Shown: piece after piece, positions 1-64,000 of the stretch
Position numbering within the stretch: position 1 is the stretch's first letter
Layout: each line of letters opens with the position of its first letter
Origin: Halorussus rarus
GTDB lineage: Archaea; Halobacteriota; Halobacteria; Halobacteriales; Haladaptataceae
NCBI RefSeq assembly: GCF_003369835.1
Contig: NZ_QPMJ01000001.1
Coordinates: 682,001 to 746,000 of the forward strand
DNA length: 64,000 nt
Reading direction: 5' to 3'
Notes under the pieces: model-generated
The model's database searches: none
What the model was told of the DNA's origin: nothing
Seen by the model: the letters and a program-made list of their open reading frames with translations, nothing else
Made by a program: the position numbers and the translations under genes

Positions 1-408
1 TCGTCGGGCCAGCTGTTCACCAAGACCGTCGAGGTCGGTGACAATGGCACGATCAGCGCCATGTTCGACCTGAGCGGTCAGGACGTCGGCACCGAGCTCT
101 CGGCGCTGCTGTCGGCCGACTCCGACACCGAGGCGACGGCTGACGCCGTTGTGGTCGAGCAGGTCGACGATGGCACGGACGAGACCACCACCAGCGACGG
201 TGGCGAGGACACGTCCACGACCACGACGACCACGACTGAGGAGACCACGACTGAGGAGACCACGACCGAGGAGACCACGACCGAGGAGACTACGACCGAG
301 GAGACCACCACCACGTCGAGTGACGGTGGCATCCCCGGCTTCGGCGTGGCCGTCTCGCTGGTCGCCCTCGTCGCGGCTGCGCTGCTGGCACTCCGCCGCA
401 GCAACTGA
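1..408 (+). CDS. C-terminal part of a PGF-CTERM surface glycoprotein (5' end outside window)
   Basis: The reading frame is open from base 1, so the N-terminus is missing; the annotated ATG at 61 is internal. The visible tail has an acidic region, then a Thr/Glu stalk made of repeated EETTT units, then a GGIPGFG motif, one hydrophobic helix and a final RRSN. This is the classic archaeosortase sorting signal: the PGF tripeptide is recognised, the helix removed and a lipid attached outside the membrane. Thr-rich stalks of this kind are commonly O-glycosylated in haloarchaea. The next gene is archaeosortase A itself. The function of the missing ectodomain cannot be told from here. Confidence 0.9.
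   Translation, partial: SSGQLFTKTVEVGDNGTISAMFDLSGQDVGTELSALLSADSDTEATADAVVVEQVDDGTDETTTSDGGEDTSTTTTTTTEETTTEETTTEETTTEETTTEETTTTSSDGGIPGFGVAVSLVALVAAALLALRRSN
238..312 (+). repeat. Five tandem 15-bp units encoding EETTT
   Basis: Five consecutive copies of GAGGAGACCACGACY, with single-base differences (units 4 and 5 vary most), encode the stalk of the upstream surface protein. The unit is a whole number of codons, so copy-number change by slippage would lengthen or shorten the stalk without a frameshift. Confidence 0.9.
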
Positions 409-423
409 ATAGCTGACTAACCG

Positions 424-460
424 CCGGGAATTCCCCGGTCTTTCGCGGTTCCACATTTTT
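424..460 (+). terminator. Possible terminator after the surface protein gene
   Basis: CCGGG (424-428) and CCCGG (434-438) form a short stem with a 5-base loop. T-rich stretches follow, including five Ts at 456-460. Archaeal termination depends mainly on the T tracts, so the hairpin may be incidental. Confidence 0.4.
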
Positions 461-559
461 CGTGCGCTCAACCCCGTAGCGACTGCACCCGTGCAGCGAA
501 ACGATCCGTTTCCGCATCGGTAGGCCGACGTTACCTAACCCGCCCCCGAGCCGTCAACT

Positions 560-567
560 CTTTATCC
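560..567 (+). promoter_or_regulatory. TATA element of artA
   Basis: CTTTATCC lies about 30 nt before the GTG start at 593, the spacing expected for a leaderless haloarchaeal transcript. This supports the GTG as the start codon. Confidence 0.5.
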
Positions 568-592
568 GAGGACCGCATTCACAACGCTAACA

Positions 593-1519
593 GTGACATC
601 GCCGCTGACCGACGGACTCGCGTGGCTCACCATCGGCGTGTTCGCCGCGGCCACCGCGCTCGACTGGTACGACGACGACCGCGGCCGCGGCCGGGCGCGC
701 TACCTCGCGGCGGGGGCGTGGGTCCTCTTCGGCGTGTTCTGGGCCGCGCTGTTCCCCCACTTCGCCTTCGAGCAGAAGAGCTTCATCGAGGGCGCGCTGA
801 GTCTGGCCGCGCTCCCGGCCTGCCTGTACGTGGCCTACCTGCTCGTGCAGGGTCGGGAAACCCTGTTCCTGCTCTCGCGAGCCGTCGCGTTCATGGGACT
901 CATCTACATGCCGTTCACGATGATCGCGCCCGCCAAGGAGTGGCTCATCGAGACCGTGGCGTGGCAGGGTGAGGTCGTCATGCGAAATCTGGGCTACGAG
1001 TTCCAGGTCATCCAGCGCGAGGAGACGATCCGGGGTGCGTACTTCTTCGCCACCGAGAACCACGGCGAGTTCACCGTCAACGTGCTGCTGGCCTGCACCG
1101 GCCTCGGTAGCATCGCCATCTTCGGCGGGCTCATCGCGGCGGTCCGCGCGCCGCTGCGCCGGAAGCTCCGGGCGCTGGCCGTCGCCGTCTCCGTCATCTG
1201 GGCGCTGAACCTGCTGCGGGTCGTGTTCATCACGCTCGCGTTCAGCCAGCAGTGGCTCCAGGTGTTCGTCGAGCCGACGATGGCGCTCGTCGGCTACGAG
1301 AACCCCAACATGGTGTCGTACTTCATCTCCGACCGCGTGCTGGCCCAGAGCCTCTCGGTGGTCGCGCTGGTCGGCATCTCGTGGGCGGTCGCCCGCGAGG
1401 TGCCGGAGCTGCTGACCGTCGGCGAGGACGTGCTCTACGTCGTGACCGGCGACGAGTACGACCTCCACGAGGCGGTCGGGACCGAGCGCCCGGTCGCGGC
1501 GGACGGCAAGGGCGAGTAG
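593..1519 (+). CDS. artA: Archaeosortase A (PGF-CTERM transpeptidase)
   Basis: This polytopic membrane protein of 308 residues is an exosortase/archaeosortase family member that cuts PGF-CTERM proteins and joins them to a membrane lipid. The catalytic set is visible: Cys168 in LLACTGLGS, Arg209 in NLLRVVF and Arg248 in FISDRV. The spacing (41 and 39 residues) equals that reported for the essential Cys173, Arg214 and Arg253 of Haloferax volcanii ArtA. Several hydrophobic helices precede the catalytic Cys, and an acidic cytoplasmic tail of about 45 residues follows the last one. The start is GTG, supported by the TATA spacing. The preceding gene encodes a PGF-CTERM substrate, and btuF at 14.6 kb encodes another. 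Confidence 0.95.
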   Translation: MTSPLTDGLAWLTIGVFAAATALDWYDDDRGRGRARYLAAGAWVLFGVFWAALFPHFAFEQKSFIEGALSLAALPACLYVAYLLVQGRETLFLLSRAVAFMGLIYMPFTMIAPAKEWLIETVAWQGEVVMRNLGYEFQVIQREETIRGAYFFATENHGEFTVNVLLACTGLGSIAIFGGLIAAVRAPLRRKLRALAVAVSVIWALNLLRVVFITLAFSQQWLQVFVEPTMALVGYENPNMVSYFISDRVLAQSLSVVALVGISWAVAREVPELLTVGEDVLYVVTGDEYDLHEAVGTERPVAADGKGE

Positions 1520-1552
1520 CCGCCCGGGCTATTTTGTTCGACGGCGACTTCG

Positions 1553-2326
1553 CTACTCGACGTCGAGCAGTTCGTCCGGCGCGCCCGCCAGCTCGCGGAG
1601 CGCGTCGGCCTCGATGTGGTGGAGGTCGCCCGGTACCACGAGCAGGTGGAGCGGGTCGCCGAACTCGCGGTCGGCGAGCGCGGCGATGCGGTCGGCGACC
1701 ACCAGTGGGTCGGGGCTCCCGGCGCGCGCAACCACGACGCCCAACAGGTCGCCGTACTCGTCGGCGAGCAGGGCGGCGGCGTGGTCGGCGGTCATGTACT
1801 CGTCGTTCTCGACCTTGATGTCCAGATAGACGAGGGTGTGGAGTCCGCGCTCGCGGTTCTCGTCGACGGCGTCGGTGACGCTGGCCGGGACGCCGTCGGC
1901 GCCGTGGGCGTAGTCGAACGGGAGCGTCGTGGCCTTGCCGAACCGGTAGTTCTGGAGTCCGGTCAGTCCGCTGGCCGCCGATTCTGCGGTCGGCGCGTGG
2001 ACGACGCGCGTGTCGATGCCGCGTTCCTCGGCCCGGAGCCGGAGGTCCACGTGCGTGGTCGAGATCATCGTGTCGCCCGCGGTGAGGAAGACCGCGTCGC
2101 CGTCCTCGCCGGCACGGAGGATTGCCTCGGGGTCCTGCTCGACGCCCGCGCGGTCGCGGACCTCGATGTCGACGTCGTGGTAGGCTTCGAGATCCTCGAC
2201 GGTCGCGCCGAGCAGTTTGCTGGTGTAGAACTCGGCGAAGACGCGGTTGGCGTCGCGGACGGCGTCGCGGCCCTCGACGGTGATCGAGCGCTCGTCGTAG
2301 AGACCGAGTCCGACGAATGTGAGCAT
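1553..2326 (-). CDS. dphB: Diphthine synthase
   Basis: This SAM-dependent methyltransferase acts on the modified histidine of elongation factor 2 during diphthamide synthesis. The protein of 258 residues opens with FVGLGLYDERSIT (3-15), the tetrapyrrole-methylase-type N-terminus, followed by AGDTMISTTH (83-92) and APTAESAASG (111-120), all typical of archaeal DphB. The ATG at 2326 is chosen over longer in-frame extensions because the family begins with this MLTFVGLG segment. It is transcribed away from trm5 and converges with artA, with about 30 bp between stop codons. Confidence 0.95.
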   Translation of the reverse strand: MLTFVGLGLYDERSITVEGRDAVRDANRVFAEFYTSKLLGATVEDLEAYHDVDIEVRDRAGVEQDPEAILRAGEDGDAVFLTAGDTMISTTHVDLRLRAEERGIDTRVVHAPTAESAASGLTGLQNYRFGKATTLPFDYAHGADGVPASVTDAVDENRERGLHTLVYLDIKVENDEYMTADHAAALLADEYGDLLGVVVARAGSPDPLVVADRIAALADREFGDPLHLLVVPGDLHHIEADALRELAGAPDELLDVE

Positions 2327-2469
2327 AGCGGTGGTAGCGCCGGCGGGTGCTATAGGCTTTCGAGTGCAGTTCGCGCGAGAGAGTACGTGGAGATACATGT
2401 GGAGATACGAGCCGAAGACCGGTAACTACGAAGCGTCACCCTTACCGGCCGCCCCGCGAACCGATAGGT

Positions 2470-3450
2470 ATGGAAGTGCCGTGCGTGCGCGTCGATCGCG
2501 AGCGGGGCGAGGAGACCCGGCAGCGACTGGCCGACGCGGGCCTCCTCGCCGACGAGTTCGAAATCGAAGTCGCGGAGGGGTATCTCTACCTTCCTGTGAC
2601 AGACGCCGACGCGGTGCCCGCGGACCTCTCGGTGGTCGCCCGAGCGGTCGGCGAGCGCGACACGCCCGACACGCCGGCCGACATCCTGGGCTACGAGCCG
2701 ACCTACGAGCGACTCGGCGACATCGTGATCCTGGACGAGGACGACCCCGAACGGGCTCGCGAAATCGCCGACGCGGTGATGGCCTCGGACCTCCCCGTCG
2801 AGGGCGTCGTAAACCGCGCCTCGAAGGTCAAGGGCGAACTCCGGGTCCGCGACTGGGAGGTGCTGGTCGGCGAGGGAACCGAAACGGTCCACCGCGAGTA
2901 CGGCAACGAGTTCCTGGTCGACGTGGCCGAGGTGTACTTCTCGCCGCGACTCGCCACCGAGCGCCACCGGGTCGCCGAGCAAGTCGAGGCGGGCGAGCAG
3001 GCGTTCGACATGTTCGCCGGGGTCGGCCCCTTCGTCGTCCCGTTCGCCGAGCGCGGCGCGGAGGTGGTCGGCGTCGACCTCAACGGGCGCGCGGTCGAGT
3101 ACCTCCGGGAGAACGCCCGTCGGAACGGCGTGGCCGACCGGGTGACGGCGATTCAGGGGGACGTGAGGGACATCGCGCCCGACTACGCCGACTGGGCCGA
3201 CCGCGCGGTGATGAACCTCCCCCACAGCGCCGACGAGTTCCTCGACGCGGCGGTCACGCTGGCCGGCGACGACTGCGTCCTCCACTACTACGACATCCAG
3301 CACGAGGACGACCCCTTCGGGCCGGGCGAGACCGCGATCCGGGACGCCGCCGAACCGGAGTACGACGTCTCGGTCGAGACCCGCCACGTCGTCCGGTCGT
3401 ACGCGCCCCACGAACTCAACGTCTGTCTCGACGTGCGATTGACTCGCTAG
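2470..3450 (+). CDS. trm5: tRNA (guanine37-N1)-methyltransferase, Trm5 type
   Basis: This enzyme methylates G37 next to the anticodon, which prevents frameshifting. The 326-residue protein has an N-terminal D1/D2-like region, the link YFSPRLATERHR (156-167), the SAM motif DMFAGVGPF (180-188), the acidic GVDLN (201-205) and the active-site NLPHSA (249-254). These are all Trm5 hallmarks. It is divergent from dphB, with a 143-bp gap. The ATG at 2470 gives the usual MEVPCVRV start. A tRNA gene follows 118 bp downstream. Confidence 0.93.
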   Translation: MEVPCVRVDRERGEETRQRLADAGLLADEFEIEVAEGYLYLPVTDADAVPADLSVVARAVGERDTPDTPADILGYEPTYERLGDIVILDEDDPERAREIADAVMASDLPVEGVVNRASKVKGELRVRDWEVLVGEGTETVHREYGNEFLVDVAEVYFSPRLATERHRVAEQVEAGEQAFDMFAGVGPFVVPFAERGAEVVGVDLNGRAVEYLRENARRNGVADRVTAIQGDVRDIAPDYADWADRAVMNLPHSADEFLDAAVTLAGDDCVLHYYDIQHEDDPFGPGETAIRDAAEPEYDVSVETRHVVRSYAPHELNVCLDVRLTR

Positions 3451-3568
3451 CGTCGTGCGATTCCGGAACGCTTATTTCGTGCGCAGGGGGTAAATTAGGT
3501 GTAGTCGAGTGCCGGTGTCTCGCCGAACGCAGTGAGGCGAGGCTCGGCGCACGAGCGAAGCGAAGTGC

Positions 3569-3643
3569 GCCGGTGTAGCTCAGACTGGCTAGAGCGATTC
3601 CTTCGTAAGGAATAGGCCGAGGGTTCAAATCCCTCCACCGGCT
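3569..3643 (+). tRNA. tRNA-Thr (anticodon CGT)
   Basis: The full cloverleaf can be drawn: acceptor GCCGGTG with CACCGGC, D stem GCTC/GAGC, anticodon stem ATTCC/GGAAT around loop TTCGTAA (anticodon CGT, reading ACG), a 5-base variable loop, T stem GAGGG/CCCTC around TTCAAAT, and discriminator T. No intron is seen and CCA is not encoded. Five Ts follow immediately (3645-3649), a usual archaeal stop signal. Confidence 0.97.
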
Positions 3644-3673
3644 CTTTTTCAAACCGAAGTCGACTCCGAGCCG

Positions 3674-4762
3674 TCACTCCTTCACGCTGACCCCGACCGT
3701 CGACCTTCGGTCGACGTCCTCGCGCTCGACGCCGTCGAACTCCAGCACGTAGTCCGGCCCGAACGCGGACGCCGGCGTGTGGAACCCCGGTTCGACTTCA
3801 CCCTCCACCACGCGCCGGGCCGACTCCACCGCGGTCTCGGCGGTCAGGTCGTAGGTGTCGGGCGTCCGCATCCGGGCGGCGAACCGCTCGCCGTCCGCGT
3901 TCTCGACCTCGCCCCAGATGCGGCTCGCGCTCTGGGCGCGCTCCTCGGCGGTCGGGCCCGACACCGTCGCGTCGATGACGGACTTCAGGACCTGCTGGAC
4001 CGGTCCCAGTCCGAACACCGACGCGAGCGGGCCGGTCTTGGCCATCACGGTGGCGGCGTACTCCGGGACCGTGGCGTACGTCTCAATGTCGGGAATCCCG
4101 GTCGTGTAGAAGGCCGACGAGACGTCGCCCCACGGGATGGTCACCGCGGTCTTCGGCCCCTGCCCGAAGTCGAGGTGGCGGGTCCGCCACGCAGGCGGCA
4201 CCGTGCGGATCTCGCCGGCGCGCCGGACCGCGCCGGGTCGGGTCAGCCCCTCCACGATGGACTTGGCCGTGCCGGGCGAGAACGTCCCGAGCCCGTCGAT
4301 CGCCAGCGAGAGCCGGGTCGGCGACTCCTGCTCCGTGGCGAGGTAGCCGGCGAGGCAGTCGGTCGGCACGACGTCGAACCCGACCGCCGGGAGCAGCGTC
4401 ACGTCGTTGGCCTCGGCCTCGGCGTCGCGGCCCGCCTCCGCCTCCAGCACGTCTATCTCCCCGGTGATGTCGAGGTAGTCGGTCCCGGCGTCCAGGCACG
4501 CCGAGTAGAGCGGGCGGGCGGTCCGCGAGAACGGTCCGGCGCAGTTCAGCACCGCCGAGAACTCCCCGACCTGCCGCTCGACGACCTCGGGGTATTCGAG
4601 GCTGAACACCCGGTGGTCGAGGCCGAGGTCGGTCGCCTGACGCTCGACCTTCTCGGCCGTCCGGCCGGCCAGAACGGGGTCGAGTCCCTCTTCGACCGCG
4701 GTCCGGGCGACCAGCGCGCCCGTGTATCCGTACGACCCGTAGATGAGCAGTTCGTCGGTCAC
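3674..4762 (-). CDS. Saccharopine dehydrogenase-like oxidoreductase
   Basis: The 362-residue protein starts with a Rossmann signature, LLIYGSYGYTGALVA (about residues 5-19), and continues with AGRTAEKV and NCAGPFSRTARPL, the pattern of the saccharopine dehydrogenase / trans-acting enoyl reductase family (NAD(P)-binding). The substrate is not predictable; members include lipid enoyl reductases and amino-acid dehydrogenases. No membrane helix is evident. Its start at 4762 is separated from the upstream minus-strand gene by 131 bp containing a hairpin, so it probably has its own promoter. Confidence 0.8.
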   Translation of the reverse strand: MTDELLIYGSYGYTGALVARTAVEEGLDPVLAGRTAEKVERQATDLGLDHRVFSLEYPEVVERQVGEFSAVLNCAGPFSRTARPLYSACLDAGTDYLDITGEIDVLEAEAGRDAEAEANDVTLLPAVGFDVVPTDCLAGYLATEQESPTRLSLAIDGLGTFSPGTAKSIVEGLTRPGAVRRAGEIRTVPPAWRTRHLDFGQGPKTAVTIPWGDVSSAFYTTGIPDIETYATVPEYAATVMAKTGPLASVFGLGPVQQVLKSVIDATVSGPTAEERAQSASRIWGEVENADGERFAARMRTPDTYDLTAETAVESARRVVEGEVEPGFHTPASAFGPDYVLEFDGVEREDVDRRSTVGVSVKE

Positions 4763-4841
4763 GACCCCCGATTACACGGTGACGCGTAAAACTCGCGGGG
4801 CCGACGCGGGACGGCCGGTCGGACGGTCCGCGCGACCGTTC

Positions 4842-4869
4842 GTCGTTCCGCTATCGACTGCGGAACGAC
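4842..4869 (-). terminator. Perfect 10-bp inverted repeat between two minus-strand genes
   Basis: GTCGTTCCGC (4842-4851) and GCGGAACGAC (4860-4869) pair perfectly around an 8-base loop. It sits 25 bp past the stop of the minus-strand gene ending at 4894 and 80 bp before the next minus-strand start at 4762. A terminator or an operator for the downstream gene are both possible; no T tract follows on the minus strand. Confidence 0.4.
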
Positions 4870-4893
4870 TCCGTACCCCCTCTGAAACCGAGA

Positions 4894-5565
4894 TTACTCG
4901 CCCGACGTGGTCTCGACGCGCTCGTCGGACTCGCCCGCGTCCGCGGCGGCCGCCGAGTCGGTCTCGTCCTCGCCCGCCTCCGATTCGGTTTCGTCCTCGT
5001 CCGCCCCCGACTCTGTCTCGTCCGCGTCGCCGGACTCGGCGGCGTCCCCGACGTCGGTACCGCCGGTCACGTCGCGCTGGTCGACGTCCCCCTCGTCGAC
5101 GTCGCTGGCCACCTCCGCGGACTCGTCGATCTCGGGCGCGGTGTCGGCCTCGTCGATGTCGGCGTCGGTGGTGTCGACGACGTCCCCGCCGGTGGCGTGG
5201 TCGGCGTCGCGGCCGCCGGGTTCGACCGCGTCCTCGACATCGGGCGACGTGTCGGCCACCTCGGAGACGTCGGTCCGGGAGCGGCCCGGACCCCCGCCGT
5301 CGCCGCCCGACCGGCGCTGGGCGAGCGCGACCCCGACCCAGAACAGGCCGGCCAGCGCCTGGAGGGCGCCGCGCTTGCGGTCGCCCCGGAGGAAGGTCCG
5401 GCCCGCCCGGACCAGTGAGACGACCCCGGACGCGGCCGCGAGGTTACCCGACTCGGCGTGGCGGGCCAGTTTCGGTGCGACCGTCCCGGCCAGCGATCCG
5501 ACTCGCTGGGCGACTCCGTTGCTCCTCTGGTCGAGCGTCTCGGAAACGGGGTCGGAAGAACTCAT
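4894..5565 (-). CDS. Acidic haloarchaeal protein with hydrophobic segment and Asp/Glu-rich tail
   Basis: The likely ATG is at 5565 (MSSSDPVSETL), giving 223 residues; a longer in-frame extension lacks typical haloarchaeal composition. Residues about 35-85 are amphipathic to hydrophobic (GVVSLVRAGRTFLRGDRKR, ALAGLFWVGVALAQRR), resembling a small membrane-associated domain. The remaining 120 residues are almost entirely Asp, Glu, Ser, Thr and Ala in quasi-repeats such as DEDETESEAGEDETD. No catalytic motif is recognised. The tail is low complexity and probably disordered. Confidence 0.7.
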   Translation of the reverse strand: MSSSDPVSETLDQRSNGVAQRVGSLAGTVAPKLARHAESGNLAAASGVVSLVRAGRTFLRGDRKRGALQALAGLFWVGVALAQRRSGGDGGGPGRSRTDVSEVADTSPDVEDAVEPGGRDADHATGGDVVDTTDADIDEADTAPEIDESAEVASDVDEGDVDQRDVTGGTDVGDAAESGDADETESGADEDETESEAGEDETDSAAAADAGESDERVETTSGE

Positions 5566-5705
5566 GTGTACGAACGGAGGGTGTCGATGCAGATAGGCGT
5601 GGTGGCGACGACCGACGTGGGCACTGGAACCCGTCTGGGTCGCCAACCGACCGTGGGCGATGGCCCCGAAGTCGGCGCTCCGGACCGGAATCGAGACGCC
5701 TCCAC

Positions 5706-6035
5706 TCAGTTGAGCGTCTCCCCGCAGCTGACGCACTCGACCCGCTTCTTTCCGGCGGGCGTCCGCGAGACACGCAGCGACCCGCCGGTGTTGCACTCCG
5801 GACAGGCGCTGTTGCCGGTCTCGGCGGCCTGCTGGCGCGCCATCCACGCGACGGTCCGCTCCAACTGGTCGACGCGCTCGGTCAGCTCGACCACCGCGTC
5901 ATCGAACGATTCGGGTCGGCCCTCCCCGTCGGTCGACCGGTCGTCGTCGTCGGTAGCGTCACCGGAATCGGTCGCGACGGCGTCCTCGGAATCAGTGGGG
6001 GTGCCCTCGGAATCGGCGTTGTCGTCGTCGGTCAC
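5706..6035 (-). CDS. Small acidic protein with coiled coil and C-terminal zinc ribbon
   Basis: The 109-residue protein has an acidic disordered N-terminus (1-43), a short helix with heptad character (DAVVELTERVDQLERTVAWM, about 46-65), then two cysteine pairs, CPEC and CVSC, spaced as in a zinc ribbon. Such small haloarchaeal zinc-finger proteins are widespread and mostly unassigned; nucleic-acid binding or protein interaction are possible. It lies 140 bp upstream of the acidic protein on the same strand and could share its transcript. Confidence 0.75.
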   Translation of the reverse strand: MTDDDNADSEGTPTDSEDAVATDSGDATDDDDRSTDGEGRPESFDDAVVELTERVDQLERTVAWMARQQAAETGNSACPECNTGGSLRVSRTPAGKKRVECVSCGETLN

Positions 6036-6225
6036 GGCGCATCCCCCGGATTCGCTCCGGTTCTAGACATGTGGCACCGAGTGACAACCTCCTGGCGGAA
6101 AAATCTACGTCCGGAGCGGGGAGGTGACCTTCTGGGACGCCAACAATTAACCCCGCGGAACCCTTAGCCCGTTTGCTGCGCGGGGGTGCCGTTCGGCCGG
6201 ACTCTGCACAGGCACGGGAGAAAGC

Positions 6226-7182
6226 ATGGTAACTGACCACCAACTCCGGCGAAGCAAGGCGATACAGCAGCGGACCGGCAGAACGTTCCACTTCGCGACG
6301 CGGCTGCTTCCGCGGCGCGTCCGCCATCCGACCTACGTGGTCTACGCGTTCTTCCGCGTGGCCGACGAGGTCGTGGACGACCCGGGCGACGCGTCGCCGG
6401 CGGAGCAGCGCGAGCGACTCGAGCGGCTCCGGGCCGAGGCGCTCGGTCGCCGGGAGACAGACGACGAGGTCCTGGCGGCCTTCAGCGAGGTGCGCGAGGA
6501 CCGGGGCATCCCCGACGAGGAGGTAGAGACGTTCCTCGCCGCGATGCAGACCGACGTCGAGAAGCGCCGCTGGGAGACCCGCGACGAACTGGCGGCGTAC
6601 ATGCGCGGGTCGGCCGCCGCGGTCGGCGTGATGATGCAGCACGTGATGGGCGTCGAGGACCCCGAGCGCGCCGAGCCCCACGCCGTCGCGCTCGGCGAGG
6701 CGTTCCAGCTGACGAACTTCCTGCGCGACGTGCGCGAGGACGTCGTGGAGCGCGACCGCATCTACCTGCCGGGCGACGTCCGCGAGCGCCACGGCGTGAC
6801 GGAGACCGACGTCAGGCGGTGCGACCCCACGGACGGCTTCCGGACCGCGATGGCCGAGGAGCTCCGGCGGGCCGAGCGCAAGTACCGCGAGGGGGTCGCC
6901 GGCATCGAGCACCTGCCCGCGGACTGCCAGTTCGCGGTGCTGTACGCAGCGGTGCTCTACGCCGAGCACCACCGGCTCATCCGGGCGCGCGACTACGACG
7001 TGTTCTCGTCGCCGCCCGAGGTGGGCCCGGTCCGCGCGGCGTGGCTCTGGGCGAAGACCCGGTGGTACTGGCAGCAGTCCCGGGACCCGGTGACCGTGTT
7101 TCGGACCGTCAGCGCCGTCCCCGACGCCGAGGGGGTCCGCGCTCGCCCGAACCGCACCGAGGGGGCCCCGCAGGCCGACTGA
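6226..7182 (+). CDS. crtB: Phytoene synthase
   Basis: The enzyme condenses two geranylgeranyl-PP molecules to phytoene, the first committed C40 carotenoid step. The 318-residue protein carries both Asp-rich Mg-PP sites: DEVVDD (47-52) and NFLRDVREDV (164-173), followed by ERDRIYLP, the squalene/phytoene synthase signature. A purine-rich GGGAG (6216-6220) lies five bases before the ATG, so this start has a Shine-Dalgarno rather than being leaderless. It converges with the cruF-lyeJ-crtD genes, whose products act later in the same pathway. Confidence 0.95.
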   Translation: MVTDHQLRRSKAIQQRTGRTFHFATRLLPRRVRHPTYVVYAFFRVADEVVDDPGDASPAEQRERLERLRAEALGRRETDDEVLAAFSEVREDRGIPDEEVETFLAAMQTDVEKRRWETRDELAAYMRGSAAAVGVMMQHVMGVEDPERAEPHAVALGEAFQLTNFLRDVREDVVERDRIYLPGDVRERHGVTETDVRRCDPTDGFRTAMAEELRRAERKYREGVAGIEHLPADCQFAVLYAAVLYAEHHRLIRARDYDVFSSPPEVGPVRAAWLWAKTRWYWQQSRDPVTVFRTVSAVPDAEGVRARPNRTEGAPQAD

Positions 7183-7235
7183 ACGTCCGGCAACCGCGCC
7201 CCGGATTCTGGCGGAAGCCGCACGACTGCCTCCGA

Positions 7236-8099
7236 TCAGCTCTGCTCGGGTCGCTCTCGACCGAGGCCGGCGACGTCGAACCTGTCGGTCCGGACGAGGC
7301 CCGCCGCGAGCCCGGTCGCCAGCGCCACGGCGATCCAGTTGCCGAAGTAGACGTTCATCGCGCCCCAGAGGAGAACGAAGCTCACCAGGTCGTCCAGCGC
7401 GAACTCGCAGTCGGCGAGCCGCGCGGCCACCGCCTCGCGGTCGAACCCCCACTCGACCAGCGACACCGCGACCAGTCCGCTCAGCAGCCAGCCCCGGAAG
7501 TTCGACAGGGGGACGTCGTAGTAGATCCCGCCGCCGTCGTACGCCCAGAAGCCCAGGCCGACCGCCGCGGGGTCGAGCACCAGATCGACGAGGAGGACGA
7601 CTCCGAGAGCGGCGAGCATCCGGCCGGCCCGGCCGGCCCGCGGCAGGAGGAGCACCACGAGCAGGAAGGCGTTGACCACCAGCGGGAGGAAGAACACCGG
7701 GAGGCCGACCGGCACCCCGCCGACCATCGGCCCCAGCTCCAGCCGGTAGCTGAACTCGCCGTAGGGCGCGCCGTAGTGGACGCCCACGTACTCGATGGCG
7801 TAGCTGTAGGCGGTCACCGCGAGCAGCGCGAGCCCCGCCCGGCGGTCCACGACCGGGGCGAGCCCCGCGACCAGCGGCAGGCGCATCACGACCGTCCCGA
7901 AGAGGACCAGCGCGGGGTTCATCGCGAGCCAGCCCGGCAGCAGCCCCTCGCGGCTCGCCACGAAGAGCGCGGCCCCCACGAGCGGGAAGACGACCGCGAC
8001 GGTGAACCGGTTGTCGCGGACCAGTGCCGACAGCCTCGCCTCGACCGCCCGACGGTCCATCGACGCGGACGCCGGGTCGCCGCTCGGCGACCTACCCAC
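7236..8099 (-). CDS. cruF: Bisanhydrobacterioruberin hydratase (CruF-type)
   Basis: This integral membrane protein of about 287 residues, DUF422/carotenoid-hydratase family, adds water to the C2'' position at the end of bacterioruberin synthesis. Family landmarks are YSYAIEYVGVHYGAPYGEF (near residue 100) and DLVLDPAAVGLGFWAYDGG (near 172), with about seven hydrophobic segments. Position supports the call: crtD-lyeJ-cruF is the characterised haloarchaeal bacterioruberin order. The GTG at 8099 overlaps the lyeJ stop by 8 bp. An ATG at 8060 (MDRRAVEARL) is an equally credible start. Confidence 0.88.
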   Translation of the reverse strand: MGRSPSGDPASASMDRRAVEARLSALVRDNRFTVAVVFPLVGAALFVASREGLLPGWLAMNPALVLFGTVVMRLPLVAGLAPVVDRRAGLALLAVTAYSYAIEYVGVHYGAPYGEFSYRLELGPMVGGVPVGLPVFFLPLVVNAFLLVVLLLPRAGRAGRMLAALGVVLLVDLVLDPAAVGLGFWAYDGGGIYYDVPLSNFRGWLLSGLVAVSLVEWGFDREAVAARLADCEFALDDLVSFVLLWGAMNVYFGNWIAVALATGLAAGLVRTDRFDVAGLGRERPEQS

Positions 8100-8964
8100 G
8101 CACGACCCCCCAGAGGCCGCCCAGCGTCAGGGCCATCCCGACCGCCGCGTTGACGGCCGGGAACCACCAGTACGACCGCGAGACGTCGACGTCGGTCGCC
8201 GCCACGACCGCGGCGAGCAGGGGGTAGACCAGCAGGAGCGCCCCCGCTCGAACGTCGAGCAGGGCGAAGGCGCCCGCGGCCGCGAGCCAGCAGGCCGCGC
8301 AGTACGCCAGTGCGCCGCCAGTTCCGAGGACGGTCGCGGTCGTCCGGATGCCGGCCCGGCGGTCGGGCTCGACGTCGGGCACCGCCGAAAAGGTGTGCAT
8401 CGCCATCGCCCAGAGCCACCCGCCGACCAGCGCGAGCGCCGGGGGTTGGCGACCCGCCACCGCGACGAAGGCCGCCGCGCCCGGCAGGACGTAGAGCCCG
8501 TTCGACACGGAGTCGAGCGGCGGGACGGTCTTGAGCCGGAACGGGGGCGCGCTGTAGGCGTAGCCGAGGACGAGGAAGGCGACGACCCAGCCGGCCGCGC
8601 CCGCACTGTCGATTGCGACGAGCCACGCCGCCAGCGCGACGCCCGCGAGCCCGCAGGCCGCCACGACCGCGGTGACCGTCCGGCCGCCGCGGAACCGCGC
8701 CTCGCGGGCGTCCTCGCCCGTCTTCTTGGGGTTCTCGGCGTCGACGTCGGCGTCGAACGCGTCGTTGACGCCGTAGAGGTAGACGTTCGCGGGCACGAGG
8801 AAGTACGCGAACAGCGCGACCGCGGCGGAGTCGAAGAGCTCGGCCGGGGCGGACGCGCCGTAGGCGACCCCGACCAGCACCGGCCCGGCGAGGTAGAGCC
8901 AGAACCGGGGCCGCGAGAGCGTCAGGAGGTAGCCGGCCGCGGCGTCCGAGGCGCGTCCGAACAT
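8092..8964 (-). CDS. lyeJ: Lycopene elongase/hydratase (UbiA-family prenyltransferase)
   Basis: The enzyme adds C5 isoprene units to lycopene on the route to the C50 carotenoid bacterioruberin. The 290-residue UbiA-type membrane protein has the two Asp-rich prenyl-diphosphate sites NDAFDADVD (67-75) and DVEPDRRAG (197-205), and about eight or nine hydrophobic helices. The ATG at 8964 sits four bases after the crtD stop and the gene overlaps cruF, so the three are surely cotranscribed. Confidence 0.92.
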   Translation of the reverse strand: MFGRASDAAAGYLLTLSRPRFWLYLAGPVLVGVAYGASAPAELFDSAAVALFAYFLVPANVYLYGVNDAFDADVDAENPKKTGEDAREARFRGGRTVTAVVAACGLAGVALAAWLVAIDSAGAAGWVVAFLVLGYAYSAPPFRLKTVPPLDSVSNGLYVLPGAAAFVAVAGRQPPALALVGGWLWAMAMHTFSAVPDVEPDRRAGIRTTATVLGTGGALAYCAACWLAAAGAFALLDVRAGALLLVYPLLAAVVAATDVDVSRSYWWFPAVNAAVGMALTLGGLWGVVRG

Positions 8965-8968
8965 GGCG

Positions 8969-10462
8969 CTACCCGCCGTAGTCCTCCAGGACGGCGTCGG
9001 CGGTGTGCTGGCCGCTGATGAGACACATCGGGACCCCGATGCCGGGCGTCGTGTACGACCCCGTGAAGTAGAGGCCCGGCACCTCGGTCGAGCGCCGGTT
9101 GGGCCGGAGCGGGCCGGTCTGGCGCAGGGTGTGGGCGAGGCCGAGCGCGGTGCCCCGGACGGAGTTGTACCGGTCGGCGAACTCCGAGACGGAGAACCGC
9201 TCCTCGACGACGATGCGGTCCCGGAGGTCGACCCCGGTGTTCTCGGCGACGTCGTCGAGCACGAAGTCGCGGTAGCGCTCGCGGGTCTCGGGGTCGTCGT
9301 CGAGGCCGGGCGCGACGGGGACCAGCGCGAACAGGTTGCTGTGGCCCTCGGGCGCGACCGTCTCGTCGGTCTCGCTGGGTACGCAGAGGTAGTAGGCCGG
9401 GTCGTCGGGCCACCCCGGTTCCTCGAAGATGCCGTCGAAGTGGTCGTTCCAGTCGGTCGGCAGGACCAGGGTGTGATGTTCGAGGGGGTCGACGTCGCCC
9501 TCGACGCCGAGGTAGAGCAGGAACGCGGAGGGCGCGTAGGTCCGCGACTCCCAGTAGTCGGCGTCGTACTGGCGACTCTGGGGCGGAAGGAGCTCCTGCT
9601 CGGTGTGGGCGTAGTCGGCGTCGCTGACCACGAGGTCCGCGCGGAGATAGTCGGCCCGGTCCTCGGTATCGATCTCTACTCGGAAGTTCCCCGCCGACCC
9701 CAGGATGGCCTCGACCGCGCTGTCGGTCCGGTACTCGACGCCCAGTTCCTCGCCCAGTTCGGCGATGCCGTCGACGACGCCGCCCATCCCGCCCTCGGGG
9801 TAGTGGACGCCGAGGTTGAAGTCGACGTGGCTCATCAGGTTGTAGAGCGCCGGCGTGTTCTTGGGCGACCCGCCGAGGAACACCAGGGTGTACTGCATGA
9901 TCTGCTGGAGCTTCGGGTGGTCGAAGTAGTCCTCGACGTGGTCCTGCATCGATCCGAGGAACGTCAGTCCGCGGGCGTGGCGGGCGACGTCCCAGTCGAC
10001 GTAGTCGCGGAACCGGGGTCGGTCGGTGTAGACGAAGTGCTCCATCCCGATCTCGTAGGTCTCCTCGGCCTCCGCGAGGTAGGCGTCGAGCGCGGCGGCC
10101 GCACCGGGTTCGTACTCCTCGAAGGCGGCCTTGGTCGCCTCCCGGTCGGCGGTGACCGTCACCGCGTCGCCGTCCTTGAAGAAGATCTTGTAGTGGGGGT
10201 CGAGGTGCTCCAGGCCGTAGTACTCCTCGGGGCGCCGACCGAAGTGGCCGAAGAAGCGCTCGAACACGTCGGGCATCAGGTACCACGACGGCCCCATGTC
10301 GAACCGGAACCCGTCGCGCTCGAGCACGCTCGCCCGGCCACCGAGCTGCTCGTTCTTCTCCACGACCGTCACGTCGGCCCCGGCGTCGGCGAGGTAGCAG
10401 GCGGTCGCGAGCCCGCCGAATCCGCTCCCGACGACGACCACCGACCGGTCGGCGAGTGTCAT
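8969..10462 (-). CDS. crtD: Carotenoid 3,4-desaturase (CrtD, phytoene desaturase family)
   Basis: This is an FAD-dependent CrtI/CrtD-family desaturase of 497 residues. The dinucleotide-binding motif VGSGFGGLAT (11-20), the ribose-binding Glu35 and GGRAS (41-45) are at the N-terminus; the C-terminal FAD segment is GLYFTGSYTTPGIGVP. Being first in crtD-lyeJ-cruF, it most likely carries out the 3',4'-desaturation of bacterioruberin synthesis rather than phytoene desaturation, but the family cannot be split by motif alone. The ATG at 10462 is preferred; upstream in-frame codons lie beyond the expected promoter. Confidence 0.9.
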   Translation of the reverse strand: MTLADRSVVVVGSGFGGLATACYLADAGADVTVVEKNEQLGGRASVLERDGFRFDMGPSWYLMPDVFERFFGHFGRRPEEYYGLEHLDPHYKIFFKDGDAVTVTADREATKAAFEEYEPGAAAALDAYLAEAEETYEIGMEHFVYTDRPRFRDYVDWDVARHARGLTFLGSMQDHVEDYFDHPKLQQIMQYTLVFLGGSPKNTPALYNLMSHVDFNLGVHYPEGGMGGVVDGIAELGEELGVEYRTDSAVEAILGSAGNFRVEIDTEDRADYLRADLVVSDADYAHTEQELLPPQSRQYDADYWESRTYAPSAFLLYLGVEGDVDPLEHHTLVLPTDWNDHFDGIFEEPGWPDDPAYYLCVPSETDETVAPEGHSNLFALVPVAPGLDDDPETRERYRDFVLDDVAENTGVDLRDRIVVEERFSVSEFADRYNSVRGTALGLAHTLRQTGPLRPNRRSTEVPGLYFTGSYTTPGIGVPMCLISGQHTADAVLEDYGG

Positions 10463-10587
10463 GCCGAGGTGTCGGGGCGGGAAACACATAAATCGACGGA
10501 CCGGCTCGGGCCGGCGCGGACGCCCGGTGACCCGTCCAGACGCCCGAAGCGTCGCCAGAGCATCAGCTTCCATACCTATCACCGATA

Positions 10588-10595
10588 CATTTATA
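10588..10595 (+). promoter_or_regulatory. TATA element for the small membrane protein gene
   Basis: CATTTATA lies about 33 nt before the ATG at 10626, the usual haloarchaeal promoter spacing with a very short leader. The region between 10463 and 10625 also has to hold the divergent crtD promoter. Confidence 0.45.
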
Positions 10596-10625
10596 CCCGA
10601 ACGATTACCCTCTTGCAAACGCGAA

Positions 10626-10934
10626 ATGAACCCCGCGAAGTTCGCCCTCCTGCTGGGGGTCGGTCTGCTCGCCTTTCTCTTCGTGGTCTCTCTCTACGTG
10701 GTCTGGACCCGCATCGTCGGGCTCGACCCCACGCTGGCCCAGCGGTGCGCCGACCTCTCGCGGCCCGGCCGGGTGGGCATCGCGCTGGTGTCGGGGGTCG
10801 TCCTCGGCACCGCGAGCCTGGCCGCGCCCAACGTCGAGGTCGGCGTCGCGGGGATGGTGATGCTCGCGGCCAGCGTGTTCGCCGCGCTGATGCTGTTCGA
10901 ACTCTCCCAGCAGCGAGAGCGGGCGGTGAGCTAG
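10626..10934 (+). CDS. Small three-helix membrane protein of unknown function
   Basis: The 102-residue protein starts MNPAKFALLLG and has hydrophobic segments near residues 5-27, 50-65 and 71-90, with a short basic and acidic tail. No domain is recognised. The ATG is chosen from the TATA spacing; the longer open frame upstream is unsupported. It converges with the downstream methyltransferase gene. Confidence 0.7.
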   Translation: MNPAKFALLLGVGLLAFLFVVSLYVVWTRIVGLDPTLAQRCADLSRPGRVGIALVSGVVLGTASLAAPNVEVGVAGMVMLAASVFAALMLFELSQQRERAVS

Positions 10935-10962
10935 GGCCACCGTCGCCGACGTCTCGCCGATT

Positions 10963-11682
10963 CTACCGCTTCTCGAGCGCGACCCGGTAGTGGACCGCGT
11001 CCTCGTCCGGACCGTACCGCACGTCCTCGACCGTCCAGTCGGTGGCGACGGCGGCCTCCCGGACGCGGTCGGGGCTGAAGAGTCGGAAGAGCAGGACGTC
11101 GCTCGCCTCGCCCTCGTACTCGAACCACATCACGCGGGAGGCCAGGCCCGGCGCGGGGTCGTCGCGGAATCCGAGCATCTCCGCGGTCTCCTCGCGCGTC
11201 GGGTCGTAGCAGTCCAGTACCGCGGTCGCGTCGGGCGTCGTAACGTACGCGAGGTCGGCGAGGAACCGCCGGAGCCCGTCCATCGAGCCCGCCAGCCCGA
11301 GCTGGGTCCCGATGGCGAGCGCCGACCGGAACCGGTCGCGGTCGAACTGCTCGCGGAGCGTGAACATGTCGCCCCGACGGGCGTCCTCGACGCCCCGGTC
11401 GCGCAGCGTCTCGACCAGGGGCTCGGTCACCTCTATCGCGACCGTCTCGAACCGGTCCTGGAAGTACAGCGAGTGCCGGCCGGCGCCGGCCCCGAGGTCG
11501 AGCAGGGGGCCGTCGAGCCGGCCGGTCAGCCACTCGTCGCCCTCGTCGCCGCCGGTGTACGTCCCGAAGTAGAACTCCTCGATAGGGTGGTCGCGGGCCC
11601 ACTCGCCGTCGCGTTGAATCAGCGGTTCCTCGCGCTCGTCGCGGTGGTGGTCGCGGATGGCGCGGCCGAACGGATCGGACAT
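10963..11682 (-). CDS. Class I SAM-dependent methyltransferase
   Basis: The 239-residue protein has SAM motif I, LLDLGAGAGRHSLYF (about 60-74), and the acidic loop IEVTEP (about 83-88). The N-terminal 45 residues contain HPIEEFYFGTYTGG, seen in a haloarchaeal group of unassigned methyltransferases. No membrane segment is present and the substrate is unknown. It stands alone between btuD and the small membrane protein gene. Confidence 0.8.
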   Translation of the reverse strand: MSDPFGRAIRDHHRDEREEPLIQRDGEWARDHPIEEFYFGTYTGGDEGDEWLTGRLDGPLLDLGAGAGRHSLYFQDRFETVAIEVTEPLVETLRDRGVEDARRGDMFTLREQFDRDRFRSALAIGTQLGLAGSMDGLRRFLADLAYVTTPDATAVLDCYDPTREETAEMLGFRDDPAPGLASRVMWFEYEGEASDVLLFRLFSPDRVREAAVATDWTVEDVRYGPDEDAVHYRVALEKR

Positions 11683-11784
11683 GGGAGAACTGTCAGCCAG
11701 CAGTGGGAAAAGCGTTCGTGAGAGTCGGTACCAACCGGCGTCTGGGGTCGACCCAGGTCCGGTCTTTGGCCGGAGCCCGGGCGC

Positions 11785-13125
11785 TCACTCTGACTCCGCG
11801 GCGGCGGAGTCGGCCGTCGCGGCCACCGCCTCGCGGACCGCCGAGAGCAGTTCGTCCGGGCCGACGACCCGGCCGCGCTCGCAGAGCTCTCGGTAGAGCG
11901 CGGCCGCCTCGCTGCCGGCGTAGTTGCGCTCCGCGAAGGGCCGCTCCTCGACAACGACCACCGAGTCGGCCGCGCGGGCGGCCCGGAGATTGGCGAGGTT
12001 GCCCGCGCCGACCTCCACGTCCGCCAGGACGGTCGCGTCGGCCGCCCGGACGCGGGCCTCGACCTCGCGGCGGGCCGCCTCGCCGACCGGCGCGAAGGGC
12101 TCCTCGGTCACGACGTCGAGGCCGAGCGTCCGGGCGGTTTCGAGGTCGGAGTCGCCCTCGTTCAGCGCGCCGACCGACACCTCGTAGCTCGCCGCCGACA
12201 GCACGTACAGCAGCCGGGAGACCGTCCCGCCCCCGCCGACGACGTGGACCCGCCCCTCGCGCTCGGCGGGGCGCTCGGGGAGCGCGGTGACGTACGTCGA
12301 CCCGGTCACGGGGTGGCTGGAGACGACGGCTCGGGTGTCGAAGGCGGCCTCCAGGTGCTCCTCCGAGAGGACGGTCTCGGGGTCGCCGCTGGCACGAATC
12401 CCGCCGCCAGCGAGCAGCCGGAGTTCGTCGCAGTAGTGGGAGGCGAGGTTGAGGTCGTGGATGGCCGCCACCACGGTCTTACCGTCCTCGTCGACCAGCT
12501 CCCGGACGAGTTCGAGCGTCCGGACCTGGTGGTTGATGTCGAGGCTGGCGGTGGGCTCGTCGAGCAGGAGGACGGGAGTGTCCTGGGCGAGCGCGCGGGC
12601 GAGCAGGACGCGCTGGCGCTCGCCGCCCGACACCGCCGTGATCGAGCGGTCGGCGAGGTGATCCACCTCAGTGCGCTGCATCGCGGCCGCCACGCGTTCG
12701 CTGTCGTCGATGGCGGCGTTCGCCTCGGCCGGGGAGGAGGGGTCGGCACCGGCGGCCTCGGCGCTGCCGGACCGACCACCGTCGCCGAATCCGATGCCGC
12801 CGCCGAACCGCGACCGGTAGGGATGGCGGCCCATCGCCACGACCTCCTCGACCGGGAAGTCGAACGACAGCGAGGTGTCCTGCGGGACGACCGCGACCCG
12901 GCGGCTCGCGGCCTTCGAGGCGAGCCCGGAGATGGGGTCGCCGTCGATTCGGACTTCTCCGCGGTCGGGGCCGAGGGCGCCGTGAACGGTCCGGAGCAGC
13001 GTGGTCTTGCCCGCGCCGTTCGGACCGACCAGGCCGACGAACTGCCCGCCCCCAATGGCGGTGGTGACGCCGTCGAGGATGCGGTTCCCGCCGAGTTCGA
13101 CGGCGACGTCGTCTATCTCTATCAT
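11785..13125 (-). CDS. btuD: Corrinoid ABC transporter ATPase with extra C-terminal domain
   Basis: This is the energy-coupling ATPase of the vitamin B12 importer. Residues 1-265 form the ATPase: Walker A GPNGAGKTT (34-42), signature SGGERQR (166-172), Walker B LLLLDEP (186-191 region) and the switch His in AAIHD. Between the Q-loop helix and the signature is a Gly/Ser/Ala-rich insert (about 108-143). A further 160-residue domain follows, with VVGGGGTVSRLL and ADVEVGAGNLANLRAA, which looks Rossmann-like and is also found in other haloarchaeal BtuD proteins. Total length is 446, against about 250 for bacterial BtuD. The ATG at 13125 begins MIEIDDVAVEL, as the family does. Confidence 0.88.
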   Translation of the reverse strand: MIEIDDVAVELGGNRILDGVTTAIGGGQFVGLVGPNGAGKTTLLRTVHGALGPDRGEVRIDGDPISGLASKAASRRVAVVPQDTSLSFDFPVEEVVAMGRHPYRSRFGGGIGFGDGGRSGSAEAAGADPSSPAEANAAIDDSERVAAAMQRTEVDHLADRSITAVSGGERQRVLLARALAQDTPVLLLDEPTASLDINHQVRTLELVRELVDEDGKTVVAAIHDLNLASHYCDELRLLAGGGIRASGDPETVLSEEHLEAAFDTRAVVSSHPVTGSTYVTALPERPAEREGRVHVVGGGGTVSRLLYVLSAASYEVSVGALNEGDSDLETARTLGLDVVTEEPFAPVGEAARREVEARVRAADATVLADVEVGAGNLANLRAARAADSVVVVEERPFAERNYAGSEAAALYRELCERGRVVGPDELLSAVREAVAATADSAAAESE

Positions 13126-13195
13126 GGAACGTTGGTCTCGAAGCCCATTCTGTTCGTTATACAACCGTTGTTCCTGCTGGAGTTGTATCGTCTTC

Positions 13196-13394
13196 GAAAG
13201 CCCCCGCCCGGTCGCCACCGGAAGACGTTCCTGCTCGCCTTCGGCTGCGCGGGCCTGCGACTTCCGAGGTCTCGTTTGCTTCGCTCACGAGACGGCCGCT
13301 GAGCGACACATCCTCCGCTCACCTCGTTCGCTCCGGATAGTGGTCGCTCAGACGACCAACGTGAACGCGACCGGGCGGCCCCTTTCATCCACCC
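13196..13394. repeat. Structured intergenic repeat, block 2 copy, between btuD and btuC
   Basis: Ends are GAAAG-CCCCC-GCCCGGTCGC (13196-13215) and GCGACCGGGC-GGCCC-CTTTC (13367-13386), followed by ATCCACCC (13387-13394). Outer GAAAG/CTTTC and inner 10-bp arms pair, leaving a 5-by-5 C-rich internal loop. Inside are a hairpin GTCTCGT/ACGAGAC, a 9-bp stem CTGAGCGAC (13299-13307) with GTCGCTCAG (13343-13351), and ATCC/GGAT followed by AGTGG. The same plan with different stem bases occurs at 58177-58300. It fills most of the 340-bp gap between btuC and btuD, which are otherwise normally close. Translation of its minus strand gives the phrase GWMKGAARSR, probably not a real protein. Confidence 0.85.
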
Positions 13395-13465
13395 AAACGG
13401 TGGATAGTCGGCCCGAGCACACCCGTGGCGGTTCTCCGGTCGGGTGCGGTGGTGGTGAGACCACT

Positions 13466-14587
13466 TCACAGCGCGTGCACCTCCCGGGTCCGGAGCAGGT
13501 AGAGGAAGAACGGGGCGCCGAGGAACGCGGTCACGATGCCGACCGGGAGCTCCGCCGGGCCCGACCGCGCCACGGTGTCGGTCGCGACCAGGAACGACGC
13601 GCCGGCGAGCGCGGAGGTCGGGAGCAGGATGCGGTGGTCCGGGCCGACCAGCAGGCGCATCACGTGCGGGACCACCAGGCCCACGAAGCCGATGACGCCC
13701 GACACCGCGACCGCGGCGCCGGTCATCACGCTGGCGACCGCCAGCAGGAGGCGCTTGGTGCGCTCGACCTCGACGCCGAGCGCGTGGGCGTCCTCCTCGC
13801 CGAGCAGCAGCACGTTCAGGTCCCTGGCGTACGCCAGGAGGACGCCGAAGCCCAGGAGCGCGACCGGAAGCACGAGGGTCACGTCCTCCCACGAGGCGAG
13901 GTGGAGGTGGCCCATCAGCCAGAACACCGCCTGCTCCATGCTCTCGCCGGTCTGGAGCAGCAGGAACGACACCACCGCCCCGAGGAACGTCTGGACCGCC
14001 ACGCCCGCCAGCAGCAGGGTGGCGACCGGCGTCCGGCCGTCCTCGGTCGCGAGCAGGTAGACCCCGAACGCCGCCGCGACGGCGCCGAGGAACGCCGCGG
14101 TCGGCAGCGAGAACGGGACCGACAGCGGGAGCGCGATGGTCGCCACCGCGCCCACCGCCGCGCCCGAGGAGACCCCGATGATGGAGGGGTCGGCCATCGG
14201 GTTCCGGAAGAACCCCTGCATCACCACGCCGGCCGTCGCCAGCGCCAGACCCACCACCGCCCCGAGCGCGATCCGGGGCAGGCGGATGGTCATCACGATG
14301 GTCCTGGCGGTGTCGGGCGCCGCGAAGTCGAAGAGCGGCGCGAACGCGACCGACGGCGTCGGCGCCGTCAGCGCCAGTCCAGCTATTCTGAGCGTCCGGT
14401 CGACGAGGCCGACGCCGACCGGAACCGCCAGCGCGTTCAGCAGCACCTTCGCGACCGCGACGTAGTCGAGCGCCACCGGCCCGACCGCGGCGCTGGCGAC
14501 CACGACGGCGGCCAGCACGGCCGCGAGTCCGCCCGACCAGCCGACGATCCGCGCGCGTTGCCACATCGTCTGAAATCCGACTTGCAT
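13466..14587 (-). CDS. btuC: Corrinoid ABC transporter permease
   Basis: This FecCD/BtuC-family permease of 373 residues has about ten hydrophobic helices. Family landmarks are [37 protein letters not shown] and [20 protein letters not shown] (the ATPase-coupling region). The start is uncertain: the ATG at 14587 gives MQVGFQT, while an internal ATG at 14566 ([10 protein letters not shown]) is better spaced from the AT-rich element at 14592-14605. It is divergent from btuF by only 40 bp and is separated from btuD by a repeat. Confidence 0.92.
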
Positions 14588-14589
14588 TA

Positions 14590-14605
14590 GGTAAATACTT
14601 ATTGG
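14590..14605. promoter_or_regulatory. Shared AT-rich promoter between btuC and btuF
   Basis: The only AT-rich stretch in the 40-bp divergent gap. Read forward, ACTTATT (14597-14603) is about 28 nt before the btuF ATG. Read in reverse, the same bases lie about 32 nt before the internal btuC ATG at 14566. Overlapping divergent promoters would make the two directions compete or be co-regulated. Confidence 0.45.
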
Positions 14606-14627
14606 ATACGGCCGGAGTTCGGGACGC

Positions 14628-15812
14628 ATGAGACGGAAGGTCACGAGTCTGTTCGCGGTACTGTTGCTGCTGGTCGCGGCCGGCGGCGTGTCGGTCGGCG
14701 CCGCCCCGGTCGGCGCCGCCGGCGGGTCGGCCGCCGTCGCGGCCCAGAGCACGACGACGCAGTCGGATTGTTCGTTCCCCGTCGCCGAGACCGACGCGAC
14801 GGGGACCGAGGTGACGGTCGAGCAGCGACCCGAGCGGATCGTCACGCTCTCGCCGAGCGCGGCTCAGACGATGTGGGAGATCGGCGGCGAGTCCCAGGTC
14901 GTCGGCGTCTCCCAGTACGCCACCTACCTGAAGGGTGCGGCGTCGCGGACCAACGTCTCGGGCGCAGGCCAGACCCAGGTCAACGTCGAGAAGGTGGTCG
15001 CGGCCGAGCCCGACCTCGTCCTGGCGCCGAACGTCATCACGAACCAGACGGTCCAGCGGCTGCGCGAGGCCGGCCTGACCGTCTTCCGGTTCGGCTTCGC
15101 CACGTCGGTCGAGGACATCTACGCGAAGACCGAGCTCACGGGGCAGCTCACCGGCAACTGCGAGGGCGCCGACGAGACGGTCGCCTCGATGCGCAAGCGC
15201 GTCGAGACCGTCCAGGAGGCCGTCGAGAACTCCGAGCGACCGAGCGTGTTCATCTCGGTCGGCGGCGGCTGGACCGCCGGGAACGGCACCTTCGTCAGCA
15301 ACATGATCGAGCTCGCCGGCGGGAACAACGTCGCCGCCGCGGCCAACGTCTCGGGCTACGGCCAGATCAGCGAGGAGGTCATCGTCCAGCAGGACCCCGA
15401 GTGGATCGTCCAGCTCGGCCAGTACGGCGCCTACCCGAGGACCGAGGCGTACAACAACACCGCCGCGGTGCGGAACGACCGGGTCGTCACGGTCAGCGAC
15501 CAGCACATCAGCCAGCCCGCGCCGCGAGTGGTCGACGGTATCGTGAAGCTCGCGAAGGCGTTCCACCCCGAGGCCTACGCCGACGCGAACGCGACGACTA
15601 CGATGGCGACGACCGAGTCGCCCGAGACCACGACCGAACCGATGCGGACCTCGACCGACGCGCCCGGAACGACGACTGAAGAGGGCGCGATGCGGGACCA
15701 GGACGCGTCGACCACGACGACCGAGTCCAGTGACGGCGGCGTCCCCGGCTTCGGCGTTCCCGCGGCGCTCGCGGCGCTCGCCGGTGCGGCGCTGCTCGCG
15801 CGCCGCCGCTGA
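14628..15812 (+). CDS. btuF: Corrinoid-binding protein with PGF-CTERM anchor
   Basis: The 394-residue extracytoplasmic protein has a Sec signal peptide (about 1-40), then a Fe/B12 periplasmic-binding fold (about 48-325) with [16 protein letters not shown] and [14 protein letters not shown] Thr/Glu-rich linker follows, then [10 protein letters not shown] (369-378), a hydrophobic helix and terminal ARRR. Unlike bacterial BtuF, it is held by a C-terminal archaeosortase signal rather than an N-terminal lipid. Divergent btuC and btuD complete the importer. The methylmalonyl-CoA mutase at 51.9 kb is a likely user of the imported cofactor. Confidence 0.92.
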
Positions 15813-15878
15813 CGCGCGGCGGCTCGCCGAGCGTTCTCTTTCCTAAGGTGTTTAACGGCCGGGGCGAGACGTTGGGGT

Positions 15879-16160
15879 ATGGTCGAGAAAGTTCTGTGGC
15901 CCGCGTACTTCGACGCGGCGAGGAGCCGCAACGAGGGGCGCCGGGTGGCCGCCGAGATGGCCGTCGAGGAGCCGACCGTCGACGAGATCGCCCAGGCGGT
16001 CCAGCAGGTGGGCTACGACGCGGTGATCGAACGCGACAAGGCCTACTCCCGCGAGAACTGGAACGAGCGGGGCCGAGTGCTGGTCCGGAACGCCGACGAC
16101 TCCTCGAAGAACGACCTGATACAGGCGGTCGCGGCCTACGTCGCGGCGCTCAGAGACTGA
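15879..16160 (+). CDS. srp19: Signal recognition particle protein SRP19
   Basis: The 93-residue protein binds 7S SRP RNA and prepares it for SRP54 binding. It begins [20 protein letters not shown] and carries [17 protein letters not shown], the conserved SRP19 core; length matches archaeal homologues. Its stop overlaps the gar1 ATG by one base (TGATG), so translation is probably coupled. A TATA-like TTTAAC lies about 30 nt upstream. Confidence 0.94.
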
Positions 16161-16393
16161 TGGCGATGCAGCGTCTCGGCGAGGTCGTCCGGACCGCCCA
16201 GGGACTCGCCGTCGTCCGGTGTCCCGACGACGAACCCCCGGACGTCGGCACCGAGGCGGTCGACGACCAGCTGAACGTCGCCGGCCGGGTCGTGGACGTG
16301 TTCGGGCCGGTCTCGCGGCCCTACGTCGCAATCACCCCCGACGACGGGGTCGCGCTGGCGACGCTGCTCGGGAAGAAGCTCTACGCCCGATAA
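16160..16393 (+). CDS. gar1: H/ACA RNP component Gar1
   Basis: This 77-residue protein forms the beta-barrel subunit of H/ACA ribonucleoprotein pseudouridine synthase and contacts Cbf5. The segment NVAGRVVDVFGPVSRPYVAI is the family signature, and GKKLYAR ends the protein as in archaeal Gar1. The first of two near ATGs (16160, then 16166) is used because it overlaps the srp19 stop. SRP19-Gar1 pairing is usual in haloarchaea. Confidence 0.93.
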   Translation: MAMQRLGEVVRTAQGLAVVRCPDDEPPDVGTEAVDDQLNVAGRVVDVFGPVSRPYVAITPDDGVALATLLGKKLYAR

Positions 16394-16448
16394 GGTCGGC
16401 TCCGGTTCCCTCTCCGTTCTCGCTCCACCGGTCCCTCTTCCTCCCCCG

Positions 16449-16766
16449 CTACTCGCGGCACCGCCAGTCGGCCGCCTCCGCGAGTCGGGGCCGCTTCTCG
16501 GCGAAGTCGGCCTCGGCCGCGCCGTAGAAGCGCTCGCGGCCGGCCGGCGTCCGAACGCCGAGCACGACGGTGTTGTCGGTCACGTCGTACGCCGACAGCG
16601 TCCGGCCCGAGCGTCGGTGTTCCCACGAACCCAGCAGTCGGGCGTCCGCGACGACCCGCGACCCGAGGTCCCAGCTCAGCCGCGACACCGCGGGGAGCGC
16701 GAACGGGAGGGCGCTCGGGAGGCGCGCGGTCGCCGGCGACTGTCCCTGCATCCCGTGGCTTGCCAT
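16449..16766 (-). CDS. Conserved haloarchaeal hypothetical protein
   Basis: From the ATG at 16766 the product is 105 residues (MASHGMQGQSPATARLP...). It has LSWDLGSRVVADARLLGSW and VVLGVRTPAGRERFYGAA, suggesting a small alpha/beta fold without membrane segments. No family is recognised. It is divergent from the presenilin-like gene, with 118 bp between starts. Confidence 0.65.
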   Translation of the reverse strand: MASHGMQGQSPATARLPSALPFALPAVSRLSWDLGSRVVADARLLGSWEHRRSGRTLSAYDVTDNTVVLGVRTPAGRERFYGAAEADFAEKRPRLAEAADWRCRE

Positions 16767-16884
16767 ACCACGGAACTGGGGATGCGCTCGCAAAAGCGTA
16801 CTGGTTGCGTCCCGAACGACGGTGACGGACGGCGGCCGCGAGCAGACCACAACCCCAAAGGCGGCGGGGTGCGACCCACCCGAC

Positions 16885-17961
16885 ATGGAGAATCGAACGC
16901 GCGTGTTCGCCGCGACCGGGTTGACCGTCCTCATCTTTCTGCTGGTCCAGCTCGGCGCGCTGGCGCTGGTCGAGCCGTTCCAGCGGGCGGGCTACCAGCA
17001 GGTCGAGAACCCCTCGGACCCGACCAACAGCCTGGTGTACGTCGGAGCCATCCTCGTCATGACCGGGGTGATGCTCGCCATCATCAAGCTCGACGTGCAG
17101 TGGCTGCTCCGCGGGGCGATCATCCTCACCAGCGGGCTGCTCTCGTGGTACGTCTTCTCGGTCGTGGTGCCGGGGTGGCTCGTCGTCGATGTCGGCGGCG
17201 CGCCCCTCAATCTGGTCGCGCTGGGACTGGCAGCGGCGGTCGCGGTGGCGCTGGCGGTCCACCCCGAGTGGTACGTCATCGACGCGGCGGGCGTCCTGAT
17301 GGGCGCCGGCGCGGGCGGACTGTTCGGCATCAGCTTCGGCCTGCTGCCGGCCATCCTCCTGCTCGCCGTGCTCGCGGTCTATGACGCCATCAGCGTCTAC
17401 GGCACCGAGCACATGCTGACGCTGGCCTCGGGCGTGATGGACCTCAAGATCCCCGTCATCCTCGTCATCCCGATGTCGCTCTCCTACTCCTTCCTCGACG
17501 AGGGGACGGCTGCGGAGGCCGAGTCCGGCGAGGGTCGGGCGTCCGACGGAACCGACACCGAGAATCGACCGACCGAAGGCGAGACCGACGCGAGCGCGGC
17601 CGACGGCGGACGCGAACGTTCGGAACCCGAAGCCGAGTCCGACGCCGAGGCCGAGCGCCCCGAGATGGGCGAGCGCGACGCCTTCTTCATCGGCCTGGGC
17701 GACGCCGTGATGCCGACGGTGATGGTCGCCAGCGCGGCGTTCTTCGCGCCGGCCGAGCCGCTGGTCTCGGGCATCGCGCTCAACCTGCCCGCGCTGACCG
17801 CGATGGTCGGGACGACGGCGGGCCTGCTCGCGCTGCTCTGGATGGTGATGAAGGGACGGGCCCACGCGGGCCTGCCGCTGCTCAACGGCGGCGCCATCGG
17901 CGGGTACCTCGTCGGGGCGCTCGCCAGCGGGATGACGCTGGTGCAGGCGCTGGGGCTGTAG
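16885..17961 (+). CDS. Presenilin-like A22-family intramembrane aspartic protease
   Basis: The 358-residue membrane protein has the two catalytic motifs of the presenilin/SPP family: YDAIS with Asp167 and GLGD with Asp273, each in a predicted helix. The third family motif is present as LPLLNGG near the C-terminus (PAL-like). About nine hydrophobic segments are visible. A hydrophilic acidic loop of about 60 residues (206-265) separates helices 6 and 7, as in eukaryotic presenilin. It probably cuts membrane-spanning peptides; substrates are unknown. Confidence 0.88.
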   Translation: MENRTRVFAATGLTVLIFLLVQLGALALVEPFQRAGYQQVENPSDPTNSLVYVGAILVMTGVMLAIIKLDVQWLLRGAIILTSGLLSWYVFSVVVPGWLVVDVGGAPLNLVALGLAAAVAVALAVHPEWYVIDAAGVLMGAGAGGLFGISFGLLPAILLLAVLAVYDAISVYGTEHMLTLASGVMDLKIPVILVIPMSLSYSFLDEGTAAEAESGEGRASDGTDTENRPTEGETDASAADGGRERSEPEAESDAEAERPEMGERDAFFIGLGDAVMPTVMVASAAFFAPAEPLVSGIALNLPALTAMVGTTAGLLALLWMVMKGRAHAGLPLLNGGAIGGYLVGALASGMTLVQALGL

Positions 17962-18006
17962 TCGAGCCGGAACGGACCGCTTTCTACTCGTTCTCCGACG
18001 GTTCGC

Positions 18007-18330
18007 TCAGAACCACTCGCGGGCCGGCGGGATGATTTCTAACGTCGCGGCGGCGAGGTACAGGCCGAACAGGACGGCAGCGCCGCCGAGCGCCGTGCCG
18101 GTCGGCCCCGTCGACTGCATCGCGACCGCGACGCCGGTCCACAGGACGACGGCGGCGACGCCCAGCAACAGCAGCGTCCCGATGACGCCCAGGATGGCGT
18201 CCTCGACGGCCTTCCGGACGACGCCGTAGAGCGCCGCCTCGTCGAAGCCGGCGCCGCCGTCGTCGGTCTCGCGCGGAGCGTCTGCGCCGTCGGCGCGTCG
18301 CGTCGGGTCCTCGTCGGGGGCGGGAACCAT
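18007..18330 (-). CDS. Small two-helix membrane protein, haloarchaeal hypothetical
   Basis: Starting at MVPAPDEDP (ATG at 18330) the protein has 107 residues: an acidic N-terminus, an amphipathic stretch (ALYGVVRKAVEDAILG), then two hydrophobic helices (about 47-70 and 75-97) and a short tail. No known domain is recognised. Confidence 0.65.
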   Translation of the reverse strand: MVPAPDEDPTRRADGADAPRETDDGGAGFDEAALYGVVRKAVEDAILGVIGTLLLLGVAAVVLWTGVAVAMQSTGPTGTALGGAAVLFGLYLAAATLEIIPPAREWF

Positions 18331-18518
18331 GAGTCGACTTCTCGATGCCACCGCCGAAAACCTATCGGTGAGCCAAGGGGTGTGCCCCGTCGCCGCGGAC
18401 CGGCCGCGATACGCCATCACAAATGATTTGCGAGACCGTCACAACCCATAACGGGAACAACATACTCAAGTGTGAGTAAACATTTTGTATAGATATGCGA
18501 TGGCAGCACCCCCGAAAC

Positions 18519-18602
18519 ATGACCGACGTAGAGCACAAGAAGAACGAGACCAAGGCCGGAACGAACTCGTCGTTCATCGCGGCCGTGATGATCGCGGCGT
18601 AG
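18519..18602 (+). CDS. Candidate 27-residue small protein
   Basis: ATG at 18519 opens a short frame ending at TAG 18600-18602. The peptide is polar and basic-acidic for 16 residues (MTDVEHKKNETKAG...) and then hydrophobic (FIAAVMIAA). An AT-rich stretch with TTTTGTATAGATAT (18483-18496) lies about 25-35 nt upstream, giving a plausible promoter for a leaderless message. The surrounding 380 bp hold no other gene. Composition fits a haloarchaeal small protein, but coding status is unproven. Confidence 0.45.
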   Translation: MTDVEHKKNETKAGTNSSFIAAVMIAA

Positions 18603-18709
18603 CGTAGCCGTGCAACCAGGCAACTGCCGGTTCCTTCTCCGAACTCCGTAACTACGAGCTATCCCCCAGATAGTGCCAGCGGACGATTACTGCTTGAGGG
18701 CCAACTGAC

Positions 18710-19708
18710 TCACCGCCCCGTCAGCGCCTCGCTCGCGGGCGCGAACGAGATCTCGCTTCCGAGCCCCGCTTCGCTCGCCTTCTCGTAGAGCATGTGGGCC
18801 GACGCGACCGTCTCGATGCCGGTGCCGCCGCTGTCGAAGACGGTGATCTCCTCGTCGGACTCGCGGCCCGGCGCCGCGCCGGCCACGACCTCGCCGAGTT
18901 CGGCGTGGATGTCGTCCTCCGAGACCGCGCCCTCCTCGAGCGCGGCGAGGAACGACCCTGCGTCGTTCGTGACGCGCTCGCGCAGGTCGGGGACGTAGGT
19001 CGCACGCTCGATGGTCGTCGCGTCGAGTTCGCGCTTGTTGGGGTGGTACTGACCCATCGCGGTGACGTGAGTCCCGTCGGCGAGCAGGCCGCCGTCGAAC
19101 ACGGGTTCGCTCGCGGTGGTGGCCGTGACGACGATGTCGGCCTCCTCGACCGCGGCCGCGCTGGAGGCGACAGCCGCGACCGAGGGGTCGAGCTGCTCGT
19201 TCATCTCCGCGGCGAACGACTCGCGGTTCTCCTTGGTCGGGGAGTACACCCAGACGCTGTCTAAGTCCCGGACGGTCGCGGTCGCCCGTAACTGCCCGCG
19301 GGCCTGCGACCCGCTGCCGATGAGCGCGAGCGTCGAGGCGTCCTCGCGGGCCAGCGCGTCGACACCGACCGCCCCCGCCGCGCCGGTCTTGAACGGGTTC
19401 ATGCTCGCGCCGTCGAGCAGCGCCAGCGGCTCGCCCGACTCGGCGTCGAACAGCGGCGCCATGAACCACGCGTCCTGCGCGCCGAAGCCGGCGGCGTACA
19501 TGTACCCGCCCATCGCGCCGGTCTCGGGCAGCACGGCCGAGTAGTCGGTGAGCATCCCCGGCGGCTCCTCGTTGGTGAGTTTCGCGCGCGGCCGCGCCGG
19601 GGCGCCCTCGCCGCGCTGGCGATAGCCCTCGCGGACGGCGTCGACGTACTCGCCGGGCGTCGCGAGCCCGGCGACCTCCTCGCTCGTCAGAAACAGCGCA
19701 TCGGTCAT
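18710..19708 (-). CDS. Ornithine cyclodeaminase / alanine dehydrogenase family protein
   Basis: The 332-residue NAD(P)-binding enzyme belongs to the OCD/mu-crystallin family. Visible motifs are ALIGSGSQARGQLRA (Rossmann loop, about 128-142), LALLDGASMNPFKTGAAGAV and VTAMGQYHPNKRELDA. Family members convert ornithine to proline or reduce imines such as pyrroline or pyruvate plus ammonia; these cannot be told apart from motifs. The ATG at 19708 gives MTDALFLTSEEV, the usual start. It stands alone. Confidence 0.85.
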   Translation of the reverse strand: MTDALFLTSEEVAGLATPGEYVDAVREGYRQRGEGAPARPRAKLTNEEPPGMLTDYSAVLPETGAMGGYMYAAGFGAQDAWFMAPLFDAESGEPLALLDGASMNPFKTGAAGAVGVDALAREDASTLALIGSGSQARGQLRATATVRDLDSVWVYSPTKENRESFAAEMNEQLDPSVAAVASSAAAVEEADIVVTATTASEPVFDGGLLADGTHVTAMGQYHPNKRELDATTIERATYVPDLRERVTNDAGSFLAALEEGAVSEDDIHAELGEVVAGAAPGRESDEEITVFDSGGTGIETVASAHMLYEKASEAGLGSEISFAPASEALTGR

Positions 19709-19814
19709 AGCCGGGACAACACAGTCCAGCCCCAAAGTCGTTGAGGCATCGCGGTGAAAGCGGCCGGGGACAAACGTGAAGGTGGAGGATGCGCGTCGCC
19801 CCGACAGACTGACC

Positions 19815-19929
19815 GGCGCGCACTGGCGCGACCTCGTGTCGCGCCATCACTGCGCGAGGGACGAGGAGCGCAGCGCAGTGAGCACCGCAGGAGGCTGGGG
19901 AGGTGTGAGGCTGTCGCGGTGCTGTGCGG
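19815..19929 (+). repeat. Intergenic repeat, block 1 copy
   Basis: This lies in the 375-bp gap between genes ending or starting at 19708 and 20084; the rest of the gap shows no gene. A strong hairpin pairs CGCGCA (19817-19822) with TGCGCG (19851-19856) and TGGCGCGAC (19824-19832) with GTCGCGCCA (19838-19846). It is followed by GAGGGACGAG, GGCTGGGGAGG and GTGCTGTGCGG. The same ordered motifs occur on the minus strand at 58311-58408. Confidence 0.8.
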
Positions 19930-20083
19930 AAATTCATTGGTGACGGCAGTCGCTAGCTCACCGTCTCCTCCCCTTCTCGTGGCCGTTCTTCATGCAGTCG
20001 CCTCTGCAGGAACTACCCTGATGTAACGACTTTCTCCCTAGCGACCCGGTAGCTTTTACTCCCCTGGTTCCGGTGTCCCCCGC

Positions 20084-20584
20084 ATGGTCTGGGTCCGGAC
20101 GGAGTACGCGGCCGAACTGGCCGTGGTGTCGGCGTGGCTCTCGGCGCTCCTCCCGTGGAACGTCACCTACTCGACGCTCGCGGGCGTCGGCAGCGTCCTG
20201 TTCGTCCGCTTCCCGTTCTTCCAGGTCCGGTACGTCGCGGGCATCTCCCCCGCCGACGGCCTGGCGGTCTCGACGCCGCTCGGCGCGTTGGCCTACCAGC
20301 AGGGCCAGTCCATCGCGGTCGCGTACGCGGCGTGGGCGGTCGGCGCCGCCGTGGTCGGGACGGCGGTGGCGCTGAGCGTCCTGCTCTACCTCCACGAGGA
20401 GCGCGTCGAGGCGACCGTCGACGCGGTCCGACTGATGGGCGGCCTGCTCGCGCTCGCGGGCGTCGTCCTCACCGCCGCGACGTGGCTGCTCTGGACCCGG
20501 GGGCTCCCCGGCCTGCCGATTCCGGTCGGGGTCGTGCTCCTGTACCTGTTCGGCGGGACGCTGCTGGTGGCCCGCCGGGAGTAG
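20084..20584 (+). CDS. Haloarchaeal membrane protein (TIGR04206-like)
   Basis: The 166-residue protein has four or five hydrophobic helices and the N-terminal phrase WLSALLPWNVTYSTL plus FVRFPFFQVRYV, which resembles a haloarchaea-only membrane family (TIGR04206). A conserved motif HEERVEATVDAVRLMG forms a cytoplasmic loop. Function is unknown. A TATA-like CTTTTACT lies about 30 nt upstream of the ATG. Confidence 0.7.
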   Translation: MVWVRTEYAAELAVVSAWLSALLPWNVTYSTLAGVGSVLFVRFPFFQVRYVAGISPADGLAVSTPLGALAYQQGQSIAVAYAAWAVGAAVVGTAVALSVLLYLHEERVEATVDAVRLMGGLLALAGVVLTAATWLLWTRGLPGLPIPVGVVLLYLFGGTLLVARRE

Positions 20585-20719
20585 GGACCCGTCTCGGCCT
20601 CCGAACGTCCGCTCGCGGGACCGGTCGGCGAACGGGTGCGTCTGACGCCCGTCGGTCGTGTTCTCCCCTGCCAGTGGCGTTACGTTCATGACGTGCCGGA
20701 CCGTAGTGGGTCGTACGGA

Positions 20720-21193
20720 ATGAGGCGCGACTACTTCACGCTGGAGGTGCGTAACGTCGACTGGGTCGAGGAGGACGCCGAAGCCGAGAAGCCGACGGTA
20801 ATCATCGACTTCGAGGGTCCGTCTTCGACGCTCCGCGAGCGCCTCACGGGGACAGGGGACGAACTGCTCGACGCCGGGGAGACCGACGTGGCGTTCCGGT
20901 TGCAGGGGCCGGTCGACGACGACGAGACGACCGGCGTCGTCAGCGTCACCAACCGCATCACGGGAGACTTCGTGCTCGAACTCAACCAGGACGCCGACGA
21001 CGTGCTCAAGTTCATCACCGCGGCCCGGGAGTACGGCAAGGCGACCAGCGACCGGGACGGCCGCTACCACGTCGAGATCAGCATCAACGGCGACGACCTC
21101 GTCGAGTACGACAAGAGCACGTTCCTCGTCTACAACGACGAGGGGAACCTGCTCCGCCAGCACAGTCTCATCCCCAGCGGCGTCGAACTCTGA
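20720..21193 (+). CDS. Conserved haloarchaeal protein (DUF5793-like)
   Basis: From ATG 20720 the product has 157 residues, is acidic and soluble, and is rich in beta-strand segments (RDYFTLEVRNVDW, KPTVIIDFEGPSS, FVLELNQDADDVLKFI). It matches my recollection of a haloarchaea-restricted DUF family; no enzymatic motif is visible. The longer upstream frame is rejected because it crosses the probable promoter. Confidence 0.7.
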   Translation: MRRDYFTLEVRNVDWVEEDAEAEKPTVIIDFEGPSSTLRERLTGTGDELLDAGETDVAFRLQGPVDDDETTGVVSVTNRITGDFVLELNQDADDVLKFITAAREYGKATSDRDGRYHVEISINGDDLVEYDKSTFLVYNDEGNLLRQHSLIPSGVEL

Positions 21194-21276
21194 ACTCGCG
21201 GCTCGTCGGCGACCCTCCGCCGGACCACCGACGGAGCCCCGGACGACCAACCACCGTTGGGACGCTTCTCGCGGCG

Positions 21277-21390
21277 TCAGTACGCTCCGAACAGCAGCAG
21301 GTACGCCAGGATAACGGCCGACAGCAGTACGATGCCGACGATGACGATGTCGAACAGCCCTTGCGGGTCGGTGAGACTCGGAATGCCCAT
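21277..21390 (-). CDS. 37-residue single-span membrane peptide
   Basis: An ATG at 21390 opens a frame ending with TGA at 21277-21279. The peptide begins MGIPSLTDPQG, then is almost wholly hydrophobic (FDIVIVGIVLLSAVILAYLL) and ends GAY. The helix is long enough for one membrane span. The reverse strand just upstream has TTAAACCG, a TATA-like element about 30 nt before the start. It is too short for most gene finders. Confidence 0.6.
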   Translation of the reverse strand: MGIPSLTDPQGLFDIVIVGIVLLSAVILAYLLLFGAY

Positions 21391-21548
21391 ATCCGGAGCT
21401 ACGCCCACCCACGGTTTAATTTTCACGAAACGCGCCCGGGCCGCTCCGCGTTCGCCCCGAATCCCTTACCGGGAGCGGTCGACCCCGACCGCGACGTACT
21501 CGCCGCGAACCGCGGAAAGCTAAGTATCCGGCTCCCCGAACTCGGGAC

Positions 21549-22910
21549 ATGAACCTCTTCGGGACCGCGGGCATCCGCGGGAGCGCAGTCGAGACGGTCA
21601 CGCCGGAGCTCGCGCTGGCGGTCGGTCGGGCCGCGGGCGCCGACGGCCGGGAGTTCGTCGTCGCCCGCGACGGCCGCGAGACCGGCCCGGCGCTGGCGGC
21701 CGCGATGGAGGCCGGGCTGGAGAGCGCGGGCGCCGACGTCCGCAGGGCGGGCCAGCTGCCGACGCCGGCGCTCGCGTTCGCCTCGCGGGGCCGGCGCGGC
21801 GCGATGCTGACCGCGAGCCACAACCCGCCGACCGACAACGGCATCAAGCTGTTCGTCGACGGCGAGGAGTACGACCGCGCCGCCGAGGAGACCGTCGAGT
21901 CGCAGGTCGCGGCCGACGACCCGCCGGTGGCGTGGGACGAGTGGGGCGACGGCGAGCGGGTCGACGTCCTCGAGGAGTACCGCGAGGCGGTCGCGGCCTA
22001 CGCCGCCGAGCAGGGCGCGCCCCTCGACGGCCTGCGGGTCGTCGTCGACTGCGGCAACGGGATGGCGTCGGTGGCGACGCCCCAGGTCCTCCGGCGGCTC
22101 GGCGCGGACGTCGTCGCGCTCAACGCCAACGTCGACGGCCACTTCCCCGGCCGCGAGAGCAAGCCGACGCCCGAGTCGCTCGCGGACCTCCGGGCGTTCC
22201 TCGCGAGCGACCCCGAGGCGGACCTCGGCATCGGTCACGACGGCGACGCAGACCGCATCGTCGTGGTCGACGGCGACGGCGCGGTCGTCCACGAGGACAC
22301 GGTGGTCGCCATCCTGGCCGCCCACTACACCGAGCGGAGCGACGCCGGCGACCCGGTCGTCGTGACGACCCCCAACGCCTCGGGCCGCATCGACGAGCGA
22401 GTCGAGGCCGCGGGGGGTCGGGTCGAGCGCGTCCGTCTGGGCGCGCTCCACGAGGGCATCGCGACCGCCCGCGAGGAGGGCGGCGAGGACACCGCGGTCG
22501 CCTTCGCGGCCGAGCCCTGGAAGCACGTCCACACCCGGTTCGGCGGGTGGATCGACGGGGTGGCGAGCGCCGCGGTGGTCGCCCGGCTCGTGGCCGACGC
22601 CGGCGGCCTCGCCCCGCTCCGGGAGCCCGTCACCGAGCGCCCGTACCGGAAGGTCAGCGTCTCGTGTCCCGACGACGTCAAGGCGGACGCGATGGGGCGG
22701 CTCGAGTCGGCGATTCCCGAGCGGTTCCCCGACGCGGAGGTCGCGACCGAGTACGGCGTCCGCGCGAGCTTCCCCGACGGGTCGTGGGTGCTGGTCCGGC
22801 CGAGCGGGACCGAACCGTACGTCCGCATCTACGCCGAGAGCGACGACGTGGACGACCTCGTCGCGGACGCGACAGAGGTCGTCGAGGACGCGGTCGCGGC
22901 CGAGTCGTAG
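21549..22910 (+). CDS. glmM: Phosphoglucosamine/phosphomannomutase family protein
   Basis: The alpha-D-phosphohexomutase of 453 residues interconverts hexose 1- and 6-phosphates, for example glucosamine-6-P to glucosamine-1-P for UDP-GlcNAc synthesis. Domains and sites in order are: start FGTAGIRG (4-11), active-site phosphoserine in TASHNPP (about 88-94), metal loop DGDAD in GHDGDADR, and phosphate-binding RPSGTEPYVRIYAE near the C-terminus. Sugar specificity cannot be set from the motifs, so the symbol is provisional. TATA-like CTAAGTAT lies about 28 nt upstream. Confidence 0.85.
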   Translation: MNLFGTAGIRGSAVETVTPELALAVGRAAGADGREFVVARDGRETGPALAAAMEAGLESAGADVRRAGQLPTPALAFASRGRRGAMLTASHNPPTDNGIKLFVDGEEYDRAAEETVESQVAADDPPVAWDEWGDGERVDVLEEYREAVAAYAAEQGAPLDGLRVVVDCGNGMASVATPQVLRRLGADVVALNANVDGHFPGRESKPTPESLADLRAFLASDPEADLGIGHDGDADRIVVVDGDGAVVHEDTVVAILAAHYTERSDAGDPVVVTTPNASGRIDERVEAAGGRVERVRLGALHEGIATAREEGGEDTAVAFAAEPWKHVHTRFGGWIDGVASAAVVARLVADAGGLAPLREPVTERPYRKVSVSCPDDVKADAMGRLESAIPERFPDAEVATEYGVRASFPDGSWVLVRPSGTEPYVRIYAESDDVDDLVADATEVVEDAVAAES

Positions 22911-22984
22911 CCGGCGCCGGGACTCGTCGTCTGCCGACCCGTCGCCCGGTCTCGGTTCGGCGTCGTATCCGTGACGTTCTACCG

Positions 22985-23038
22985 TGGTTTATGCCAGATT
23001 TCAGCATGGTTTTATCGCGAAACGACGGTTTTATAGCG
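22985..23038 (+). promoter_or_regulatory. Three tandem TATA-like elements before the nucleoside importer
   Basis: GGTTTATGCC (from 22986), GGTTTTATCGCG (23008-23019) and GGTTTTATAGCG (23027-23038) follow each other at about 20-bp spacing, near two DNA turns. Only the last is correctly spaced (about 28-30 nt) for a leaderless start at 23063. The others may be alternative promoters or regulator half-sites. Confidence 0.5.
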
Positions 23039-23062
23039 CGTTGCCGAAGTTTGTGAGCCAAG

Positions 23063-24208
23063 ATGACGAAGATAGACCAAGGCAAGCGACAGTTCCTCAA
23101 GGTAGGCGGCGCGGGGCTCGTCGGTACCGGCCTGGCCGGCTGTCTCGGCGGCGGCAGCGGCGGGAGCGAGACGACGACCGAGGCCGACGAGACGACCACC
23201 GAGTCCGGCGGCGAGACGACCGACTCGGGGACGACCACCGAGGCGTCCGACTCCCTGAACGTCGGGATGGTGTACTCGACCGGCGGACTCGGCGACAACT
23301 CGTTCAACGACATGGCCCACAAGGGCATCAAGCAGGCCGAGTCCGAGTACGGCGTCACCTTCAAGAACGCCGAGCCGAGCAGTCCCTCCGACATCGCGAC
23401 GCTCCAGCGTCGGTTCGCCCAGTCGGGCGACTACGACCTCATCAGCTGCATCGGCGTCGGCCAGAACACCGCGCTCACCAAGAACGCCAAGCGGTTCTCC
23501 GACCAGAAGTTCATGGTCGTCGACACGGTGGTCGACCAGCCGAACGTCTCGAGCTACACGTTCAAGGAGCACCAGGGCTCGTTCCAGGTCGGCCACCTCG
23601 CCGGGCTGCTGACCCAGCAGGACTTCAGCGCCGGGGCGGGCCAGACCACGGATACCGCGTCCGTCGGGTTCGTCGGCGGCAAGGAGATCCCGCTCATCAA
23701 GAAGTTCGAGGCCGGGTTCAAGGCCGGCGCGAAGCACGTCAGCACCGACATCGAGTTCCGGTCTGCGTACGCCGGCACGTGGAGCGACCCGGGCCAGGGC
23801 CAGTCGATCGCCAACTCGATGTACAACAACGGCGCCGACATCGTCTACCACGCCGCGGGCGGCACCGGCAACGGCGTGTTCAAGGCGGCCCAGAACCAGG
23901 GCCGGTACGCCATCGGCGTCGACGCCGACCAGTCCAAGACGCTGCCGGACTACGCGGACGTCATCCTGGCGAGCATGGTCAAGCAGGTCGACGAGGCGGT
24001 CTACCGGTCGGTCGAGAACACCGTGAACGGGAACTTCGACGGCGGGTCGTCCCACAGCCTCGGACTCGAGGCGGGCGGCGTCGAGGCGGTGTACGGCCAG
24101 CAGCTCGGCTCGGAGATCCCCGACGACGTCAAGTCGAAGCTCGAGTCCTCGCGCGAGAAGATCGTCGCGGGCGACATCGAGGTCCCGACCGACCCGAAGA
24201 ACGCCTGA
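23063..24208 (+). CDS. BMP-family nucleoside-binding lipoprotein (anchored copy)
   Basis: This basic-membrane-protein type substrate-binding protein has 381 residues. The signal contains KRQFLK, a Tat motif with Lys in place of the first Arg, and the lipobox LAGC with Cys27. A Thr/Glu-rich linker (about 33-62) follows, then the BMP domain starting LNVGMVYSTGGLGDNSFNDMA. Such proteins bind purine and pyrimidine nucleosides. The next gene is a close paralog without the lipobox. ATPase, two permeases, cdd and udp follow, which supports a nucleoside substrate. Confidence 0.92.
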   Translation: MTKIDQGKRQFLKVGGAGLVGTGLAGCLGGGSGGSETTTEADETTTESGGETTDSGTTTEASDSLNVGMVYSTGGLGDNSFNDMAHKGIKQAESEYGVTFKNAEPSSPSDIATLQRRFAQSGDYDLISCIGVGQNTALTKNAKRFSDQKFMVVDTVVDQPNVSSYTFKEHQGSFQVGHLAGLLTQQDFSAGAGQTTDTASVGFVGGKEIPLIKKFEAGFKAGAKHVSTDIEFRSAYAGTWSDPGQGQSIANSMYNNGADIVYHAAGGTGNGVFKAAQNQGRYAIGVDADQSKTLPDYADVILASMVKQVDEAVYRSVENTVNGNFDGGSSHSLGLEAGGVEAVYGQQLGSEIPDDVKSKLESSREKIVAGDIEVPTDPKNA

Positions 24209-24302
24209 ACGGGCTCTCTGCGGTCGCTCTTCTCTCTTTCGCGCCGTCTGTCTCTCAACAAAGCGTCGCTTTCATGACCGTCGGCGCTGAAGTCCGTGTG
24301 GT

Positions 24303-25379
24303 ATGTGGGGGAGAAACACGCGACGACGCCGATTCTTGCGAGCGCTGGGCGGGACGGCCGCGCTCGGGACGACCGGGTTCCTGCAGGACAGCACGACCAA
24401 CGTCGGGATGGTGTACGCCACCGGCGGGCTGGGCGACAACTCGTTCAACGACATGGCCCACACCGGGGTCCAGCGGGCCGCCGAGCAGTTCGACGTGGAG
24501 TTCCAGAACGCCGAACCGGGGAGTCCGAGCGACGTGACGTCGCTCCAGCGCCGGTTCGCCCGGTCGCAGAACCCGGACTACGACCTGATCTGCTGCATCG
24601 GGTTCGTGCAGGCCGAGGGGCTCCAGCGCAACGCCCAGCGGTTCCGCGACCAGCGGTTCATGGTGGTCGACACGGTAGTCGAACAGCCCAACGTGGCGAG
24701 CTACACGTTCAAGGAGCACCAAGGCTCGTTCCAGGTCGGTCACCTCGCGGGGCTGATGACGACGATGGACTTCAGCGCCGGGGCGGGCCAGACCAACGAC
24801 GCGACGACCGTCGGGTTCGTCGGCGGCCAGGAGGTCCCGCTCATCAAGAAGTTCGAGGCGGGCTACATGGCGGGCGTCAAGCACGCGAACCCCGACGTCG
24901 ACGTGCTCTCGGCGTACGCCGGGTCGTTCAGCGACCCCGCGCAGGGCCAGTCGATCGCCAACTCGATGTACAACAACGGCGCCGACATCATCTACCACGC
25001 GGCGGGCGGCACCGGCAACGGCGTGTTCCGGGCGGCCCAGAACCAGGGCCGGTACGGCATCGGCGTCGACGCCGACCAGTCACAGAGCCTGTCGGACTAC
25101 GCCAACGTGATACTGGCGAGCATGGTCAAACACGTCGACAACGCCGTCTTCCGGTCCATCCGCGGGGTCGTCGAGGGCAACTTCGAGGGCGGCTCGGTCA
25201 ATCGGCTCGGGCTGGAGCAGAACGGCGTCGAGGCGGTGTACGGCCAGCAGCTGGGGTCCGAGATTCCCCAGGAGGTCAAGTCCGCGCTCCAGCAGTCCGA
25301 GCGGCGGATCGTGAACGGCGAGATCGAGGTGCCGACCGCACCGGCACAGGTCGGGCAGTCGACGACCACAACGCAGTGA
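24303..25379 (+). CDS. BMP-family nucleoside-binding protein (copy without lipobox)
   Basis: This 358-residue paralog of the preceding gene has most residues in the mature domain identical by eye, including SFNDMAH, SYTFKEHQGSFQVGHLAGL and GQSIANSMYNNGADI. The N-terminus has a strong Tat motif, RRRRFLRALGG, but no cysteine follows and the Thr-rich linker is absent. The protein is therefore predicted to be exported folded and either released or kept by an uncleaved helix. The 94-bp gap after the first copy and same strand suggest tandem duplication and cotranscription. Confidence 0.9.
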   Translation: MWGRNTRRRRFLRALGGTAALGTTGFLQDSTTNVGMVYATGGLGDNSFNDMAHTGVQRAAEQFDVEFQNAEPGSPSDVTSLQRRFARSQNPDYDLICCIGFVQAEGLQRNAQRFRDQRFMVVDTVVEQPNVASYTFKEHQGSFQVGHLAGLMTTMDFSAGAGQTNDATTVGFVGGQEVPLIKKFEAGYMAGVKHANPDVDVLSAYAGSFSDPAQGQSIANSMYNNGADIIYHAAGGTGNGVFRAAQNQGRYGIGVDADQSQSLSDYANVILASMVKHVDNAVFRSIRGVVEGNFEGGSVNRLGLEQNGVEAVYGQQLGSEIPQEVKSALQQSERRIVNGEIEVPTAPAQVGQSTTTTQ

Positions 25380-25540
25380 CCCCGACGCCGACCGCCAGGC
25401 AGTGATTCGCACGCCGACCACGGGGTAGGCCTGTCGAATCGACAGCGGGACCGGCGATAAGGCGAACACGTGTCTCTTTTCCGAACGCTCCTCTACAAAT
25501 CACGCATCTTAAGCGGACCCGTCGTGAACACCGACCAAAG

Positions 25541-27097
25541 ATGACCGTAGCCGTCCACCTGGAGGGGATAACCAAGCGGTTCCCCGGCGTCGTCGCCAAC
25601 GACGAGGTCGACCTCGCGGTGGAGGAGGGGAGCGTCCACGCCCTCCTCGGCGAGAACGGGGCGGGGAAGACGACGCTGATGAACGTGCTGTACGGTCTCT
25701 ACCAGCCCGAGGGCGGGACCGTCCACGTGCACGGGGAGCCCCGCGAGTTCGACACGCCGCGGGACGCCATCGACGCGGGCATCGGGATGATACACCAGCA
25801 CTTCATGCTCGTCGACACGCTGAGCACCGCCGAGAACATCGTGCTCGGCCACGAGCCCCGGAAGTGGGGCGGACTCGCGATGGACCGGGCGCAGGCCGAG
25901 GCGGACGTCCGGGAACTGAGCGAGCGCTACGGCTTCGACGTCGACCCGACCGCCCGCATCGAGGACGTCAGCGTGGGGGTCCAGCAGCGCGTCGAGATTC
26001 TGAAGGCGCTGTACGGCGGCGCCGACGTGCTCATCCTCGACGAGCCGACTGCGGTGCTCACGCCCCAGGAGGTCGAGGACCTCTTCGAGGTGTTCGACGA
26101 GCTGGCGGCCGAGGACAAGACCATCATCTTCATCACCCACAAGCTGGGCGAGGCGATGGAGGCCGCCGACGACATCACGGTGCTCCGGGACGGCCGGAAC
26201 GTCGGGACGGTGGACGCCGACGCCACGAGCCGCGAGGAGCTCGCCGAGCTGATGGTCGGCCGGGAGGTGCTGCTCGAGGCCGACAAGGAGCCCGCCGAAC
26301 CGGGCGACGTCGGCCTGTCGGTGTCGGACCTGCGGGTCACCGACGACCGGGGCGTCGAGCAGGTCGGCGGCGTCGACATCGCGGCCCGCGAGGGCGAGGT
26401 GTTCGGCATCGCCGGGGTGGACGGCAACGGTCAGTCGGAGCTCGTCGAGGCCATCACCGGGCTCGCCGCGCCCGAGGAGGGGTCGGTCTCGATGGGCGGC
26501 CGGGACGTCACCGACCTCTCGCGCCGCGAGCGCATCGACGCCGGGATGGCCTACGTCCCCGAGGACCGCCAGGAGCGCGGGCTGGTGATGGAGTTCGACC
26601 TGGTGGAGAACGGGCTGCTCGGCAGCCAGCACGGCCCGCCGTTCGCCGGCGGGGGCCGCATCGACTGGGGCCAGACCCGCGACCACGCCGAGGACGTCAT
26701 CGAGGAGTACGACGTGCGGCCGCCGAACGCCGACGCCGAGGCCGAGTCGCTGTCGGGCGGCAACCAGCAGAAGTTCGTCGTCGGCCGGGAGTTCGCCCGC
26801 GACCCCGAGGTGGTGGTCGCCTCGCATCCGACCCGCGGGGTCGACGTGGGGAGCATCGAGTTCATCCACGAGCGCATCCTCGACCTCCGGCGTGCGGGCA
26901 AGACCGTGCTGCTGGTCTCCTCGAAGCTCGACGAGGTCCAGCAGCTCTCCGACCGGCTCGCCGTGATGTACGAGGGCGAGATCATGGACGTGGTCGACCC
27001 CGACGCGGTGACAGAGGAGGAGCTGGGCCTGCTGATGGCGGGCGAACACCCCGAGGACGCGCCCAGCATCGCCGACCCCGTCGGGGGTGAGCGATGA
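25541..27097 (+). CDS. Nucleoside ABC importer ATPase (duplicated ATPase domains)
   Basis: The 518-residue protein carries two ABC domains, as in the YufO/RbsA type. Domain 1 has Walker A GENGAGKTT (37-45), a weak signature VGVQQRVEI and Walker B LILDEPT. Domain 2 has a degenerate P-loop, AGVDGNGQSEL, the signature LSGGNQQKF and ASHPTRGVD, with Ser-His in place of the usual Asp-Glu of Walker B. Such asymmetry is usual in this group. The stop overlaps the following permease start (ATGA). Confidence 0.93.
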   Translation: MTVAVHLEGITKRFPGVVANDEVDLAVEEGSVHALLGENGAGKTTLMNVLYGLYQPEGGTVHVHGEPREFDTPRDAIDAGIGMIHQHFMLVDTLSTAENIVLGHEPRKWGGLAMDRAQAEADVRELSERYGFDVDPTARIEDVSVGVQQRVEILKALYGGADVLILDEPTAVLTPQEVEDLFEVFDELAAEDKTIIFITHKLGEAMEAADDITVLRDGRNVGTVDADATSREELAELMVGREVLLEADKEPAEPGDVGLSVSDLRVTDDRGVEQVGGVDIAAREGEVFGIAGVDGNGQSELVEAITGLAAPEEGSVSMGGRDVTDLSRRERIDAGMAYVPEDRQERGLVMEFDLVENGLLGSQHGPPFAGGGRIDWGQTRDHAEDVIEEYDVRPPNADAEAESLSGGNQQKFVVGREFARDPEVVVASHPTRGVDVGSIEFIHERILDLRRAGKTVLLVSSKLDEVQQLSDRLAVMYEGEIMDVVDPDAVTEEELGLLMAGEHPEDAPSIADPVGGER

Positions 27098-28476
27098 GTT
27101 CGAGCGGTCCCGACGACGCGCCGGACCGCGACGACGGTGACGAGACCGACCCGAATCCGGAGGACTCGTGGCAGGGCCGGGCCGACCGCGCGCTCGGGCG
27201 GCTGGTCGACGCCTCCGCGGTCGAACGGATCCTCATCAGCCTCGCGGCGCTCGCGCTGTCGGTGGTCGTCGGCGCGCTGGTCGTGCTCGCGTCGGGGTGG
27301 GTGGCGACCTGCGACTCGCCGTTCTTCGCCGCCTCCGGCGTCGGGTCGTTCTGCTACGACCCGGTCGCGGTCTACCGGGTCATGCTCGGCGGCGCGCTGT
27401 TCCCGTCGTACAACTTCGCGCTCACGCTCAAGGAGACGACGCTGCTGCTGTTCACGGGGCTGGCGGTCGCGGTCTCGTTCCGCGCCGGGATGTTCAACAT
27501 CGGGACCCAGGGCCAGCTGGTGCTGGGCGCGCTCGGGACCGCGCTGGCGGTCGTCTGGGTGGCGCCGGTGGTCCCCGCGGGCGCGGTGGGCGGGCTGATC
27601 CTGATAACCGTCGGCCTGCTCGCCGGCGCCGTCGTCGGCGGCATCTGGGGGGCGATTCCGGGCGCGCTGAAGGCCTACGCCGACGCCAACGAGGTCATCA
27701 CGACCATCATGCTCAACTTCGTGGCGTCGGGCATCGCGTTCACGCTGGTCTCGGAGGTGTTCAAGGACCCCAACAGCCAGACCGTCCAGACCCGGGCGGT
27801 CCCGGAGTTCGCGCGGTTCCAGCCGGTCTTCTTCGGGGAGTCGGTGTTCTCGTTCTCGGCCTACGCGCTGGTCGGGGCGCTCGCGCTGGCGGGTGCCATC
27901 TACTGGATGCTCAACGGGACCTCGTTCGGGTACGACCTCCGGACGAGCGGCGTCCAGCCGGAGGCCGCCGAGTACGGCGGCGTCGACGCCGAGCGGACGA
28001 TGGTTTCGAGCATGGCGCTGTCGGGCGCCATCGGCGGGCTCGGCGGCGCGGTGTACGTCCTGATGGTCGCCTCGCGGTGGCGAACCGGAATCCCGTCGCT
28101 GGGCTTCGACGGCATCACCGTCTCCATCCTCGCGGGCAACAACCCGCTGGGGGTCATCCCGGCGGCGCTGCTGTTCGGCGCGCTCAAGACCGGGAGCCTC
28201 TCCATCGAGTTCCAGCTCGCGGTGCCCAAACAGCTGGTCGGGGTCCTGCGCGGGCTCATCATCCTGTTCGTCGCCATGCCGGAGTTCTTCCGGATGGTCG
28301 GCGCGCGGTTCCGGTTCGGCGAGGAGCAGCCGTCGGTGGCGACCGACGGCGGCGGCGGAACTGGGGGCGACAGCGTCGAAGGGACCACAGACGGCCCGGT
28401 CGGCGGGCAGACGGACGCCCTTGACGGCGAGACGACCGACGCCGCCGGCGACGACCGCGGGGGTGACGACCGATGA
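27094..28476 (+). CDS. Nucleoside ABC importer permease 1 (BPD_transp_2 family)
   Basis: The 460-residue membrane protein is YufP-like. An acidic cytoplasmic N-terminus of about 35 residues precedes roughly ten helices; the family core is FRAGMFNIGTQGQLVLGA, KAYADANEVITTIMLNF and GFDGITVSILAGNNPLG. A 50-residue Asp/Gly/Thr-rich tail follows the last helix. It overlaps both neighbours by 4 bp and pairs with the second permease as a heterodimer. Confidence 0.92.
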   Translation: MSSSGPDDAPDRDDGDETDPNPEDSWQGRADRALGRLVDASAVERILISLAALALSVVVGALVVLASGWVATCDSPFFAASGVGSFCYDPVAVYRVMLGGALFPSYNFALTLKETTLLLFTGLAVAVSFRAGMFNIGTQGQLVLGALGTALAVVWVAPVVPAGAVGGLILITVGLLAGAVVGGIWGAIPGALKAYADANEVITTIMLNFVASGIAFTLVSEVFKDPNSQTVQTRAVPEFARFQPVFFGESVFSFSAYALVGALALAGAIYWMLNGTSFGYDLRTSGVQPEAAEYGGVDAERTMVSSMALSGAIGGLGGAVYVLMVASRWRTGIPSLGFDGITVSILAGNNPLGVIPAALLFGALKTGSLSIEFQLAVPKQLVGVLRGLIILFVAMPEFFRMVGARFRFGEEQPSVATDGGGGTGGDSVEGTTDGPVGGQTDALDGETTDAAGDDRGGDDR

Positions 28477-29507
28477 GCTACGCCGGCCCCTCGCGGAAGC
28501 GCCGCTGGCTCGGGGGCGCGGCGGCCCTGGTCGCGCTCGTGCTGGTCGCGGTCGAGCTGTTCTTCCCGGAGAGCCCGGTGTCGGAGATCGTCCGCATCGT
28601 CGACGCGAACTACGTGCGAGCGGTGCTGCGGCTCGCGGTCCCCATCGCGTTCGCGGCGCTCGGCGGCATCTTCGCCGAGAAGAGCGGCGTCATCAACATC
28701 GGACTCGAGGGGCTGCTCATCATCTCGGCGTTCACCTCGGTCGCGGTGGCCGCGACCATTGGCGGCGGGAGCCCCACGCAACTCGAGCTGTGGCTCGGTT
28801 TCTGGGCCGCGGTACTGGCGAGCGTGCTGTTCTCGCTGCTGTTCGCGGTCGTCTGTATCGAGTTCAAGGCCGACCAGATCATCGCCGGCCTGGCGGTCTG
28901 GCTCATCGCGCTCGGCCTCGCGCCGTTCGCGAGCAAGGTCATCTGGGGCCAGGTCAACAGCCCGCCGGTCGCCACGCTGAACAACTTCGACCTGCTGGTG
29001 GCCGAGGTGAACCCGCCGGTCGTGATGATGCTGGTCGCGGTGCCCGCGGCGTGGTACGCGCTGAACCGGACCGCCTTCGGTCGGTGGATCGAGGCCAGCG
29101 GGGAGAACCCGAAGGCGCTCGATACCGTGGGCGTCGACGTCCGGAAGGTGCGGTACTCGGGCGTGCTGCTGTCCGGGTTTTTCTCGGGGCTCGGCGGCGC
29201 CGGCCTGGCGCTCGGTCGCGTCGGCCAGTTCATCGGCGGCGGGGCGACGATGGTCAACGGCCGGGGCTGGATCGGCATCACGGCGCTGCTGTTCGGCAAC
29301 TACAACCCGCTCGGGGCGTTCGGCGCGTCGTTCCTGTTCGCGAGCCTGGACGCGCTCCAGATCCGGCTCCAGCAGCTCGGCTACAGCATCCCGAGCGAGC
29401 TCATCGGCATCATCCCGTACGTGACCGTGGTCGTGGTGCTGGCGTTCGTCGGTCACACCCGGATTCCGGACGCCGCGGGCGAGCACTACGAGTCCGGCGA
29501 GGAGTAG
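28473..29507 (+). CDS. Nucleoside ABC importer permease 2 (BPD_transp_2 family)
   Basis: The 344-residue membrane protein is YufQ-like, with about eight to ten helices. Core motifs are FAEKSGVINIGLEGLLIISA, KADQIIAGLAVWLIALGL and NGRGWIGITALLFGNYNPLG. It is last in the SBP-SBP-ATPase-permease-permease series and starts within the previous gene (ATGA). A hairpin repeat and cdd follow. Confidence 0.93.
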   Translation: MSYAGPSRKRRWLGGAAALVALVLVAVELFFPESPVSEIVRIVDANYVRAVLRLAVPIAFAALGGIFAEKSGVINIGLEGLLIISAFTSVAVAATIGGGSPTQLELWLGFWAAVLASVLFSLLFAVVCIEFKADQIIAGLAVWLIALGLAPFASKVIWGQVNSPPVATLNNFDLLVAEVNPPVVMMLVAVPAAWYALNRTAFGRWIEASGENPKALDTVGVDVRKVRYSGVLLSGFFSGLGGAGLALGRVGQFIGGGATMVNGRGWIGITALLFGNYNPLGAFGASFLFASLDALQIRLQQLGYSIPSELIGIIPYVTVVVVLAFVGHTRIPDAAGEHYESGEE

Positions 29508-29571
29508 CGCCCGCGTGTTCCGTCGCCGGACTCTGTTGCTGCCCCGCATACTGCGACCGCTCCATGCTGTC

Positions 29572-29682
29572 GGCTCAGCCCTCTCGGGGTAGTCGGACTG
29601 GCGGTCCCCAGTGCGCGCAGACTGCCCTCCTTCGGGACCGCGCGAGGCGTCCGGCCGAGATTCGTCCCGACTTCGCATTTCA
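29572..29682 (+). repeat. Hairpin repeat R2, copy A (inward-facing)
   Basis: A 111-bp element starting GGCTCAGCCCTCTCGGGG and ending CTTCGCATTT. Three nested stems are visible: TCTCGG (29582-29587) with CCGAGA (29655-29660), CGGAC (29594-29598) with GTCCG (29649-29653), and GCGGTC (29601-29606) with GACCGC (29636-29641). The reverse-complement copy at 31788-31885 keeps the stems while the apical loop differs. The two copies bracket cdd, a lipoprotein gene and udp. Confidence 0.85.
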
Positions 29683-29730
29683 ACCTTCGGGACTCGCTTT
29701 CGCTCGCAAGGACCTGTCGGGCGAGGGCGG

Positions 29731-29738
29731 GAGATATA
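29731..29738 (+). promoter_or_regulatory. TATA element of cdd
   Basis: GAGATATAT lies about 30 nt before the cdd ATG at 29767, giving cdd its own promoter separate from the importer genes upstream. Confidence 0.5.
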
Positions 29739-29766
29739 TGGCCCGCGCCTCCCAACCTCCACCACC

Positions 29767-30153
29767 ATGGACGAACTCATCGAGGCCGCCCGCGAGGTGC
29801 AGGACGAGGCCCACGTCCCCTACTCGGACTACCCGGTCGGCGCGGCGCTCCGGACCGCCGACGGCAGCGTCTACGTCGGCTGCAACATCGAGAACGCCAA
29901 CTACAGTAACTCCCTCCACGCCGAGGAGGTCGCGGTCGCGGAGGCGGTCAAGCAGGGCCACCGCGAGTTCGACGCGCTGGCGGTGAGTTCGGGCCGGCGC
30001 GACGGCGTGACCCCCTGCGGGATGTGCCGCCAGACGCTCTCGGAGTTCTGCGACGACGACATGCCGGTGGTCTGCGACGAGGGCGACGACGTCGCGGAGT
30101 ACACGCTCGGCGAGCTCCTGCCGAACACCATCACCGAGGAGATGCTGGAGTAA
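29767..30153 (+). CDS. cdd: Cytidine deaminase
   Basis: The 128-residue enzyme deaminates cytidine and deoxycytidine to uridine. The zinc site is complete: HAEE (51-54) and PCGMC (83-87). NIENANYSNSLHAEE is the homotetrameric Cdd signature, and length fits. Its product uridine is the substrate of the Udp encoded 600 bp downstream. The longer frame upstream of 29767 overlaps repeat R2 and is not used. Confidence 0.95.
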   Translation: MDELIEAAREVQDEAHVPYSDYPVGAALRTADGSVYVGCNIENANYSNSLHAEEVAVAEAVKQGHREFDALAVSSGRRDGVTPCGMCRQTLSEFCDDDMPVVCDEGDDVAEYTLGELLPNTITEEMLE

Positions 30154-30167
30154 CGACCTCGAATCGG

Positions 30168-30641
30168 CTACTCCGCCGAGACGTCCGGGAAGCAGTTGAA
30201 CTCGACCGTCACCGAATCCAGGGGTTCGTCGCGGGCGTTCACCGCGACGATCCTGTACTGGTTGTGGAGCGGTCGCTCGCCGAGGTACTGCTCGTACAGC
30301 AGCTGTCCCTCCCCGACCCGGTCCTTGTTCGCCATCAGGTCGGCGTCGCCCGCCGAGACCGGAACCACGTACGCCAGCTCACCGGACGCACCGTAGACCC
30401 GGAGCGAATCGACCCCCTTCGAGCGCACGTCGTCCAGGTACAACGGAACCGACAGTCTGACGTCGTCGTCCTTGACGTAGGCCTGCGCCCCGTTGTCGAG
30501 AACGTCCCCGTCTCCGTGTTCGAGCGCACCGGTCTGGCAGTCGATCGTGTCCGAGCCGCCCGATTCGGCGGCGCTACAGCCCGCGAGCCCGGCGGCGGTC
30601 GCGCCACCGAGAGCGGCGAGAAGCTTGCGTCTGGAGGGCAT
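30168..30641 (-). CDS. Haloarchaeal Tat lipoprotein of unknown function
   Basis: The 157-residue product has a Tat motif, SRRKLLAALGG (3-13), and lipobox GLAGC with Cys22. The mature part (about 135 residues) looks beta-rich, with VRLSVPLYLDDVRSKGV and RIVAVNARDEPLDSVTVEF. No family is recognised. A GTG three bases upstream of the ATG would add one residue. It lies on the opposite strand between cdd and udp, converging with cdd with only a 14-bp gap. Confidence 0.75.
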   Translation of the reverse strand: MPSRRKLLAALGGATAAGLAGCSAAESGGSDTIDCQTGALEHGDGDVLDNGAQAYVKDDDVRLSVPLYLDDVRSKGVDSLRVYGASGELAYVVPVSAGDADLMANKDRVGEGQLLYEQYLGERPLHNQYRIVAVNARDEPLDSVTVEFNCFPDVSAE

Positions 30642-30714
30642 CACTCTGAACTCTCACACGGCCTCCATGAGTGTTTTCCTGTCGACACCACGCCGCCCCG
30701 GGGCGCGACGAACC

Positions 30715-30722
30715 CTTTATAC
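30715..30722 (+). promoter_or_regulatory. TATA element of udp
   Basis: CTTTATAC lies about 28-30 nt before the udp ATG at 30747, indicating a leaderless or nearly leaderless transcript. Confidence 0.55.
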
Positions 30723-30746
30723 TCGCCGACCGAGTCAGCCAACGGC

Positions 30747-31568
30747 ATGACCGGCGACAGCGAAGACCCCAACGACGACGTGCAGTACCACATCGAGGTC
30801 GGCGAGGGCGACGTTGCCGACGCGGTCCTCCTGCCGGGCAATCCCGAGCGCATCGAGAAGATAACCCAGTTCTGGGACTCGGCCGAGGAGGTGGCCCGCC
30901 ACCGCGAGTACCGGACCGTCACGGGCGAGTACGAGGGGACGCCCGTCAGCGTCACCTCGACCGGCATCGGCAGCCCCTCGGCGGCAATCGCGGTCGAGGA
31001 ACTCGCCCGGGTCGGCGCGGACACCTTCATCCGCGTGGGGTCGTGCGGCGCCATCCAGCCCGACATGGCGGTCGGCGACCTCGTCATCTCGACCGGCGGC
31101 GTCCGCCAGGAGGGCACCAGCGACGCGTACGTCCGGGAGGACTACCCCGCCGTCGCCGACTACGAGGTCGTCTCCGCACTCGTCGCGGCCGCCGAACGTC
31201 TGGGCTACGACTACCACACCGGCGTCACGATGAGCGCCGACAGCTTCTACGCCGGTCAGGGCCGGCCGGGGTTCGAGGGGTTCGAGGCCGCGGGCAGCGA
31301 CGAACTCGTCGAGACGCTGAAGGACGCGAACGTCAAGAACATCGAGATGGAGGCCTCCGCCATCATGACGCTGGCCAGCATCTACGGCCTCCGGGCGGGT
31401 GCGGTCTGCTCGGTGTTCGCCAACCGTGAGACCGGCGAGTTCCTGACCGAGGGCGAGAACCGCGCGGCCGAGACCGCGAGCCTCGCGGTGAAGCTGCTCG
31501 CGCAGATGGACGCGACGAAGGCGGAGGCCGGCGTCGAGCGGTGGCATTCTGGTCTCAGCCTCGACTGA
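30747..31568 (+). CDS. udp: Uridine phosphorylase-type nucleoside phosphorylase
   Basis: The NP-I family enzyme of 273 residues splits uridine (and possibly other nucleosides) with phosphate to base and ribose 1-phosphate. Landmarks are VLLPGNPERIEKI (28-40), TGIGSPSAAIAVEEL, RVGSCGAI (phosphate site) and NIEMEASAIMTLA (the Glu-Met-Glu ribose site). Context with Cdd and a nucleoside importer supports a pyrimidine role. The last 18 codons recur, diverged, 191 bp downstream. Confidence 0.92.
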   Translation: MTGDSEDPNDDVQYHIEVGEGDVADAVLLPGNPERIEKITQFWDSAEEVARHREYRTVTGEYEGTPVSVTSTGIGSPSAAIAVEELARVGADTFIRVGSCGAIQPDMAVGDLVISTGGVRQEGTSDAYVREDYPAVADYEVVSALVAAAERLGYDYHTGVTMSADSFYAGQGRPGFEGFEAAGSDELVETLKDANVKNIEMEASAIMTLASIYGLRAGAVCSVFANRETGEFLTEGENRAAETASLAVKLLAQMDATKAEAGVERWHSGLSLD

Positions 31569-31698
31569 GCGCCACTGTACTGCGAGCGAACGAAGTGAGC
31601 GAGCAGCGCTTTTTGGTCCGGATTTTCGCGCCGAGCGGTACCCGCAACTCCGAGCGCCGCGAGGGGTGAGGATACCCGAGACGGAAAAAGGTGGGATC

Positions 31699-31759
31699 GG
31701 ACGCGACGAAGGCGGAGGCGGACGTCGAGTGGTGGCACCCCGGGCTGAGTTTGGAATAG
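31699..31759 (+). pseudogene. Diverged duplicate of the udp 3' end
   Basis: Bases 31699-31759 align without gaps to 31508-31568, offset 191. Both read DATKAEA-x-VE-x-WH-x-GLSL-x and then stop (TGA in udp, TAG here). Of the changed codons, several are synonymous (GCC/GCG, GGT/GGG, CTC/CTG, AGC/AGT, CTC/TTG) and the residue changes are few, so this tail evolved as coding sequence before being cut off. No start or body precedes it. The gap from udp to the next gene (333 bp) otherwise holds a palindromic stretch with TTTTT (31587-31615), a probable udp terminator, and repeat R2. Confidence 0.85.
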
Positions 31760-31787
31760 CTCCCACGGCGTCGTCTGCGAGATTTTA

Positions 31788-31885
31788 AATGCGAAGGCGG
31801 GACGAATCTCGGCCGGACGCCTCGCGCGGTCGGCCAGAGTCGGCACCTGCGACCGCCAGTCCGACTACCCCGAGAGGGCTGAGCC
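31788..31885 (-). repeat. Hairpin repeat R2, copy B (inverted)
   Basis: This is the reverse complement of copy A at 29572-29682. Read on the minus strand it starts GGCTCAGCCCTCTCGGGG and ends CTTCGCATTT; the three nested stems are kept, with the inner stem lengthened by one pair (GCGGTCG/CGACCGC), while the loop sequence and length differ. The AT-rich ends of both copies face each other across cdd-udp. Confidence 0.85.
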
Positions 31886-31901
31886 CTTCCCCCCGACCCC
31901 G

Positions 31902-32798
31902 TCACTCGTCGTCGCGGTCCGCCGCCCGCACCGACAGGACCGGCACCTCCGAGGTCCGGACGACCTTCGCGGCGGTGCTGCCCATGAAGTACCGGTCGAA
32001 TCCGGTCCGGCCGTGGGTCCCCATCGCGACCAGGTCCACGCCCTCTTCGTCGACGTAGTCGACCAGCCCGCTCGCCGGGACGCCCTCTCCGACCGCGGTC
32101 GTGGCGTCGAGCCCCGCCTCGCGCGCCCGCTCGGCGATGGCGTCGGTCGCCTCGCGACCCTGCTCTTCGAGCCGCGACAGCAGGCCGGTTTCGCCGGGGG
32201 CGTCCGATGCGGTGGCCGCGGCTCGGATGTCGACGACGTACACCGCGTGGACGGTCGCGTCGAACTTCTCGGCGACCGCGATGCCGTGGTCGACCGCGAG
32301 CTCCGCGCAGTCGCTGCCGTCGGTCGGAATCATGACGTCGTCGTAGCCGTCGTCGAGGACGCTGCGTTCGGTCGCCCGTACCGTGAACACCGGCACCTCC
32401 GAGAGCCGGACGATGCGCTCGGCCACGCTCCCCATGACGTACCGGTTCACGCCGGTCCGACCGTGCGTTCCCATGAAGACGAGGTCCACATCGTGTTCGT
32501 CGGCGTAGGCGAGGATGCCCTTCGAGGGTCTGTTCCGGACGACCGCGGTCTGAACGTCGTCGCCCGGTTCGGCCAGCGCTTCGAGGTCCGCGATGATGTC
32601 GCGGGCCTCGTCTTCGAGACGGCCGACGAACGCCTCGTCGACGCCGCCCGCGCTGAACAGTCCGCCCGCGTCCTGGACGTCGACCACGTTGATGAGGTGG
32701 ACCGTCGCGTCGAACGCCCGTGCCAGGGTCAGCGCGTGCTCGGCCGCGCGCTCTGCGTGTTCGCTGCCGTCGGTCGGAACGAGGAGCGTGTCGTACAT
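31902..32798 (-). CDS. Tandem universal stress protein (two UspA domains)
   Basis: The 298-residue protein contains two Usp domains. Each begins with a strand and PTDGS (8-12 and near 159-163) and ends with the ATP-binding pattern GTHGRTGxxRYxMGS (near 109 and 252). That pattern matches ATP-binding Usp proteins. The exact stress role is unknown. It has its own upstream region of about 100 bp before the aminotransferase stop on the same strand. Confidence 0.93.
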   Translation of the reverse strand: MYDTLLVPTDGSEHAERAAEHALTLARAFDATVHLINVVDVQDAGGLFSAGGVDEAFVGRLEDEARDIIADLEALAEPGDDVQTAVVRNRPSKGILAYADEHDVDLVFMGTHGRTGVNRYVMGSVAERIVRLSEVPVFTVRATERSVLDDGYDDVMIPTDGSDCAELAVDHGIAVAEKFDATVHAVYVVDIRAAATASDAPGETGLLSRLEEQGREATDAIAERAREAGLDATTAVGEGVPASGLVDYVDEEGVDLVAMGTHGRTGFDRYFMGSTAAKVVRTSEVPVLSVRAADRDDE

Positions 32799-32904
32799 GG
32801 TGACTCGTACCGCGGCGGTACGACCCGTACTTCCTTAATACGGGCGACACTGCTCGGATCGCGAGAACCGGGGACAGAAAGAAGACGGCCGATCCGGCGT
32901 GGTT

Positions 32905-34047
32905 CTACAGGAGGTCGGCGTCGACGAGCCGGTCGACCGCCTCGCCGATGCGCTCGGTGCTGTTAGCGTAGGAGATGCGGGCGTAGCCGGGCGCGCCGAA
33001 CGCGCTGCCCGGCACGGTGGCGACGTGGGCCTCCTCCAAGGCCTGCTCGCACCACGTCTGGTCGTCGTCGGCCACGGGCATCATCAGGTAGAATGCGCCG
33101 TCGGGTTCGGGCGCCTCGACGCCCTCCTCGCCCAGGCGGTCGAGCAGGAACGACCGGCGCTCGGCGAACGCCTCGACCATCTCGTCGACGGCCTCGTCGG
33201 TGTTCCGGAGCGCCTCGACGCCGGCGTGCTGGACGAAGTTGGTCGCGCAGGAGACCGAGTGGGAGTGGAGCTTCCCGGCCTGCGAGACGAGTTCCTCGGG
33301 CCCAGCGAAGTAGCCGAGTCGCCAGCCGGTCATCGAGTAGGCCTTCGAGAACCCGTTTACGGTGACGGTCCGCTCGGCCATCCCGTCGAAGGTGCCCAGG
33401 CTGGTCGGCTCCGCGCCGTAGGTTATCTCCTGGTAGATCTCGTCGCTGATGACGGTCACGTCGTGGTCGACCGCGAGGTCGCGGACGCCCTCGAGGGCGG
33501 CGTCGGAGTAGACCGCGCCCGTGGGGTTGCTCGGGGAGTTGACCACGAGCAGTTCGGTGTCGTCCGAGACCGCCTCGCCGAGGTCGTCCAGCCCGGGTTC
33601 GAGCTGGAAGTCGTGGGGCGAGAGATCGACGCGATTGAGCCGGCCGCCCGCCAGCTTCACCATCGCCTCGTAGGAGACCCACGCGGGGTCGAGCAGGACG
33701 ACCTCGTCGCCGTCGTCCACGAGAGTCTGGACGGCCTCGTAGAGCGCCTGCTTCGCGCCGGGCGTCACGATGACGTTGCCGGCCTCGTGGTCGAGGCCGT
33801 CGTCACGGAGCTTCTCGGCGATGGCCTCGCGGAGTTCGGGGATACCGTTCGAGGAGGTGTAGCCGGTGTGGCCCGCATCCATCGCTTCCTGGCCGGCGTC
33901 GACGACGTTGTCGGGCGTCGGGAAGTCGGGTTCGCCCACGCTCAGGTCCACGACGTCCGCACCCTCGGCCTCGAGTTCGCTCGCGAGGTTGCTGATGGCG
34001 AGCGTCGCGCTCGGTTCGACTCGTTGTATTCGGTCCGAAAAGTCCAT
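32905..34047 (-). CDS. Class I/II aminotransferase (aspartate aminotransferase type)
   Basis: The 380-residue PLP enzyme has VDLSVGEPDFPTP (about 33-45), NSPSNPTGAVY, and the PLP lysine in FSKAYSMTGWRLGY. Gene-neighbour and motif pattern fit an aspartate or broad-specificity aminotransferase of subgroup Igamma; the amino acid preference is not determinable. The ATG lies two bases after the ribH stop, so the two are probably cotranscribed. Confidence 0.9.
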   Translation of the reverse strand: MDFSDRIQRVEPSATLAISNLASELEAEGADVVDLSVGEPDFPTPDNVVDAGQEAMDAGHTGYTSSNGIPELREAIAEKLRDDGLDHEAGNVIVTPGAKQALYEAVQTLVDDGDEVVLLDPAWVSYEAMVKLAGGRLNRVDLSPHDFQLEPGLDDLGEAVSDDTELLVVNSPSNPTGAVYSDAALEGVRDLAVDHDVTVISDEIYQEITYGAEPTSLGTFDGMAERTVTVNGFSKAYSMTGWRLGYFAGPEELVSQAGKLHSHSVSCATNFVQHAGVEALRNTDEAVDEMVEAFAERRSFLLDRLGEEGVEAPEPDGAFYLMMPVADDDQTWCEQALEEAHVATVPGSAFGAPGYARISYANSTERIGEAVDRLVDADLL

Positions 34048-34049
34048 GT

Positions 34050-34451
34050 TCAGAGTTCCTCCGTTAGATCGATCGCCGCGTCTACAGCCTCCGCACCCTT
34101 CTCTACGCGCTCGCGGGCCTCCGCTCCGGACATGCCCGGACCGCTCACGCCGAACGTCACCGGCGTGTCGCGGTCGAGGCTCACGTCGGTCAGCCCCTTC
34201 GCGGTCGCGTCGGCGATGACGCGGTCGTGGTCGGTGTCGCCGGTCACGATGGTACCGACCACCGCGACGGCGTCGACGTCTTCGCGTCTGGCCAGCCGGT
34301 CGGCCGCGAGCGGGGCGTCGTACGCGCCGGGGACGCGGAGCGTGTCGACCACCTCCGCGCCGCGGTCGCCGGCCGCCTCGCGGGCGCGTTCCTCCATCTG
34401 CTCGGTCACCTCGCGGTTGAATCGCGAGACGACGAGCCCGAGAGCAACCAT
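34050..34451 (-). CDS. ribH: 6,7-dimethyl-8-ribityllumazine synthase
   Basis: The 133-residue enzyme catalyses the penultimate riboflavin step. Archaeal RibH landmarks are visible: LVVSRFNREVTEQM (6-19), VPGAYDAPLAA (about 41-51), GTIVTGDTDHDRV (catalytic His in DTDHD) and TPVTFGVSG. Length fits the short archaeal form. It is first in a two-gene unit with the aminotransferase and is divergent from the Agl23-like gene. Confidence 0.93.
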   Translation of the reverse strand: MVALGLVVSRFNREVTEQMEERAREAAGDRGAEVVDTLRVPGAYDAPLAADRLARREDVDAVAVVGTIVTGDTDHDRVIADATAKGLTDVSLDRDTPVTFGVSGPGMSGAEARERVEKGAEAVDAAIDLTEEL

Positions 34452-34531
34452 GCTCGGGACGAGGACTGGACCGGTAAAAGAACTACCGTTCTCCGGAAAA
34501 CTTGTATCCCTCGGGATGGTTCCCGGAAACG

Positions 34532-36397
34532 ATGACCGCAGACGAGCAGTCCGCGAGCGCCCGGCGGTGGACCCCCGACACCGTGACCGCGTTCGGTCGG
34601 ACGGTCGGCACCCGCACCGCCATCGCGGTGGTCGCGGTGACGCTGCTGGCGCTGTCGCTTCGCTTCTTCGCGCTCGGCGCCCGCGTGTTCCACTGGGACG
34701 AGGGCCGGGTCGGCTACTGGATCCTGCGTTACGCCGAGAACGGCATCTGGGAGTACCACGCCGTCATCCACGGTCCCTTCCTCTACCACGTGAACAAGTA
34801 CCTGTTCTGGCTGTTCGGCGCGAGCGACTTCGTGGCGAGGGTGCCCGTCGCGGTGGTCTCGGGGCTGCTCCCCGCGACCGCGTGGCTGTTCCGCGAGCGA
34901 CTCGGCCGGGTCGAGATGGTCGCGGTGGGGCTGTTCTTCGCGGTCAACCCCATCTCCCTGTACTACTCGCGGTTCATGCGCAACGACGTCCTGCTGGCGG
35001 CGTTCATGATCTACGCGCTGGCGTTCTACGTCCGGCTGTTCGACACCCGCAAACCGCGGTACCTCTACGCCGGGACGCTGATGCTCGCGCTGGCGTTCAC
35101 CACGAAGGAGAACGTCCTGGTCTACGTCGTGACGTGGCTGGGCGCCGCCGTCCTGCTGCTGGACCACCGGCTCCGGCTCGCCGACGACCGGGCGGCGGCA
35201 CTGCCCGGGCCGCTCCCCGACGCGGTCCGGGGTTATCGGTCGGCCCGCGACGACGGCCAGACACGGTTCGGGGCGTTCTACCGGGAAGTGGTCGTTCCTG
35301 TCGCACGGGCGGTCCTGTTTAGCCGGTGGACCATCCACGTTGTCGCCGGACTCGTCTTCTTCTTCGCGGTCGTAATCTTCTTCTACGCGCCGCGGTCGCG
35401 GGGCATCCCCGAACCCGGCCTCTGGAAGGCGTTCTCGAACCCAGGCATGTTCCCGGCGGTGATAGAGGAGGCGACCGTCGGGTCGTGGGAGTCGTTCGTC
35501 GGCAAGTGGGGCGAGGGTAACCAGACGGCGTACATCGGGACGCTCGAGTCGCTCGGCGCGGTGCTCTGGGCGGGCGCGCCCGTCCTGCTCGCGCTGTCGG
35601 TCGTCGGCTTCGTCGTCGACCGGTTCGCCGGCGACCGGCCGCGCGACCTGGTGGCGTTCGCCGGCTACTGGGGGTTCGTCAGCGTGCTGGGCTACCCCGT
35701 CATCGTGGAGAACGCCTTCCCGTGGGAGGTCGTCCACGCCGTGATCCCGCTGGCGATCCCGGCGGGGGTCGGCCTCGCCATCTTCGTCCGGTGGGGCGCG
35801 GAGTTCGTCGCCGACGGCGACGCGGTGAGCGCCACGCTCACCGCCCTCCTCGTGCTCGCGCTCGCCGGTCAGGTCGCGGCCGCCGCGGTCGACACCACGT
35901 ACCTCCACCCGGCCGACCGGTACCTCGACGACGCCGAGCAGAACGAGAACAAACTGCTCCAGTACGGTCAGCCCGCCGAGGGAATCCGCCCGACCCTCGA
36001 ACGGGTGCGCTACGCGGTGAACCGGAACGACGGGACCGACGTGCTGTACTACGGGTCGGACTTCTACGTGGCCGACGAGACGGAGAACGACCGCTGGGCT
36101 GCGGGCGGCGGCTGGTACGACCGGCTGCCGCTGCCGTGGTACACCGAGCAGTACGGCGCGGAAGTCGACAGCACCACGGACCTGAACGAGGTCGCCTCGA
36201 ACCCGCCGCCGGTCGTCGTCGCCCGCGCGGAGAACCGGGAGGCCGTGGCGCAGCGACTCGACGGCTACCGGGCGTTCGAGCACGAGCTCACCCTCTGGGG
36301 CAGCCGGACGGTCTTCTTCATCGACCGGGAGTACCTCGGGTCGGCGGGCGGCGCCGGGGGCCAGCAGCAGCGCAGCGTGGCTCCACCGAGCGTGTGA
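34532..36397 (+). CDS. Agl23-like polytopic membrane protein (TIGR03663; GT39/83-like fold)
   Basis: The 621-residue membrane protein has a first helix near residue 30, then FHWDEGRVGYW (about 56-66) whose Asp-Glu is the catalytic-type loop of dolichyl-phosphate-dependent glycosyltransferases. About 11-13 helices and a 150-residue extracellular C-terminal domain follow. In haloarchaea this family is annotated as flippase activity-associated protein Agl23 and is linked to surface glycosylation, but the reaction is unproven. ATG 34532 is chosen; the frame extends ten codons further to a TTG. Confidence 0.85.
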   Translation: MTADEQSASARRWTPDTVTAFGRTVGTRTAIAVVAVTLLALSLRFFALGARVFHWDEGRVGYWILRYAENGIWEYHAVIHGPFLYHVNKYLFWLFGASDFVARVPVAVVSGLLPATAWLFRERLGRVEMVAVGLFFAVNPISLYYSRFMRNDVLLAAFMIYALAFYVRLFDTRKPRYLYAGTLMLALAFTTKENVLVYVVTWLGAAVLLLDHRLRLADDRAAALPGPLPDAVRGYRSARDDGQTRFGAFYREVVVPVARAVLFSRWTIHVVAGLVFFFAVVIFFYAPRSRGIPEPGLWKAFSNPGMFPAVIEEATVGSWESFVGKWGEGNQTAYIGTLESLGAVLWAGAPVLLALSVVGFVVDRFAGDRPRDLVAFAGYWGFVSVLGYPVIVENAFPWEVVHAVIPLAIPAGVGLAIFVRWGAEFVADGDAVSATLTALLVLALAGQVAAAAVDTTYLHPADRYLDDAEQNENKLLQYGQPAEGIRPTLERVRYAVNRNDGTDVLYYGSDFYVADETENDRWAAGGGWYDRLPLPWYTEQYGAEVDSTTDLNEVASNPPPVVVARAENREAVAQRLDGYRAFEHELTLWGSRTVFFIDREYLGSAGGAGGQQQRSVAPPSV

Positions 36398-36546
36398 CCG
36401 GTTGCCATCGACTACAGTGCCGACTACGAACTACAGTGAGGCCACCGACTACGAGCGACTGACCTGCTGCCCAGTGGCCACGAACGTGTATATCTCTTGG
36501 CCGAGTTGGCAAATCTTATGCAGTGGCGTCCACAAGTACCGCCCAG

Positions 36547-37716
36547 ATGAGCGACAACGAGACGCTCGGCGTCGTGGGCGGCGGACAGCTCGGCCGGATG
36601 CTGGCGGAGGCGGCCGCCCCGCTCGGCGTCGAACTGGTCGTGCTCGACCCGACGCCCGACTGTCCGGCCTCCCTCGTCTCCCGGGACCAGGTCGTCGGCG
36701 AGTTCGACGACGAGGCGGCGGTCCGGGAGCTGGCCGAGCGCGCCGACTACCTGACCTACGAGATCGAACTGGCCGACCCCGACCTGCTGGCGGCCGTCGA
36801 GCGCGAGTACGGCGTTCCCGTGAACCCCGACCCCGAGACGCTCCGGACCATCCAGGACAAACTGGTCCAGAAGGAGACGCTGCGCGAGGCCGGGATTCCC
36901 GTGCCCGAGTTCCGGCGGGTCGACGACCGCGAGGACCTGGAGGCGGCGGTCGACGCGTTCGGCTACCCGGTCATGCTGAAGGCCCGCGAGGGCGGCTACG
37001 ACGGCCGGGGGAACGTCCCGGTCGAAGACGAGGGCGATATCGACGAGGCGCTGGCCGAAATCGAGGCCACGACCGACGGCGACGGAGCGCGCGCGATGGT
37101 CGAGGAGTTCGTCGACTTCGAGCGGGAGGTCTCGGTCATCGGGGTGAAAGGGGACGACGAGACCGCGACCTTCCCGCTGGGCGAGAACGTCCACCGCGAG
37201 GAGATTCTCCGCGAGACGGTCGTGCCGGCCCGGACCGACGAGGAAGTCGCCGACCGCGCCCGCGAGGTAGCCGAGGACGTGCTCGACCTGCTGTCTGGAC
37301 GCGGCGTCTACGGTATCGAACTGTTCGAAACCCCTGATGGGGAAATCCTGGTCAACGAGATCGCTCCCCGGCCCCACAACTCCGGCCACTACACCATCGA
37401 GGGCGCGCTGACCTCCCAGTTCGAGCAGCACGCCCGCGCCGTGACCGGTCGGCCGCTCGGCGCGACCGACCTCCGGAGCCCGGTGGTGTCGGCGAACATC
37501 CTCGGCGACGACGGCGAGCGCCGGCCCGCCGAGACATCAGGCGAGGAGGCGATTCTGGCCGCGCCCGGCGCGAGCTACCACTGGTACGGCAAGCACGAGG
37601 TGTACCCGCTCCGGAAGATGGGCCACCTCACGCTGGTGGGCGGCTGCGACGAAGATGGTCCTGACCGGCTGCTGCAGGCGGCCCGCGACCTGCGCGACGA
37701 GGTGACCTTCGAATGA
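36547..37716 (+). CDS. purK: N5-carboxyaminoimidazole ribonucleotide synthase
   Basis: The 389-residue ATP-grasp enzyme carboxylates AIR with bicarbonate in purine synthesis. The start GVVGGGQLGRMLAEAA (about 7-22), LKAREGGYDGRGN (ATP-grasp glycine loop) and VNEIAPRPHNSGHYTI (metal-binding and substrate end) are PurK signatures. ATG 36547 is chosen over a GTG at 36523; a TATA-like CTTATGC lies about 30 nt before it. The stop overlaps purE by 4 bp. Confidence 0.95.
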   Translation: MSDNETLGVVGGGQLGRMLAEAAAPLGVELVVLDPTPDCPASLVSRDQVVGEFDDEAAVRELAERADYLTYEIELADPDLLAAVEREYGVPVNPDPETLRTIQDKLVQKETLREAGIPVPEFRRVDDREDLEAAVDAFGYPVMLKAREGGYDGRGNVPVEDEGDIDEALAEIEATTDGDGARAMVEEFVDFEREVSVIGVKGDDETATFPLGENVHREEILRETVVPARTDEEVADRAREVAEDVLDLLSGRGVYGIELFETPDGEILVNEIAPRPHNSGHYTIEGALTSQFEQHARAVTGRPLGATDLRSPVVSANILGDDGERRPAETSGEEAILAAPGASYHWYGKHEVYPLRKMGHLTLVGGCDEDGPDRLLQAARDLRDEVTFE

Positions 37717-38348
37717 GCGAGAGCGAACTCCAGCGACTCATCGACGACCTGCGAGCCGAGGCGGAGACCGACAGAGACCCCGAGGACACACCCGAAATCG
37801 GGATTATCATGGGGAGCGACTCGGACCTCGACGTGATGGCCGGGTCCGACGACTCCCCGGGCGCCTACGACGCGCTGACCGACCTGGGCTTCGAGGAGGT
37901 CACCGACTACGACGACCCGCCCGAGGCCCGGTTCACCTTCGAGACGTACGTGGTGTCGGCCCACCGCACGCCCGAACTGATGTACGCCTACGCCGAGACG
38001 GCCGAGGAGCGCGGGCTGGACGTGATCGTCGCGGGCGCCGGCGGCAAGTCGGCCGACCTGCCGAACATGACCGCGTCGCTGGCGTACCCGCTTCCCGTCG
38101 TCGGCGTCCCGGTCCAGGAGAAGTCGCTGCCCTCGGTCGTCGGGATGCCGACGGGCGCACCCATCGTCGCGGTGGACGCCGGCAAGTCGTTCAACGCGGC
38201 GCTGTCGGCGGTCCAGGTGCTGGCCCGCCAGCACGAGGAGTTGCGCGACGAACTCGTCGCGTACCACGACGACCTCCGGGAGGGCGTCGCCGACGTCTCG
38301 CGGCGGCTCCACGAGCGAGGGACGCCCGGCTTCCGCGACGGAGAGTAG
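37713..38348 (+). CDS. purE: N5-carboxyaminoimidazole ribonucleotide mutase
   Basis: The 211-residue enzyme moves the carboxylate from N5-CAIR to CAIR and works directly after PurK. It has GSDSDLDVMAGS (substrate phosphate loop), VVSAHRTPELMYAYA (catalytic His) and IVAGAGGKSADLPNMTAS. The N-terminal 28 residues and the segment around DDSPGAYDALTDLGFEE are longer than in bacterial PurE, common in haloarchaea. Overlap with purK (ATGA) shows an operon. Confidence 0.95.
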   Translation: MSESELQRLIDDLRAEAETDRDPEDTPEIGIIMGSDSDLDVMAGSDDSPGAYDALTDLGFEEVTDYDDPPEARFTFETYVVSAHRTPELMYAYAETAEERGLDVIVAGAGGKSADLPNMTASLAYPLPVVGVPVQEKSLPSVVGMPTGAPIVAVDAGKSFNAALSAVQVLARQHEELRDELVAYHDDLREGVADVSRRLHERGTPGFRDGE

Positions 38349-38602
38349 GAGACCCGAGACGTCGCCCGTCGGCGTCGACTCGTTCTCGACGGCGATATCG
38401 ACCGGTATCGCGGTTCGTCCCACCGGTTCCGCCGGTTTGCCGGGCTTAACGTCAGTCCGGGGAACTGACGACCCCGACGTAGCGCCGGTTAGCGCCGAGA
38501 GGTCGGGACGCCCGCACGGAAACATTTCGTTTCCCGACAGAAACCGCCAAGCCGGCGAAAGGGAGCCGAGGCGGCCAGATTCGTCGGAATCGCAAGAATC
38601 AA

Positions 38603-38642
38603 CGCTTATAGGGGTGCGCTCATAATCTCGGGATGGTAGGAG
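38603..38642 (+). promoter_or_regulatory. Promoter and Shine-Dalgarno of the nuo operon
   Basis: CGCTTATA (38603-38610) is a TATA element, and GGAG at 38639-38642 sits nine bases before the nuoA ATG at 38652. A leader of about 15-20 nt with ribosome-binding site is thus expected, unlike most starts in this window. The rest of the 303-bp gap after purE (38349-38602) shows no gene. Confidence 0.5.
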
Positions 38643-38651
38643 AATATCGGC

Positions 38652-39065
38652 ATGAATCCATGGATAGCGATTGGCGCGCTGGCGCTGGTGGGGCTGTTGA
38701 TTCCGGCGGGGATGATGACCCTGTCCAGCCTGCTCCGGCCCACCGTGCCCGAGAAAGGAAAAACCACCACCTACGAGAGCGGCGAGGTGCCGACGGGCGG
38801 CACGCGCATCCGCTTTAACATCCAGTACTACATGGTTGCGCTGCTGTTCGTCGTGTTCGACATCGAGACCGTCCTCATCTTTCCCTGGACGGTCATCTAC
38901 GAGCGCGCGGTCTCGATGGAGGGCGTGGGCCTGACGGGGGCCCTGCTGCCGATGTTGATATTCATCGGCGTTCTCGTCGTCGGTCTCGGCTGGGCGTGGC
39001 GCAACGGCGCCGTCCGGTGGGTGAAGAACCCCGAGCGTTCGCAACGGAGCGTGGAACGACAATGA
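38652..39065 (+). CDS. nuoA: NADH-quinone oxidoreductase-like subunit A
   Basis: This 137-residue membrane subunit has three helices. The conserved loop KTTTYESGEVPTGGTRIRFN and the acidic helix VVFDIETVLIFPW are the NuoA/ND3 signature; the ESGE segment is the mobile quinone-site loop (with Gly where many bacterial proteins have Cys). It opens an 11-gene cluster with 4-bp overlaps to the next gene. It is part of the proton-pumping respiratory complex. Confidence 0.95.
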   Translation: MNPWIAIGALALVGLLIPAGMMTLSSLLRPTVPEKGKTTTYESGEVPTGGTRIRFNIQYYMVALLFVVFDIETVLIFPWTVIYERAVSMEGVGLTGALLPMLIFIGVLVVGLGWAWRNGAVRWVKNPERSQRSVERQ

Positions 39066-39766
39066 GTAACGAACCACGGGAGAACATTCACGGTAGCACA
39101 GACCCGCAGACCAAGACCCGGGAGGCGCGGACGGGCCCGGGCCTCGACAACCGCTTCAACTCGAAGCTCCGGGAGGCGTTCGGCTCGTCGCCGTTCATCC
39201 TCACGAAGTTCGACAAGTTCATGAACTGGGTGCGGGGGTCGTCGATGTTCATGCTGCAGTTCGGTATCGCGTGCTGCAGCATCGAGATGATGCACACCTA
39301 CGCGGTCAAGCACGACCTCGACCGCTTCGGGTCGGGCGTCCCCCGGGCGTCGCCGCGGCAGGCCGACGTGATGATCGTGCCCGGGACCATCGTCTCGAAG
39401 TTCGCCCCCCGCATGAAGCGGGTGTACGACCAGATGCCCGAGCCCAAGTTCGTCGTGAACATGGGCTCGTGCGCCATCTCGGGCGGCCCGTTCCAGGAGG
39501 GGTACAACGTCATCAAGGGCGCCGAGGAGGTCATCCCGGTCGACATCCACGTCCCGGGCTGCCCGCCCCGCCCCGAGGCGTTGGTCTACGGCGTCGTGAA
39601 GCTCCAGGAGCGCATCGCCAACGGCGAGTCGAGCCCGGTCACGGTCAAGCCCTACGAGCTCGAGCAGTTCGGCGACCTTGAGCGCGACGAGCTCGTCGAG
39701 AAGCTCGCCGACGACATCGACGAGGACACCCTCGTGATGCGGTACAACTGGGCTGATTCGCCATGA
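39062..39766 (+). CDS. nuoB: NADH-quinone oxidoreductase-like subunit B
   Basis: The 234-residue subunit holds iron-sulfur cluster N2 at the quinone site. All four ligands are visible: adjacent Cys71-Cys72 in [10 protein letters not shown], Cys137 in [12 protein letters not shown] and Cys167 in [11 protein letters not shown]. About 40 polar residues precede the core, and the C-terminal 60 residues are a haloarchaeal extension. It overlaps nuoA and nuoCD by 4 bp. Confidence 0.96.
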
Positions 39767-41430
39767 GCCTGGAGAAGCACAGCGCCGACGTCGGCGTCAC
39801 CGAGGACGGCGTCGACTACGACGAACTCGAAGCGCTGCTCGGCGAGCGGGTCATCGACCGCGAGACCCACCTCAACGCCGAGGGGTTCGTCGTCCGGCCC
39901 GACGAGGTCGAGGGGACGCTCGAGCTCCTCCGGGAGGAGGCGGGCTTCGACCACCTCTCGATGGTGACCGCTCAGGACTACCCGGACCGCTACGAGAGCA
40001 TCTACCACCTCACGAAGTACGACGACCGGACCCAGGAGGTCAGCGTGGTCGTCCCGACCGACCCGGAGAACCCGACCAGCGAGTCGGCCGCGTCGGTGTA
40101 CAAGACCGCCGAGTGGCACGAGCGCGAGGCGTACGACCTCGTGGGCGTCGACTACGAGAACCACCCCGACCTCCGGCGCATCCTGCTGCCCGAGACCTGG
40201 CAGGGCCACCCGCTGAGCTCGGACTACGACCAGGACAAGCCCCAGCTGGTCACGCTCGACGAACACGTCAACCCGCTCGCGGAGTCCTCGAAGGACAGCG
40301 AGTCGGACACGATGTTCCTCAACATCGGGCCCCACCACCCCGCGACCCACGGCGTGCTCCACGTCAAGGCCGTCCTCGACGGCGAGCAGGTCGCCGACGT
40401 CGAACCCGACATCGGCTACCTCCACCGCTGCGAGGAGCAGATGGCCCAGCAGGGTACGTACCGCCACCAGATCATGCCGTACCCCGACCGGTGGGACTAC
40501 TCGTCGGCGGGGCTGCTCAACGAGTGGGCGTACGCCCGCGTGGCCGAGGACCTCAACGACATCGAGGTGCCCGAGTACGCCCAGATCGTCCGGACGATGG
40601 GCGCCGAGCTCTGCCGCATCGCGGCCCACATGCTCGCGCTCGGCACGTTCTGTCTCGACATCTACGGCGACTTCACCGCCATCTTCATGTACGCCATGCG
40701 CGACCGCGAGAAGGTCCAGAACATCCTGGAGGACCTGACCGGCCAGCGCATGATGTTCAACTACTTCCGGCTCGGCGGCGTCGTCTGGGACCTGCCCGAG
40801 CCCCGCGAGGAGTTCTTCGCGAAGATCCGGGACTTCATCGACGACCTGCCCGAGACCCTCGAGGAGTACCACGACCTCATCACGGGCAACGAGATCTTCC
40901 AGACCCGGACCATCAACACCGGCGTCCTCGAACCCGAGGTGGCAAAGCAGTACGGCTGCACGGGGCCGGTCGCCCGCGGCTCGGGCGTCGACTACGACCT
41001 GCGCCGCGACGACCCCTACGGCTACTACGACGAGCTCGACTGGGACGTCGTCACCGAGGACGGCTGCGACAACTTCGCCCGGCTGCTCGTGCGCATGCGC
41101 GAAGTCGAGGAGTCGGCGAAGATCATCAGCCAGTGCGTCGACCTGCTCGAGGACTGGCCGGAGGACGAGCGCAACATCCAGTCCAACGTCCCCCGGACGC
41201 TCAAGCCCGACCCCGACACCGAGGTCTACCGGGCCGTCGAGGGCGCGAAGGGCGAGCTCGGCATCTACATCCGGTCGGACGGCACCGACAAGCCCGGCCG
41301 GTTCAAGATCCGGAGCCCCTGCTTCAACAACCTCCACTCGCTGGAGGCGATGGCAGAGGGCGAGTACGTCCCGGACCTCGTCGCCGCGCTGGGTAGCCTC
41401 GACGTGATCCTCGGGGAGGTGGACCGCTAA
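39763..41430 (+). CDS. nuoCD: Fused subunits C and D of the Nuo complex
   Basis: The 555-residue protein joins NuoC (about 1-160, ending with EREAYDLVGVDYENHPDLRRIL) to the 49-kDa-type NuoD (about 180-555). NuoD begins NIGPHHPATHGVL and has GYLHRCEEQMA and RSPCFNNL near the end; these residues line the quinone-reduction cavity and derive from the NiFe hydrogenase large subunit. C-D fusion is known in some bacteria and common in haloarchaea. Confidence 0.95.
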   Translation: MSLEKHSADVGVTEDGVDYDELEALLGERVIDRETHLNAEGFVVRPDEVEGTLELLREEAGFDHLSMVTAQDYPDRYESIYHLTKYDDRTQEVSVVVPTDPENPTSESAASVYKTAEWHEREAYDLVGVDYENHPDLRRILLPETWQGHPLSSDYDQDKPQLVTLDEHVNPLAESSKDSESDTMFLNIGPHHPATHGVLHVKAVLDGEQVADVEPDIGYLHRCEEQMAQQGTYRHQIMPYPDRWDYSSAGLLNEWAYARVAEDLNDIEVPEYAQIVRTMGAELCRIAAHMLALGTFCLDIYGDFTAIFMYAMRDREKVQNILEDLTGQRMMFNYFRLGGVVWDLPEPREEFFAKIRDFIDDLPETLEEYHDLITGNEIFQTRTINTGVLEPEVAKQYGCTGPVARGSGVDYDLRRDDPYGYYDELDWDVVTEDGCDNFARLLVRMREVEESAKIISQCVDLLEDWPEDERNIQSNVPRTLKPDPDTEVYRAVEGAKGELGIYIRSDGTDKPGRFKIRSPCFNNLHSLEAMAEGEYVPDLVAALGSLDVILGEVDR

Positions 41431-42521
41431 TGGTTCCGCTCGTCCCCCTCCAGAACCAGGCCGGCCCGCTGCTGCCCGAGACCATCGGCCGGTGGCTGTT
41501 CGGCGGGGACCTGGCGATCTGGCAGGAGGCCATCGCGGCGTTCATCGGCGCGTTCATCATCGCCAACATCATGCTGGCCAACGCCGGCGTCGCCGGACCG
41601 TGGGCCAAGCGGAAGATCACCGCGGCGTTCACCGACCGCATCGCGGTCAACCGCCACGGTCCCGCGGGGCTGCTCATCATCCCGGCCGCCGCGGTCCAGC
41701 TGATGGCCAAGGAGCTCATCATCCCGGACGGCGTCGACCGTCCGGCGTACGACCTGGCGCCCATCGTGCTGGCGTCGTCGGCGCTCATCGGGTTCGCGGT
41801 CGTCCCGATGGGGTCGATCTTCGGCATCAACCTCCAGCTGGCCGATCCCGAGAGCGGTGCGGTGTACATCTTCGCGGCCGCGTCCATCGCGACCCTCGGG
41901 CTGGCGATGGCCGGCTACGCGTCGAACAACAAGTACTCGCTGATGGGCGGCCTGCGCGCCATCGCGCAGAACATCGCCTACGAGATTCCGCTGGTCGTCA
42001 CCGCGGCGTCGGTCATCCTGTTCACGGGCACGCTCCAGATGAGCGAGATCGTCGCCCAGCAGGCCGAACCGCTGGTGACGGTCGCCGGAATCACGATCCC
42101 GTCGTGGTTCGCGTTCGTCAACCCGTTCGCGTTCGTGCTGTTCGTGGTGGCGAACCTCGCGGAGGTCGGACGCAACCCGTTCGACATCCCGGAGGCGCCG
42201 ACCGAGATCGTGGCCGGGTACATGACCGAGTACTCGAGCATCTACTTCGTCCTGTTCTACATGGGCGAGTTCATCCACATCTTCCTCGGCGGCGCCATCA
42301 TCACGACCTTCTTCCTCGGCGGCCCCGCGGGTCCGGTGCTGCCCGGGTTCGTCTGGTTCCTCATCAAGATCTGGGCCGTCTTCCTGTTCACCCAGTGGGC
42401 GCGGTCGGCCGTGCCGCGCGTCCGCATCGACCAGCTCATCGAGATCGGCTGGAAGGGCATGCTCGTGCTGAGCTTCGCCAACCTGGTGCTCACGGCCGTC
42501 ATCGTCGGGGTGATGCTCTAA
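41430..42521 (+). CDS. nuoH: Nuo subunit H
   Basis: The 363-residue ND1-type subunit has about eight helices and forms the entrance of the quinone chamber. Signature segments are YASNNKYSLMGGLRAIAQ, AEVGRNPFDIPEAPTEIVAG and RIDQLIEIGWK. Its start shares the A of the nuoCD stop (TAATG), and its stop shares the A of the nuoI ATG, so the genes are translationally coupled. Confidence 0.96.
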   Translation: MVPLVPLQNQAGPLLPETIGRWLFGGDLAIWQEAIAAFIGAFIIANIMLANAGVAGPWAKRKITAAFTDRIAVNRHGPAGLLIIPAAAVQLMAKELIIPDGVDRPAYDLAPIVLASSALIGFAVVPMGSIFGINLQLADPESGAVYIFAAASIATLGLAMAGYASNNKYSLMGGLRAIAQNIAYEIPLVVTAASVILFTGTLQMSEIVAQQAEPLVTVAGITIPSWFAFVNPFAFVLFVVANLAEVGRNPFDIPEAPTEIVAGYMTEYSSIYFVLFYMGEFIHIFLGGAIITTFFLGGPAGPVLPGFVWFLIKIWAVFLFTQWARSAVPRVRIDQLIEIGWKGMLVLSFANLVLTAVIVGVML

Positions 42522-42982
42522 TGATCGGAGTCCTCAAGTCAATGGCGACGACGCTGAAGCACGCACTGGACGGGTCCACGTTCACGGTCGAGTACCCGGA
42601 CGTGGCGCCCGAAGTAAGCCCCCGGTTCCGCGGGGTCCACAAGTTCAGCCAGGAGCGCTGCATCTGGTGTCGCCAGTGCGAGAACGTCTGTCCGAACGAC
42701 ACGATCCAGATCGTGCAGGACGACCAGCGCAACGGCGAGGAGTACAACCTCCACATCGGCCAGTGCATCTACTGCCGGCTGTGCGAGGAGGTCTGTCCGG
42801 TCGACGCCATCCTGCTGACCGAGAACTTCGAGTTCACGGGCGACACCAAGGACGACCTCGTGTACAACAAGGAGCAGCTCAAGAACGTCCCCTGGTACAA
42901 GGACATCGACCCCCTCGAATCCCGCGAACCCGACCGCGGCGCGTGGATCGGCGAGGGCGAGGGCGAGGTGGACTACCAGTAA
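42521..42982 (+). CDS. nuoI: Nuo subunit I (two 4Fe-4S ferredoxin)
   Basis: The 153-residue iron-sulfur subunit carries two complete CxxCxxCxxxCP motifs, Cys47-50-53-57 and Cys82-85-88-92, for clusters N6a and N6b on the electron route to N2. The N-terminus FTVEYPDVAPEVSPRFRG is typical. As no NuoEFG genes are present, a reduced ferredoxin or other donor may deliver electrons here. The ATG directly overlaps the nuoH stop. A second ATG lies at codon 8. Confidence 0.95.
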   Translation: MIGVLKSMATTLKHALDGSTFTVEYPDVAPEVSPRFRGVHKFSQERCIWCRQCENVCPNDTIQIVQDDQRNGEEYNLHIGQCIYCRLCEEVCPVDAILLTENFEFTGDTKDDLVYNKEQLKNVPWYKDIDPLESREPDRGAWIGEGEGEVDYQ

Positions 42983-43034
42983 GTCCGTCTCGAAACGTTA
43001 AAAGGCGGATTACGAGAATTTCAAGGTGACTGAA

Positions 43035-43301
43035 ATGGTATACGAGACACTCACGTTCGGACTGTTCGCGCTCGTCACGATCGCGAGCAGTCTGGGCGTC
43101 GTCCTGGCGCGGGACGTGTGGCACTCGGCGTTACTGCTGGGCGTCGCGCTGCTCTCAGTCGCGGTCCACTACGTGATGTTACAGGCCGAGTTCCTCGCCG
43201 CGATGCAGGTGCTGGTCTACGTGGGCGGCGTACTCGTCCTCATCACGTTCGCCGTGATGCTGACGCGCCAGGCTGACACGGAGGAGGTATCGAACGCATG
43301 A
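43035..43301 (+). CDS. nuoJ1: Nuo subunit J, N-terminal part
   Basis: From ATG 43035 the product has 88 residues and three helices, with ARDVWHSALLLGVALLSVAVHY and EFLAAMQVLVYVGGVLVLITFAVML, matching the first half of NuoJ/ND6 including the pi-bulge helix. A GTG nine bases upstream is an alternative start. The 52-bp gap before it contains GTTAAAAGG, a possible internal promoter. It overlaps nuoJ2 by 4 bp. Confidence 0.9.
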   Translation: MVYETLTFGLFALVTIASSLGVVLARDVWHSALLLGVALLSVAVHYVMLQAEFLAAMQVLVYVGGVLVLITFAVMLTRQADTEEVSNA

Positions 43302-43762
43302 GCGGATACGACGACGACCGCGAGGAGCGGGGCCTCAGCGCCGACCCCGACGTCGGCGACCGAGGTCGACTGTGGCCGGGCGTGGCCGCGGTCGCGCTGT
43401 TCGCGGTGATGGCGTGGGTCTTCGTCGGCGCCGAGTTCGGCGAGGCCGCCGCGAGTTTCGCGGGCGACGCGGGCGTCACCGCGAGCATCGGCTACGCGAT
43501 GTTCAACATCGCCGCCCAGAACGCCGTGCCCAGCGAGGGGTTCCTGATCCCCTTCGAGGTCATCGACCTCGTGCTGGTCGCGGCGCTGGTCGGCGCGGTG
43601 ATGCTGGCCCGCCGGGACGACGGCGGCGAGATCACGTCGGCGCTGCGCTCGGACGCGGTCGAGCAGGAGTCGACGCCCGGCGAGGTCGTGGCGGACGGCG
43701 GTGAGCGAACGTCGACGGACGAGCGGAGCGAGTCCGTCGGAAGCGAGGAGGTGGACGACTGA
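43298..43762 (+). CDS. nuoJ2: Nuo subunit J, C-terminal part
   Basis: This 154-residue protein supplies the last NuoJ helices as a separate polypeptide. It has an acidic N-terminus, a helix (AVALFAVMAWVFVG), the segment VPSEGFLIPFEVIDLVLVAALVGAVMLAR typical of the NuoJ C-terminus, and a polar acidic tail of about 45 residues. With nuoJ1 it makes a split ND6, a known haloarchaeal trait. Confidence 0.85.
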   Translation: MSGYDDDREERGLSADPDVGDRGRLWPGVAAVALFAVMAWVFVGAEFGEAAASFAGDAGVTASIGYAMFNIAAQNAVPSEGFLIPFEVIDLVLVAALVGAVMLARRDDGGEITSALRSDAVEQESTPGEVVADGGERTSTDERSESVGSEEVDD

Positions 43763-44064
43763 TGGTACCCATCCAGTACTACCTCCTGCTGTCGGCCGCG
43801 ATCTTCTGCATCGGCGTGTTCGGCATCCTGACCCGCCGGAACGCGCTTCTGTTCCTGATGAGCGTGGAGCTGCTGCTGAACGCGGCCAACATCAACCTGG
43901 TCGCGTTCTCCCGGTTCCACGGCAACCTGACGGGCCAGACGTTCAGCCTGTTCACGCTGGCGCTGGCGGCCGCCGAGGTCGCGGTCGGCATCGGCATCAT
44001 CCTCGTGTTGTACCGCAACTTCGCGAACGTGGACGTGACCGAAGCGACAACGATGAGGTGGTGA
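43762..44064 (+). CDS. nuoK: Nuo subunit K
   Basis: The 100-residue ND4L-type subunit has three helices, with LMSVELLLNAANINLVAF carrying the conserved membrane Glu and AAAEVAVGIGIILVLYRN carrying a second. Length and motifs match NuoK/MrpC. Its ATG overlaps the nuoJ2 stop by one base. Confidence 0.95.
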   Translation: MVPIQYYLLLSAAIFCIGVFGILTRRNALLFLMSVELLLNAANINLVAFSRFHGNLTGQTFSLFTLALAAAEVAVGIGIILVLYRNFANVDVTEATTMRW

Positions 44065-44068
44065 AACG

Positions 44069-46120
44069 ATGGCAGCACTCCCCTTCGAACTGACTCCGGC
44101 CATCGCGGCCCTGCCGTTCGTATCGTTCCTGATCGCGCTGTTCGTCGGCGCGTTCGCCCCGCGGCTGCTCCCCAAGGGCGGCGCGATCCCCGGCATCATC
44201 GCGACCGGCGGCTCGCTGCTCCTGTCGCTGTGGGCGTTCCTCGCGGTGTCGGGCGGCGAGACCTACCACGAGTACATCACGTGGGTCGCGGGCGCCGGCG
44301 AGGCGACGTTCGACCTGCACCTGGGCGTCCTCGTCGACCCGCTATCGGCGATGATGCTCGTCATCGTCTCGCTGGTCGCGTTCCTGGTCCACATCTTCAG
44401 CCTCGGGTACATGAACGACGAGGGCGAGACGGGCCTGCCCCGGTACTACGCCGGCCTGGGCCTGTTCACCGCGAGCATGCTCTCGTTCGTCTTCGCGGAC
44501 AACCTGCTGATGGCGTTCATGTTCTTCGAGCTGGTGGGCCTGTGCTCGTGGCTGCTCATCGGCTTCTGGTTCCGCGACGACGCGCCGCCGAGCGCGGCGA
44601 AGAAGGCGTTCCTCGTCACCCGGTTCGGCGACTACTTCTTCCTCGTCGGCCTGGTCGGCGTCTTCGCCACCTTCGGCACGTCGATGTTCGTCGCGGGCGG
44701 CGAGGGCGGCGAGCACGCGCTCCAGTCGTTCCCCCACCTGGCCGAGCTGGCCCTCGTCGAGGGCGAGACCGCCGGGATAACCACGTACCTGGGGCTCGAC
44801 CCGCAGGCGTGGTTCGCGGTGCTGGGGCTGCTCATCCTGGGCGGCGTCGTCGGCAAGTCCGCCCAGTTCCCGCTCCACACCTGGCTGCCCGACGCCATGG
44901 AGGGTCCGACCCCCGTGTCGGCGCTCATCCACGCGGCCACGATGGTCGCGGCCGGCGTCTACCTGGTCGCGCGCATCTACGGGTTCTACGCCCTGCTGCC
45001 GAACGTGCTGGCGCTCATTGCGTTCGTCGGCGGCTTCACGGCCCTGTTTGCCGCGACCATGGGCGTCGTCAAGAAGGAGATCAAGCAGGTGCTGGCGTAC
45101 TCGACCATCTCCCAGTACGGCTACATGATGCTCGGGCTGGGCGCCGGCGGCTACGTCGCCGCGACCTTCCACCTGATGACCCACGCGTTCTTCAAGGCGC
45201 TGCTGTTCCTCGGCGCCGGGTCGGTCATCATCGCGATGCACCACAACGAGGACATGTGGGACATGGGCGGCCTGAAGGAGCGGATGCCCGTGACCTACTG
45301 GACGTTCCTCTCGGGGTCGCTCGCGCTGGCGGGCATCGTCCCGTTCGCGGGCTTCTGGTCGAAGGACGAGATCCTCTACGAGGCGCTGGCCCGCGGGATG
45401 GAGAACGAACTCCTGCTCGCGGCCTACGCGATGGGACTGCTCGCGGTGTTCTTCACCGGGTTCTACACCTTCCGGATGGTCGCACTGACCTTCCACGGCG
45501 AACCCCGGTCGGACACCGCCCGCGACCCCCACGGCGTGCGCTGGAACGTGAAGGGACCGCTCGCGGTCCTGGGGATTCTGGCCGCCGTCGCCGGACTCGT
45601 CAACATGGTGCCGGTCGCGGAACTGACCGGCCTCCACATCGAGTACCTGCACGCCTGGCTCGACGGGCCCATCACGGCCACATCGGTCCACCACTACGTG
45701 GAGGTTCTCGAGGCGGCCGGCGTCCACCACGCCGACCTGTCGCCGATCCTGCCGGGCCTCGTCTCGCTGGCGCTCGCGCTGGCGGGCGCCGGCCTCGGCT
45801 ACTGGCTGTACGCCTCGGAGCCCCAGGAGTACACCGACAAGCTGGGCGGCGCGAAGACGGTGCTGTACAACAACTACTACCAGGACGAGTACCAGGTCTG
45901 GCTCGCGGAGGGGCTCACCCTGCCGCTGGCCCGCGCCGCGGACAAGTTCGACCAGGGCGTCATCGACGGCGTGGTCAACGGCGTCTCGAGCGTGAGCCTG
46001 TTCGGCGGCAACCGGGTCCGGCGGGTCCAGACCGGCGTGGTGTCGAACTACGCCTTCCTGCTGACGGCGAGCTTCGTCGTCCTGCTCGTCGCCATCGGTC
46101 TCTTGGGAGGTTGGTTCTGA
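44069..46120 (+). CDS. nuoL: Nuo subunit L (antiporter-like)
   Basis: The 683-residue ND5-type antiporter subunit contains LVDPLSAMMLVIVSLVAFLVH, FFELVGLCSWLLIGFW (Glu in helix 5), KSAQFPLHTWLPDAMEGPTPVSALIHAATMV (Lys and broken helix 7) and a long C-terminal lateral helix region ending in a last span. It pumps protons through a conserved charged axis. It lies four bases after nuoK and adjoins nuoM. Confidence 0.96.
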   Translation: MAALPFELTPAIAALPFVSFLIALFVGAFAPRLLPKGGAIPGIIATGGSLLLSLWAFLAVSGGETYHEYITWVAGAGEATFDLHLGVLVDPLSAMMLVIVSLVAFLVHIFSLGYMNDEGETGLPRYYAGLGLFTASMLSFVFADNLLMAFMFFELVGLCSWLLIGFWFRDDAPPSAAKKAFLVTRFGDYFFLVGLVGVFATFGTSMFVAGGEGGEHALQSFPHLAELALVEGETAGITTYLGLDPQAWFAVLGLLILGGVVGKSAQFPLHTWLPDAMEGPTPVSALIHAATMVAAGVYLVARIYGFYALLPNVLALIAFVGGFTALFAATMGVVKKEIKQVLAYSTISQYGYMMLGLGAGGYVAATFHLMTHAFFKALLFLGAGSVIIAMHHNEDMWDMGGLKERMPVTYWTFLSGSLALAGIVPFAGFWSKDEILYEALARGMENELLLAAYAMGLLAVFFTGFYTFRMVALTFHGEPRSDTARDPHGVRWNVKGPLAVLGILAAVAGLVNMVPVAELTGLHIEYLHAWLDGPITATSVHHYVEVLEAAGVHHADLSPILPGLVSLALALAGAGLGYWLYASEPQEYTDKLGGAKTVLYNNYYQDEYQVWLAEGLTLPLARAADKFDQGVIDGVVNGVSSVSLFGGNRVRRVQTGVVSNYAFLLTASFVVLLVAIGLLGGWF

Positions 46121-47650
46121 ATGTGGATCGAAGCACTCATCGCCGTGACGATGGCGAGCGCGCTCGTGGTGTTCGTCGCCCCGAACAAGGTGGCGGCCAA
46201 GCTCTCGTTCGCGCTCAGCCTGCTCCCGCTCGCCGGGAGCCTCTGGATGTACAGCACCTACGAGGCCAGCGGGAACGCCCTGCTGGCGGGTAGCGAACTG
46301 GCCTTCGAGACCCAGTTCCGCTGGGTCACTGCGGGCCCGTACGGCCTGAACTGGCACGTCGGGCTCGACGGCATCAGCATGCCGCTGGTCGCGCTGACCA
46401 CGGTGCTCACGTCGCTGGCGCTGCTGGCGTCGTGGACCCCCATCGACGAGCGTCAGAGCCAGTTCTACGGCCTGATGCTCTTCCTGGAGGCGAGCCTGCT
46501 CGGCGTCTTCTCGGCGCTGGACTTCTTCCTGTGGTTCGTCTTCTGGGAGATGGTGCTGGTCCCGATGTACGTGCTCATCGGCGTCTGGGGCGGCCCGCGC
46601 CGGAAGTACGCCGCAATCAAGATGTTCGTCTACACGAACATCGCCAGCCTCGTGATGTTCATCGGGTTCATCGCGCTGGTGTTCGGCCTCGGCGACTCGG
46701 TGACGACCCTCGACATGCCCGCCATCGCGCAGGCGCTGCGCGCGGGCGAACTCGGTAGTCTGGGCCCCGTCGGCGCGGACGCCCTGCGGACGGCGGCGTT
46801 CGTCGCCATGTTCGCGGGCTTCGCGGTGAAGGTCCCGGTCGTCCCGTTCCACACGTGGCTGCCCGACGCCCACGTGGAGGCGCCGACGCCGGTCTCGATC
46901 ATGCTGGCCGGCGTGCTGCTGAAGATGGGCACCTACGCACTGCTCCGGTTCAACTTCACGATGCTGCCGGACGTCGCCCAGCAGAACGCCCAGATCATCG
47001 CGCTGTTCGCGGTCGTCAGCGTCATCTACGGCGCGATGCTGGCGCTGGCTCAGTCGGACTTGAAGCGCATCGTGGCGTACTCCTCGGTGTCGTCGATGGG
47101 GTACGTCATCCTCGGCCTGGTGGCCTACACGCTGTACGGCATGGGCGGGGCGACGTTCCAGATGGTCGCCCACGGCCTCATCTCGGGGCTGATGTTCATG
47201 GCGGTCGGCGTCATCTACAACACGACCCACACCCGGATGGTGTCGGACATGTCCGGGCTGGCGAGCAAGATGCCGATCACCGTGGCGGTGCTCGTCGCGG
47301 GCGCGTTCGGCTACATGGGCCTGCCGCTGATGGCCGGCTTCGCCGCGGAGCTGTTCATCTTCCTCGGCTCGTTCGGCGCGTTCGCGGGCTCGGTGTGGTT
47401 CACGGCCGCCGCGATGTTCGGCATCGTCGTGGTCGCGGGCTACCTGCTGTTCGCGATGCAGCGCACGCTGTTCGGGACGTTCGAGGTCGAGACCGACTAC
47501 GAGGTCGGCCCGGCCGCGTTCCACGACGTCGCGCCGCTCGTGGTGCTCATCCTGCTGGTCATCCTGCTGGGCGTCGACCCGAACATCTTCTACACGATGA
47601 TTCAGGACGCGGTCAACCCGCTGGTTCCGGCGGCCGGAGGTGGTGTATAG
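46121..47650 (+). CDS. nuoM: Nuo subunit M (antiporter-like)
   Basis: The 509-residue ND4-type subunit has about 14 helices: GLDGISMPLVALTTVL, FWEMVLVPMYVLIGVWG (conserved Glu), KVPVVPFHTWLPDAHVEAPTPVSIMLAGVLLKMGTY and SVSSMGYVILGL. A GGAGG lies 11 bases before the ATG, inside nuoL. It is directly abutted by nuoL and nuoN, with no gap on either side. Confidence 0.96.
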   Translation: MWIEALIAVTMASALVVFVAPNKVAAKLSFALSLLPLAGSLWMYSTYEASGNALLAGSELAFETQFRWVTAGPYGLNWHVGLDGISMPLVALTTVLTSLALLASWTPIDERQSQFYGLMLFLEASLLGVFSALDFFLWFVFWEMVLVPMYVLIGVWGGPRRKYAAIKMFVYTNIASLVMFIGFIALVFGLGDSVTTLDMPAIAQALRAGELGSLGPVGADALRTAAFVAMFAGFAVKVPVVPFHTWLPDAHVEAPTPVSIMLAGVLLKMGTYALLRFNFTMLPDVAQQNAQIIALFAVVSVIYGAMLALAQSDLKRIVAYSSVSSMGYVILGLVAYTLYGMGGATFQMVAHGLISGLMFMAVGVIYNTTHTRMVSDMSGLASKMPITVAVLVAGAFGYMGLPLMAGFAAELFIFLGSFGAFAGSVWFTAAAMFGIVVVAGYLLFAMQRTLFGTFEVETDYEVGPAAFHDVAPLVVLILLVILLGVDPNIFYTMIQDAVNPLVPAAGGGV

Positions 47651-49144
47651 ATGGCGTACCAGCTTCCGACGTGGATGTCGCTCGGTCCGACGCTCGCGCT
47701 CGCGGTGACCGGCCTGCTGCTGCTGGTGCTCGACAGCATCACCCCGGACAGGACCGACCGGGGGCTGCTGGCCGGCACCGCGGCCCTCGGGTCGCTGGTG
47801 GCGGTCGGGCTCGCCGGGTGGTACCTGTTGGCCGGCACGGGCGAGGAGCCCATCCGGCTCTACCAGAACTCGCTGGTCGTCGACACGATGGCGCTGTTCT
47901 TCGCCTTCGTGTTCGCCAGCGTGACCACGCTGGTCGTGGTCGCCAGCTACGACTACATGCGCGACCACTCCTACCAGGCGGAGTACTACGCGCTGGTCCT
48001 GCTGGCGGCGACGGGCATGACGCTGATGGCGGCCGCCAACAGCCTCGCGGTGGTGTTCGTGAGCCTCGAGCTCTCGAGCCTGCCGTCGTTCGCGCTGGTC
48101 GCCATCCTGAAGCGCAACCGCGGGAGCGTCGAGGCAGGACTCAAGTACTTCCTCATCGGCGCGCTGTCGTCGGCCATCTTCGTGTACGGCGTCAGCCTCG
48201 TCTACGGCGTCACCGGCTCGCTGCTGCTGCCCGAGATCGCGAGCAGCGTCGGCGGGACTGACCTGACCGGCGTGCTCGGCATCGGCGTGCTGATGATCCT
48301 GGGCGGGTTCGCGTACAAGACCGCCTCGGTGCCGTTCCACTTCTGGGCGCCCGAGGCGTACGAGGGCGCGCCCGCGCCCGTCTCGGCGTTCCTCTCGTCG
48401 GCCTCGAAGGCCGCCGGGTTCGCCGCGGCGTTCCGGGTGTTCACCGTCGCGTTCCCGGTCGACCAGCTGGTGACCGGCGCGACCGCCGGCGTCGACTGGG
48501 TCCTCGCGGCCCAGGTCCTGGCGGTCGTGACGATGACCCTCGGTAACTTCGCGGCCGCGACCCAGGACGAGGTCAAGCGGATGCTCGCGTACTCGTCGAT
48601 CGGGCACGCGGGCTACGTCCTCATCGGGCTCGCGGCGCTGACCGGCGGCGACGACCAGCTGGTGCTGGCCGGCGGCATGGCCCACCTGCTCGTCTACGGG
48701 TTCATGAACACGGGCGCGTTCCTGTTCATCGCCCTGACCGAGTACTGGTCTGTCGGTCGGTACTTCGAGGACTTCAACGGTCTGGCCACGCAGGCGCCGT
48801 TCGCGTGCGCGGTCATGACTGTCCTGCTGTTCAACCTCGCGGGCCTCCCGGTCGGCGGCGGCTTCATGAGCAAGTACTTCCTGTTCGGCGCCGCCGTCGG
48901 CGCGGGCTTCTGGTGGCTCGCCGCCGTGGGCGCCATCAACAGCGCGCTGTCGCTGTACTACTACTCGCGGGTCGTGAAGGCGATGTGGATCGAGGAGCCG
49001 TCGGGCGACTTCGACATCGAGTCGAAGCCGGCCGGCCTCTACGCCGCGCTCGTCGCGGCCGCGGTCGTCACCGTGCTCGTCCTGCCCGGGTTCGGCCCGG
49101 TCTGGCAGTACGCCACCGACGCCGCGGCGGCGCTCGTGGCGTAG
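47651..49144 (+). CDS. nuoN: Nuo subunit N (antiporter-like)
   Basis: The 497-residue ND2-type subunit closes the operon. Motifs include VSLELSSLPSFALVAILKR (Glu in helix 5), GGFAYKTASVPFHFWAPEAYEGAPAPVSAFLSSASKAAG (Lys and broken helix) and AYSSIGHAGYVLIGL. About 14 helices are visible. No T-rich terminator stands out in the 158 bp before the next gene. Confidence 0.95.
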   Translation: MAYQLPTWMSLGPTLALAVTGLLLLVLDSITPDRTDRGLLAGTAALGSLVAVGLAGWYLLAGTGEEPIRLYQNSLVVDTMALFFAFVFASVTTLVVVASYDYMRDHSYQAEYYALVLLAATGMTLMAAANSLAVVFVSLELSSLPSFALVAILKRNRGSVEAGLKYFLIGALSSAIFVYGVSLVYGVTGSLLLPEIASSVGGTDLTGVLGIGVLMILGGFAYKTASVPFHFWAPEAYEGAPAPVSAFLSSASKAAGFAAAFRVFTVAFPVDQLVTGATAGVDWVLAAQVLAVVTMTLGNFAAATQDEVKRMLAYSSIGHAGYVLIGLAALTGGDDQLVLAGGMAHLLVYGFMNTGAFLFIALTEYWSVGRYFEDFNGLATQAPFACAVMTVLLFNLAGLPVGGGFMSKYFLFGAAVGAGFWWLAAVGAINSALSLYYYSRVVKAMWIEEPSGDFDIESKPAGLYAALVAAAVVTVLVLPGFGPVWQYATDAAAALVA

Positions 49145-49302
49145 CGCGACTCGCTTCCGCTTTTCCGCGTTCTCAGGAGTCCCGTTTCCGCGAGCCGCGG
49201 GACCGCCTCCGGCGACTCCAGTCCGGAAACCGACGGCGATGGCCGCGGAGCGCGACGGTAGACGGTAGACTTTAGGCCGCGCAACGGGAAGCGCGGTGTA
49301 GG

Positions 49303-50790
49303 ATGGTTTCCCGGTTGATTCTGGGGTGTGGAACCGTCGGACAGAACCTCGTGGAGGCGATAGCCGACGAACCGGGGAGCCTGTTAGTCATCGACGACGC
49401 CGAGAACCGCATCGACGCGCTCCGCGAGGAGGGCGTCTCGGCCACCCTCGGCGACCCGACGGACCCGGAGACGGTGCGAGGGAGCGCCAGCACCGCCGAA
49501 ATGGTGGTCGTGGCCGATCCCGACCCCGAGGTCAATCGCCGCGCGGCCGAACTCGCGGTCGAGTCGTTCCCCGACGCCTACGTCGTCGGGTTCCTCGGCG
49601 AGGGGTGTGACGACGACCAGCGGGGGGCCATCGCGTCAGTGGCCGACCACGTCGTCGACCCGACCGCGGCCATCGCGAGCCAGGTGCTGGCGGTCGCGCT
49701 CGGCGAGTACGCCGTCCGGACGGCGCTACTCCGGCGGACGCTCCGGGGGATCGACGGTAAACTCGGCGTCTTCATGCACGACAACCCCGACCCCGACGCC
49801 ATCGCCAGCGCGGTGGCGCTGTGTCGCATCGCCGAGCAGGTCGGCGTCGAGGCCGAACCCTGCTACTTCGGCGACATCTCCCACCAGGAGAACCGGGCGT
49901 TCGTCAATCTGCTCGAACTGGACCTCCGGAACCTGGAACCGGAGGAGTTCGACCCCGACGAGTTCGGCGGCATCGCGCTGGTCGACCACTCCCGGCCCGG
50001 CATCAACGACCAGCTTCCGCCCGACACCGCGGTCGACATCGTCGTCGACCACCACCCGCCGAAGGAGGCCCCCGAGGCGGCGTTCGTCGACCTCCGGAGC
50101 GACGTGGGCGCGACCTCCACGCTGCTGGCCGAGCACGTCCAGCGACTCGGCATCGAACTCGACGAGGCGGTGGCGACGGGGCTGCTGTACGGCATCCGGG
50201 TCGACACCAAGGACTTCTCGCGGGAGGTCTCGACCGCCGACTTCGAGGCCGCCGCCTACCTGCTGCCCCACGCCGACGTGGGGCTGCTGGAGCGCGTCGA
50301 GAGCCCGTCGGTGAGCGCCGACACGTACGAGACCATGGCCCGGGCCATCCGGAACCGCCGGGTCGAGGGCCCGGTGCTGGCGACCTGCGTCGGGAAGCTG
50401 GCCGACCGCGACGCCCTCGCGCAGGCGGCCGACCAACTGCTCGACATGGAGGACATCACCACGACGCTGGTGTACGGCTTCCGGGACGGGACGGTGTACG
50501 TCTCCGCGCGCGCCCGCGGGACCGACATCGACCTCGGCGAGACGATGCGGGCCGCGTTCGGCCAGATCGGCAGCGCGGGCGGCCACGCCGACATGGCGGG
50601 CGCACAGATCTCGCTCGGACTGCTCGGCACGGTCGAGCAGGAGGAGGAGGCCTCGCTGGCCAGCGTCGTCAGCGACGTCATCACCGACCGCTTCTTCGAG
50701 ACCATCCAGTCGACCCCCGAGAGCGGCGGCGAGTACGCCCACGGCGGCGACGTGAGCTTCGACGCCACCGTGGTCGAGCCCGAGAACTGA
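49303..50790 (+). CDS. TrkA_N - DHH - DHHA1 fusion phosphoesterase
   Basis: The 495-residue protein has three parts. Residues 1-140 form an NAD-binding TrkA_N/RCK-like domain with GCGTVG (8-13). Residues about 150-330 form a DHH phosphoesterase domain with the metal residues NPDPD (161-165), LVDHSRPG (227-234) and VDHH (248-251). The remainder is DHHA1 with GGHADMAG (426-433), which binds the substrate base or phosphate. DHH-DHHA1 enzymes hydrolyse oligonucleotides, pAp or cyclic di-AMP; TrkA_N domains sense nucleotides in K+ transport. A cyclic di-AMP or nanoRNA role is an inference. It is followed by a CBS protein. Confidence 0.88.
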   Translation: MVSRLILGCGTVGQNLVEAIADEPGSLLVIDDAENRIDALREEGVSATLGDPTDPETVRGSASTAEMVVVADPDPEVNRRAAELAVESFPDAYVVGFLGEGCDDDQRGAIASVADHVVDPTAAIASQVLAVALGEYAVRTALLRRTLRGIDGKLGVFMHDNPDPDAIASAVALCRIAEQVGVEAEPCYFGDISHQENRAFVNLLELDLRNLEPEEFDPDEFGGIALVDHSRPGINDQLPPDTAVDIVVDHHPPKEAPEAAFVDLRSDVGATSTLLAEHVQRLGIELDEAVATGLLYGIRVDTKDFSREVSTADFEAAAYLLPHADVGLLERVESPSVSADTYETMARAIRNRRVEGPVLATCVGKLADRDALAQAADQLLDMEDITTTLVYGFRDGTVYVSARARGTDIDLGETMRAAFGQIGSAGGHADMAGAQISLGLLGTVEQEEEASLASVVSDVITDRFFETIQSTPESGGEYAHGGDVSFDATVVEPEN

Positions 50791-50874
50791 GCCGGCGGCG
50801 TCCCGCCTGATGCGGCGGCGTCCCGCCGGGCCAGTCGGGCCGCTCGCCGACGGGGTCCGCGATGGTCGGCCGAC

Positions 50875-50898
50875 TCCCGCCGGGCGGGAAGCCTTTTT
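50875..50898 (+). terminator. Hairpin with T-run after the DHH fusion gene
   Basis: TCCCGC (50875-50880) and GCGGGA (50884-50889) pair around a 3-base loop, and five Ts follow at 50894-50898. It lies 85 bp after the stop, so the DHH gene and the CBS-ParB gene are probably separate transcripts. Two direct copies of GGCGGCGTCCCGCC just after the stop (from about 50794 and 50811) are also present. Confidence 0.5.
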
Positions 50899-50923
50899 GA
50901 CCCGCGGCCGCCTGGAAGTAGGC

Positions 50924-51766
50924 ATGGACGTGGCGGCAGCCGACGGCGGGACCGCCGACGGGAAGCCGACGGTCAAGGACTACATGACCCGCGAGGTGGC
51001 GACGGTGTCGCCCGACGCCACCGTCGAGGAGGTCGCGCGTCGCATCGTCGAGAGCGACGAACACAACGGCTACCCGGTCTGCGACGGCCGGCGGGTCGAG
51101 GGGTTCGTCAACGCCAGGGACCTCCTGCTCGCCGACGACCAGGAGCCCATCTTCAAGGTGATGAGCAAGGACCTCATCGTGGCCCACCCCGACATGGACG
51201 TCAACGACGCCGCCCGGGTCATCCTCCGGTCGGGCATCCAGAAGCTCCCGGTGGTCGACGACGCGGGCAACCTCGTGGGCATCATCTCGAACACCGACTT
51301 CATCCGCTCGCAGATCGAGCGCGCGACCCCCGAGAAGGTCGGCAAGCTGATGCGGACCCTCGAGTCCATCCACGACACGAAGGTCGAGCAGACCCGCCGG
51401 GAGGTCCCACTCGCCGACCTGACCCCGACCCAGGGGAAGGTGTACGCCGACGAGCTCGAGGGGCGGACCTACGAGCTCGAGCGGGGCCTGGCCGAACCGC
51501 TGGTGGTCATCGACAGCGCTCCCGAGGGCGGCGTTTCGGGCGACGGCGAGCGCGAACTGCTGCTCGCCGACGGCCACCACCGGGTGATGGCGGCCGACCG
51601 ACTCGACGTCGACGAGATGGACGCCTACGTCATCCTTGTGGACGACGACGTCGACCTCGGGATGGCCAAGACCGCCGAGAAGGAGGGGCTGGAGTCGCTC
51701 GACGACGTCCAGGTGGTCGACTACGCCCGCCACCCGCTGGTCGAGACTACCAAGCGTCTGCAGTGA
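50924..51766 (+). CDS. CBS-pair protein with ParB/Srx-like C-terminal domain
   Basis: The 280-residue protein has two CBS repeats (about 16-72 and 78-132, each starting near MTREVATVSPDATVEE or MSKDLIVAHPDMDVND), an adenosyl-ligand module, and a ParB/sulfiredoxin-fold domain (about 155-260) with DGHHR (216-220). The usual database name is CBS domain-containing ParB/RepB/Spo0J protein. Chromosome partition is unlikely without a helix-turn-helix. Archaeal proteins of this fold include the ADP-dependent serine kinase SerK, so a small-molecule kinase is an alternative. ATG 50924 gives MDVAAADGG. Confidence 0.82.
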   Translation: MDVAAADGGTADGKPTVKDYMTREVATVSPDATVEEVARRIVESDEHNGYPVCDGRRVEGFVNARDLLLADDQEPIFKVMSKDLIVAHPDMDVNDAARVILRSGIQKLPVVDDAGNLVGIISNTDFIRSQIERATPEKVGKLMRTLESIHDTKVEQTRREVPLADLTPTQGKVYADELEGRTYELERGLAEPLVVIDSAPEGGVSGDGERELLLADGHHRVMAADRLDVDEMDAYVILVDDDVDLGMAKTAEKEGLESLDDVQVVDYARHPLVETTKRLQ

Positions 51767-51933
51767 CCGAAGGGCCGCTCCTCGTCGCCGTCGGCGAGCG
51801 ATATCGACGGCCGCCCTCGCAGCCTGGCATTTTCGAGGAGCGACCCGCGGCGCAGACCGGGGACACCGGACGACCCCGACGAGGCCGACGGTGGTGCGGA
51901 ATCTTAATGGACTGTCCGGCAATTATTACGGGT

Positions 51934-53634
51934 ATGTTCGACGACGACGACCTCGCGGAGATACGCGACGCCAAGGAGGAGTGGGAGGAGGAGACCCTCG
52001 ACCCGGTCCTCGACGCCTACGGCGAGCGACGGGACAGGTTCGCCACGGTCTCGAACCTCGAAGTCGACCGGCTCTACACCCCCGAGGACGTCGCCGACCT
52101 CGACTACGAGGAGGACCTGGGCTTTCCCGGTGAGGACCCCTACACCCGCGGGGTCTACCCGACGATGTACCGCGGACGGACCTGGACGATGCGCCAGTTC
52201 GCGGGGTTCGGCACCGCCGAGGAGACCAACGAGCGGTTCCACTACCTCATCGACGAGGGCCAGACCGGCCTGTCGACCGCGTTCGACATGCCCAGCCTGA
52301 TGGGCAAGGACAGCGACGACCCCCTCTCTGACGGCGAGGTCGGCAAGGAGGGCGTCGCGGTCGACACGCTCCGGGACATGGAGATCCTGTTCGACGGCAT
52401 CGACCTCGGAGAGGTCTCGACCTCGTTCACCATCAACCCCTCCGCGCCGGTCATCTACGCGATGTACATCGCGCTGGCCGACCAGCAGGGGGTTCCCCGC
52501 GACGAGATCCGGGGTACCCTCCAGAACGACATGCTCAAGGAGTTCATCGCCCAGAAGGAGTGGGTGATCCCGCCGGAGCCCAGCCTCGACATCGTGACCG
52601 ACACCGTCGAGTTCGCGGTCGAGGAGACTCCGAAGATAAAGCCGGTCTCCATCTCGGGCTACCACATCCGCGAGGCCGGGTCGACCGCGATCCAGGAATT
52701 GGCGTTCACCCTGGCGGACGGCTTCGCCTACGTCGAGGACGCGATGGACCGCGGGCTCGACGTCGACGAGTTCGCCCCCCAGCTCTCGTTCTTCTTCAAC
52801 TCGCACAACTCCATCTTCGAGGAGGTCGCGAAGTTCCGCGCGGCCCGCCGTATCTACGCGAACGTCATGGACGAGTGGTACGGCGCCGAGGCCGAGGCCA
52901 GCAAGCAGCTCAAGTTCCACACCCAGACCGCCGGCCAGAGCCTCACGGCCCAGCAGCCGCTCAACAACGTGGTCCGGGTGACCATCCAGGCGCTCGCGGG
53001 CGTGCTCGGCGGCACCCAGAGCCTCCACACCAACAGCTTCGACGAGGCGCTGGCGCTGCCCTCCGAGGAGGCGGTCCGGGTCGCGCTCCGGACCCAGCAG
53101 ATCATCGCCGACGAGTCGGGCGCGGCCGACATCGCCGACCCGCTGGGCGGGTCGTTCGCGGTCGAGAGCCTGACCGACGAGACCGAGGAGAAGGCGATGG
53201 CCTACATCGAGGAGATAAAGGAGATGGGCGACGGCTCGGTCCGCGACGGCGTGCTCGCGGGCATCGAGCAGGGGTACTTCCACCGCGAGATCCAGGACGC
53301 CTCCTACGAGTACCAGGAGCGCGTCGAGGAGGGCGAGGAGACGGTCGTCGGCGTCAACAAGTACGAGATCGAGGAGGACACCCGCCCCGACATCCTCACG
53401 GTCGACGAGGACGTCCAGGAGCGCCAGCTCGAGCGCCTCGCCCAGGTCAAGGCCGAGCGCGACGACGCCGCGGTCGAGGCCGCGCTCGACGACCTGGACG
53501 ACGCCATCCAGAGCGACGAGAACGTGATGCCCGCCATCGTCGACGCCGTGAAGGCCTACGCCACGATGGGCGAGATCATGCAGGTGTTCGAGGCCGAGTA
53601 CGGGAGCTACCAGGAGACCGTCAGCGTCGCCTGA
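51934..53634 (+). CDS. mcmA1: Methylmalonyl-CoA mutase, large (catalytic) subunit
   Basis: The 566-residue TIM-barrel subunit isomerises methylmalonyl-CoA and succinyl-CoA with adenosylcobalamin. Markers are YPTMYRGRTWTMRQFAGFGTAEETNERF (substrate channel), GLSTAFDMPSLMGKD, SISGYHIREAGSTA (catalytic His) and LGGTQSLHTNSFDEALALP. The cobalamin-binding small subunit is separate in this group and is not in the window. The ATG at 51934 matches the family's short N-terminus; AT-rich TTAATGG about 30 nt upstream is a candidate promoter. Confidence 0.95.
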   Translation: MFDDDDLAEIRDAKEEWEEETLDPVLDAYGERRDRFATVSNLEVDRLYTPEDVADLDYEEDLGFPGEDPYTRGVYPTMYRGRTWTMRQFAGFGTAEETNERFHYLIDEGQTGLSTAFDMPSLMGKDSDDPLSDGEVGKEGVAVDTLRDMEILFDGIDLGEVSTSFTINPSAPVIYAMYIALADQQGVPRDEIRGTLQNDMLKEFIAQKEWVIPPEPSLDIVTDTVEFAVEETPKIKPVSISGYHIREAGSTAIQELAFTLADGFAYVEDAMDRGLDVDEFAPQLSFFFNSHNSIFEEVAKFRAARRIYANVMDEWYGAEAEASKQLKFHTQTAGQSLTAQQPLNNVVRVTIQALAGVLGGTQSLHTNSFDEALALPSEEAVRVALRTQQIIADESGAADIADPLGGSFAVESLTDETEEKAMAYIEEIKEMGDGSVRDGVLAGIEQGYFHREIQDASYEYQERVEEGEETVVGVNKYEIEEDTRPDILTVDEDVQERQLERLAQVKAERDDAAVEAALDDLDDAIQSDENVMPAIVDAVKAYATMGEIMQVFEAEYGSYQETVSVA

Positions 53635-53799
53635 GGCCGCGAGCCCTCGAAGCCGCCTGCGATTCTCGGGCCGGATTCCAGCGTCTCGCGTACCACCTTC
53701 GCGGCCCTATTTATCGCCCACGGCCTGTTCGTCAACGGCCCCGTGGACGAACCCGCCGATCTCACCGACGAGGTCGACGCGCTGACCTGAGACGGGTGC

Positions 53800-53877
53800 G
53801 ATTCGACGCGGAAAGCCGGGCTTAATCCGGCGTTTCCCGCCGCCTGCGGTCGGGAACACGCGGCTTTCCCTCGAATC
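53800..53877. repeat. Long near-perfect inverted repeat upstream of acs
   Basis: GATTCGA (53800-53806) pairs with TCGAATC (53871-53877), GGAAAGCCG (53810-53818) with CGGCTTTCC (53861-53869), and inside GTTTCCCGCCG (53832-53842) with CGGTCGGGAAC (53847-53857). It lies in the 302-bp gap after the mutase gene, ahead of the acs TATA, so it is outside the acs transcript. Terminator of the mutase message, cruciform or regulator site are possible. The first 160 bp of the gap show no gene. Confidence 0.7.
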
Positions 53878-53900
53878 AGGCGTGCTAACGCGCGCCAACC

Positions 53901-53908
53901 TTTATTGC
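53901..53908 (+). promoter_or_regulatory. TATA element of acs
   Basis: TTTATTGC lies about 33 nt before the acs ATG at 53937, consistent with a very short leader. Confidence 0.5.
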
Positions 53909-53936
53909 TCTCCTTAATGAGTAATACGACGTACCC

Positions 53937-55928
<1,992 letters not shown>

Positions 55929-55967
55929 GCGACCACACCGCCAGTTCTCCCACTCCCACGCTCGTCC

Positions 55968-56267
55968 TCAGGAACCGAGCCAGTCGTTCGTGGAGACCGA
56001 GTGTCCGGCGTCCCGGCAGATCTTCGCGCCCTGCTTCCGAACTCGCTTGCTCGACGGCAAATCCTCCTCGTCGCGAATCGTGGTCTCGATCCACGTCGCC
56101 AGTCGCTCGGCCTCGGTCTTGCCCGCCAGTTCTGAAACTTCCCCGATGGACTTCTCGTAGGCCCGGCGCTGGGACCGACCCTCCTTGTCGGCCTCGTAGC
56201 GCTCGTGGCTCCCGATGACGTCCTCGACCGCACGGTCGATGTCGCGCATCGACTGCTTGATGCTCAT
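55968..56267 (-). CDS. Small basic helical protein, haloarchaeal hypothetical
   Basis: The 99-residue protein has a helical N-terminus (SMRDIDRAVEDVIGSHERYEADKEG), a KSIGEVSELAGKTEAERLATW segment and a Lys/Arg-rich C-terminus (SSKRVRKQGAKICRDAGHSVS). It is less acidic than its neighbours. No membrane helix or known domain is recognised. It converges with acs and is divergent from the acyl-CoA ligase. Confidence 0.6.
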   Translation of the reverse strand: MSIKQSMRDIDRAVEDVIGSHERYEADKEGRSQRRAYEKSIGEVSELAGKTEAERLATWIETTIRDEEDLPSSKRVRKQGAKICRDAGHSVSTNDWLGS

Positions 56268-56405
56268 GGCGGATGGTCGGCGTTCGGCGGGGAATAGCTG
56301 GTGGGCGTCGGCCCACCCGACCGTTCCGGAACAGTTAGCTATCTATCTCTTATCGGCGACCGGCGCACGGCGGTTCCGTCCGCCGAGTTACTTACCGACA
56401 CCGGA

Positions 56406-56413
56406 ATTTATAT
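56406..56413 (+). promoter_or_regulatory. TATA element of the acyl-CoA ligase gene
   Basis: ATTTATAT lies about 28-30 nt before the ATG at 56439, in an AT-rich island, supporting that ATG and a leaderless message. Confidence 0.6.
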
Positions 56414-56438
56414 CTTGAAAGTTGGTTATTTTTCTACC

Positions 56439-58058
56439 ATGCACAAACCGCTGCTCGTGACCGACTTCCTCGACAGAGCCCGGACCCACTACGGCGACCA
56501 GGAGGCGGTCGTCGCCACGACCGGCGAGCGCTACACCTACGACGAGTTCGGCGACCGGGTCGACCGGCTCGCGGCCGCGCTGGCCGACCGGGGCATCGAG
56601 AAGGGCGACCGGGTCGCGGTGCTCGACCCCAACACCCACTACCAACTCGAAGCCGCGTACGCCGCCTTCCAGCTCGGCGCGGTCCACACCCCACTGAACT
56701 ACCGGCTCACGCCCGACGACTACGAGTACATCCTGAACGACGCCGGCGTGGACGCGGTCGTCGCCGACTACGAGTACGCCGAGAAGATCGAGGCCGTCCG
56801 CGACGAGGTGCCCACCGAGGTCTTCGTCAGCAACGACGCCGAGGCGACCGAGGGCGACTGGGAGGAGTTCGACGCGGTGGTCGCCGACGCCGACCCCGAC
56901 GGGTTCACCCGGCCCGAGATGTCCGAGGACGAGGTCGTCACCATCAACTACACCTCCGGCACAACGGGCGACCCGAAGGGCGTGATGCGGACCCACCGGA
57001 CCGAGACGCTCCACGCCTACGTGCTCTCGGTCCACCAGGAGATCTACGACGACGACGTCTACCTCTGGACCCTGCCGATGTTCCACGTCAACGGCTGGGG
57101 TCACATCTACGCCGTCACCGGGATGGGCGCCACGCACGTCTGCACGCGCGGCGTCGACGCGGCCGACATCGTCGAGACGGTGCGGTCCGAGGACGTCTCG
57201 TTCCTCTGCGGCGCGCCGACCGTGCTCAACATGCTCATCGACTACTACGAGGAGAACGGCGAGCCCGAGATGACCGGCGACAGCGACGTCCGGGTGACCA
57301 CCGCGGGGTCGGCGCCGCCCGAGGCGACCATCCGCGCGGTCGAGGACGAGTTCGGCTGGTACCTCAAGCACCTCTACGGCCTGACCGAGACCGGGCCGCT
57401 CATCACCATGTCGGACGCCCGCCGGCTGCTCGACGCCGACGACGACGGCCGGTTCGCGCTCAAGAAGCGCCAGGGGATGGGCGTGCTCGGCACCGAGGTC
57501 GCGGTCGTCGACGACGACGGCGCGGACGTCCCCCGCGACGACTCGACCATCGGCGAGATCGTGGTCCGGGGCAACCAGGTGATGGAGGGCTACTGGGAGA
57601 AGCCCGAGGCGACCGAGGAGGCGTTCAACGAGAAGCGCGAGGGCTGGTTCCACACCGGCGACCTCGCGAGCGTCGACGAGCACGGCATGGTAGCCATCAA
57701 GGACCGGAAGAAGGACATCATCGTCTCGGGCGGCGAGAACATCTCTAGCATCGAGATCGAGGACACGCTGTTCGACCACGACGACGTGAGCGACGTCGCG
57801 GTCATCCCGGCCCCGAGCGAGCGGTGGGGCGAGGAGCCCAAGGCGTTCGTCGTCCCGGCGTCGGGCGACCCCGAGGACCCGGGCGTGACCGAACAGGAGA
57901 TCCGGGAGTTCACGAAGGAGCACATGGCCTCCTACAAGGCGGTCAAGCGCGTGGAGTTCGTCGCGGAACTGCCCTCGACCGCCACCGGGAAGATTCAGAA
58001 GTACGAGCTCCGCGAGCGGGAGTGGGACGACGAGGACCGAATGGTCGGCGAGGGGTAG
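56439..58058 (+). CDS. Acyl-CoA ligase (AMP-forming, fatty-acid type)
   Basis: The 539-residue ANL-family enzyme has A3 loop YTSGTTGDPKGVMRTH (about 170-185), A5 YGLTETGPL, A7 GWFHTGDLASVDEHG, A8 DRKKDIIVSGGENISSIEIE and A10 STATGKIQKYELRE. It most resembles medium/long-chain fatty-acid or short branched acyl-CoA synthetases; chain length cannot be read from motifs. A role in fatty-acid or propionate-type oxidation alongside the mutase is plausible. The next 459 bp hold no gene, only repeats. Confidence 0.88.
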   Translation: MHKPLLVTDFLDRARTHYGDQEAVVATTGERYTYDEFGDRVDRLAAALADRGIEKGDRVAVLDPNTHYQLEAAYAAFQLGAVHTPLNYRLTPDDYEYILNDAGVDAVVADYEYAEKIEAVRDEVPTEVFVSNDAEATEGDWEEFDAVVADADPDGFTRPEMSEDEVVTINYTSGTTGDPKGVMRTHRTETLHAYVLSVHQEIYDDDVYLWTLPMFHVNGWGHIYAVTGMGATHVCTRGVDAADIVETVRSEDVSFLCGAPTVLNMLIDYYEENGEPEMTGDSDVRVTTAGSAPPEATIRAVEDEFGWYLKHLYGLTETGPLITMSDARRLLDADDDGRFALKKRQGMGVLGTEVAVVDDDGADVPRDDSTIGEIVVRGNQVMEGYWEKPEATEEAFNEKREGWFHTGDLASVDEHGMVAIKDRKKDIIVSGGENISSIEIEDTLFDHDDVSDVAVIPAPSERWGEEPKAFVVPASGDPEDPGVTEQEIREFTKEHMASYKAVKRVEFVAELPSTATGKIQKYELREREWDDEDRMVGEG

Positions 58059-58176
58059 GTCGGAAGGCTCTAGGCCGACTCTGTTTCTCTCGATTCTTCG
58101 CAGGTAGTCCCGATTGACTGGTATGCGACTGTTGACTCGCAGGAACACACAACAACCTCCGAACGGAGACCTCCTC

Positions 58177-58408
58177 GAAAGCCCCCGCCCGCTCGCGGTC
58201 GCTCTGCGAGATATTCGCGGCTCTCTGCACCGCCAGCCGCGAATAGTGGCCCGCAGAGGCGACTGAATTGCACGCGAGCGGGCAGCCCCTTTCATCCACC
58301 CCACCGCAGACCGCACGGCACCACGTCCCTCCCCAGCCGATTCGCTCACTTCGTTCGCTCATCCCTCGCGCAATGAGGGCGCGAGATGAACTCGCGCCAG
58401 CGCGCGCC
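58177..58408 (-). repeat. Full intergenic repeat with block 1 and block 2
   Basis: Read on the minus strand, block 1 (58408-58311) has GGCGCGCGCTGGCGCGA, a hairpin GGCGCGAG/CTCGCGCC, TGCGCGAGGGATGAG, GGCTGGGGAGG and GTGCCGTGCGG, matching 19815-19929. Block 2 (58300-58177) then follows with GGTGGATGAAAGGGGC, matching 13196-13394. Block 2 stems on the plus strand: GCCCGCTCGCG (58187-58197) with CGCGAGCGGGC (58273-58283), GTCGCTCTGCG (58198-58208) with CGCAGAGGCGAC (58252-58263), ATTCGCGGCT (58213-58222) with AGCCGCGAAT (58235-58244). The rest of the 459-bp gap shows no gene. Confidence 0.85.
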
Positions 58409-58517
58409 GTAGCTAGTCCTGTTTTACCCAAGAACGATTAGTAATTCTAAACTCCACGTCCACCTTCCTCCGAGAGCCCAAGACCCAAGACGCCTCGAAT
58501 CGAGCTACCTGATACCA

Positions 58518-59195
58518 ATGCCCGAAGAAGAGGCGCTCTGCTTCGACATGTACGGGACGCTCTGCGACACGAGCAGTGTCACCGAGACGCTCGGCGAGGA
58601 GCTCGACCTGACCGACAAGGTGGTGGCGAACGTCGACGAGCTGTGGCGCCAGAAGCAGCTCCAGTACGCCACCGAGTCGGCGCTGATGGACGACTACCGG
58701 ACGTTCTGGGAGGTGACCGAACGGGCGCTCGAGTACGCGCTGGAGTTCCACGGTCTCCCGGTCGACCGGGCGGCCCAGGAGCGAATCATCGGCGCCTACG
58801 AGCACCTCGACCCGTACCTCGACGCCGTCGGTGCGCTGGAGCGACTCGGCGAGGCCGGCGCGACCGTCGTCGTGCTCTCGAACGGTAACCCCGAGATGCT
58901 GGAGACGCTCGCGGAGAACGCGGGACTGACGACCCACCTCGACGACGTCGTCAGCGCTCACGAGGTCGGGACGTTCAAGCCCGACCCCGCGGTGTACGAG
59001 AACGCCGCCGACCGGCTCGACCGGTCGCTGGGCGACTGCCGACTCGTCTCCTCGAACGCGTGGGACGTCGCCGGTGCATCGCAGGCCGGCATGTCGACCG
59101 CGTGGGTGAACCGCGCCCGCGAACCCGCCGAACGCATCGGCGGCGAGGCCGACCTGACAGTCGAGTCGCTCGCCGACCTCGCCGAGTCGCTGTAG
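58518..59195 (+). CDS. HAD-superfamily hydrolase, haloacid dehalogenase type II-like
   Basis: The 225-residue protein starts with the nucleophile motif DMYGTLCD (Asp10, in place of the usual DxDGTL), has LSNGNPEML (motif II Ser), FKPDPAVYENA (motif III Lys) and SSNAWDVAGASQAGM (motif IV-like). The DxYGT and SNA-x-DV patterns are typical of (S)-2-haloacid dehalogenases. In archaea such proteins may equally be phosphatases, so the dehalogenase activity is unproven. Confidence 0.85.
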   Translation: MPEEEALCFDMYGTLCDTSSVTETLGEELDLTDKVVANVDELWRQKQLQYATESALMDDYRTFWEVTERALEYALEFHGLPVDRAAQERIIGAYEHLDPYLDAVGALERLGEAGATVVVLSNGNPEMLETLAENAGLTTHLDDVVSAHEVGTFKPDPAVYENAADRLDRSLGDCRLVSSNAWDVAGASQAGMSTAWVNRAREPAERIGGEADLTVESLADLAESL

Positions 59196-59404
59196 CTGTC
59201 GGCCGGCGCTCACTTCCGGCCGCCAGCCCGACCCCGACCGACCGGCCGGAACGTATTGGAAGAATTATCGATGGGCGGCTCGCGGAAAACTGACCCCAAT
59301 CCGGCGTTTCCGCTCGTCCAAGCCCCGACGTCCGCGATATTTTACATCTGCGGCGGCGGAATCTTCCCGTATAATTATTAATGATGTTGTAGTCCTGTGA
59401 TACG

Positions 59405-60730
59405 ATGTCACGGGGAAATGACACTGATGTGACGCGGAGAGACGTCGTCAAGATGGCCGGAGCGACCGGTATCGCGGGGGTCGCCGGGGTCGCCGGAAGC
59501 GCGAGCGCACAGGAGTATCCGCCGATTGGGAACTACCCGATTCAGGGCAACCCGACGTTCGGGTTCACGGTGCCCCAGTCGGGACCGTACTCCTCGGAGG
59601 GACAGGACGAGCTCCGGGCGTACGAGTTGGCCGTCGAACACCTGAACAACGGTGGCGGCTGGGTCGACAGCTGGGACGGCCTCTCTGGGAACGGCGTGCT
59701 GGACCAGCAGATCGAGTTCGTGAGCGGCGACACCGCGACCGACGCCGACACGGCCCGCCAGACCGCGCGCCGGATGATCCAGCGCGACCAGGCGATCATG
59801 CTCTCGGGCGGGTCCTCGAGCGCGGTCGCCATCGCCATCCAGGAGCTGTGCCAGCGCGAGCGGGTCCAGTACCAGTGCTGTCTGACCCACTCGAACGAGA
59901 CCACGGGCTCGAACTGCGTCCGGTACTCCTTCCGGGAGATGTTCAACGCCTACATGACGGCGCAGGCGCTGGTGCCGCCGGTGACGAACGAGTACGGCCA
60001 GAACAACAACTTCTACCAGCTGTACGCTGACTACAGCTGGGGCCAGACCCAGCAGGCCTCGATGAGCCAGTTCTTCTCCGAGGCGGGCTGGAACGAGATA
60101 CAGAGCGTGGCCACGCCGCTCGGGACGAAGGACTTCTCGTCGTACCTCTCGCAGGTGCCCCGGCAGCGGACCGACGTGTTGTTCCTCAACCACTACGGGC
60201 TCGACGGCGCGAACTCGCTGAGTCAGGCGATCGACATGGGGCTCGACGAGGACATGGAGATCGTCGTGCCGCTGTACAACCGGCCGATGGCCCAGGCCGC
60301 CGGCGGCGCCATCGGGGGCATCTTCGGGACCGTCGCCTGGGACTCCCAGATCGACAACCAGCCCTCGAACGACTTCACGCAGACGTTCCGGGAGAAGTAC
60401 GAGCGCATCCCGTCGGGACCGGCCCAGCTCGCGTACGCCCAGACGCTCCAGTACGCCGCGGCGGTCGAGCGGGCGGGCACCTTCTACCCGCCGGAAGTCA
60501 TCAAGCAACTGGAAGGGTACCAGTACAACAACTTCGGCATGGGGCAGGAGACGATGCGTAAGTGCGACCACCAGGCTCAGCGCGCGGTGCCGGTCGTCAA
60601 GGGGCTGCCCCAGAGCGAACAGCAGCAGGGGCAGTTCTTCGAGATCGTCAACCTCACGCCGGCCGACCAGCTCGGGTACGGCTGCGACGAAGGGCCCGCC
60701 GCGGAGTGCGACCTGGGCCCCTACGAGTAG
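59405..60730 (+). CDS. LIV/amide-type substrate-binding protein (copy without lipobox)
   Basis: The 441-residue Peripla_BP_6-type binding protein has Tat motif TRRDVVK (10-16), a Gly/Ala/Val hydrophobic stretch and an AxA-type site (GSASA before QE, near residue 35). There is no lipobox Cys, so a free exported form is predicted. The mature part has VPQSGPYSSEGQDELRAYELA and a Ser-rich ligand loop, GGSSSAVAIAIQEL. Several Cys residues (QCCLTH, NCVRYS, KCDHQA) suggest disulfides. The next gene is a close paralog with a lipobox; two permeases follow. The ligand could be a branched amino acid, amide or urea. Confidence 0.9.
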   Translation: MSRGNDTDVTRRDVVKMAGATGIAGVAGVAGSASAQEYPPIGNYPIQGNPTFGFTVPQSGPYSSEGQDELRAYELAVEHLNNGGGWVDSWDGLSGNGVLDQQIEFVSGDTATDADTARQTARRMIQRDQAIMLSGGSSSAVAIAIQELCQRERVQYQCCLTHSNETTGSNCVRYSFREMFNAYMTAQALVPPVTNEYGQNNNFYQLYADYSWGQTQQASMSQFFSEAGWNEIQSVATPLGTKDFSSYLSQVPRQRTDVLFLNHYGLDGANSLSQAIDMGLDEDMEIVVPLYNRPMAQAAGGAIGGIFGTVAWDSQIDNQPSNDFTQTFREKYERIPSGPAQLAYAQTLQYAAAVERAGTFYPPEVIKQLEGYQYNNFGMGQETMRKCDHQAQRAVPVVKGLPQSEQQQGQFFEIVNLTPADQLGYGCDEGPAAECDLGPYE

Positions 60731-60867
60731 TCCGACCGGTCCGAACCACATTTTTCGGGGCGAACACGACATCGGCCGGACAGTTCTGGCAATATTCGCG
60801 GGAACACGCCGCTGTTCCCAATTATATAACAGTAACAATTATTACGCAAGGGTTGCTTGCAGACACC

Positions 60868-62214
60868 ATGCCACAAGCTAACGGTGGCCCTACGCGACGC
60901 GATGTCGTGAAGGCAGCGAGCGCGACGGGCGCGGCGAGTATCGCTTCGATCGCGGGATGCCTCGGCGGTGGCGGAGGCGGCGGATCGGAAGACTACCCCG
61001 CGCTGGGGAACTACCCCGTCGAGGGCGACACGGTGATGCTGGGGTTCAACGTCCCGCAGTCTGGTCCCTACTCCTCGGAGGGGAAGGACGAGCTCCGGGC
61101 GTACAAGCTCGCCGTGAAGCACCTGAACAACGGCGGCGGCTGGGTCGACGGCTGGAGCGACCTCTCGGCCGACGGCGTGCTCGGCAAGACGGTCGACTAC
61201 GTGACCGGCGACACCGCGACCGACGCCGACACCGCCCGGCAGTCCGCCCGCCGGATGATCCAGCGTGACAACGTCCAGATGGTCTCCGGCGGGTCGTCGA
61301 GCGCGGTCGCCATCGCGGTCCAGGAGCTGTGCCAGCAGGAGAAGGTCATGTTCATGGCGTGCCTGACCCACTCGAACGACACCACGGGCAAGAACTGCGT
61401 CCGGTACGGCTTCCGGGAGATGTTCAACGCCTACATGACCGGCCAGGCGCTCGCGCCGGTCGTCACCGAGGAGTACGGCGACGACCTCGAGTTCTACCAG
61501 CTGTACGCCGACTACAGCTGGGGGAAGACCCAGCAGGCCTCGATGAAGAAGTTCTTCGAGGAGGCCGGCTGGTCGGAGGTCGACAGCGTGCCCACGCCGC
61601 TGGGTACCAAGGACTACCAGTCGTACCTCTCGGAGGCCCGGAACTCGGGTGCCGACGCCATCTTCCTCAACCACTACGGGCTCGACGGCGCGAACTCGCT
61701 GGGCGGGGCCATCGACATGGGGCTCGACGAGGACATGGAGATCGTGATGCCGCTGTACAACCGGCCGATGGCCCAGGCCGCCGGCGGCGCCATCGAGGGT
61801 ATCTACGGCACGGTCGCGTGGGACGCCCAGATCGACAACGAGCCGTCGAACAGCTTCACCAAGGCGTTCGGCGACGAGTACAGCGGTCGGGTCCCGTCGG
61901 GGCCGGCCCAGCTGGCGTACGCCCAGACCCTCCAGTGGGCCGCGGCGGCCGAGCGGGCGGGGACGTTCTACCCGCCGGAGATCATCAAGCAGCTCGAGGG
62001 TCGGAGCTACAACAACCTCGGGATGGGCAAGGAGACGATGCGCAAGTGCGACCACCAGGCCCAGCGCGCGGTCCCGGTCGTCAAGGGCCTCCCGGGGTCC
62101 GAGCAGGGCTCGGGGCAGTTCTTCGACCTGGTCAACCTCACCTCGCGGAGCGAACTCGGCTACGGTTGCGACGAAGGGCCGGCCGGAGAGTGCGAACTCG
62201 GTTCGTACGAATAG
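60868..62214 (+). CDS. LIV/amide-type substrate-binding lipoprotein (anchored copy)
   Basis: The 448-residue paralog of the previous gene has most of the mature residues identical by eye. The signal has TRRDVVK (9-15) and lipobox SIAGC with Cys31, followed by a poly-Gly linker, so it should be lipid-anchored. The binding domain repeats PQSGPYSSEGKDELRAYKLA and SGGSSSAVAIAVQEL. ATG 60868 is chosen; a promoter with AATTATATAACAG (60820-60832) lies 35-45 nt upstream, so this copy can be expressed on its own. Confidence 0.92.
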   Translation: MPQANGGPTRRDVVKAASATGAASIASIAGCLGGGGGGGSEDYPALGNYPVEGDTVMLGFNVPQSGPYSSEGKDELRAYKLAVKHLNNGGGWVDGWSDLSADGVLGKTVDYVTGDTATDADTARQSARRMIQRDNVQMVSGGSSSAVAIAVQELCQQEKVMFMACLTHSNDTTGKNCVRYGFREMFNAYMTGQALAPVVTEEYGDDLEFYQLYADYSWGKTQQASMKKFFEEAGWSEVDSVPTPLGTKDYQSYLSEARNSGADAIFLNHYGLDGANSLGGAIDMGLDEDMEIVMPLYNRPMAQAAGGAIEGIYGTVAWDAQIDNEPSNSFTKAFGDEYSGRVPSGPAQLAYAQTLQWAAAAERAGTFYPPEIIKQLEGRSYNNLGMGKETMRKCDHQAQRAVPVVKGLPGSEQGSGQFFDLVNLTSRSELGYGCDEGPAGECELGSYE

Positions 62215-62334
62215 CGCGCTCGCCGCAGTTATTCACCAACGTTTATTGTAGATAGAGGATACCAAACACATGGTAGACTTATACATGGACACGCGCAGTG
62301 ACGAAGGACGGAGACAGCGTTCGGGGGGAGAAGC

Positions 62335-63270
62335 GTGAGTCTTGTTTCCCAAGTGGCTACAGTGCTGATAAACGGGCTCCAGCAGGGAGCCATCTACGTG
62401 TTGGTCGCGATCGGGCTGTCGATCATCCTCGGCACGCTCAAGTTCGTCAACTTCGCCCACGGGGCGCTGTACCTCATCGGGACGTACGTCGGCCTGTTCA
62501 TCACGCTGGAGGTGCAGCTGACCGGCGGGAAGTTGATGGAGTGGGGGTACACCGAACTCGGACTCGGCTGGGGCTTCCTGCCGGCGCTCATCATCGTTCC
62601 CGCGGTGGTGTTCGTCGTCGGCATCGTGATGGAGCGGTTCGTGGCCAGGCCGTTCTACGACAGGCCGGACACCGACCAGATACTGCTGACGTTCGGGCTG
62701 GCTATCGTCGTCCAGGAGCTGTTCAAGATCCTGTTCGGCGGCCAGAGCTACAACTTCGCGCGCCCGGCGTGGGCGAGCGGTCCGGTCTCGGTTCCCGTCA
62801 TCGGTAGCTTCCCGCAGTGGCGGCTGTACGTGCTGGGCATCACCGCGGTGCTGGTCGCCGGGGTCTACCTGCTCATTGAGTACACTGACTTCGGACTGGT
62901 CGTCCGGGCGGGCACGCGGGACGCCGAGATGGTCCAGCTCCTCGGTATCAAGATCACCCGGCCGTACCTCATGGTGTTCGGCGTCGGCGCGGCGCTGGCG
63001 GGCGTCGCCGGCGTGGTCGGCGGGCCGCTGTACGCGGTCAACCCCAACATCGGCACCGAGGTGCTGGTGCCGGCGTTCCTCGTCGTCGTCATCGGCGGGG
63101 TCGGCTCCATTACCGGCGCGGTGATCGGCGGCATCCTCATCGGCGAGACGCTGGCCATCCTGGTCGCGGTCGCGCCCCAGTGGTCCCAGGTCGGCATCTA
63201 CGTGCTGGCGGCCGTCGTGCTGCTCGCGCGGCCCCAGGGCCTGCTCGGCGTCGAGGAGGTGACGCCATGA
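62335..63270 (+). CDS. Branched-chain amino acid-type ABC permease (LivH family)
   Basis: The 311-residue membrane protein starts with GTG and has eight helices; landmarks are LQQGAIYVLVAIGLSIILGTLKFVNFAHGAL and ALAGVAGVVGGPLYAVNPNIG. It uses a purine-rich GGGGGAGAAGC before the GTG as a likely ribosome-binding site. TATA-like sites occur at 62240-62248 and 62275-62282. Stop and next start overlap (ATGA). Confidence 0.9.
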   Translation: MSLVSQVATVLINGLQQGAIYVLVAIGLSIILGTLKFVNFAHGALYLIGTYVGLFITLEVQLTGGKLMEWGYTELGLGWGFLPALIIVPAVVFVVGIVMERFVARPFYDRPDTDQILLTFGLAIVVQELFKILFGGQSYNFARPAWASGPVSVPVIGSFPQWRLYVLGITAVLVAGVYLLIEYTDFGLVVRAGTRDAEMVQLLGIKITRPYLMVFGVGAALAGVAGVVGGPLYAVNPNIGTEVLVPAFLVVVIGGVGSITGAVIGGILIGETLAILVAVAPQWSQVGIYVLAAVVLLARPQGLLGVEEVTP

Positions 63271-64000
63271 CCGACGAGCAGACCGAGCACGCCGACGCCG
63301 CCGACGAAGGAACCGTCGTCGGGGCGGCGGAGGGCGAACTGTTCTCGCTCGACGCGCTCATGGAGAGCGAACTGTTCGTCGTCGGCCTGTTCGCCGCGTT
63401 CGTCGCGGTGTTCCCGTGGGTGTTCTCCGACGCGCCGGTGATCAGCGGCTTCCTCAACGGCTACCGGGACCTCGCGACGCTGATGCTCATCTGGGGCATC
63501 TTCGCCATGGGGTTCAACCTGCTGCTGGGGTACACCGGCCTGCTGTCGTTCGGCCACGCCGCCTTCTGGGGCGGCGCGGCGTACGCGGCCGGCATCTTCA
63601 GCAACCTGGTGTCGTCGAGCCCGATTCTCATCATCCTCGCCGGGACCGTCTTCGCGGCGCTGCTGGCGTGGGTGCTCGGGTTCATCTCGCTCCGGCGGGG
63701 CGGCATCTACTTCTCGATCCTCACGCTGGCGTTCGGTCAGATGGCCTACTACATGGCGCTGTCGCCGATGGCCTGGATCACCAACGGCGAGAACGGGTAC
63801 ACCGCGGTCGAGATCGGGTCGCTGCTCGGCGTCATCGACCTCCGGTACCCGGTGCCCGTGGTGGGCTGGCTGGTCGGGACGTGGAAGTACGTGCTCGTCG
63901 GGGTCGTGGCGGTCGCCGCGGTCGCGGTCGCCTACCGCATCCTCAACTCGCCGTACGGCATGGTGTTCCGGGCCGTCCGCGAGAACGAGCAGCGCGCGGA
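63267..64000 (+). CDS. Branched-chain amino acid-type ABC permease (LivM family), 3' end outside window
   Basis: The visible 244 codons give an acidic cytoplasmic start of about 35 residues, then helices with LLLGYTGLLSFGHAAFWGGAAYAAG and SLRRGGIYFSILTLAFGQM, the LivM signature, followed by a region ending FRAVRENEQRA, the ATPase-contact loop. The frame runs off the window. The ATG overlaps the LivH stop by 4 bp. Two ATPase genes (LivG/LivF type) are expected next. Confidence 0.9.
   Translation, partial: MTDEQTEHADAADEGTVVGAAEGELFSLDALMESELFVVGLFAAFVAVFPWVFSDAPVISGFLNGYRDLATLMLIWGIFAMGFNLLLGYTGLLSFGHAAFWGGAAYAAGIFSNLVSSSPILIILAGTVFAALLAWVLGFISLRRGGIYFSILTLAFGQMAYYMALSPMAWITNGENGYTAVEIGSLLGVIDLRYPVPVVGWLVGTWKYVLVGVVAVAAVAVAYRILNSPYGMVFRAVRENEQRA

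Follow-up and report, generated by a model that had tools for sequence, protein, structure and literature searches.

The hairpins of REP and REPIN sequences carry at their foot a characteristic 5' tetranucleotide of the GTAG type. Served by RAYT transposases, these non-autonomous elements are dispersed extragenic palindromes that occur as inverted pairs and in tandem clusters and are predicted to form hairpins in single-stranded DNA (PMC3116915). In Haloquadratum walsbyi, the non-coding elements SMR-A and SMR-B are about 80 to 110 bp long, have inverted ends and reach up to 54 copies, their mobiliser being unknown and no target duplication having been reported; copies of one type are commonly more than 95% identical and target PATEs or IS605 elements (PMC3119063). 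The same paper describes 'SwitchRepeats', which lie at the same position in opposite orientation, and haloarchaeal PATEs and IS605-type elements with terminal palindromes and core deletions that leave fused ends (PMC3119063).

The window, which is the whole stretch of 64,000 nucleotides that was analysed, contains two copies of an element that we take, on balance, to be non-coding, dispersed, mobile palindromic DNA similar to REP/REPIN sequences. Like these, it is present as many dispersed extragenic palindromes, with inverted pairs and tandem clusters. Unlike these, it is a branched unit of about 110 to 200 bp with a CCC/CCC loop, it ends in GAAAG/CTTTC-AGTCC in nearly all copies and has no GTAG-type tetranucleotide, and no Y1/RAYT gene (PF01797) was found in five copy-rich genomes (that of the window, G147, G400, G401 and G162), despite their approximately 49 to 108 copies. 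With the SMR elements it shares a non-coding nature, inverted ends and a high copy number, at a size at or above their upper end; in contrast to SMR as described, its copies average about 73% identity and lie in ordinary intergenic DNA. Terminal palindromes and core-deleted forms with fused ends are features in common with PATEs and IS605-type elements, whereas around ten Y1 transposase genes the covariance model found no copy within 1.5 kb. The Y1 transposase was rejected as a partner, being absent from these copy-rich genomes and, around the ten genes, adjoining no copy. MITEs are marked by target-site duplication and transposon-shared ends; our comparisons of closely related genomes show deletions or replacement and no clean empty site, and the element may or may not belong with them. 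No earlier description of the element was found in the literature searched, its motif letters included, and if our reading is true, REP/REPIN would have in it a large counterpart among the archaea, one that shows DNA-level covariation throughout a class and has no known mobiliser.

Both copies proposed in the initial annotation were found where it had placed them, with GAAAG starting at 13196 and 58177 and CTTTCATCCACC finishing at 13393 and 58300. Copy 1 is flanked by genes for a BtuD-type ATPase (11785-13125, minus strand) and a FecCD/BtuC-type permease (13466-14518, minus strand), and copy 2 by an acyl-CoA synthetase gene that ends at 58058 and a HAD-family gene that starts at 58518 (both plus strand), all four names being our reading of the translations. 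The parts of the two copies are as follows.

13196-13393, plus strand: copy 1, long subtype, about 198 bp
13196-13203, plus strand: left end of copy 1, GAAAG (partner CTTTC) and CCC, the left strand of the fixed CCC/CCC internal loop
13206-13215, plus strand: 5' arm of the outer stem P1 of copy 1, GCCCGGTCGC
13216-13298, plus strand: additional module of the long subtype in copy 1, with hairpins of its own, shared by few copies in the same genome
13299-13307, plus strand: 5' arm of P2 of copy 1, CTGAGCGAC
13310-13338, plus strand: P3 hairpin of copy 1, ATCC...GGAT
13343-13351, plus strand: 3' arm of P2 of copy 1, GTCGCTCAG
13367-13376, plus strand: 3' arm of P1 of copy 1, GCGACCGGGC
13379-13393, plus strand: right end of copy 1, CCC loop strand, CTTTC and unpaired tail ATCCACC
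58177-58300, plus strand: copy 2, standard subtype, 124 bp
58187-58197, plus strand: 5' arm of P1 of copy 2, GCCCGCTCGCG
58198-58208, plus strand: 5' arm of P2 of copy 2, GTCGCTCTGCG
58213-58244, plus strand: P3 hairpin of copy 2, ATTCGCGGCT...AGCCGCGAAT
58252-58263, plus strand: 3' arm of P2 of copy 2, CGCAGAGGCGAC, with a bulged G typical of the family
58273-58283, plus strand: 3' arm of P1 of copy 2, CGCGAGCGGGC
58286-58300, plus strand: right end of copy 2, CCC loop strand, CTTTC and tail ATCCACC
58301-58415, plus strand: right arm of copy 2, a second structured module ...CCTCCCCAGCCGATTCGCTCAC...ATCCCTCGCGC...GCGCGCGCC

The outer stems (GCCCGGTCGC/GCGACCGGGC in copy 1, GCCCGCTCGCG/CGCGAGCGGGC in copy 2) and the second and third stems of both copies are as first described, and so is the C-rich nature of the internal loop; though first given as 5x5, this loop is better seen as a CCC/CCC mismatch of 3x3 that two flanking CC:GG pairs close, these reading CC:AG in copy 2. 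Both copies fold far better than their shuffled counterparts, being equalled by 0 of 200 shuffles; z is -5.2 for copy 1, and for copy 2 it is -4.7 and -5.0, one value per strand. The additional module of about 80 nt in copy 1 is also found at the own-genome loci L200, L201, L203, L205, L207 and L208, and the module to the right of copy 2 lies at the same side of many other copies.

A covariance model, which the initial annotation had proposed to make from its two copies, was built from 18 copies and searched against this genome and other Halobacteria, revealing a large dispersed family. The Halorussus genome itself holds about 45 to 50 distinct copies once the reverse-strand echoes of the same palindromes, which the raw list also includes, are set aside; its 4.37 Mb contain 13 exact copies of the right-end 16-mer alone. 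Congeners carry 0 (G024), 1 (G402), 8, 10, 12, 36 and up to at least 107 to 125 copies, counts that are limited by the number of candidates scored, and copies are present in 27 of 28 family genomes, ranging from 1 to at least 125. Class-wide, with 12 candidates scored per genome, matches at E<=1e-4 were obtained in 109 of 292 Halobacteria genomes, which represent 50 of 77 genera. The weakest of these matches may be due to chance, and by our count the best matches (E<=1e-10) come from some two dozen genera. In copies from other genera the left end is GAAAGCCC or close to it, the CCC/CCC loop and an inner ATAT/ATAG are preserved, and the right ends read CCCTTTC or CCCTTCC followed by AGTCC or a near variant. 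Among low-copy genomes of other genera no common neighbour was seen save a Haloarcula plasmid gene, so that a conserved chromosomal locus across genera was rejected. The element matches no known Rfam family, as gathering and relaxed thresholds returned only one tRNA and chance matches. Viral contigs and phage records gave no match with one loose-pattern exception; this is the viral contig L325 (IMGVR_UViG_3300023284_001647), which has a loose form of the right-end pattern at 9559-9577.

Throughout the family the ends are fixed as GAAAGCCC...CCCTTTCAGTCC while the interiors vary, with an element length of about 109 to 200 bp. An exact GAAAGCCC stands at the left end of 60 of the 63 Halorussus copies and of 15 of the 20 class-wide copies, the remaining class-wide left ends reading G[AG]AA[GT]CCC. 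Minimal copies (L002, L004 and L007) are barely more than fused ends, and at one site in a pair of approximately 95%-identical genomes (L096/L344) one member holds a full copy and the other only its ends. The same ends also enclose a second interior type (L254, L255, L260, L035, L326, L327, L332 and L333), a hairpin with a strand like ...GGTGCTTACGTCGCC... inside that sometimes forms head-to-head or tail-to-tail pairs with hairpins of the first type.

All 83 copies that were checked with a codon-usage gene caller are intergenic, and both orientations occur. Their gene contexts comprise 34 of the form <E<, 16 >E>, 17 <E> and 16 >E<, with a weak orientation bias in the tandem ones (34 versus 16). 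Over the element, copy 1 matches another copy, C2:485771-485971, at 96% identity, and the homology ends at TTCGAAAG and CCACC. In G400, three cores that lie within 7 kb of one another are identical (91 to 99% over longer alignments), and G176 holds a pair of copies that are 99.2% identical. The family does not consist of recent insertions of one fixed sequence, as mean identity within the genome of the window is about 73%. Copies at sites orthologous between this genome and G176 resemble each other no more closely than cross-genome pairs drawn at random (similarity percentiles 0.18-0.88), and some are inverted, which implies that a shared position does not mean an inherited sequence. In the approximately 95%-identical genomes G399 and G407 some sites keep the copy, some hold only its ends or a remnant, and elsewhere the whole intergenic stretch differs; such close-pair comparisons showed intergenic stretches replaced or deleted, and yielded no clean empty site from which a target could be defined. 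Between approximately 95%-identical genomes, at L303 compared with L296 and at L306 compared with L292, unrelated sequence takes the place of the intergenic stretch around the element between flanking genes that are alike. At the btuC-btuD junction, nearly all relatives whose junction was recovered (L151-L166) carry a copy in the same orientation, and the junction is without a copy in G024 and G402.

Selection on structure, as the initial annotation had asserted, is borne out by compensatory changes and by covariation within the fold. Among 18 copies, compensatory changes affect 18 of 38 pairs, where shuffling gives 10.5 on average, and the share of cells that pair is 94%, compared with 32 to 46% in slid controls. 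A permutation test that takes the tree into account, purpose-written in the manner of R-scape and applied to 63 copies, found 10 significant covarying column pairs, 9 of them inside the structure; the lack of covariation that would have spoken against the initial annotation was not observed. Watson-Crick pairs fill 2285 of 2391 stem cells (95.6%) in these copies. A helix kept as RNA is expected to show an excess of G:U on its strand, and over all stem cells G:T indeed exceeds A:C (34 versus 17, p 0.024); however, 25 of the 34 G:T cells sit in a single pair, columns 33-222; covariation ties its 3' column to the adjoining linker column (222-225), and the pair looks like two linker variants. Without this pair the counts are 9 G:T and 17 A:C, small numbers that follow a post hoc exclusion. 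That G:T is in no excess over A:C outside the linker-dependent pair would, on these small counts, point to folded DNA rather than RNA, and the fold is probably kept because single-stranded DNA is handled in folded form. Covariation by itself does not establish RNA.

Plasmid copies add a further context to this fold. The blastn matches of the element fall mostly on Halorussus plasmids, and its core is found on plasmids of Haloarcula, Haladaptatus, Halorussus, Salinibaculum and Halorientalis. At the Haloarcula plasmid loci inspected, pNG500 and pHH126 among them, and at three Haladaptatus plasmid loci, the hairpin precedes an RPA/OB-fold gene on the same strand by about 0.4 to 1.9 kb; the encoded proteins are mutually homologous, with weak Pfam support and NCBIfam matches to replication factor A that reach 6e-19. 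The gene at the equivalent place in Salinibaculum (L317) is not homologous to these proteins, and no RPA-like match came from the genes closest to the hairpin at L321, L323 and L324. The initial claim that the element is not linked to one gene type holds for the chromosomal copies; the spread across the class, the arrays in the arms and these plasmid copies lay beyond what the initial annotation could see. The association was first noticed and then checked on a small set, which does not make it a calibrated test: 11 loci picked by the protein alone gave three significant upstream same-strand hits (L326, L327 and L331) and a marginal one (L332), and by inspection 4 of the 11 (L326, L327, L332 and L333, the last being pNRC100) carry a complete hairpin whose ends are the same and whose interior differs. 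The protein family occurs on at least 178 plasmid records; the hairpin is missing or a remnant at L328, L329, L330 (right half only, by inspection), L334, L335 and L336. In L326-L334, a long near-perfect palindrome of the type GCGCGCTCGCTTCGCGCC...GGCGCAAGCGAGCGCGC is conserved about 250 bp or less upstream of most of these plasmid RPA-like genes. A hairpin upstream of a single-strand-binding gene is also known from the leading region of F-like plasmids, where Frpo/ssi hairpins accompany ssb; the plasmid copies resemble this arrangement but differ in the archaeal RPA-type protein, in the dispersal of the element on chromosomes and in a transfer role that is putative.

Of the readings first offered, the mobile palindromic element is favoured and the non-coding RNA disfavoured, and the former draws on copy numbers that span 0 to at least 125 among congeners, on unrelated sites that hold near-identical copies, on the presence of both orientations and on the lack of a G:U excess over A:C outside the linker-dependent pair. 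In this element, the fixed ends GAAAG-CCC ... CCC-CTTTC-AGTCC/ATCC-RCC flank a long, branched stem in which pairing persists despite sequence drift. The folded single strand would be what is recognised, with the stem, the C-rich mismatch loop and the unpaired 3' tail as the signal, and copying or moving might be carried out in trans by a nuclease or recombinase acting on single-stranded DNA, as RAYT transposases do for REP/REPIN. We infer recognition as single-stranded DNA from the fold, from the setting of the plasmid copies and from G:U pairs not being tolerated on balance. Against the mobile element stand the Y1 search of the five copy-rich genomes, which found no partner enzyme, the close-pair comparisons without a clean empty site, and the weak orientation bias in tandem contexts; the presence of the btuC-btuD copy in one orientation in nearly all relatives also fits a retained function. 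A tentative alternative, which we consider possible yet rather doubtful, is that the hairpin primarily serves the (mostly MPF_T) plasmids as an element for conjugative transfer, for single-strand initiation or of the leading region, and that chromosomal copies escaped and amplified. The same-strand position upstream of the RPA/OB-fold gene suggests a single-stranded-DNA role, and the protein-chosen loci, including the pNRC100 hairpin, speak for it; at several inspected loci of the protein family the hairpin is absent or reduced to a remnant, a hot spot for insertion would give a similar picture, no relaxase or nick site was identified, and inspected chromosomal copies have no RPA-like neighbour. 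The two explanations are compatible, and the plasmid role would supply the mechanism of the mobile palindrome. We would speculate, with considerable doubt, that the hairpin is a class-wide haloarchaeal plasmid signal in single-stranded DNA (a transfer origin or single-strand initiation site) that works with the RPA-like protein, became chromosome-borne and was amplified in a REPIN-like manner under selection on DNA shape. To our knowledge the transfer origins of haloarchaeal MPF_T plasmids are undefined, and the plasmid hairpin is a concrete candidate for one; plasmid copies also hint where the recognising protein may be found.

The remaining explanations fare less well than the mobile palindrome. 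Stems might covary without selection if their arms template each other during replication, by quasipalindrome correction or template switching, and thereby become complementary mechanically; the nearly uniform Watson-Crick pairing and the conversion of one right end (L081) into the reverse complement of its left end are what this would predict, but template correction would erase fixed mismatches, and the persistence of the CCC/CCC loop and the bulged G in nearly all copies and across genera makes it unlikely, although arm templating may contribute alongside selection. A structured non-coding RNA or 5'-leader element, for which strong covariation with fixed internal loops and a bulge and the one-orientation btuC-btuD copy of nearly all relatives would argue, is quite unlikely in view of the pair counts outside the linker-dependent pair, small as they are, the occurrence in both orientations and every gene arrangement, the congeners with 0 or 1 copies, the turnover at orthologous sites and the negative Rfam result. 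Very unlikely, in our view, is a transcription terminator or a chromosome-organising (BIME-like) protein-binding site: the copies are palindromic, only intergenic, and form inverted pairs and tandem arrays, but no T-run follows the hairpin on its 3' side, divergent and convergent gene gaps are used about equally (17 versus 16) and some congeners have no copy at all.

The right end of L081, which is L194 in the genome of the window (C4:31330-31449), is what arm-templated synthesis would give. Several G176 loci also carry repeats beside the element. To its left at L217, L220, L226, L230, L239 and L244 stand tandem arrays of a 54/57-bp unit made of the element's first 20 nt (its left end) and a further 34/37 nt; units number at most six and are near-identical inside one locus and different between loci. 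A CRISPR-like nature of these arrays was ruled out, since the 'spacers' recur within one locus. To the right of many G176 copies lies either the second structured module or palindromic units of about 26 to 28 bp, the latter arranged in tandem at L226, L230, L243 and L220 and reading approximately CCGGTGGAnTGTGTCACCGG.

Follow-up and report, generated by a model that had tools for sequence, protein, structure and literature searches.

The nucleoside-uptake locus

In the window analyzed here, a 64,000 nt stretch of the Halorussus rarus genome, positions 23063–24208 encode BMP copy 1, a predicted Tat lipoprotein and nucleoside-binding protein of 381 amino acids. Positions 24303–25379 encode BMP copy 2, a Tat-type nucleoside-binding protein of 358 amino acids that displays neither a lipobox Cys nor a linker. 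Both open reading frames, together with the other features of this locus, are on the forward strand. Both match the BMP/PnrA-like domain PF02608 over its whole length (copy 1: 215 bits, E-value = 1.4e-63; copy 2: 212 bits, E-value = 1.1e-62; cut-off 24.1 bits), and the original prediction of tandem BMP nucleoside-binding proteins is borne out. The prediction also described the binding domains as nearly the same. They are similar in sequence, but only to the extent of 71% identity and 82% similarity over 332 residues.

A gene of the phosphomannomutase/phosphoglucomutase family is a conserved neighbor upstream of the BMP pair at positions 21549–22910. Downstream of the pair is an ABC ATPase of the sugar/nucleoside type with two nucleotide-binding domains (positions 25541–27097, PF00005 in two stretches), which is followed by two permeases at positions 27094–28476 and 28473–29507 (both PF02653). 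The open reading frame at positions 29611–30153 contains the cytidine deaminase gene cdd, whose true start is further in (TIGR01354, 143.2 bits, above the cut-off). A nucleoside phosphorylase of the uridine phosphorylase type, udp, matches PF01048 and scores 277.9 bits with TIGR01718, just below the cut-off of 280.3; its positions 30654–31568 are those of the segment searched and not of the gene start. The order is thus phosphomutase gene, copy 1, copy 2, ABC ATPase, permease, permease, cdd and udp, and by its gene content the locus is a predicted nucleoside-uptake operon. A single ABC-permease-permease set lies downstream of both receptors, as had been proposed.

An assignment to the putative B6 ABC transporter (NF047927–NF047930) was considered and rejected, as copies 1 and 2 score 65 and 69 bits against a cut-off of 400 and the ATPase scores 474 against 670. 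An Rfam search of the region matched no RNA element.

The N-terminal regions of the two copies

The N-terminal sequence of copy 1 is MTKIDQGKRQFLKVGGAGLVGTGLAGC27. This Tat signal peptide (positions 23063–23143) displays the Tat motif KRQFLK and the lipobox LAGC. The Cys27 codon is at positions 23141–23143, and the Cys is found in all 15 copy 1 orthologues. A linker of 38 residues rich in Gly, Thr and Glu follows (residues 28–65, positions 23144–23257), and the lipobox Cys27 and Thr-rich linker of the original prediction are both present.

The N-terminal sequence of copy 2 is MWGRNTRRRRFLRALGGTAALGTTGFLQDSTTNVGMVY. Its Tat signal at positions 24303–24377, supported by alignment of 15 copy 2 orthologues, contains RRRRFLR and, further on, GTTG. 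The weaker Tat motif in this genome is that of copy 1, which has a single Arg (KRQFLK); several copy 1 relatives have RR. At the position of LAGC in copy 1, copy 2 reads GTTGFLQ, and the 15 aligned orthologues show [T/A/S]-x-G-[F/L/R]-[L/V]-Q. The lipobox Leu at -3 is replaced by T, A or S, with Gly at -1, in 14 of the 15 sequences, and the Gln of the [L/V]-Q motif is invariant in all 15. The linker is absent and the first strand begins at residue 32 of the AlphaFold model. The strong Tat motif and missing linker attributed to copy 2 are thus found. Across orthologues the length from the Met to the domain motif is variable in copy 1 (48–80 residues) and nearly constant in copy 2 (39–46 residues). 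The Cys and the tether linker have been lost together in copy 2.

By the haloarchaeal Tat lipoprotein pattern of a Tat motif with a lipobox Cys, copy 1 is predicted to be lipidated, whereas copy 2 has the Tat motif only. The claim that copy 2 is without any cysteine holds for the signal and N-terminal region; however, Cys97 and Cys98 are in the binding domain. A hidden upstream start that would give copy 2 an N-terminal Cys was rejected, as no in-frame ATG, GTG or TTG is found between the preceding stop codon and the Met. At its C-terminal end copy 2 carries a Thr tail, VGQSTTTTQ (positions 25350–25376), which is kept in the 12-member copy 2 clade described below and is not present in copy 1.

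Promoter-like elements

Three promoter-like elements are kept in 15 genomes. The copy 1 element, with the consensus GAAGCGACGGTTTTAT, is at positions 23019–23035 and precedes the ATG by about 30 bp. A separate element, AAAGCGTCGCTTTCAT, is found for copy 2 at positions 24260–24275 (consensus AAAGCgTCG..TTCAT) and resembles that of copy 1. The third, CTTAAGC, is at positions 25508–25514 before the ABC gene. Their conservation makes a transcription start proper to copy 2 probable.

Fold and ligand pocket

The AlphaFold model of copy 2 (pLDDT 88.9) displays the PnrA fold. Its best PDB matches by Foldseek are guanosine-bound Lbp (7x0r, 7.9e-29) and inosine-bound PnrA (2fqw, 2.2e-27). Nucleoside contact positions are known for PnrA, BmpA and BmpD (PMC13325309, PMC7093131). 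Both copies have the residues that form the aromatic sandwich in PnrA (F36/F186) and contact ribose in BmpA (D98, D225 and K242); these are F48, F209, D123, D256 and K276 in copy 2 and F81, W240, D154, D287 and K307 in copy 1. Copy 2 residues D45, F48, N49, D123, D256 and K276, the equivalents of nucleoside and ribose contacts in PnrA/BmpA, are invariant in 29 sequences. The pocket, together with the cdd and udp neighbors, suggests that both copies bind nucleosides.

The two copies may differ mainly in ligand specificity, copy 2 being for another nucleoside and the loss of the anchor incidental. At the stacking aromatic position the present genome has W240 in copy 1 and F209 in copy 2, and in loop 1 of the pocket it has V132-G133 (GVGQ) in copy 1 and F101-V102 (GFVQ) in copy 2. 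From general knowledge, LivJ and LivK provide a case of two receptors of different specificity with one permease. BmpA and BmpD of Borrelia also differ in specificity (PMC13325309). However, over 15 genomes neither the W/F/Y at the aromatic position nor loop 1 segregates by copy, and a copy-specific switch of the pocket was rejected on this account. The copy 1 loop GVGQ is unusual and is found in this genome alone, and only one core position (Y314/F283) is a fixed difference between the copies in the main group. A general split in specificity is thus unsupported; the differences seen here could represent drift in this species. A specificity difference is accordingly regarded as an improbable account of the pair.

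Recurrence in Halorussus and in other genera

The tandem BMP pair is found in 15 of the 18 Halorussus genomes searched. In every one of the 15 pairs copy 1 has the lipobox Cys and copy 2 has a Tat motif without it, and the proposed arrangement of one copy with and one copy without a lipid-anchor signal therefore applies to all of them. The genomes without the pair are G012, which is 62% complete, G017, which has more distant BMPs only, and G001 (H. halobius), which has one hybrid gene. This lone BMP of H. halobius (L039, 5004–5978) is similar to copy 1 in its 5′ part and to copy 2 at its 3′ end and tail (VGATTTDR). It is most simply read as a deletion by recombination between tandem copies, with the lipobox end retained.

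Two further sequences may be mentioned. Copy 1 of G015 (L006) runs at its 3′ end into a different C-terminus and has a chain length of 409 aa, probably from a frameshift or an assembly error. A third BMP of the present genome, G000 (G000:C2:323702–324703, L003), is 43% identical to copy 2 and has the lipobox GLAGC.

Outside Halorussus, a lipobox Cys is present in all of the approximately 60 BMPs read to the N-terminus, including those of Haladaptatus, Haloarcula, Halomicroarcula, Halorhabdus, Natronorubrum, Halobiforma, Saliphagus, Natronococcus and Halospeciosus. In the equivalent operon of other haloarchaea a single BMP, with the lipobox Cys, precedes the ABC gene. Among the matches listed for 293 genomes of the order, where weaker tandem matches outside Halorussus could be missed, adjacent BMP matches are found in Halorussus and in no other genus. 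One class of such weaker matches, a divergent tandem BMP pair of genus g21, has the Cys in both members. The recurrence anticipated for the Cys-plus/Cys-minus pair is therefore seen within Halorussus but not in the BMPs read from other genera, and the pair was rejected as a general haloarchaeal feature. Within the genus the pair appears to be maintained and not to be due to chance: the Cys-less copy is present in 15 of the 18 genomes, its N-terminus hardly varies in length (39–46 residues), and similar pairs occur among unrelated nutrient receptors. A literature search found no paper on Halorussus binding proteins.

Duplication, gene conversion and selection

In the sequence tree copy 2 forms a clade of 12 (support 100/98) and copy 1 a weakly supported group of 11 (86/71). 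Three genomes, G006, G009 and G011, depart from this in that their copy 1 and copy 2 binding domains cluster by genome (96/94; G009 98/97). The copy 2 signal peptides and upstream element of these genomes are homologous to those of all other copy 2 genes, which makes an independent duplication less likely. The simplest reading, and a probable one, is a single duplication, after which gene conversion in this lineage affected the domain and left the N-terminus untouched. The grouping of binding domains by genome in this lineage, where the signals have nevertheless remained different, also argues against specificity as the main difference between the copies.

The within-genome excess of identical codons has a mean of 0.057. 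A control pair for codon usage gives an excess of 0.031 versus 0.038 for the BMP pair in the same seven genomes. This control explains most of the excess in these seven other genomes, and gene conversion in all genomes was rejected; the evidence for it is firm for the G006/G009/G011 lineage and weak elsewhere.

Copy 2 is under purifying selection and is not decaying. Its orthologues display Nei-Gojobori dN/dS values of 0.08–0.33, with GC-rich codon bias influencing the synonymous term, and the mean pN is 0.112 for copy 2 versus 0.138 for copy 1. In favor of a redundant or decaying duplicate that lost its lipobox Cys by drift is H. halobius, which lost the pair and kept the hybrid with the lipobox end. 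Such decay is nevertheless very improbable for copy 2, which is kept in 15 genomes with a low dN/dS, a conserved upstream element and a constant N-terminal length.

The probable fate and role of copy 2

The reading we favor, with a probability of about 0.62, is that copy 2 is a Tat-exported, unlipidated receptor which is freed and which takes the same class of nucleoside as copy 1, feeding the shared permease beside the tethered copy 1.

Signal peptidase I follows a small-residue -3/-1 rule, and the T, A or S at -3 with Gly at -1 in copy 2 fits this rule. Cleavage after G25 or before Q28 (TTG/FLQ or FL/Q) may be guessed, although neither candidate site is a classic AxA. Approximately six residues separate the candidate site from the first strand. 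The hydrophobic core of the signal is weak and short. Kyte-Doolittle maxima over 19 residues are 0.58–1.24 in 14 of the 15 copy 2 signals, the uncharged run is 15–20 residues in 12 of the 15, and in G005, G008, G010 and G014 an Arg follows after 15 residues. The short, weakly hydrophobic core, the -3/-1 residues and the loss of the linker together favor a released protein. Of the states offered by the original prediction, free or membrane-helix-retained, the free state is thus likeliest. The retained state is disfavored by the low hydrophobicity, the Arg interruption in four genomes and the short spacing to the domain.

Comparable changes have been made in Haloferax, where Cys-to-Ser mutants of the Tat lipoproteins DsbA, Mbp and Ibp were found in the supernatant (PMC2945643). 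Two others, of Hvo_B0139 and Hvo_1242, stayed cell-associated, which was attributed to an uncleaved signal (PMC2945643). The latter two, and the lack of an AxA site in most copy 2 sequences, are consistent with an exported copy 2 whose uncleaved signal serves as an N-terminal membrane anchor, so that both copies would be tethered, copy 2 by protein and not by lipid. This is unlikely, however, in view of the hydrophobicity values and short or Arg-ended runs given above. In addition, with no linker and a strand from residue 32, a domain tethered in this way would press on the membrane, and the AlphaFold model shows no helix at residues 1–28 (at low confidence).

For the released receptor the following sequence of events is proposed. 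A single-copy lipoprotein receptor for nucleosides was duplicated, promoter included, in the Halorussus lineage. Copy 1 retained the lipobox and linker and would be membrane-tethered. Copy 2 retained the Tat signal and lost the lipobox Cys and linker, and would be exported unlipidated. It would become free most likely through cleavage by signal peptidase I or by simple release, and would then probably be located beneath the S-layer or in the medium. We infer from sequence and gene position that it takes the same nucleoside class as copy 1 and passes its ligand to the sole downstream permease. Together the two copies may both raise and spread nucleoside capture under the S-layer and possibly beyond, which would agree with the wider capture or scavenging outside the S-layer originally suggested.

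Other receptors without a lipobox Cys

Pfam family searches of this genome (SBP_bac_1, SBP_bac_5, Peripla_BP_6 and BMP) show a Tat motif without a lipobox Cys in 18 of 41 receptors. Of the 15 SBP_bac_5 proteins of this genome 6 are of this Cys-less type, whereas three genomes from other genera have 1 among 27 (Fisher p = 0.005, with Halorussus represented by a single genome). A search of 16 Halorussus genomes found a discordant tandem pair of SBP_bac_5 proteins, SVAGY beside TLAGC, in 12. The window itself contains a Peripla_BP_6 pair, in which the copy at positions 59405–60730 has no Cys (GSASA/QEYPP) and the copy at positions 60868–62214 has the lipobox IAGC and a Gly linker. These two are 72.5% identical and are located directly before a LivH/UrtB-type permease at position 62335; the pairing is likewise seen in G013, in G017 and in G018, a genome of the sister genus. 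Another discordant Peripla_BP_6 pair is on contig 2 of this genome. All four tandem receptor pairs examined in this genome are discordant, though the number is small and no selection rule had been set in advance. It is conceivable, and offered only tentatively, that Halorussus repeatedly splits receptors (nucleoside, SBP_bac_5 peptide-type and urea/branched-chain-type Peripla_BP_6) into tethered and untethered tandem copies with one permease, a two-tier capture arising by loss of the lipobox Cys.

Several features of these N-termini were also observed. In the SBP_bac_5 pair at G000:C3:337230–340158 (L199/L115) and its relatives (L182–L210), VAGY or VTGY stands opposite LAGC and the signals are otherwise very alike. 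Tyr at the place of the lipobox Cys (LTGY, LSGY, VAGY, TTGY, GGY) is seen in L108, L111, L114, L116 and L142 of this genome and in L219 of genus g21; it occurs in several unrelated Tat receptors and is a single-base change from Cys. A Gln is found 20–31 residues past the RR pair in 17 of the 18 Cys-less Tat receptors of this genome, often right after a small residue (SASA/Q, TVTA/Q, TAVA/Q) and sometimes after Arg. This Gln could mark the mature N-terminus.

Relation to known systems

PnrA/TmpC of Treponema pallidum (Tp0319), PnrA of S. pneumoniae, BmpA/BmpD of Borrelia and Lbp of Clostridium share the PF02608 fold and pocket with copies 1 and 2. The T. pallidum gene is likewise in an ABC operon, and Borrelia likewise has several Bmp paralogues. 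All of these are known as lipoproteins, whereas copy 2 of Halorussus has neither lipobox Cys nor linker. Haladaptatus, Haloarcula, Natronorubrum, Halobiforma and others have the same domain in the same BMP-ABC-permease-permease order, and most of these have the upstream phosphomutase and downstream cdd as in Halorussus, but their operon has one BMP, with the lipobox Cys, in place of two. LivJ/LivK and HisJ/ArgT of enterobacteria are paralogous receptors, both soluble, which serve one transporter and differ in specificity. The Halorussus copies would also feed one transporter but differ instead in anchoring. The Haloferax Cys-to-Ser mutants are, as copy 2 is, Tat receptor precursors without a lipobox Cys (PMC2945643), but they were made in the laboratory, whereas copy 2 is a natural, conserved paralogue with the further changes of Leu to T, A or S at -3 and of linker loss. 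Tat export, lipobox loss and a shared permease are thus of known kinds; the conserved pairing and its recurrence are new.

The fate of archaeal binding proteins without the lipobox Cys is known mainly from these Haloferax point mutants, which are inconsistent (PMC2945643). The Halorussus pairs are natural and conserved, with near-equivalent binding domains and a common transporter operon, and offer a clean comparison. They open the questions of what benefit tethering brings to an S-layered cell and of whether an unlipidated receptor can feed an ABC importer.

Follow-up and report, generated by a model that had tools for sequence, protein, structure and literature searches.

Two inverted repeats around the cdd-udp genes

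In Halorussus rarus, a block of cdd, a lipoprotein-like gene and udp comes after importer genes and lies between two copies, A and B, of a repeat named R2. What are these repeats doing at the locus? An earlier note likened the layout to a cassette moved or flipped by recombination between the repeats, which may have brought the catabolic genes to the importer. Comparison of the sequences leads us to consider another answer probable, though well short of certain: R2 would be a multi-copy small-RNA gene, most likely acting as antisense on 3′ untranslated regions (UTRs) when its regulon is on. The features are given below in coordinates of the window, the whole stretch of 64,000 nucleotides analysed.

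28473..29507, plus strand: importer permease gene; its 3′ end is faced by copy A, with the stop codon 64 nt before R2
29570..29695, minus strand: R2 copy A (126 bits); putative RNA strand minus, converging on the importer permease gene
29572..29652, minus strand: predicted small RNA A, starting at 29652, the first G of GGACG
29661..29683, minus strand: promoter module of copy A, with the TATA region and the CGAAG, CGGGAC and AA elements; the regulon pattern is matched without any mismatch
29767..30153, plus strand: cdd, outside the element; cytidine deaminase according to the earlier note
30168..30644, minus strand: lipoprotein-like gene, outside the element
30747..31568, plus strand: udp, outside the element; uridine phosphorylase-like, with a homologue in all genomes searched
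31772..31887, plus strand: R2 copy B (121 bits); putative RNA strand plus, converging on the usp gene
31784..31806, plus strand: promoter module of copy B; likewise free of mismatches to the pattern
31815..31885, plus strand: predicted small RNA B, starting at 31815
31902..32798, minus strand: universal-stress-protein-like (usp) gene; its 3′ end is faced by copy B, with the stop codon 16 nt before R2

The starts of small RNAs A and B are taken from the 31-nt offset of leaderless genes described later, and we infer the 3′ ends (near 29572 for RNA A) from where conservation stops.

Two pairs of inverted arms connect the copies. The pair 29572-29614 and 31843-31885 (43 nt) is 93% complementary, and the pair 29636-29683 and 31784-31831 (48 nt) is 96% complementary; no other inverted repeats in the whole 64-kb window are as strong as these two. 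The arms are conserved between copies A and B, whereas the intervening loop differs. The arm alignments and gene positions confirm the arrangement first described, i.e., reverse-complement repeats with diverged loops flanking cdd-lipoprotein-udp. Among the three nested stems proposed at the same time, the inner CGGAC/GTCCG and GCGGTC/GACCGC stems hold, but the outer CTCGG/CCGAG stem is without compensatory change.

Two further repeats are observed around the locus. A 51-nt direct repeat (84%, 31508-31558 and 31699-31749) partly duplicates the end of udp about 190 bp downstream, before copy B. Upstream of the importer, two binding-protein genes stand in tandem (23063-25379), apparently as a result of duplication (83% identity over one 300-nt block).

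Distribution and origin of the R2 family

A BLASTN search of the whole H. rarus genome (G000, 4.37 Mb) finds dispersed R2 copies on the two largest contigs. With a covariance model, 14 copies score above 100 bits in this genome, followed by a sharp drop to 34 bits. The model also matches all 17 same-genus genomes searched, with 2-28 matches per genome. When the exact R2 pattern is scanned against 84,980 species genomes, matches are confined to Halorussus genomes and one metagenome-assembled genome (SW_6_65_15). Rfam gives no match at the gathering level or at E ≤ 1 for the window, or at E ≤ 0.5 for four single-copy loci, and no description of the family is found in the literature searched, which largely excluded subscription papers. 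R2 would be an apparently undescribed small-RNA gene family with about 14 copies in this genome.

Outside the genus, 10 genomes among the 293 of the order that were searched have an R2 match at E ≤ 1e-6, one apiece. All eight non-genus copies examined (G022, G186, G164, G044, G065, G045, G117 and G250) share one position, immediately 3′ of the same aminotransferase gene, and an ArsA/Get3-like ATPase gene follows in most of them. Further single copies of this kind are found in G020 and G019, and G127 has a further sequence match. Within Halorussus, the aminotransferase site holds R2 in H. rarus, G002, G004, G006, G007, G010, G011, G014, G015 and G017 and a truncated R2 in G005; no R2 is found at this site in G003 and G009. 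We infer that the aminotransferase locus is the ancestral R2 site and that the family was amplified within Halorussus.

Sixteen R2 site families are common to at least two of nine Halorussus genomes. The nearest loop belongs to the copy's own genome in 32 of 92 cases, where 10.5 would be expected. This homogenisation is partial and strongest in G002, and full concerted evolution of R2 is rejected on that ground.

Gene order and inversions at cdd-udp in relatives

The importer-cdd-udp order is present in another family (G030, locus L075), where the model detects no R2, and in the Halorussus genomes G005, G009, G013 and G014, again without a detected copy at the locus. A copy 5′ of cdd is found in H. 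rarus, G002, G003, G004, G007 and G015. In G008 and G010, cdd and the only R2 copy of this locus are inverted together, with udp in place. In G012 (L068, G012:C160:1-12338), the udp-lipoprotein-cdd block is inverted between two inverted R2 copies and adjoins a divergent nucleoside-type importer (permB 58% and abcA 74% identical); the usual right-flank genes are not found on this 22-kb contig.

Because the order is kept in relatives without R2 detected at this place, delivery of the cdd-udp genes to the importer by R2 is not supported. The earlier note had itself named randomly scattered R2 copies and a gene order conserved without them as evidence against the cassette; the order is indeed conserved, and R2 is dispersed, but at gene 3′ ends and not at random. 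Flipping of the segment is borne out in G008, G010 and G012, while the repeats are probably not cassette ends, R2 being a dispersed family at mostly orthologous sites. In our judgement it is highly improbable that recombination at these repeats makes the block a mobile or flippable cassette. The inverted block of G012 between its inverted copies and the joint inversion of cdd and R2 in G008 and G010 would fit it, but an unchanged gene order where no R2 is detected, both in another family and in four Halorussus genomes, about a dozen R2 copies elsewhere in the genome, the divergent importer and missing right flank of G012, and the single R2 at this locus in G008 and G010 all argue against it. 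Recombination between R2 copies at cdd-udp may, at best, have taken place in the G012 lineage.

Predicted RNA structure and strand

The structure was analysed in an alignment of 94 copies from nine genomes, the best-scoring among the matches listed, in which diverged copies are under-represented. The local hairpin (CCC-TCTC-GGG) covaries strongly, and together with two inner helices it shows compensatory changes well above shuffles and slid controls. Over four helices, two-sided changes occur in 13 pairs (6.5 in shuffles) and 73 cells (23 in shuffles), a count that takes in a fourth helix later reassigned to a promoter dyad. In the three-helix alignment of the reverse strand the counts are 8 pairs (3.1 in shuffles) and 21 cells (5 in shuffles), above all shuffles. 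The helix reassigned in this way, CGGGA-TTCG-TCCCG on the forward strand, is paired in only 72% of cells. Kink-turn and C/D-box readings were discarded by eye, since the motifs misfit.

The strand of the RNA can be judged from the mismatches. On the forward strand, the three supported helices contain 49 A.C mismatches, 27 of them from one pair position, against 8 G.T mismatches, and this excess becomes wobble pairing when the reverse strand is read. Read in that direction, 79 of 94 copies also have a GNRA sequence in the hairpin loop. The wobble asymmetry, the GNRA loops and the promoter described below together suggest that the RNA strand is opposite to the gene preceding R2. The folding energy of R2 is ordinary relative to shuffles on either strand (z −0.1 to +0.7), so the structure rests on covariation; minimum-energy folds of RNAs A and B fail to reproduce the covarying structure. 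No U-run terminator follows the predicted RNA.

A promoter shared with leaderless genes

Upstream of the structure on the putative RNA strand, R2 contains, in order, a BRE-like CGAAGG (−36/−31), a TATA element TTYAAATA (−30/−23; its centre lies 26-27 nt ahead of the structure), CGAAG, CGGGAC and AA at −9/−8. The A at −9 is present in 91 of 94 copies and that at −8 in 81 of 94. These elements are close to those published for haloarchaea, namely BRE CGAAA, TATA TTWT and WW near −10 (PMC4983044), and to those of the halovirus HF2 repeats, where the TATA element is at −26 and the BRE occupies −33 to −37 (PMC8707807).

The pattern TTNAANTNCGANGNCGGGACSAA, with up to 2 mismatches, has 25 matches in the genome, compared with 1 for the reversed control. 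Twelve are R2 copies, recovered by construction because the pattern was derived from R2; the independent evidence lies in the other 13, which are non-R2. In the window, copies A and B are the only matches at up to 3 mismatches, and both have 0 mismatches. An in-frame start codon is found 31 or 32 nt after the pattern start in 10 of the 13 non-R2 matches. When the own-genome matches are pooled with 30 from six other genomes (two neighbouring sites being counted twice because their loci overlap), the offset is 31 in 21 cases and 32 in 5, with no more than 2 cases at any other offset from 20 to 60. This phase places the start site where leaderless genes have theirs; in R2 the predicted start is the first G of GGACG. 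R2 combines two features expected of a small-RNA gene, covarying structure on the presumed transcribed strand and a promoter of its own whose distance to the predicted RNA start is fixed.

Genes of the candidate regulon

The ten leaderless genes of H. rarus with the R2 promoter (L230, L231, L239, L240, L242-L245, L248 and L249) form the candidate regulon. Their products include a T2SSE/TadA-type ATPase, an archaeal type IV pilin, a DUF7283 protein, a PLD-domain protein (PLDc_2), a NucS N-terminal domain (NucS_N) with a Top1 zinc ribbon, DUF6735, TctA and small proteins. Several are uncharacterised, among them DUF6735, DUF7283 and a 50-aa cysteine-containing protein. For 7 of the 10 genes, homologues are found behind the same promoter in other genomes: in G004, in G022 (DUF7283) and in G028 (pilin). 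G004 adds DUF7310, a HerA-like ATPase and a weakly matching Cas4/PD-(D/E)XK nuclease. The promoter is common to pilus and DNA-processing genes, as would be expected of a DNA-uptake regulon, and the set looks like pilus and DNA-handling machinery. A role in DNA uptake is the obvious guess from annotation.

Other sites with an R2-type promoter were also observed. One lies about 240 nt before a DEAH helicase gene of the 'helicase/secretion neighborhood' type (TIGR03817) at G000:C1:1384418-1384440 (L233), and the leader of this gene opens GTG-ACG-TGA. A second, shorter RNA-like sequence (GTGACCTGAACCGGGCCGGGACGC...GCGCGGCGCGCGGCGTTCCGG...GCGCGCCGCC) stands behind such a promoter twice in H. rarus and also in G004, and starts with GTG, one codon and TGA at the leaderless position. 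Its sites are as follows.

G000:C2:1225017-1225039 (L229)
G000:C1:1438407-1438429 (L235)
G004:C1:2847295-2847317 (L266)

Placement of R2 at gene 3′ ends

The gene upstream of R2 is convergent with it in 81 of 92 copies (~88%), a per-copy count in which copies at orthologous sites are non-independent; with the orthologous site as the unit, the upstream gene is convergent in 21 of 25 families (p about 5e-4). Genes around the copies were called by a simple codon score. R2 follows the stop codon of the convergent gene with a modal spacing of 16-26 nt. The gene on the other side shows no orientation preference (50 to 42). About 12% of the copies face no gene end, and in G008 and G010, where the copy is inverted along with cdd, the convergent partner is lost. 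The convergent genes encode an aminotransferase, cutA-like and dodecin-like proteins and transporters, with no obvious common function.

Proposed mechanism and alternatives

We propose that each R2 copy is a haloarchaeal promoter followed by an RNA of ~70-140 nt that would start with GGACG and contain a stem, an upper arm that varies and, towards the 3′ end, a hairpin capped by GNRA. As the promoter is common to leaderless protein genes, the R2 RNAs and these genes are probably expressed at the same time. Most copies converge on a gene and end 16-60 nt past its stop codon, so that the RNA would be antisense to the 3′ UTR of that gene, and the sequence common among copies would make it partly complementary to 3′ UTRs at other sites. 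Such antisense pairing may alter the 3′-end formation, stability or translation of the mRNAs when the regulon is on. A bolder and rather doubtful extension is that one promoter type sets up a competence-like state, in which a pilus and DNA-handling machine is made along with at least ~14 antisense RNAs that reset the 3′ ends of housekeeping mRNAs.

Other explanations place the function elsewhere. R2 might be a small-RNA gene of the same regulon whose product works in trans by way of its loop or unpaired regions, with gene 3′ ends merely tolerated. This has some chance of being correct, given that the structure is conserved on the RNA strand, that the host genes are functionally mixed and that one locus is enough in other families. 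The convergent bias, with its mode of 16-26 nt after the stop codon kept at orthologous sites, would be unexpected if position were irrelevant. The strand of the conserved structure also bears on whether R2 is a hairpin terminator or a 3′ UTR stability element of the upstream gene, read on the forward strand. Hairpin-linked termination is known in Haloferax (PMC7237163), a precedent for this explanation, and R2, read in the direction of the gene, does follow closely on stop codons; but the wobble pairs and GNRA loops belong to the opposite strand, a T run is missing, and the conserved, complete promoter faces in the reverse direction, which makes it quite unlikely.

It is also unlikely, if less sharply so, that R2 is a mobile intergenic repeat of the MITE, ERIC or BOX kind, with an incidental promoter, spread by an unknown enzyme preferring gene ends. 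Discrete boundaries, dispersed copies, a variable modular loop, a copy number that differs among species and the partial homogenisation within genomes (32 of 92 nearest loops against 10.5) are all consistent with mobility. Against this, the flanks of the 94 copies are without terminal inverted repeats or a conserved flanking duplication, as judged by eye and column content, the sites are largely orthologous across the genus, the promoter is common to functional genes, and Y1, the sole transposase family searched, is absent from the genome. More specific forms were rejected: a REP element (surveyed in PMC12306157) mobilised by a Y1 (RAYT) transposase, for want of any Y1 transposase in the genome, and an IS605/TnpB guide RNA, for want of a conserved flanking tetranucleotide.

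Meaning and comparison with known systems

If transcribed as predicted, R2 would be an unusual multi-copy archaeal small-RNA family with a traceable origin, present as one locus in other haloarchaea and amplified in one genus. Placed as it is, R2 could influence many genes by way of their 3′ UTRs. Through its promoter it is linked to a conserved set of pilus and DNA-handling genes, and this offers a testable entry to a possible haloarchaeal DNA-uptake programme.

The bacterial ERIC, BOX and REP repeats are short, structured, multi-copy elements often located in 3′ flanks, and ERIC and BOX are modular in length. R2 resembles them in all these respects, including modular length variation, but differs in its complete promoter, one-strand covariation, orthologous sites and single-copy locus outside the genus. 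The streptococcal csRNAs are homologous multi-copy small RNAs under one regulator and one promoter type and are linked to competence. Several homologous RNAs would likewise be co-controlled by one promoter type in R2, which, unlike the csRNAs, is archaeal, unrelated in sequence, placed in convergent antisense and larger in copy number. In phage phiH, an archaeal antisense RNA reportedly acts on transcript processing, according to work by Stolt and Zillig in 1993. It provides a haloarchaeal precedent for antisense action on mRNA processing, though as a phage system with a single locus it is unlike R2.

Haloarchaeal 3′ UTRs set the direction of translational control (PMC2636863). Among haloarchaeal regulatory small RNAs, Haloferax sRNA132 (PMC6560208) is, like R2, an intergenic RNA gene with a haloarchaeal promoter, whereas R2 has ~14 homologous copies, a promoter shared with a regulon, convergent placement at gene 3′ ends and no Rfam match. 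The promoter-bearing intergenic repeats of halovirus HF2 (PMC8707807) are also dispersed, with BRE and TATA elements at the same spacing and positions conserved among relatives. Those repeats are 29-58 bp promoters of viral genes, whereas R2 is chromosomal and appears to drive a structured RNA.
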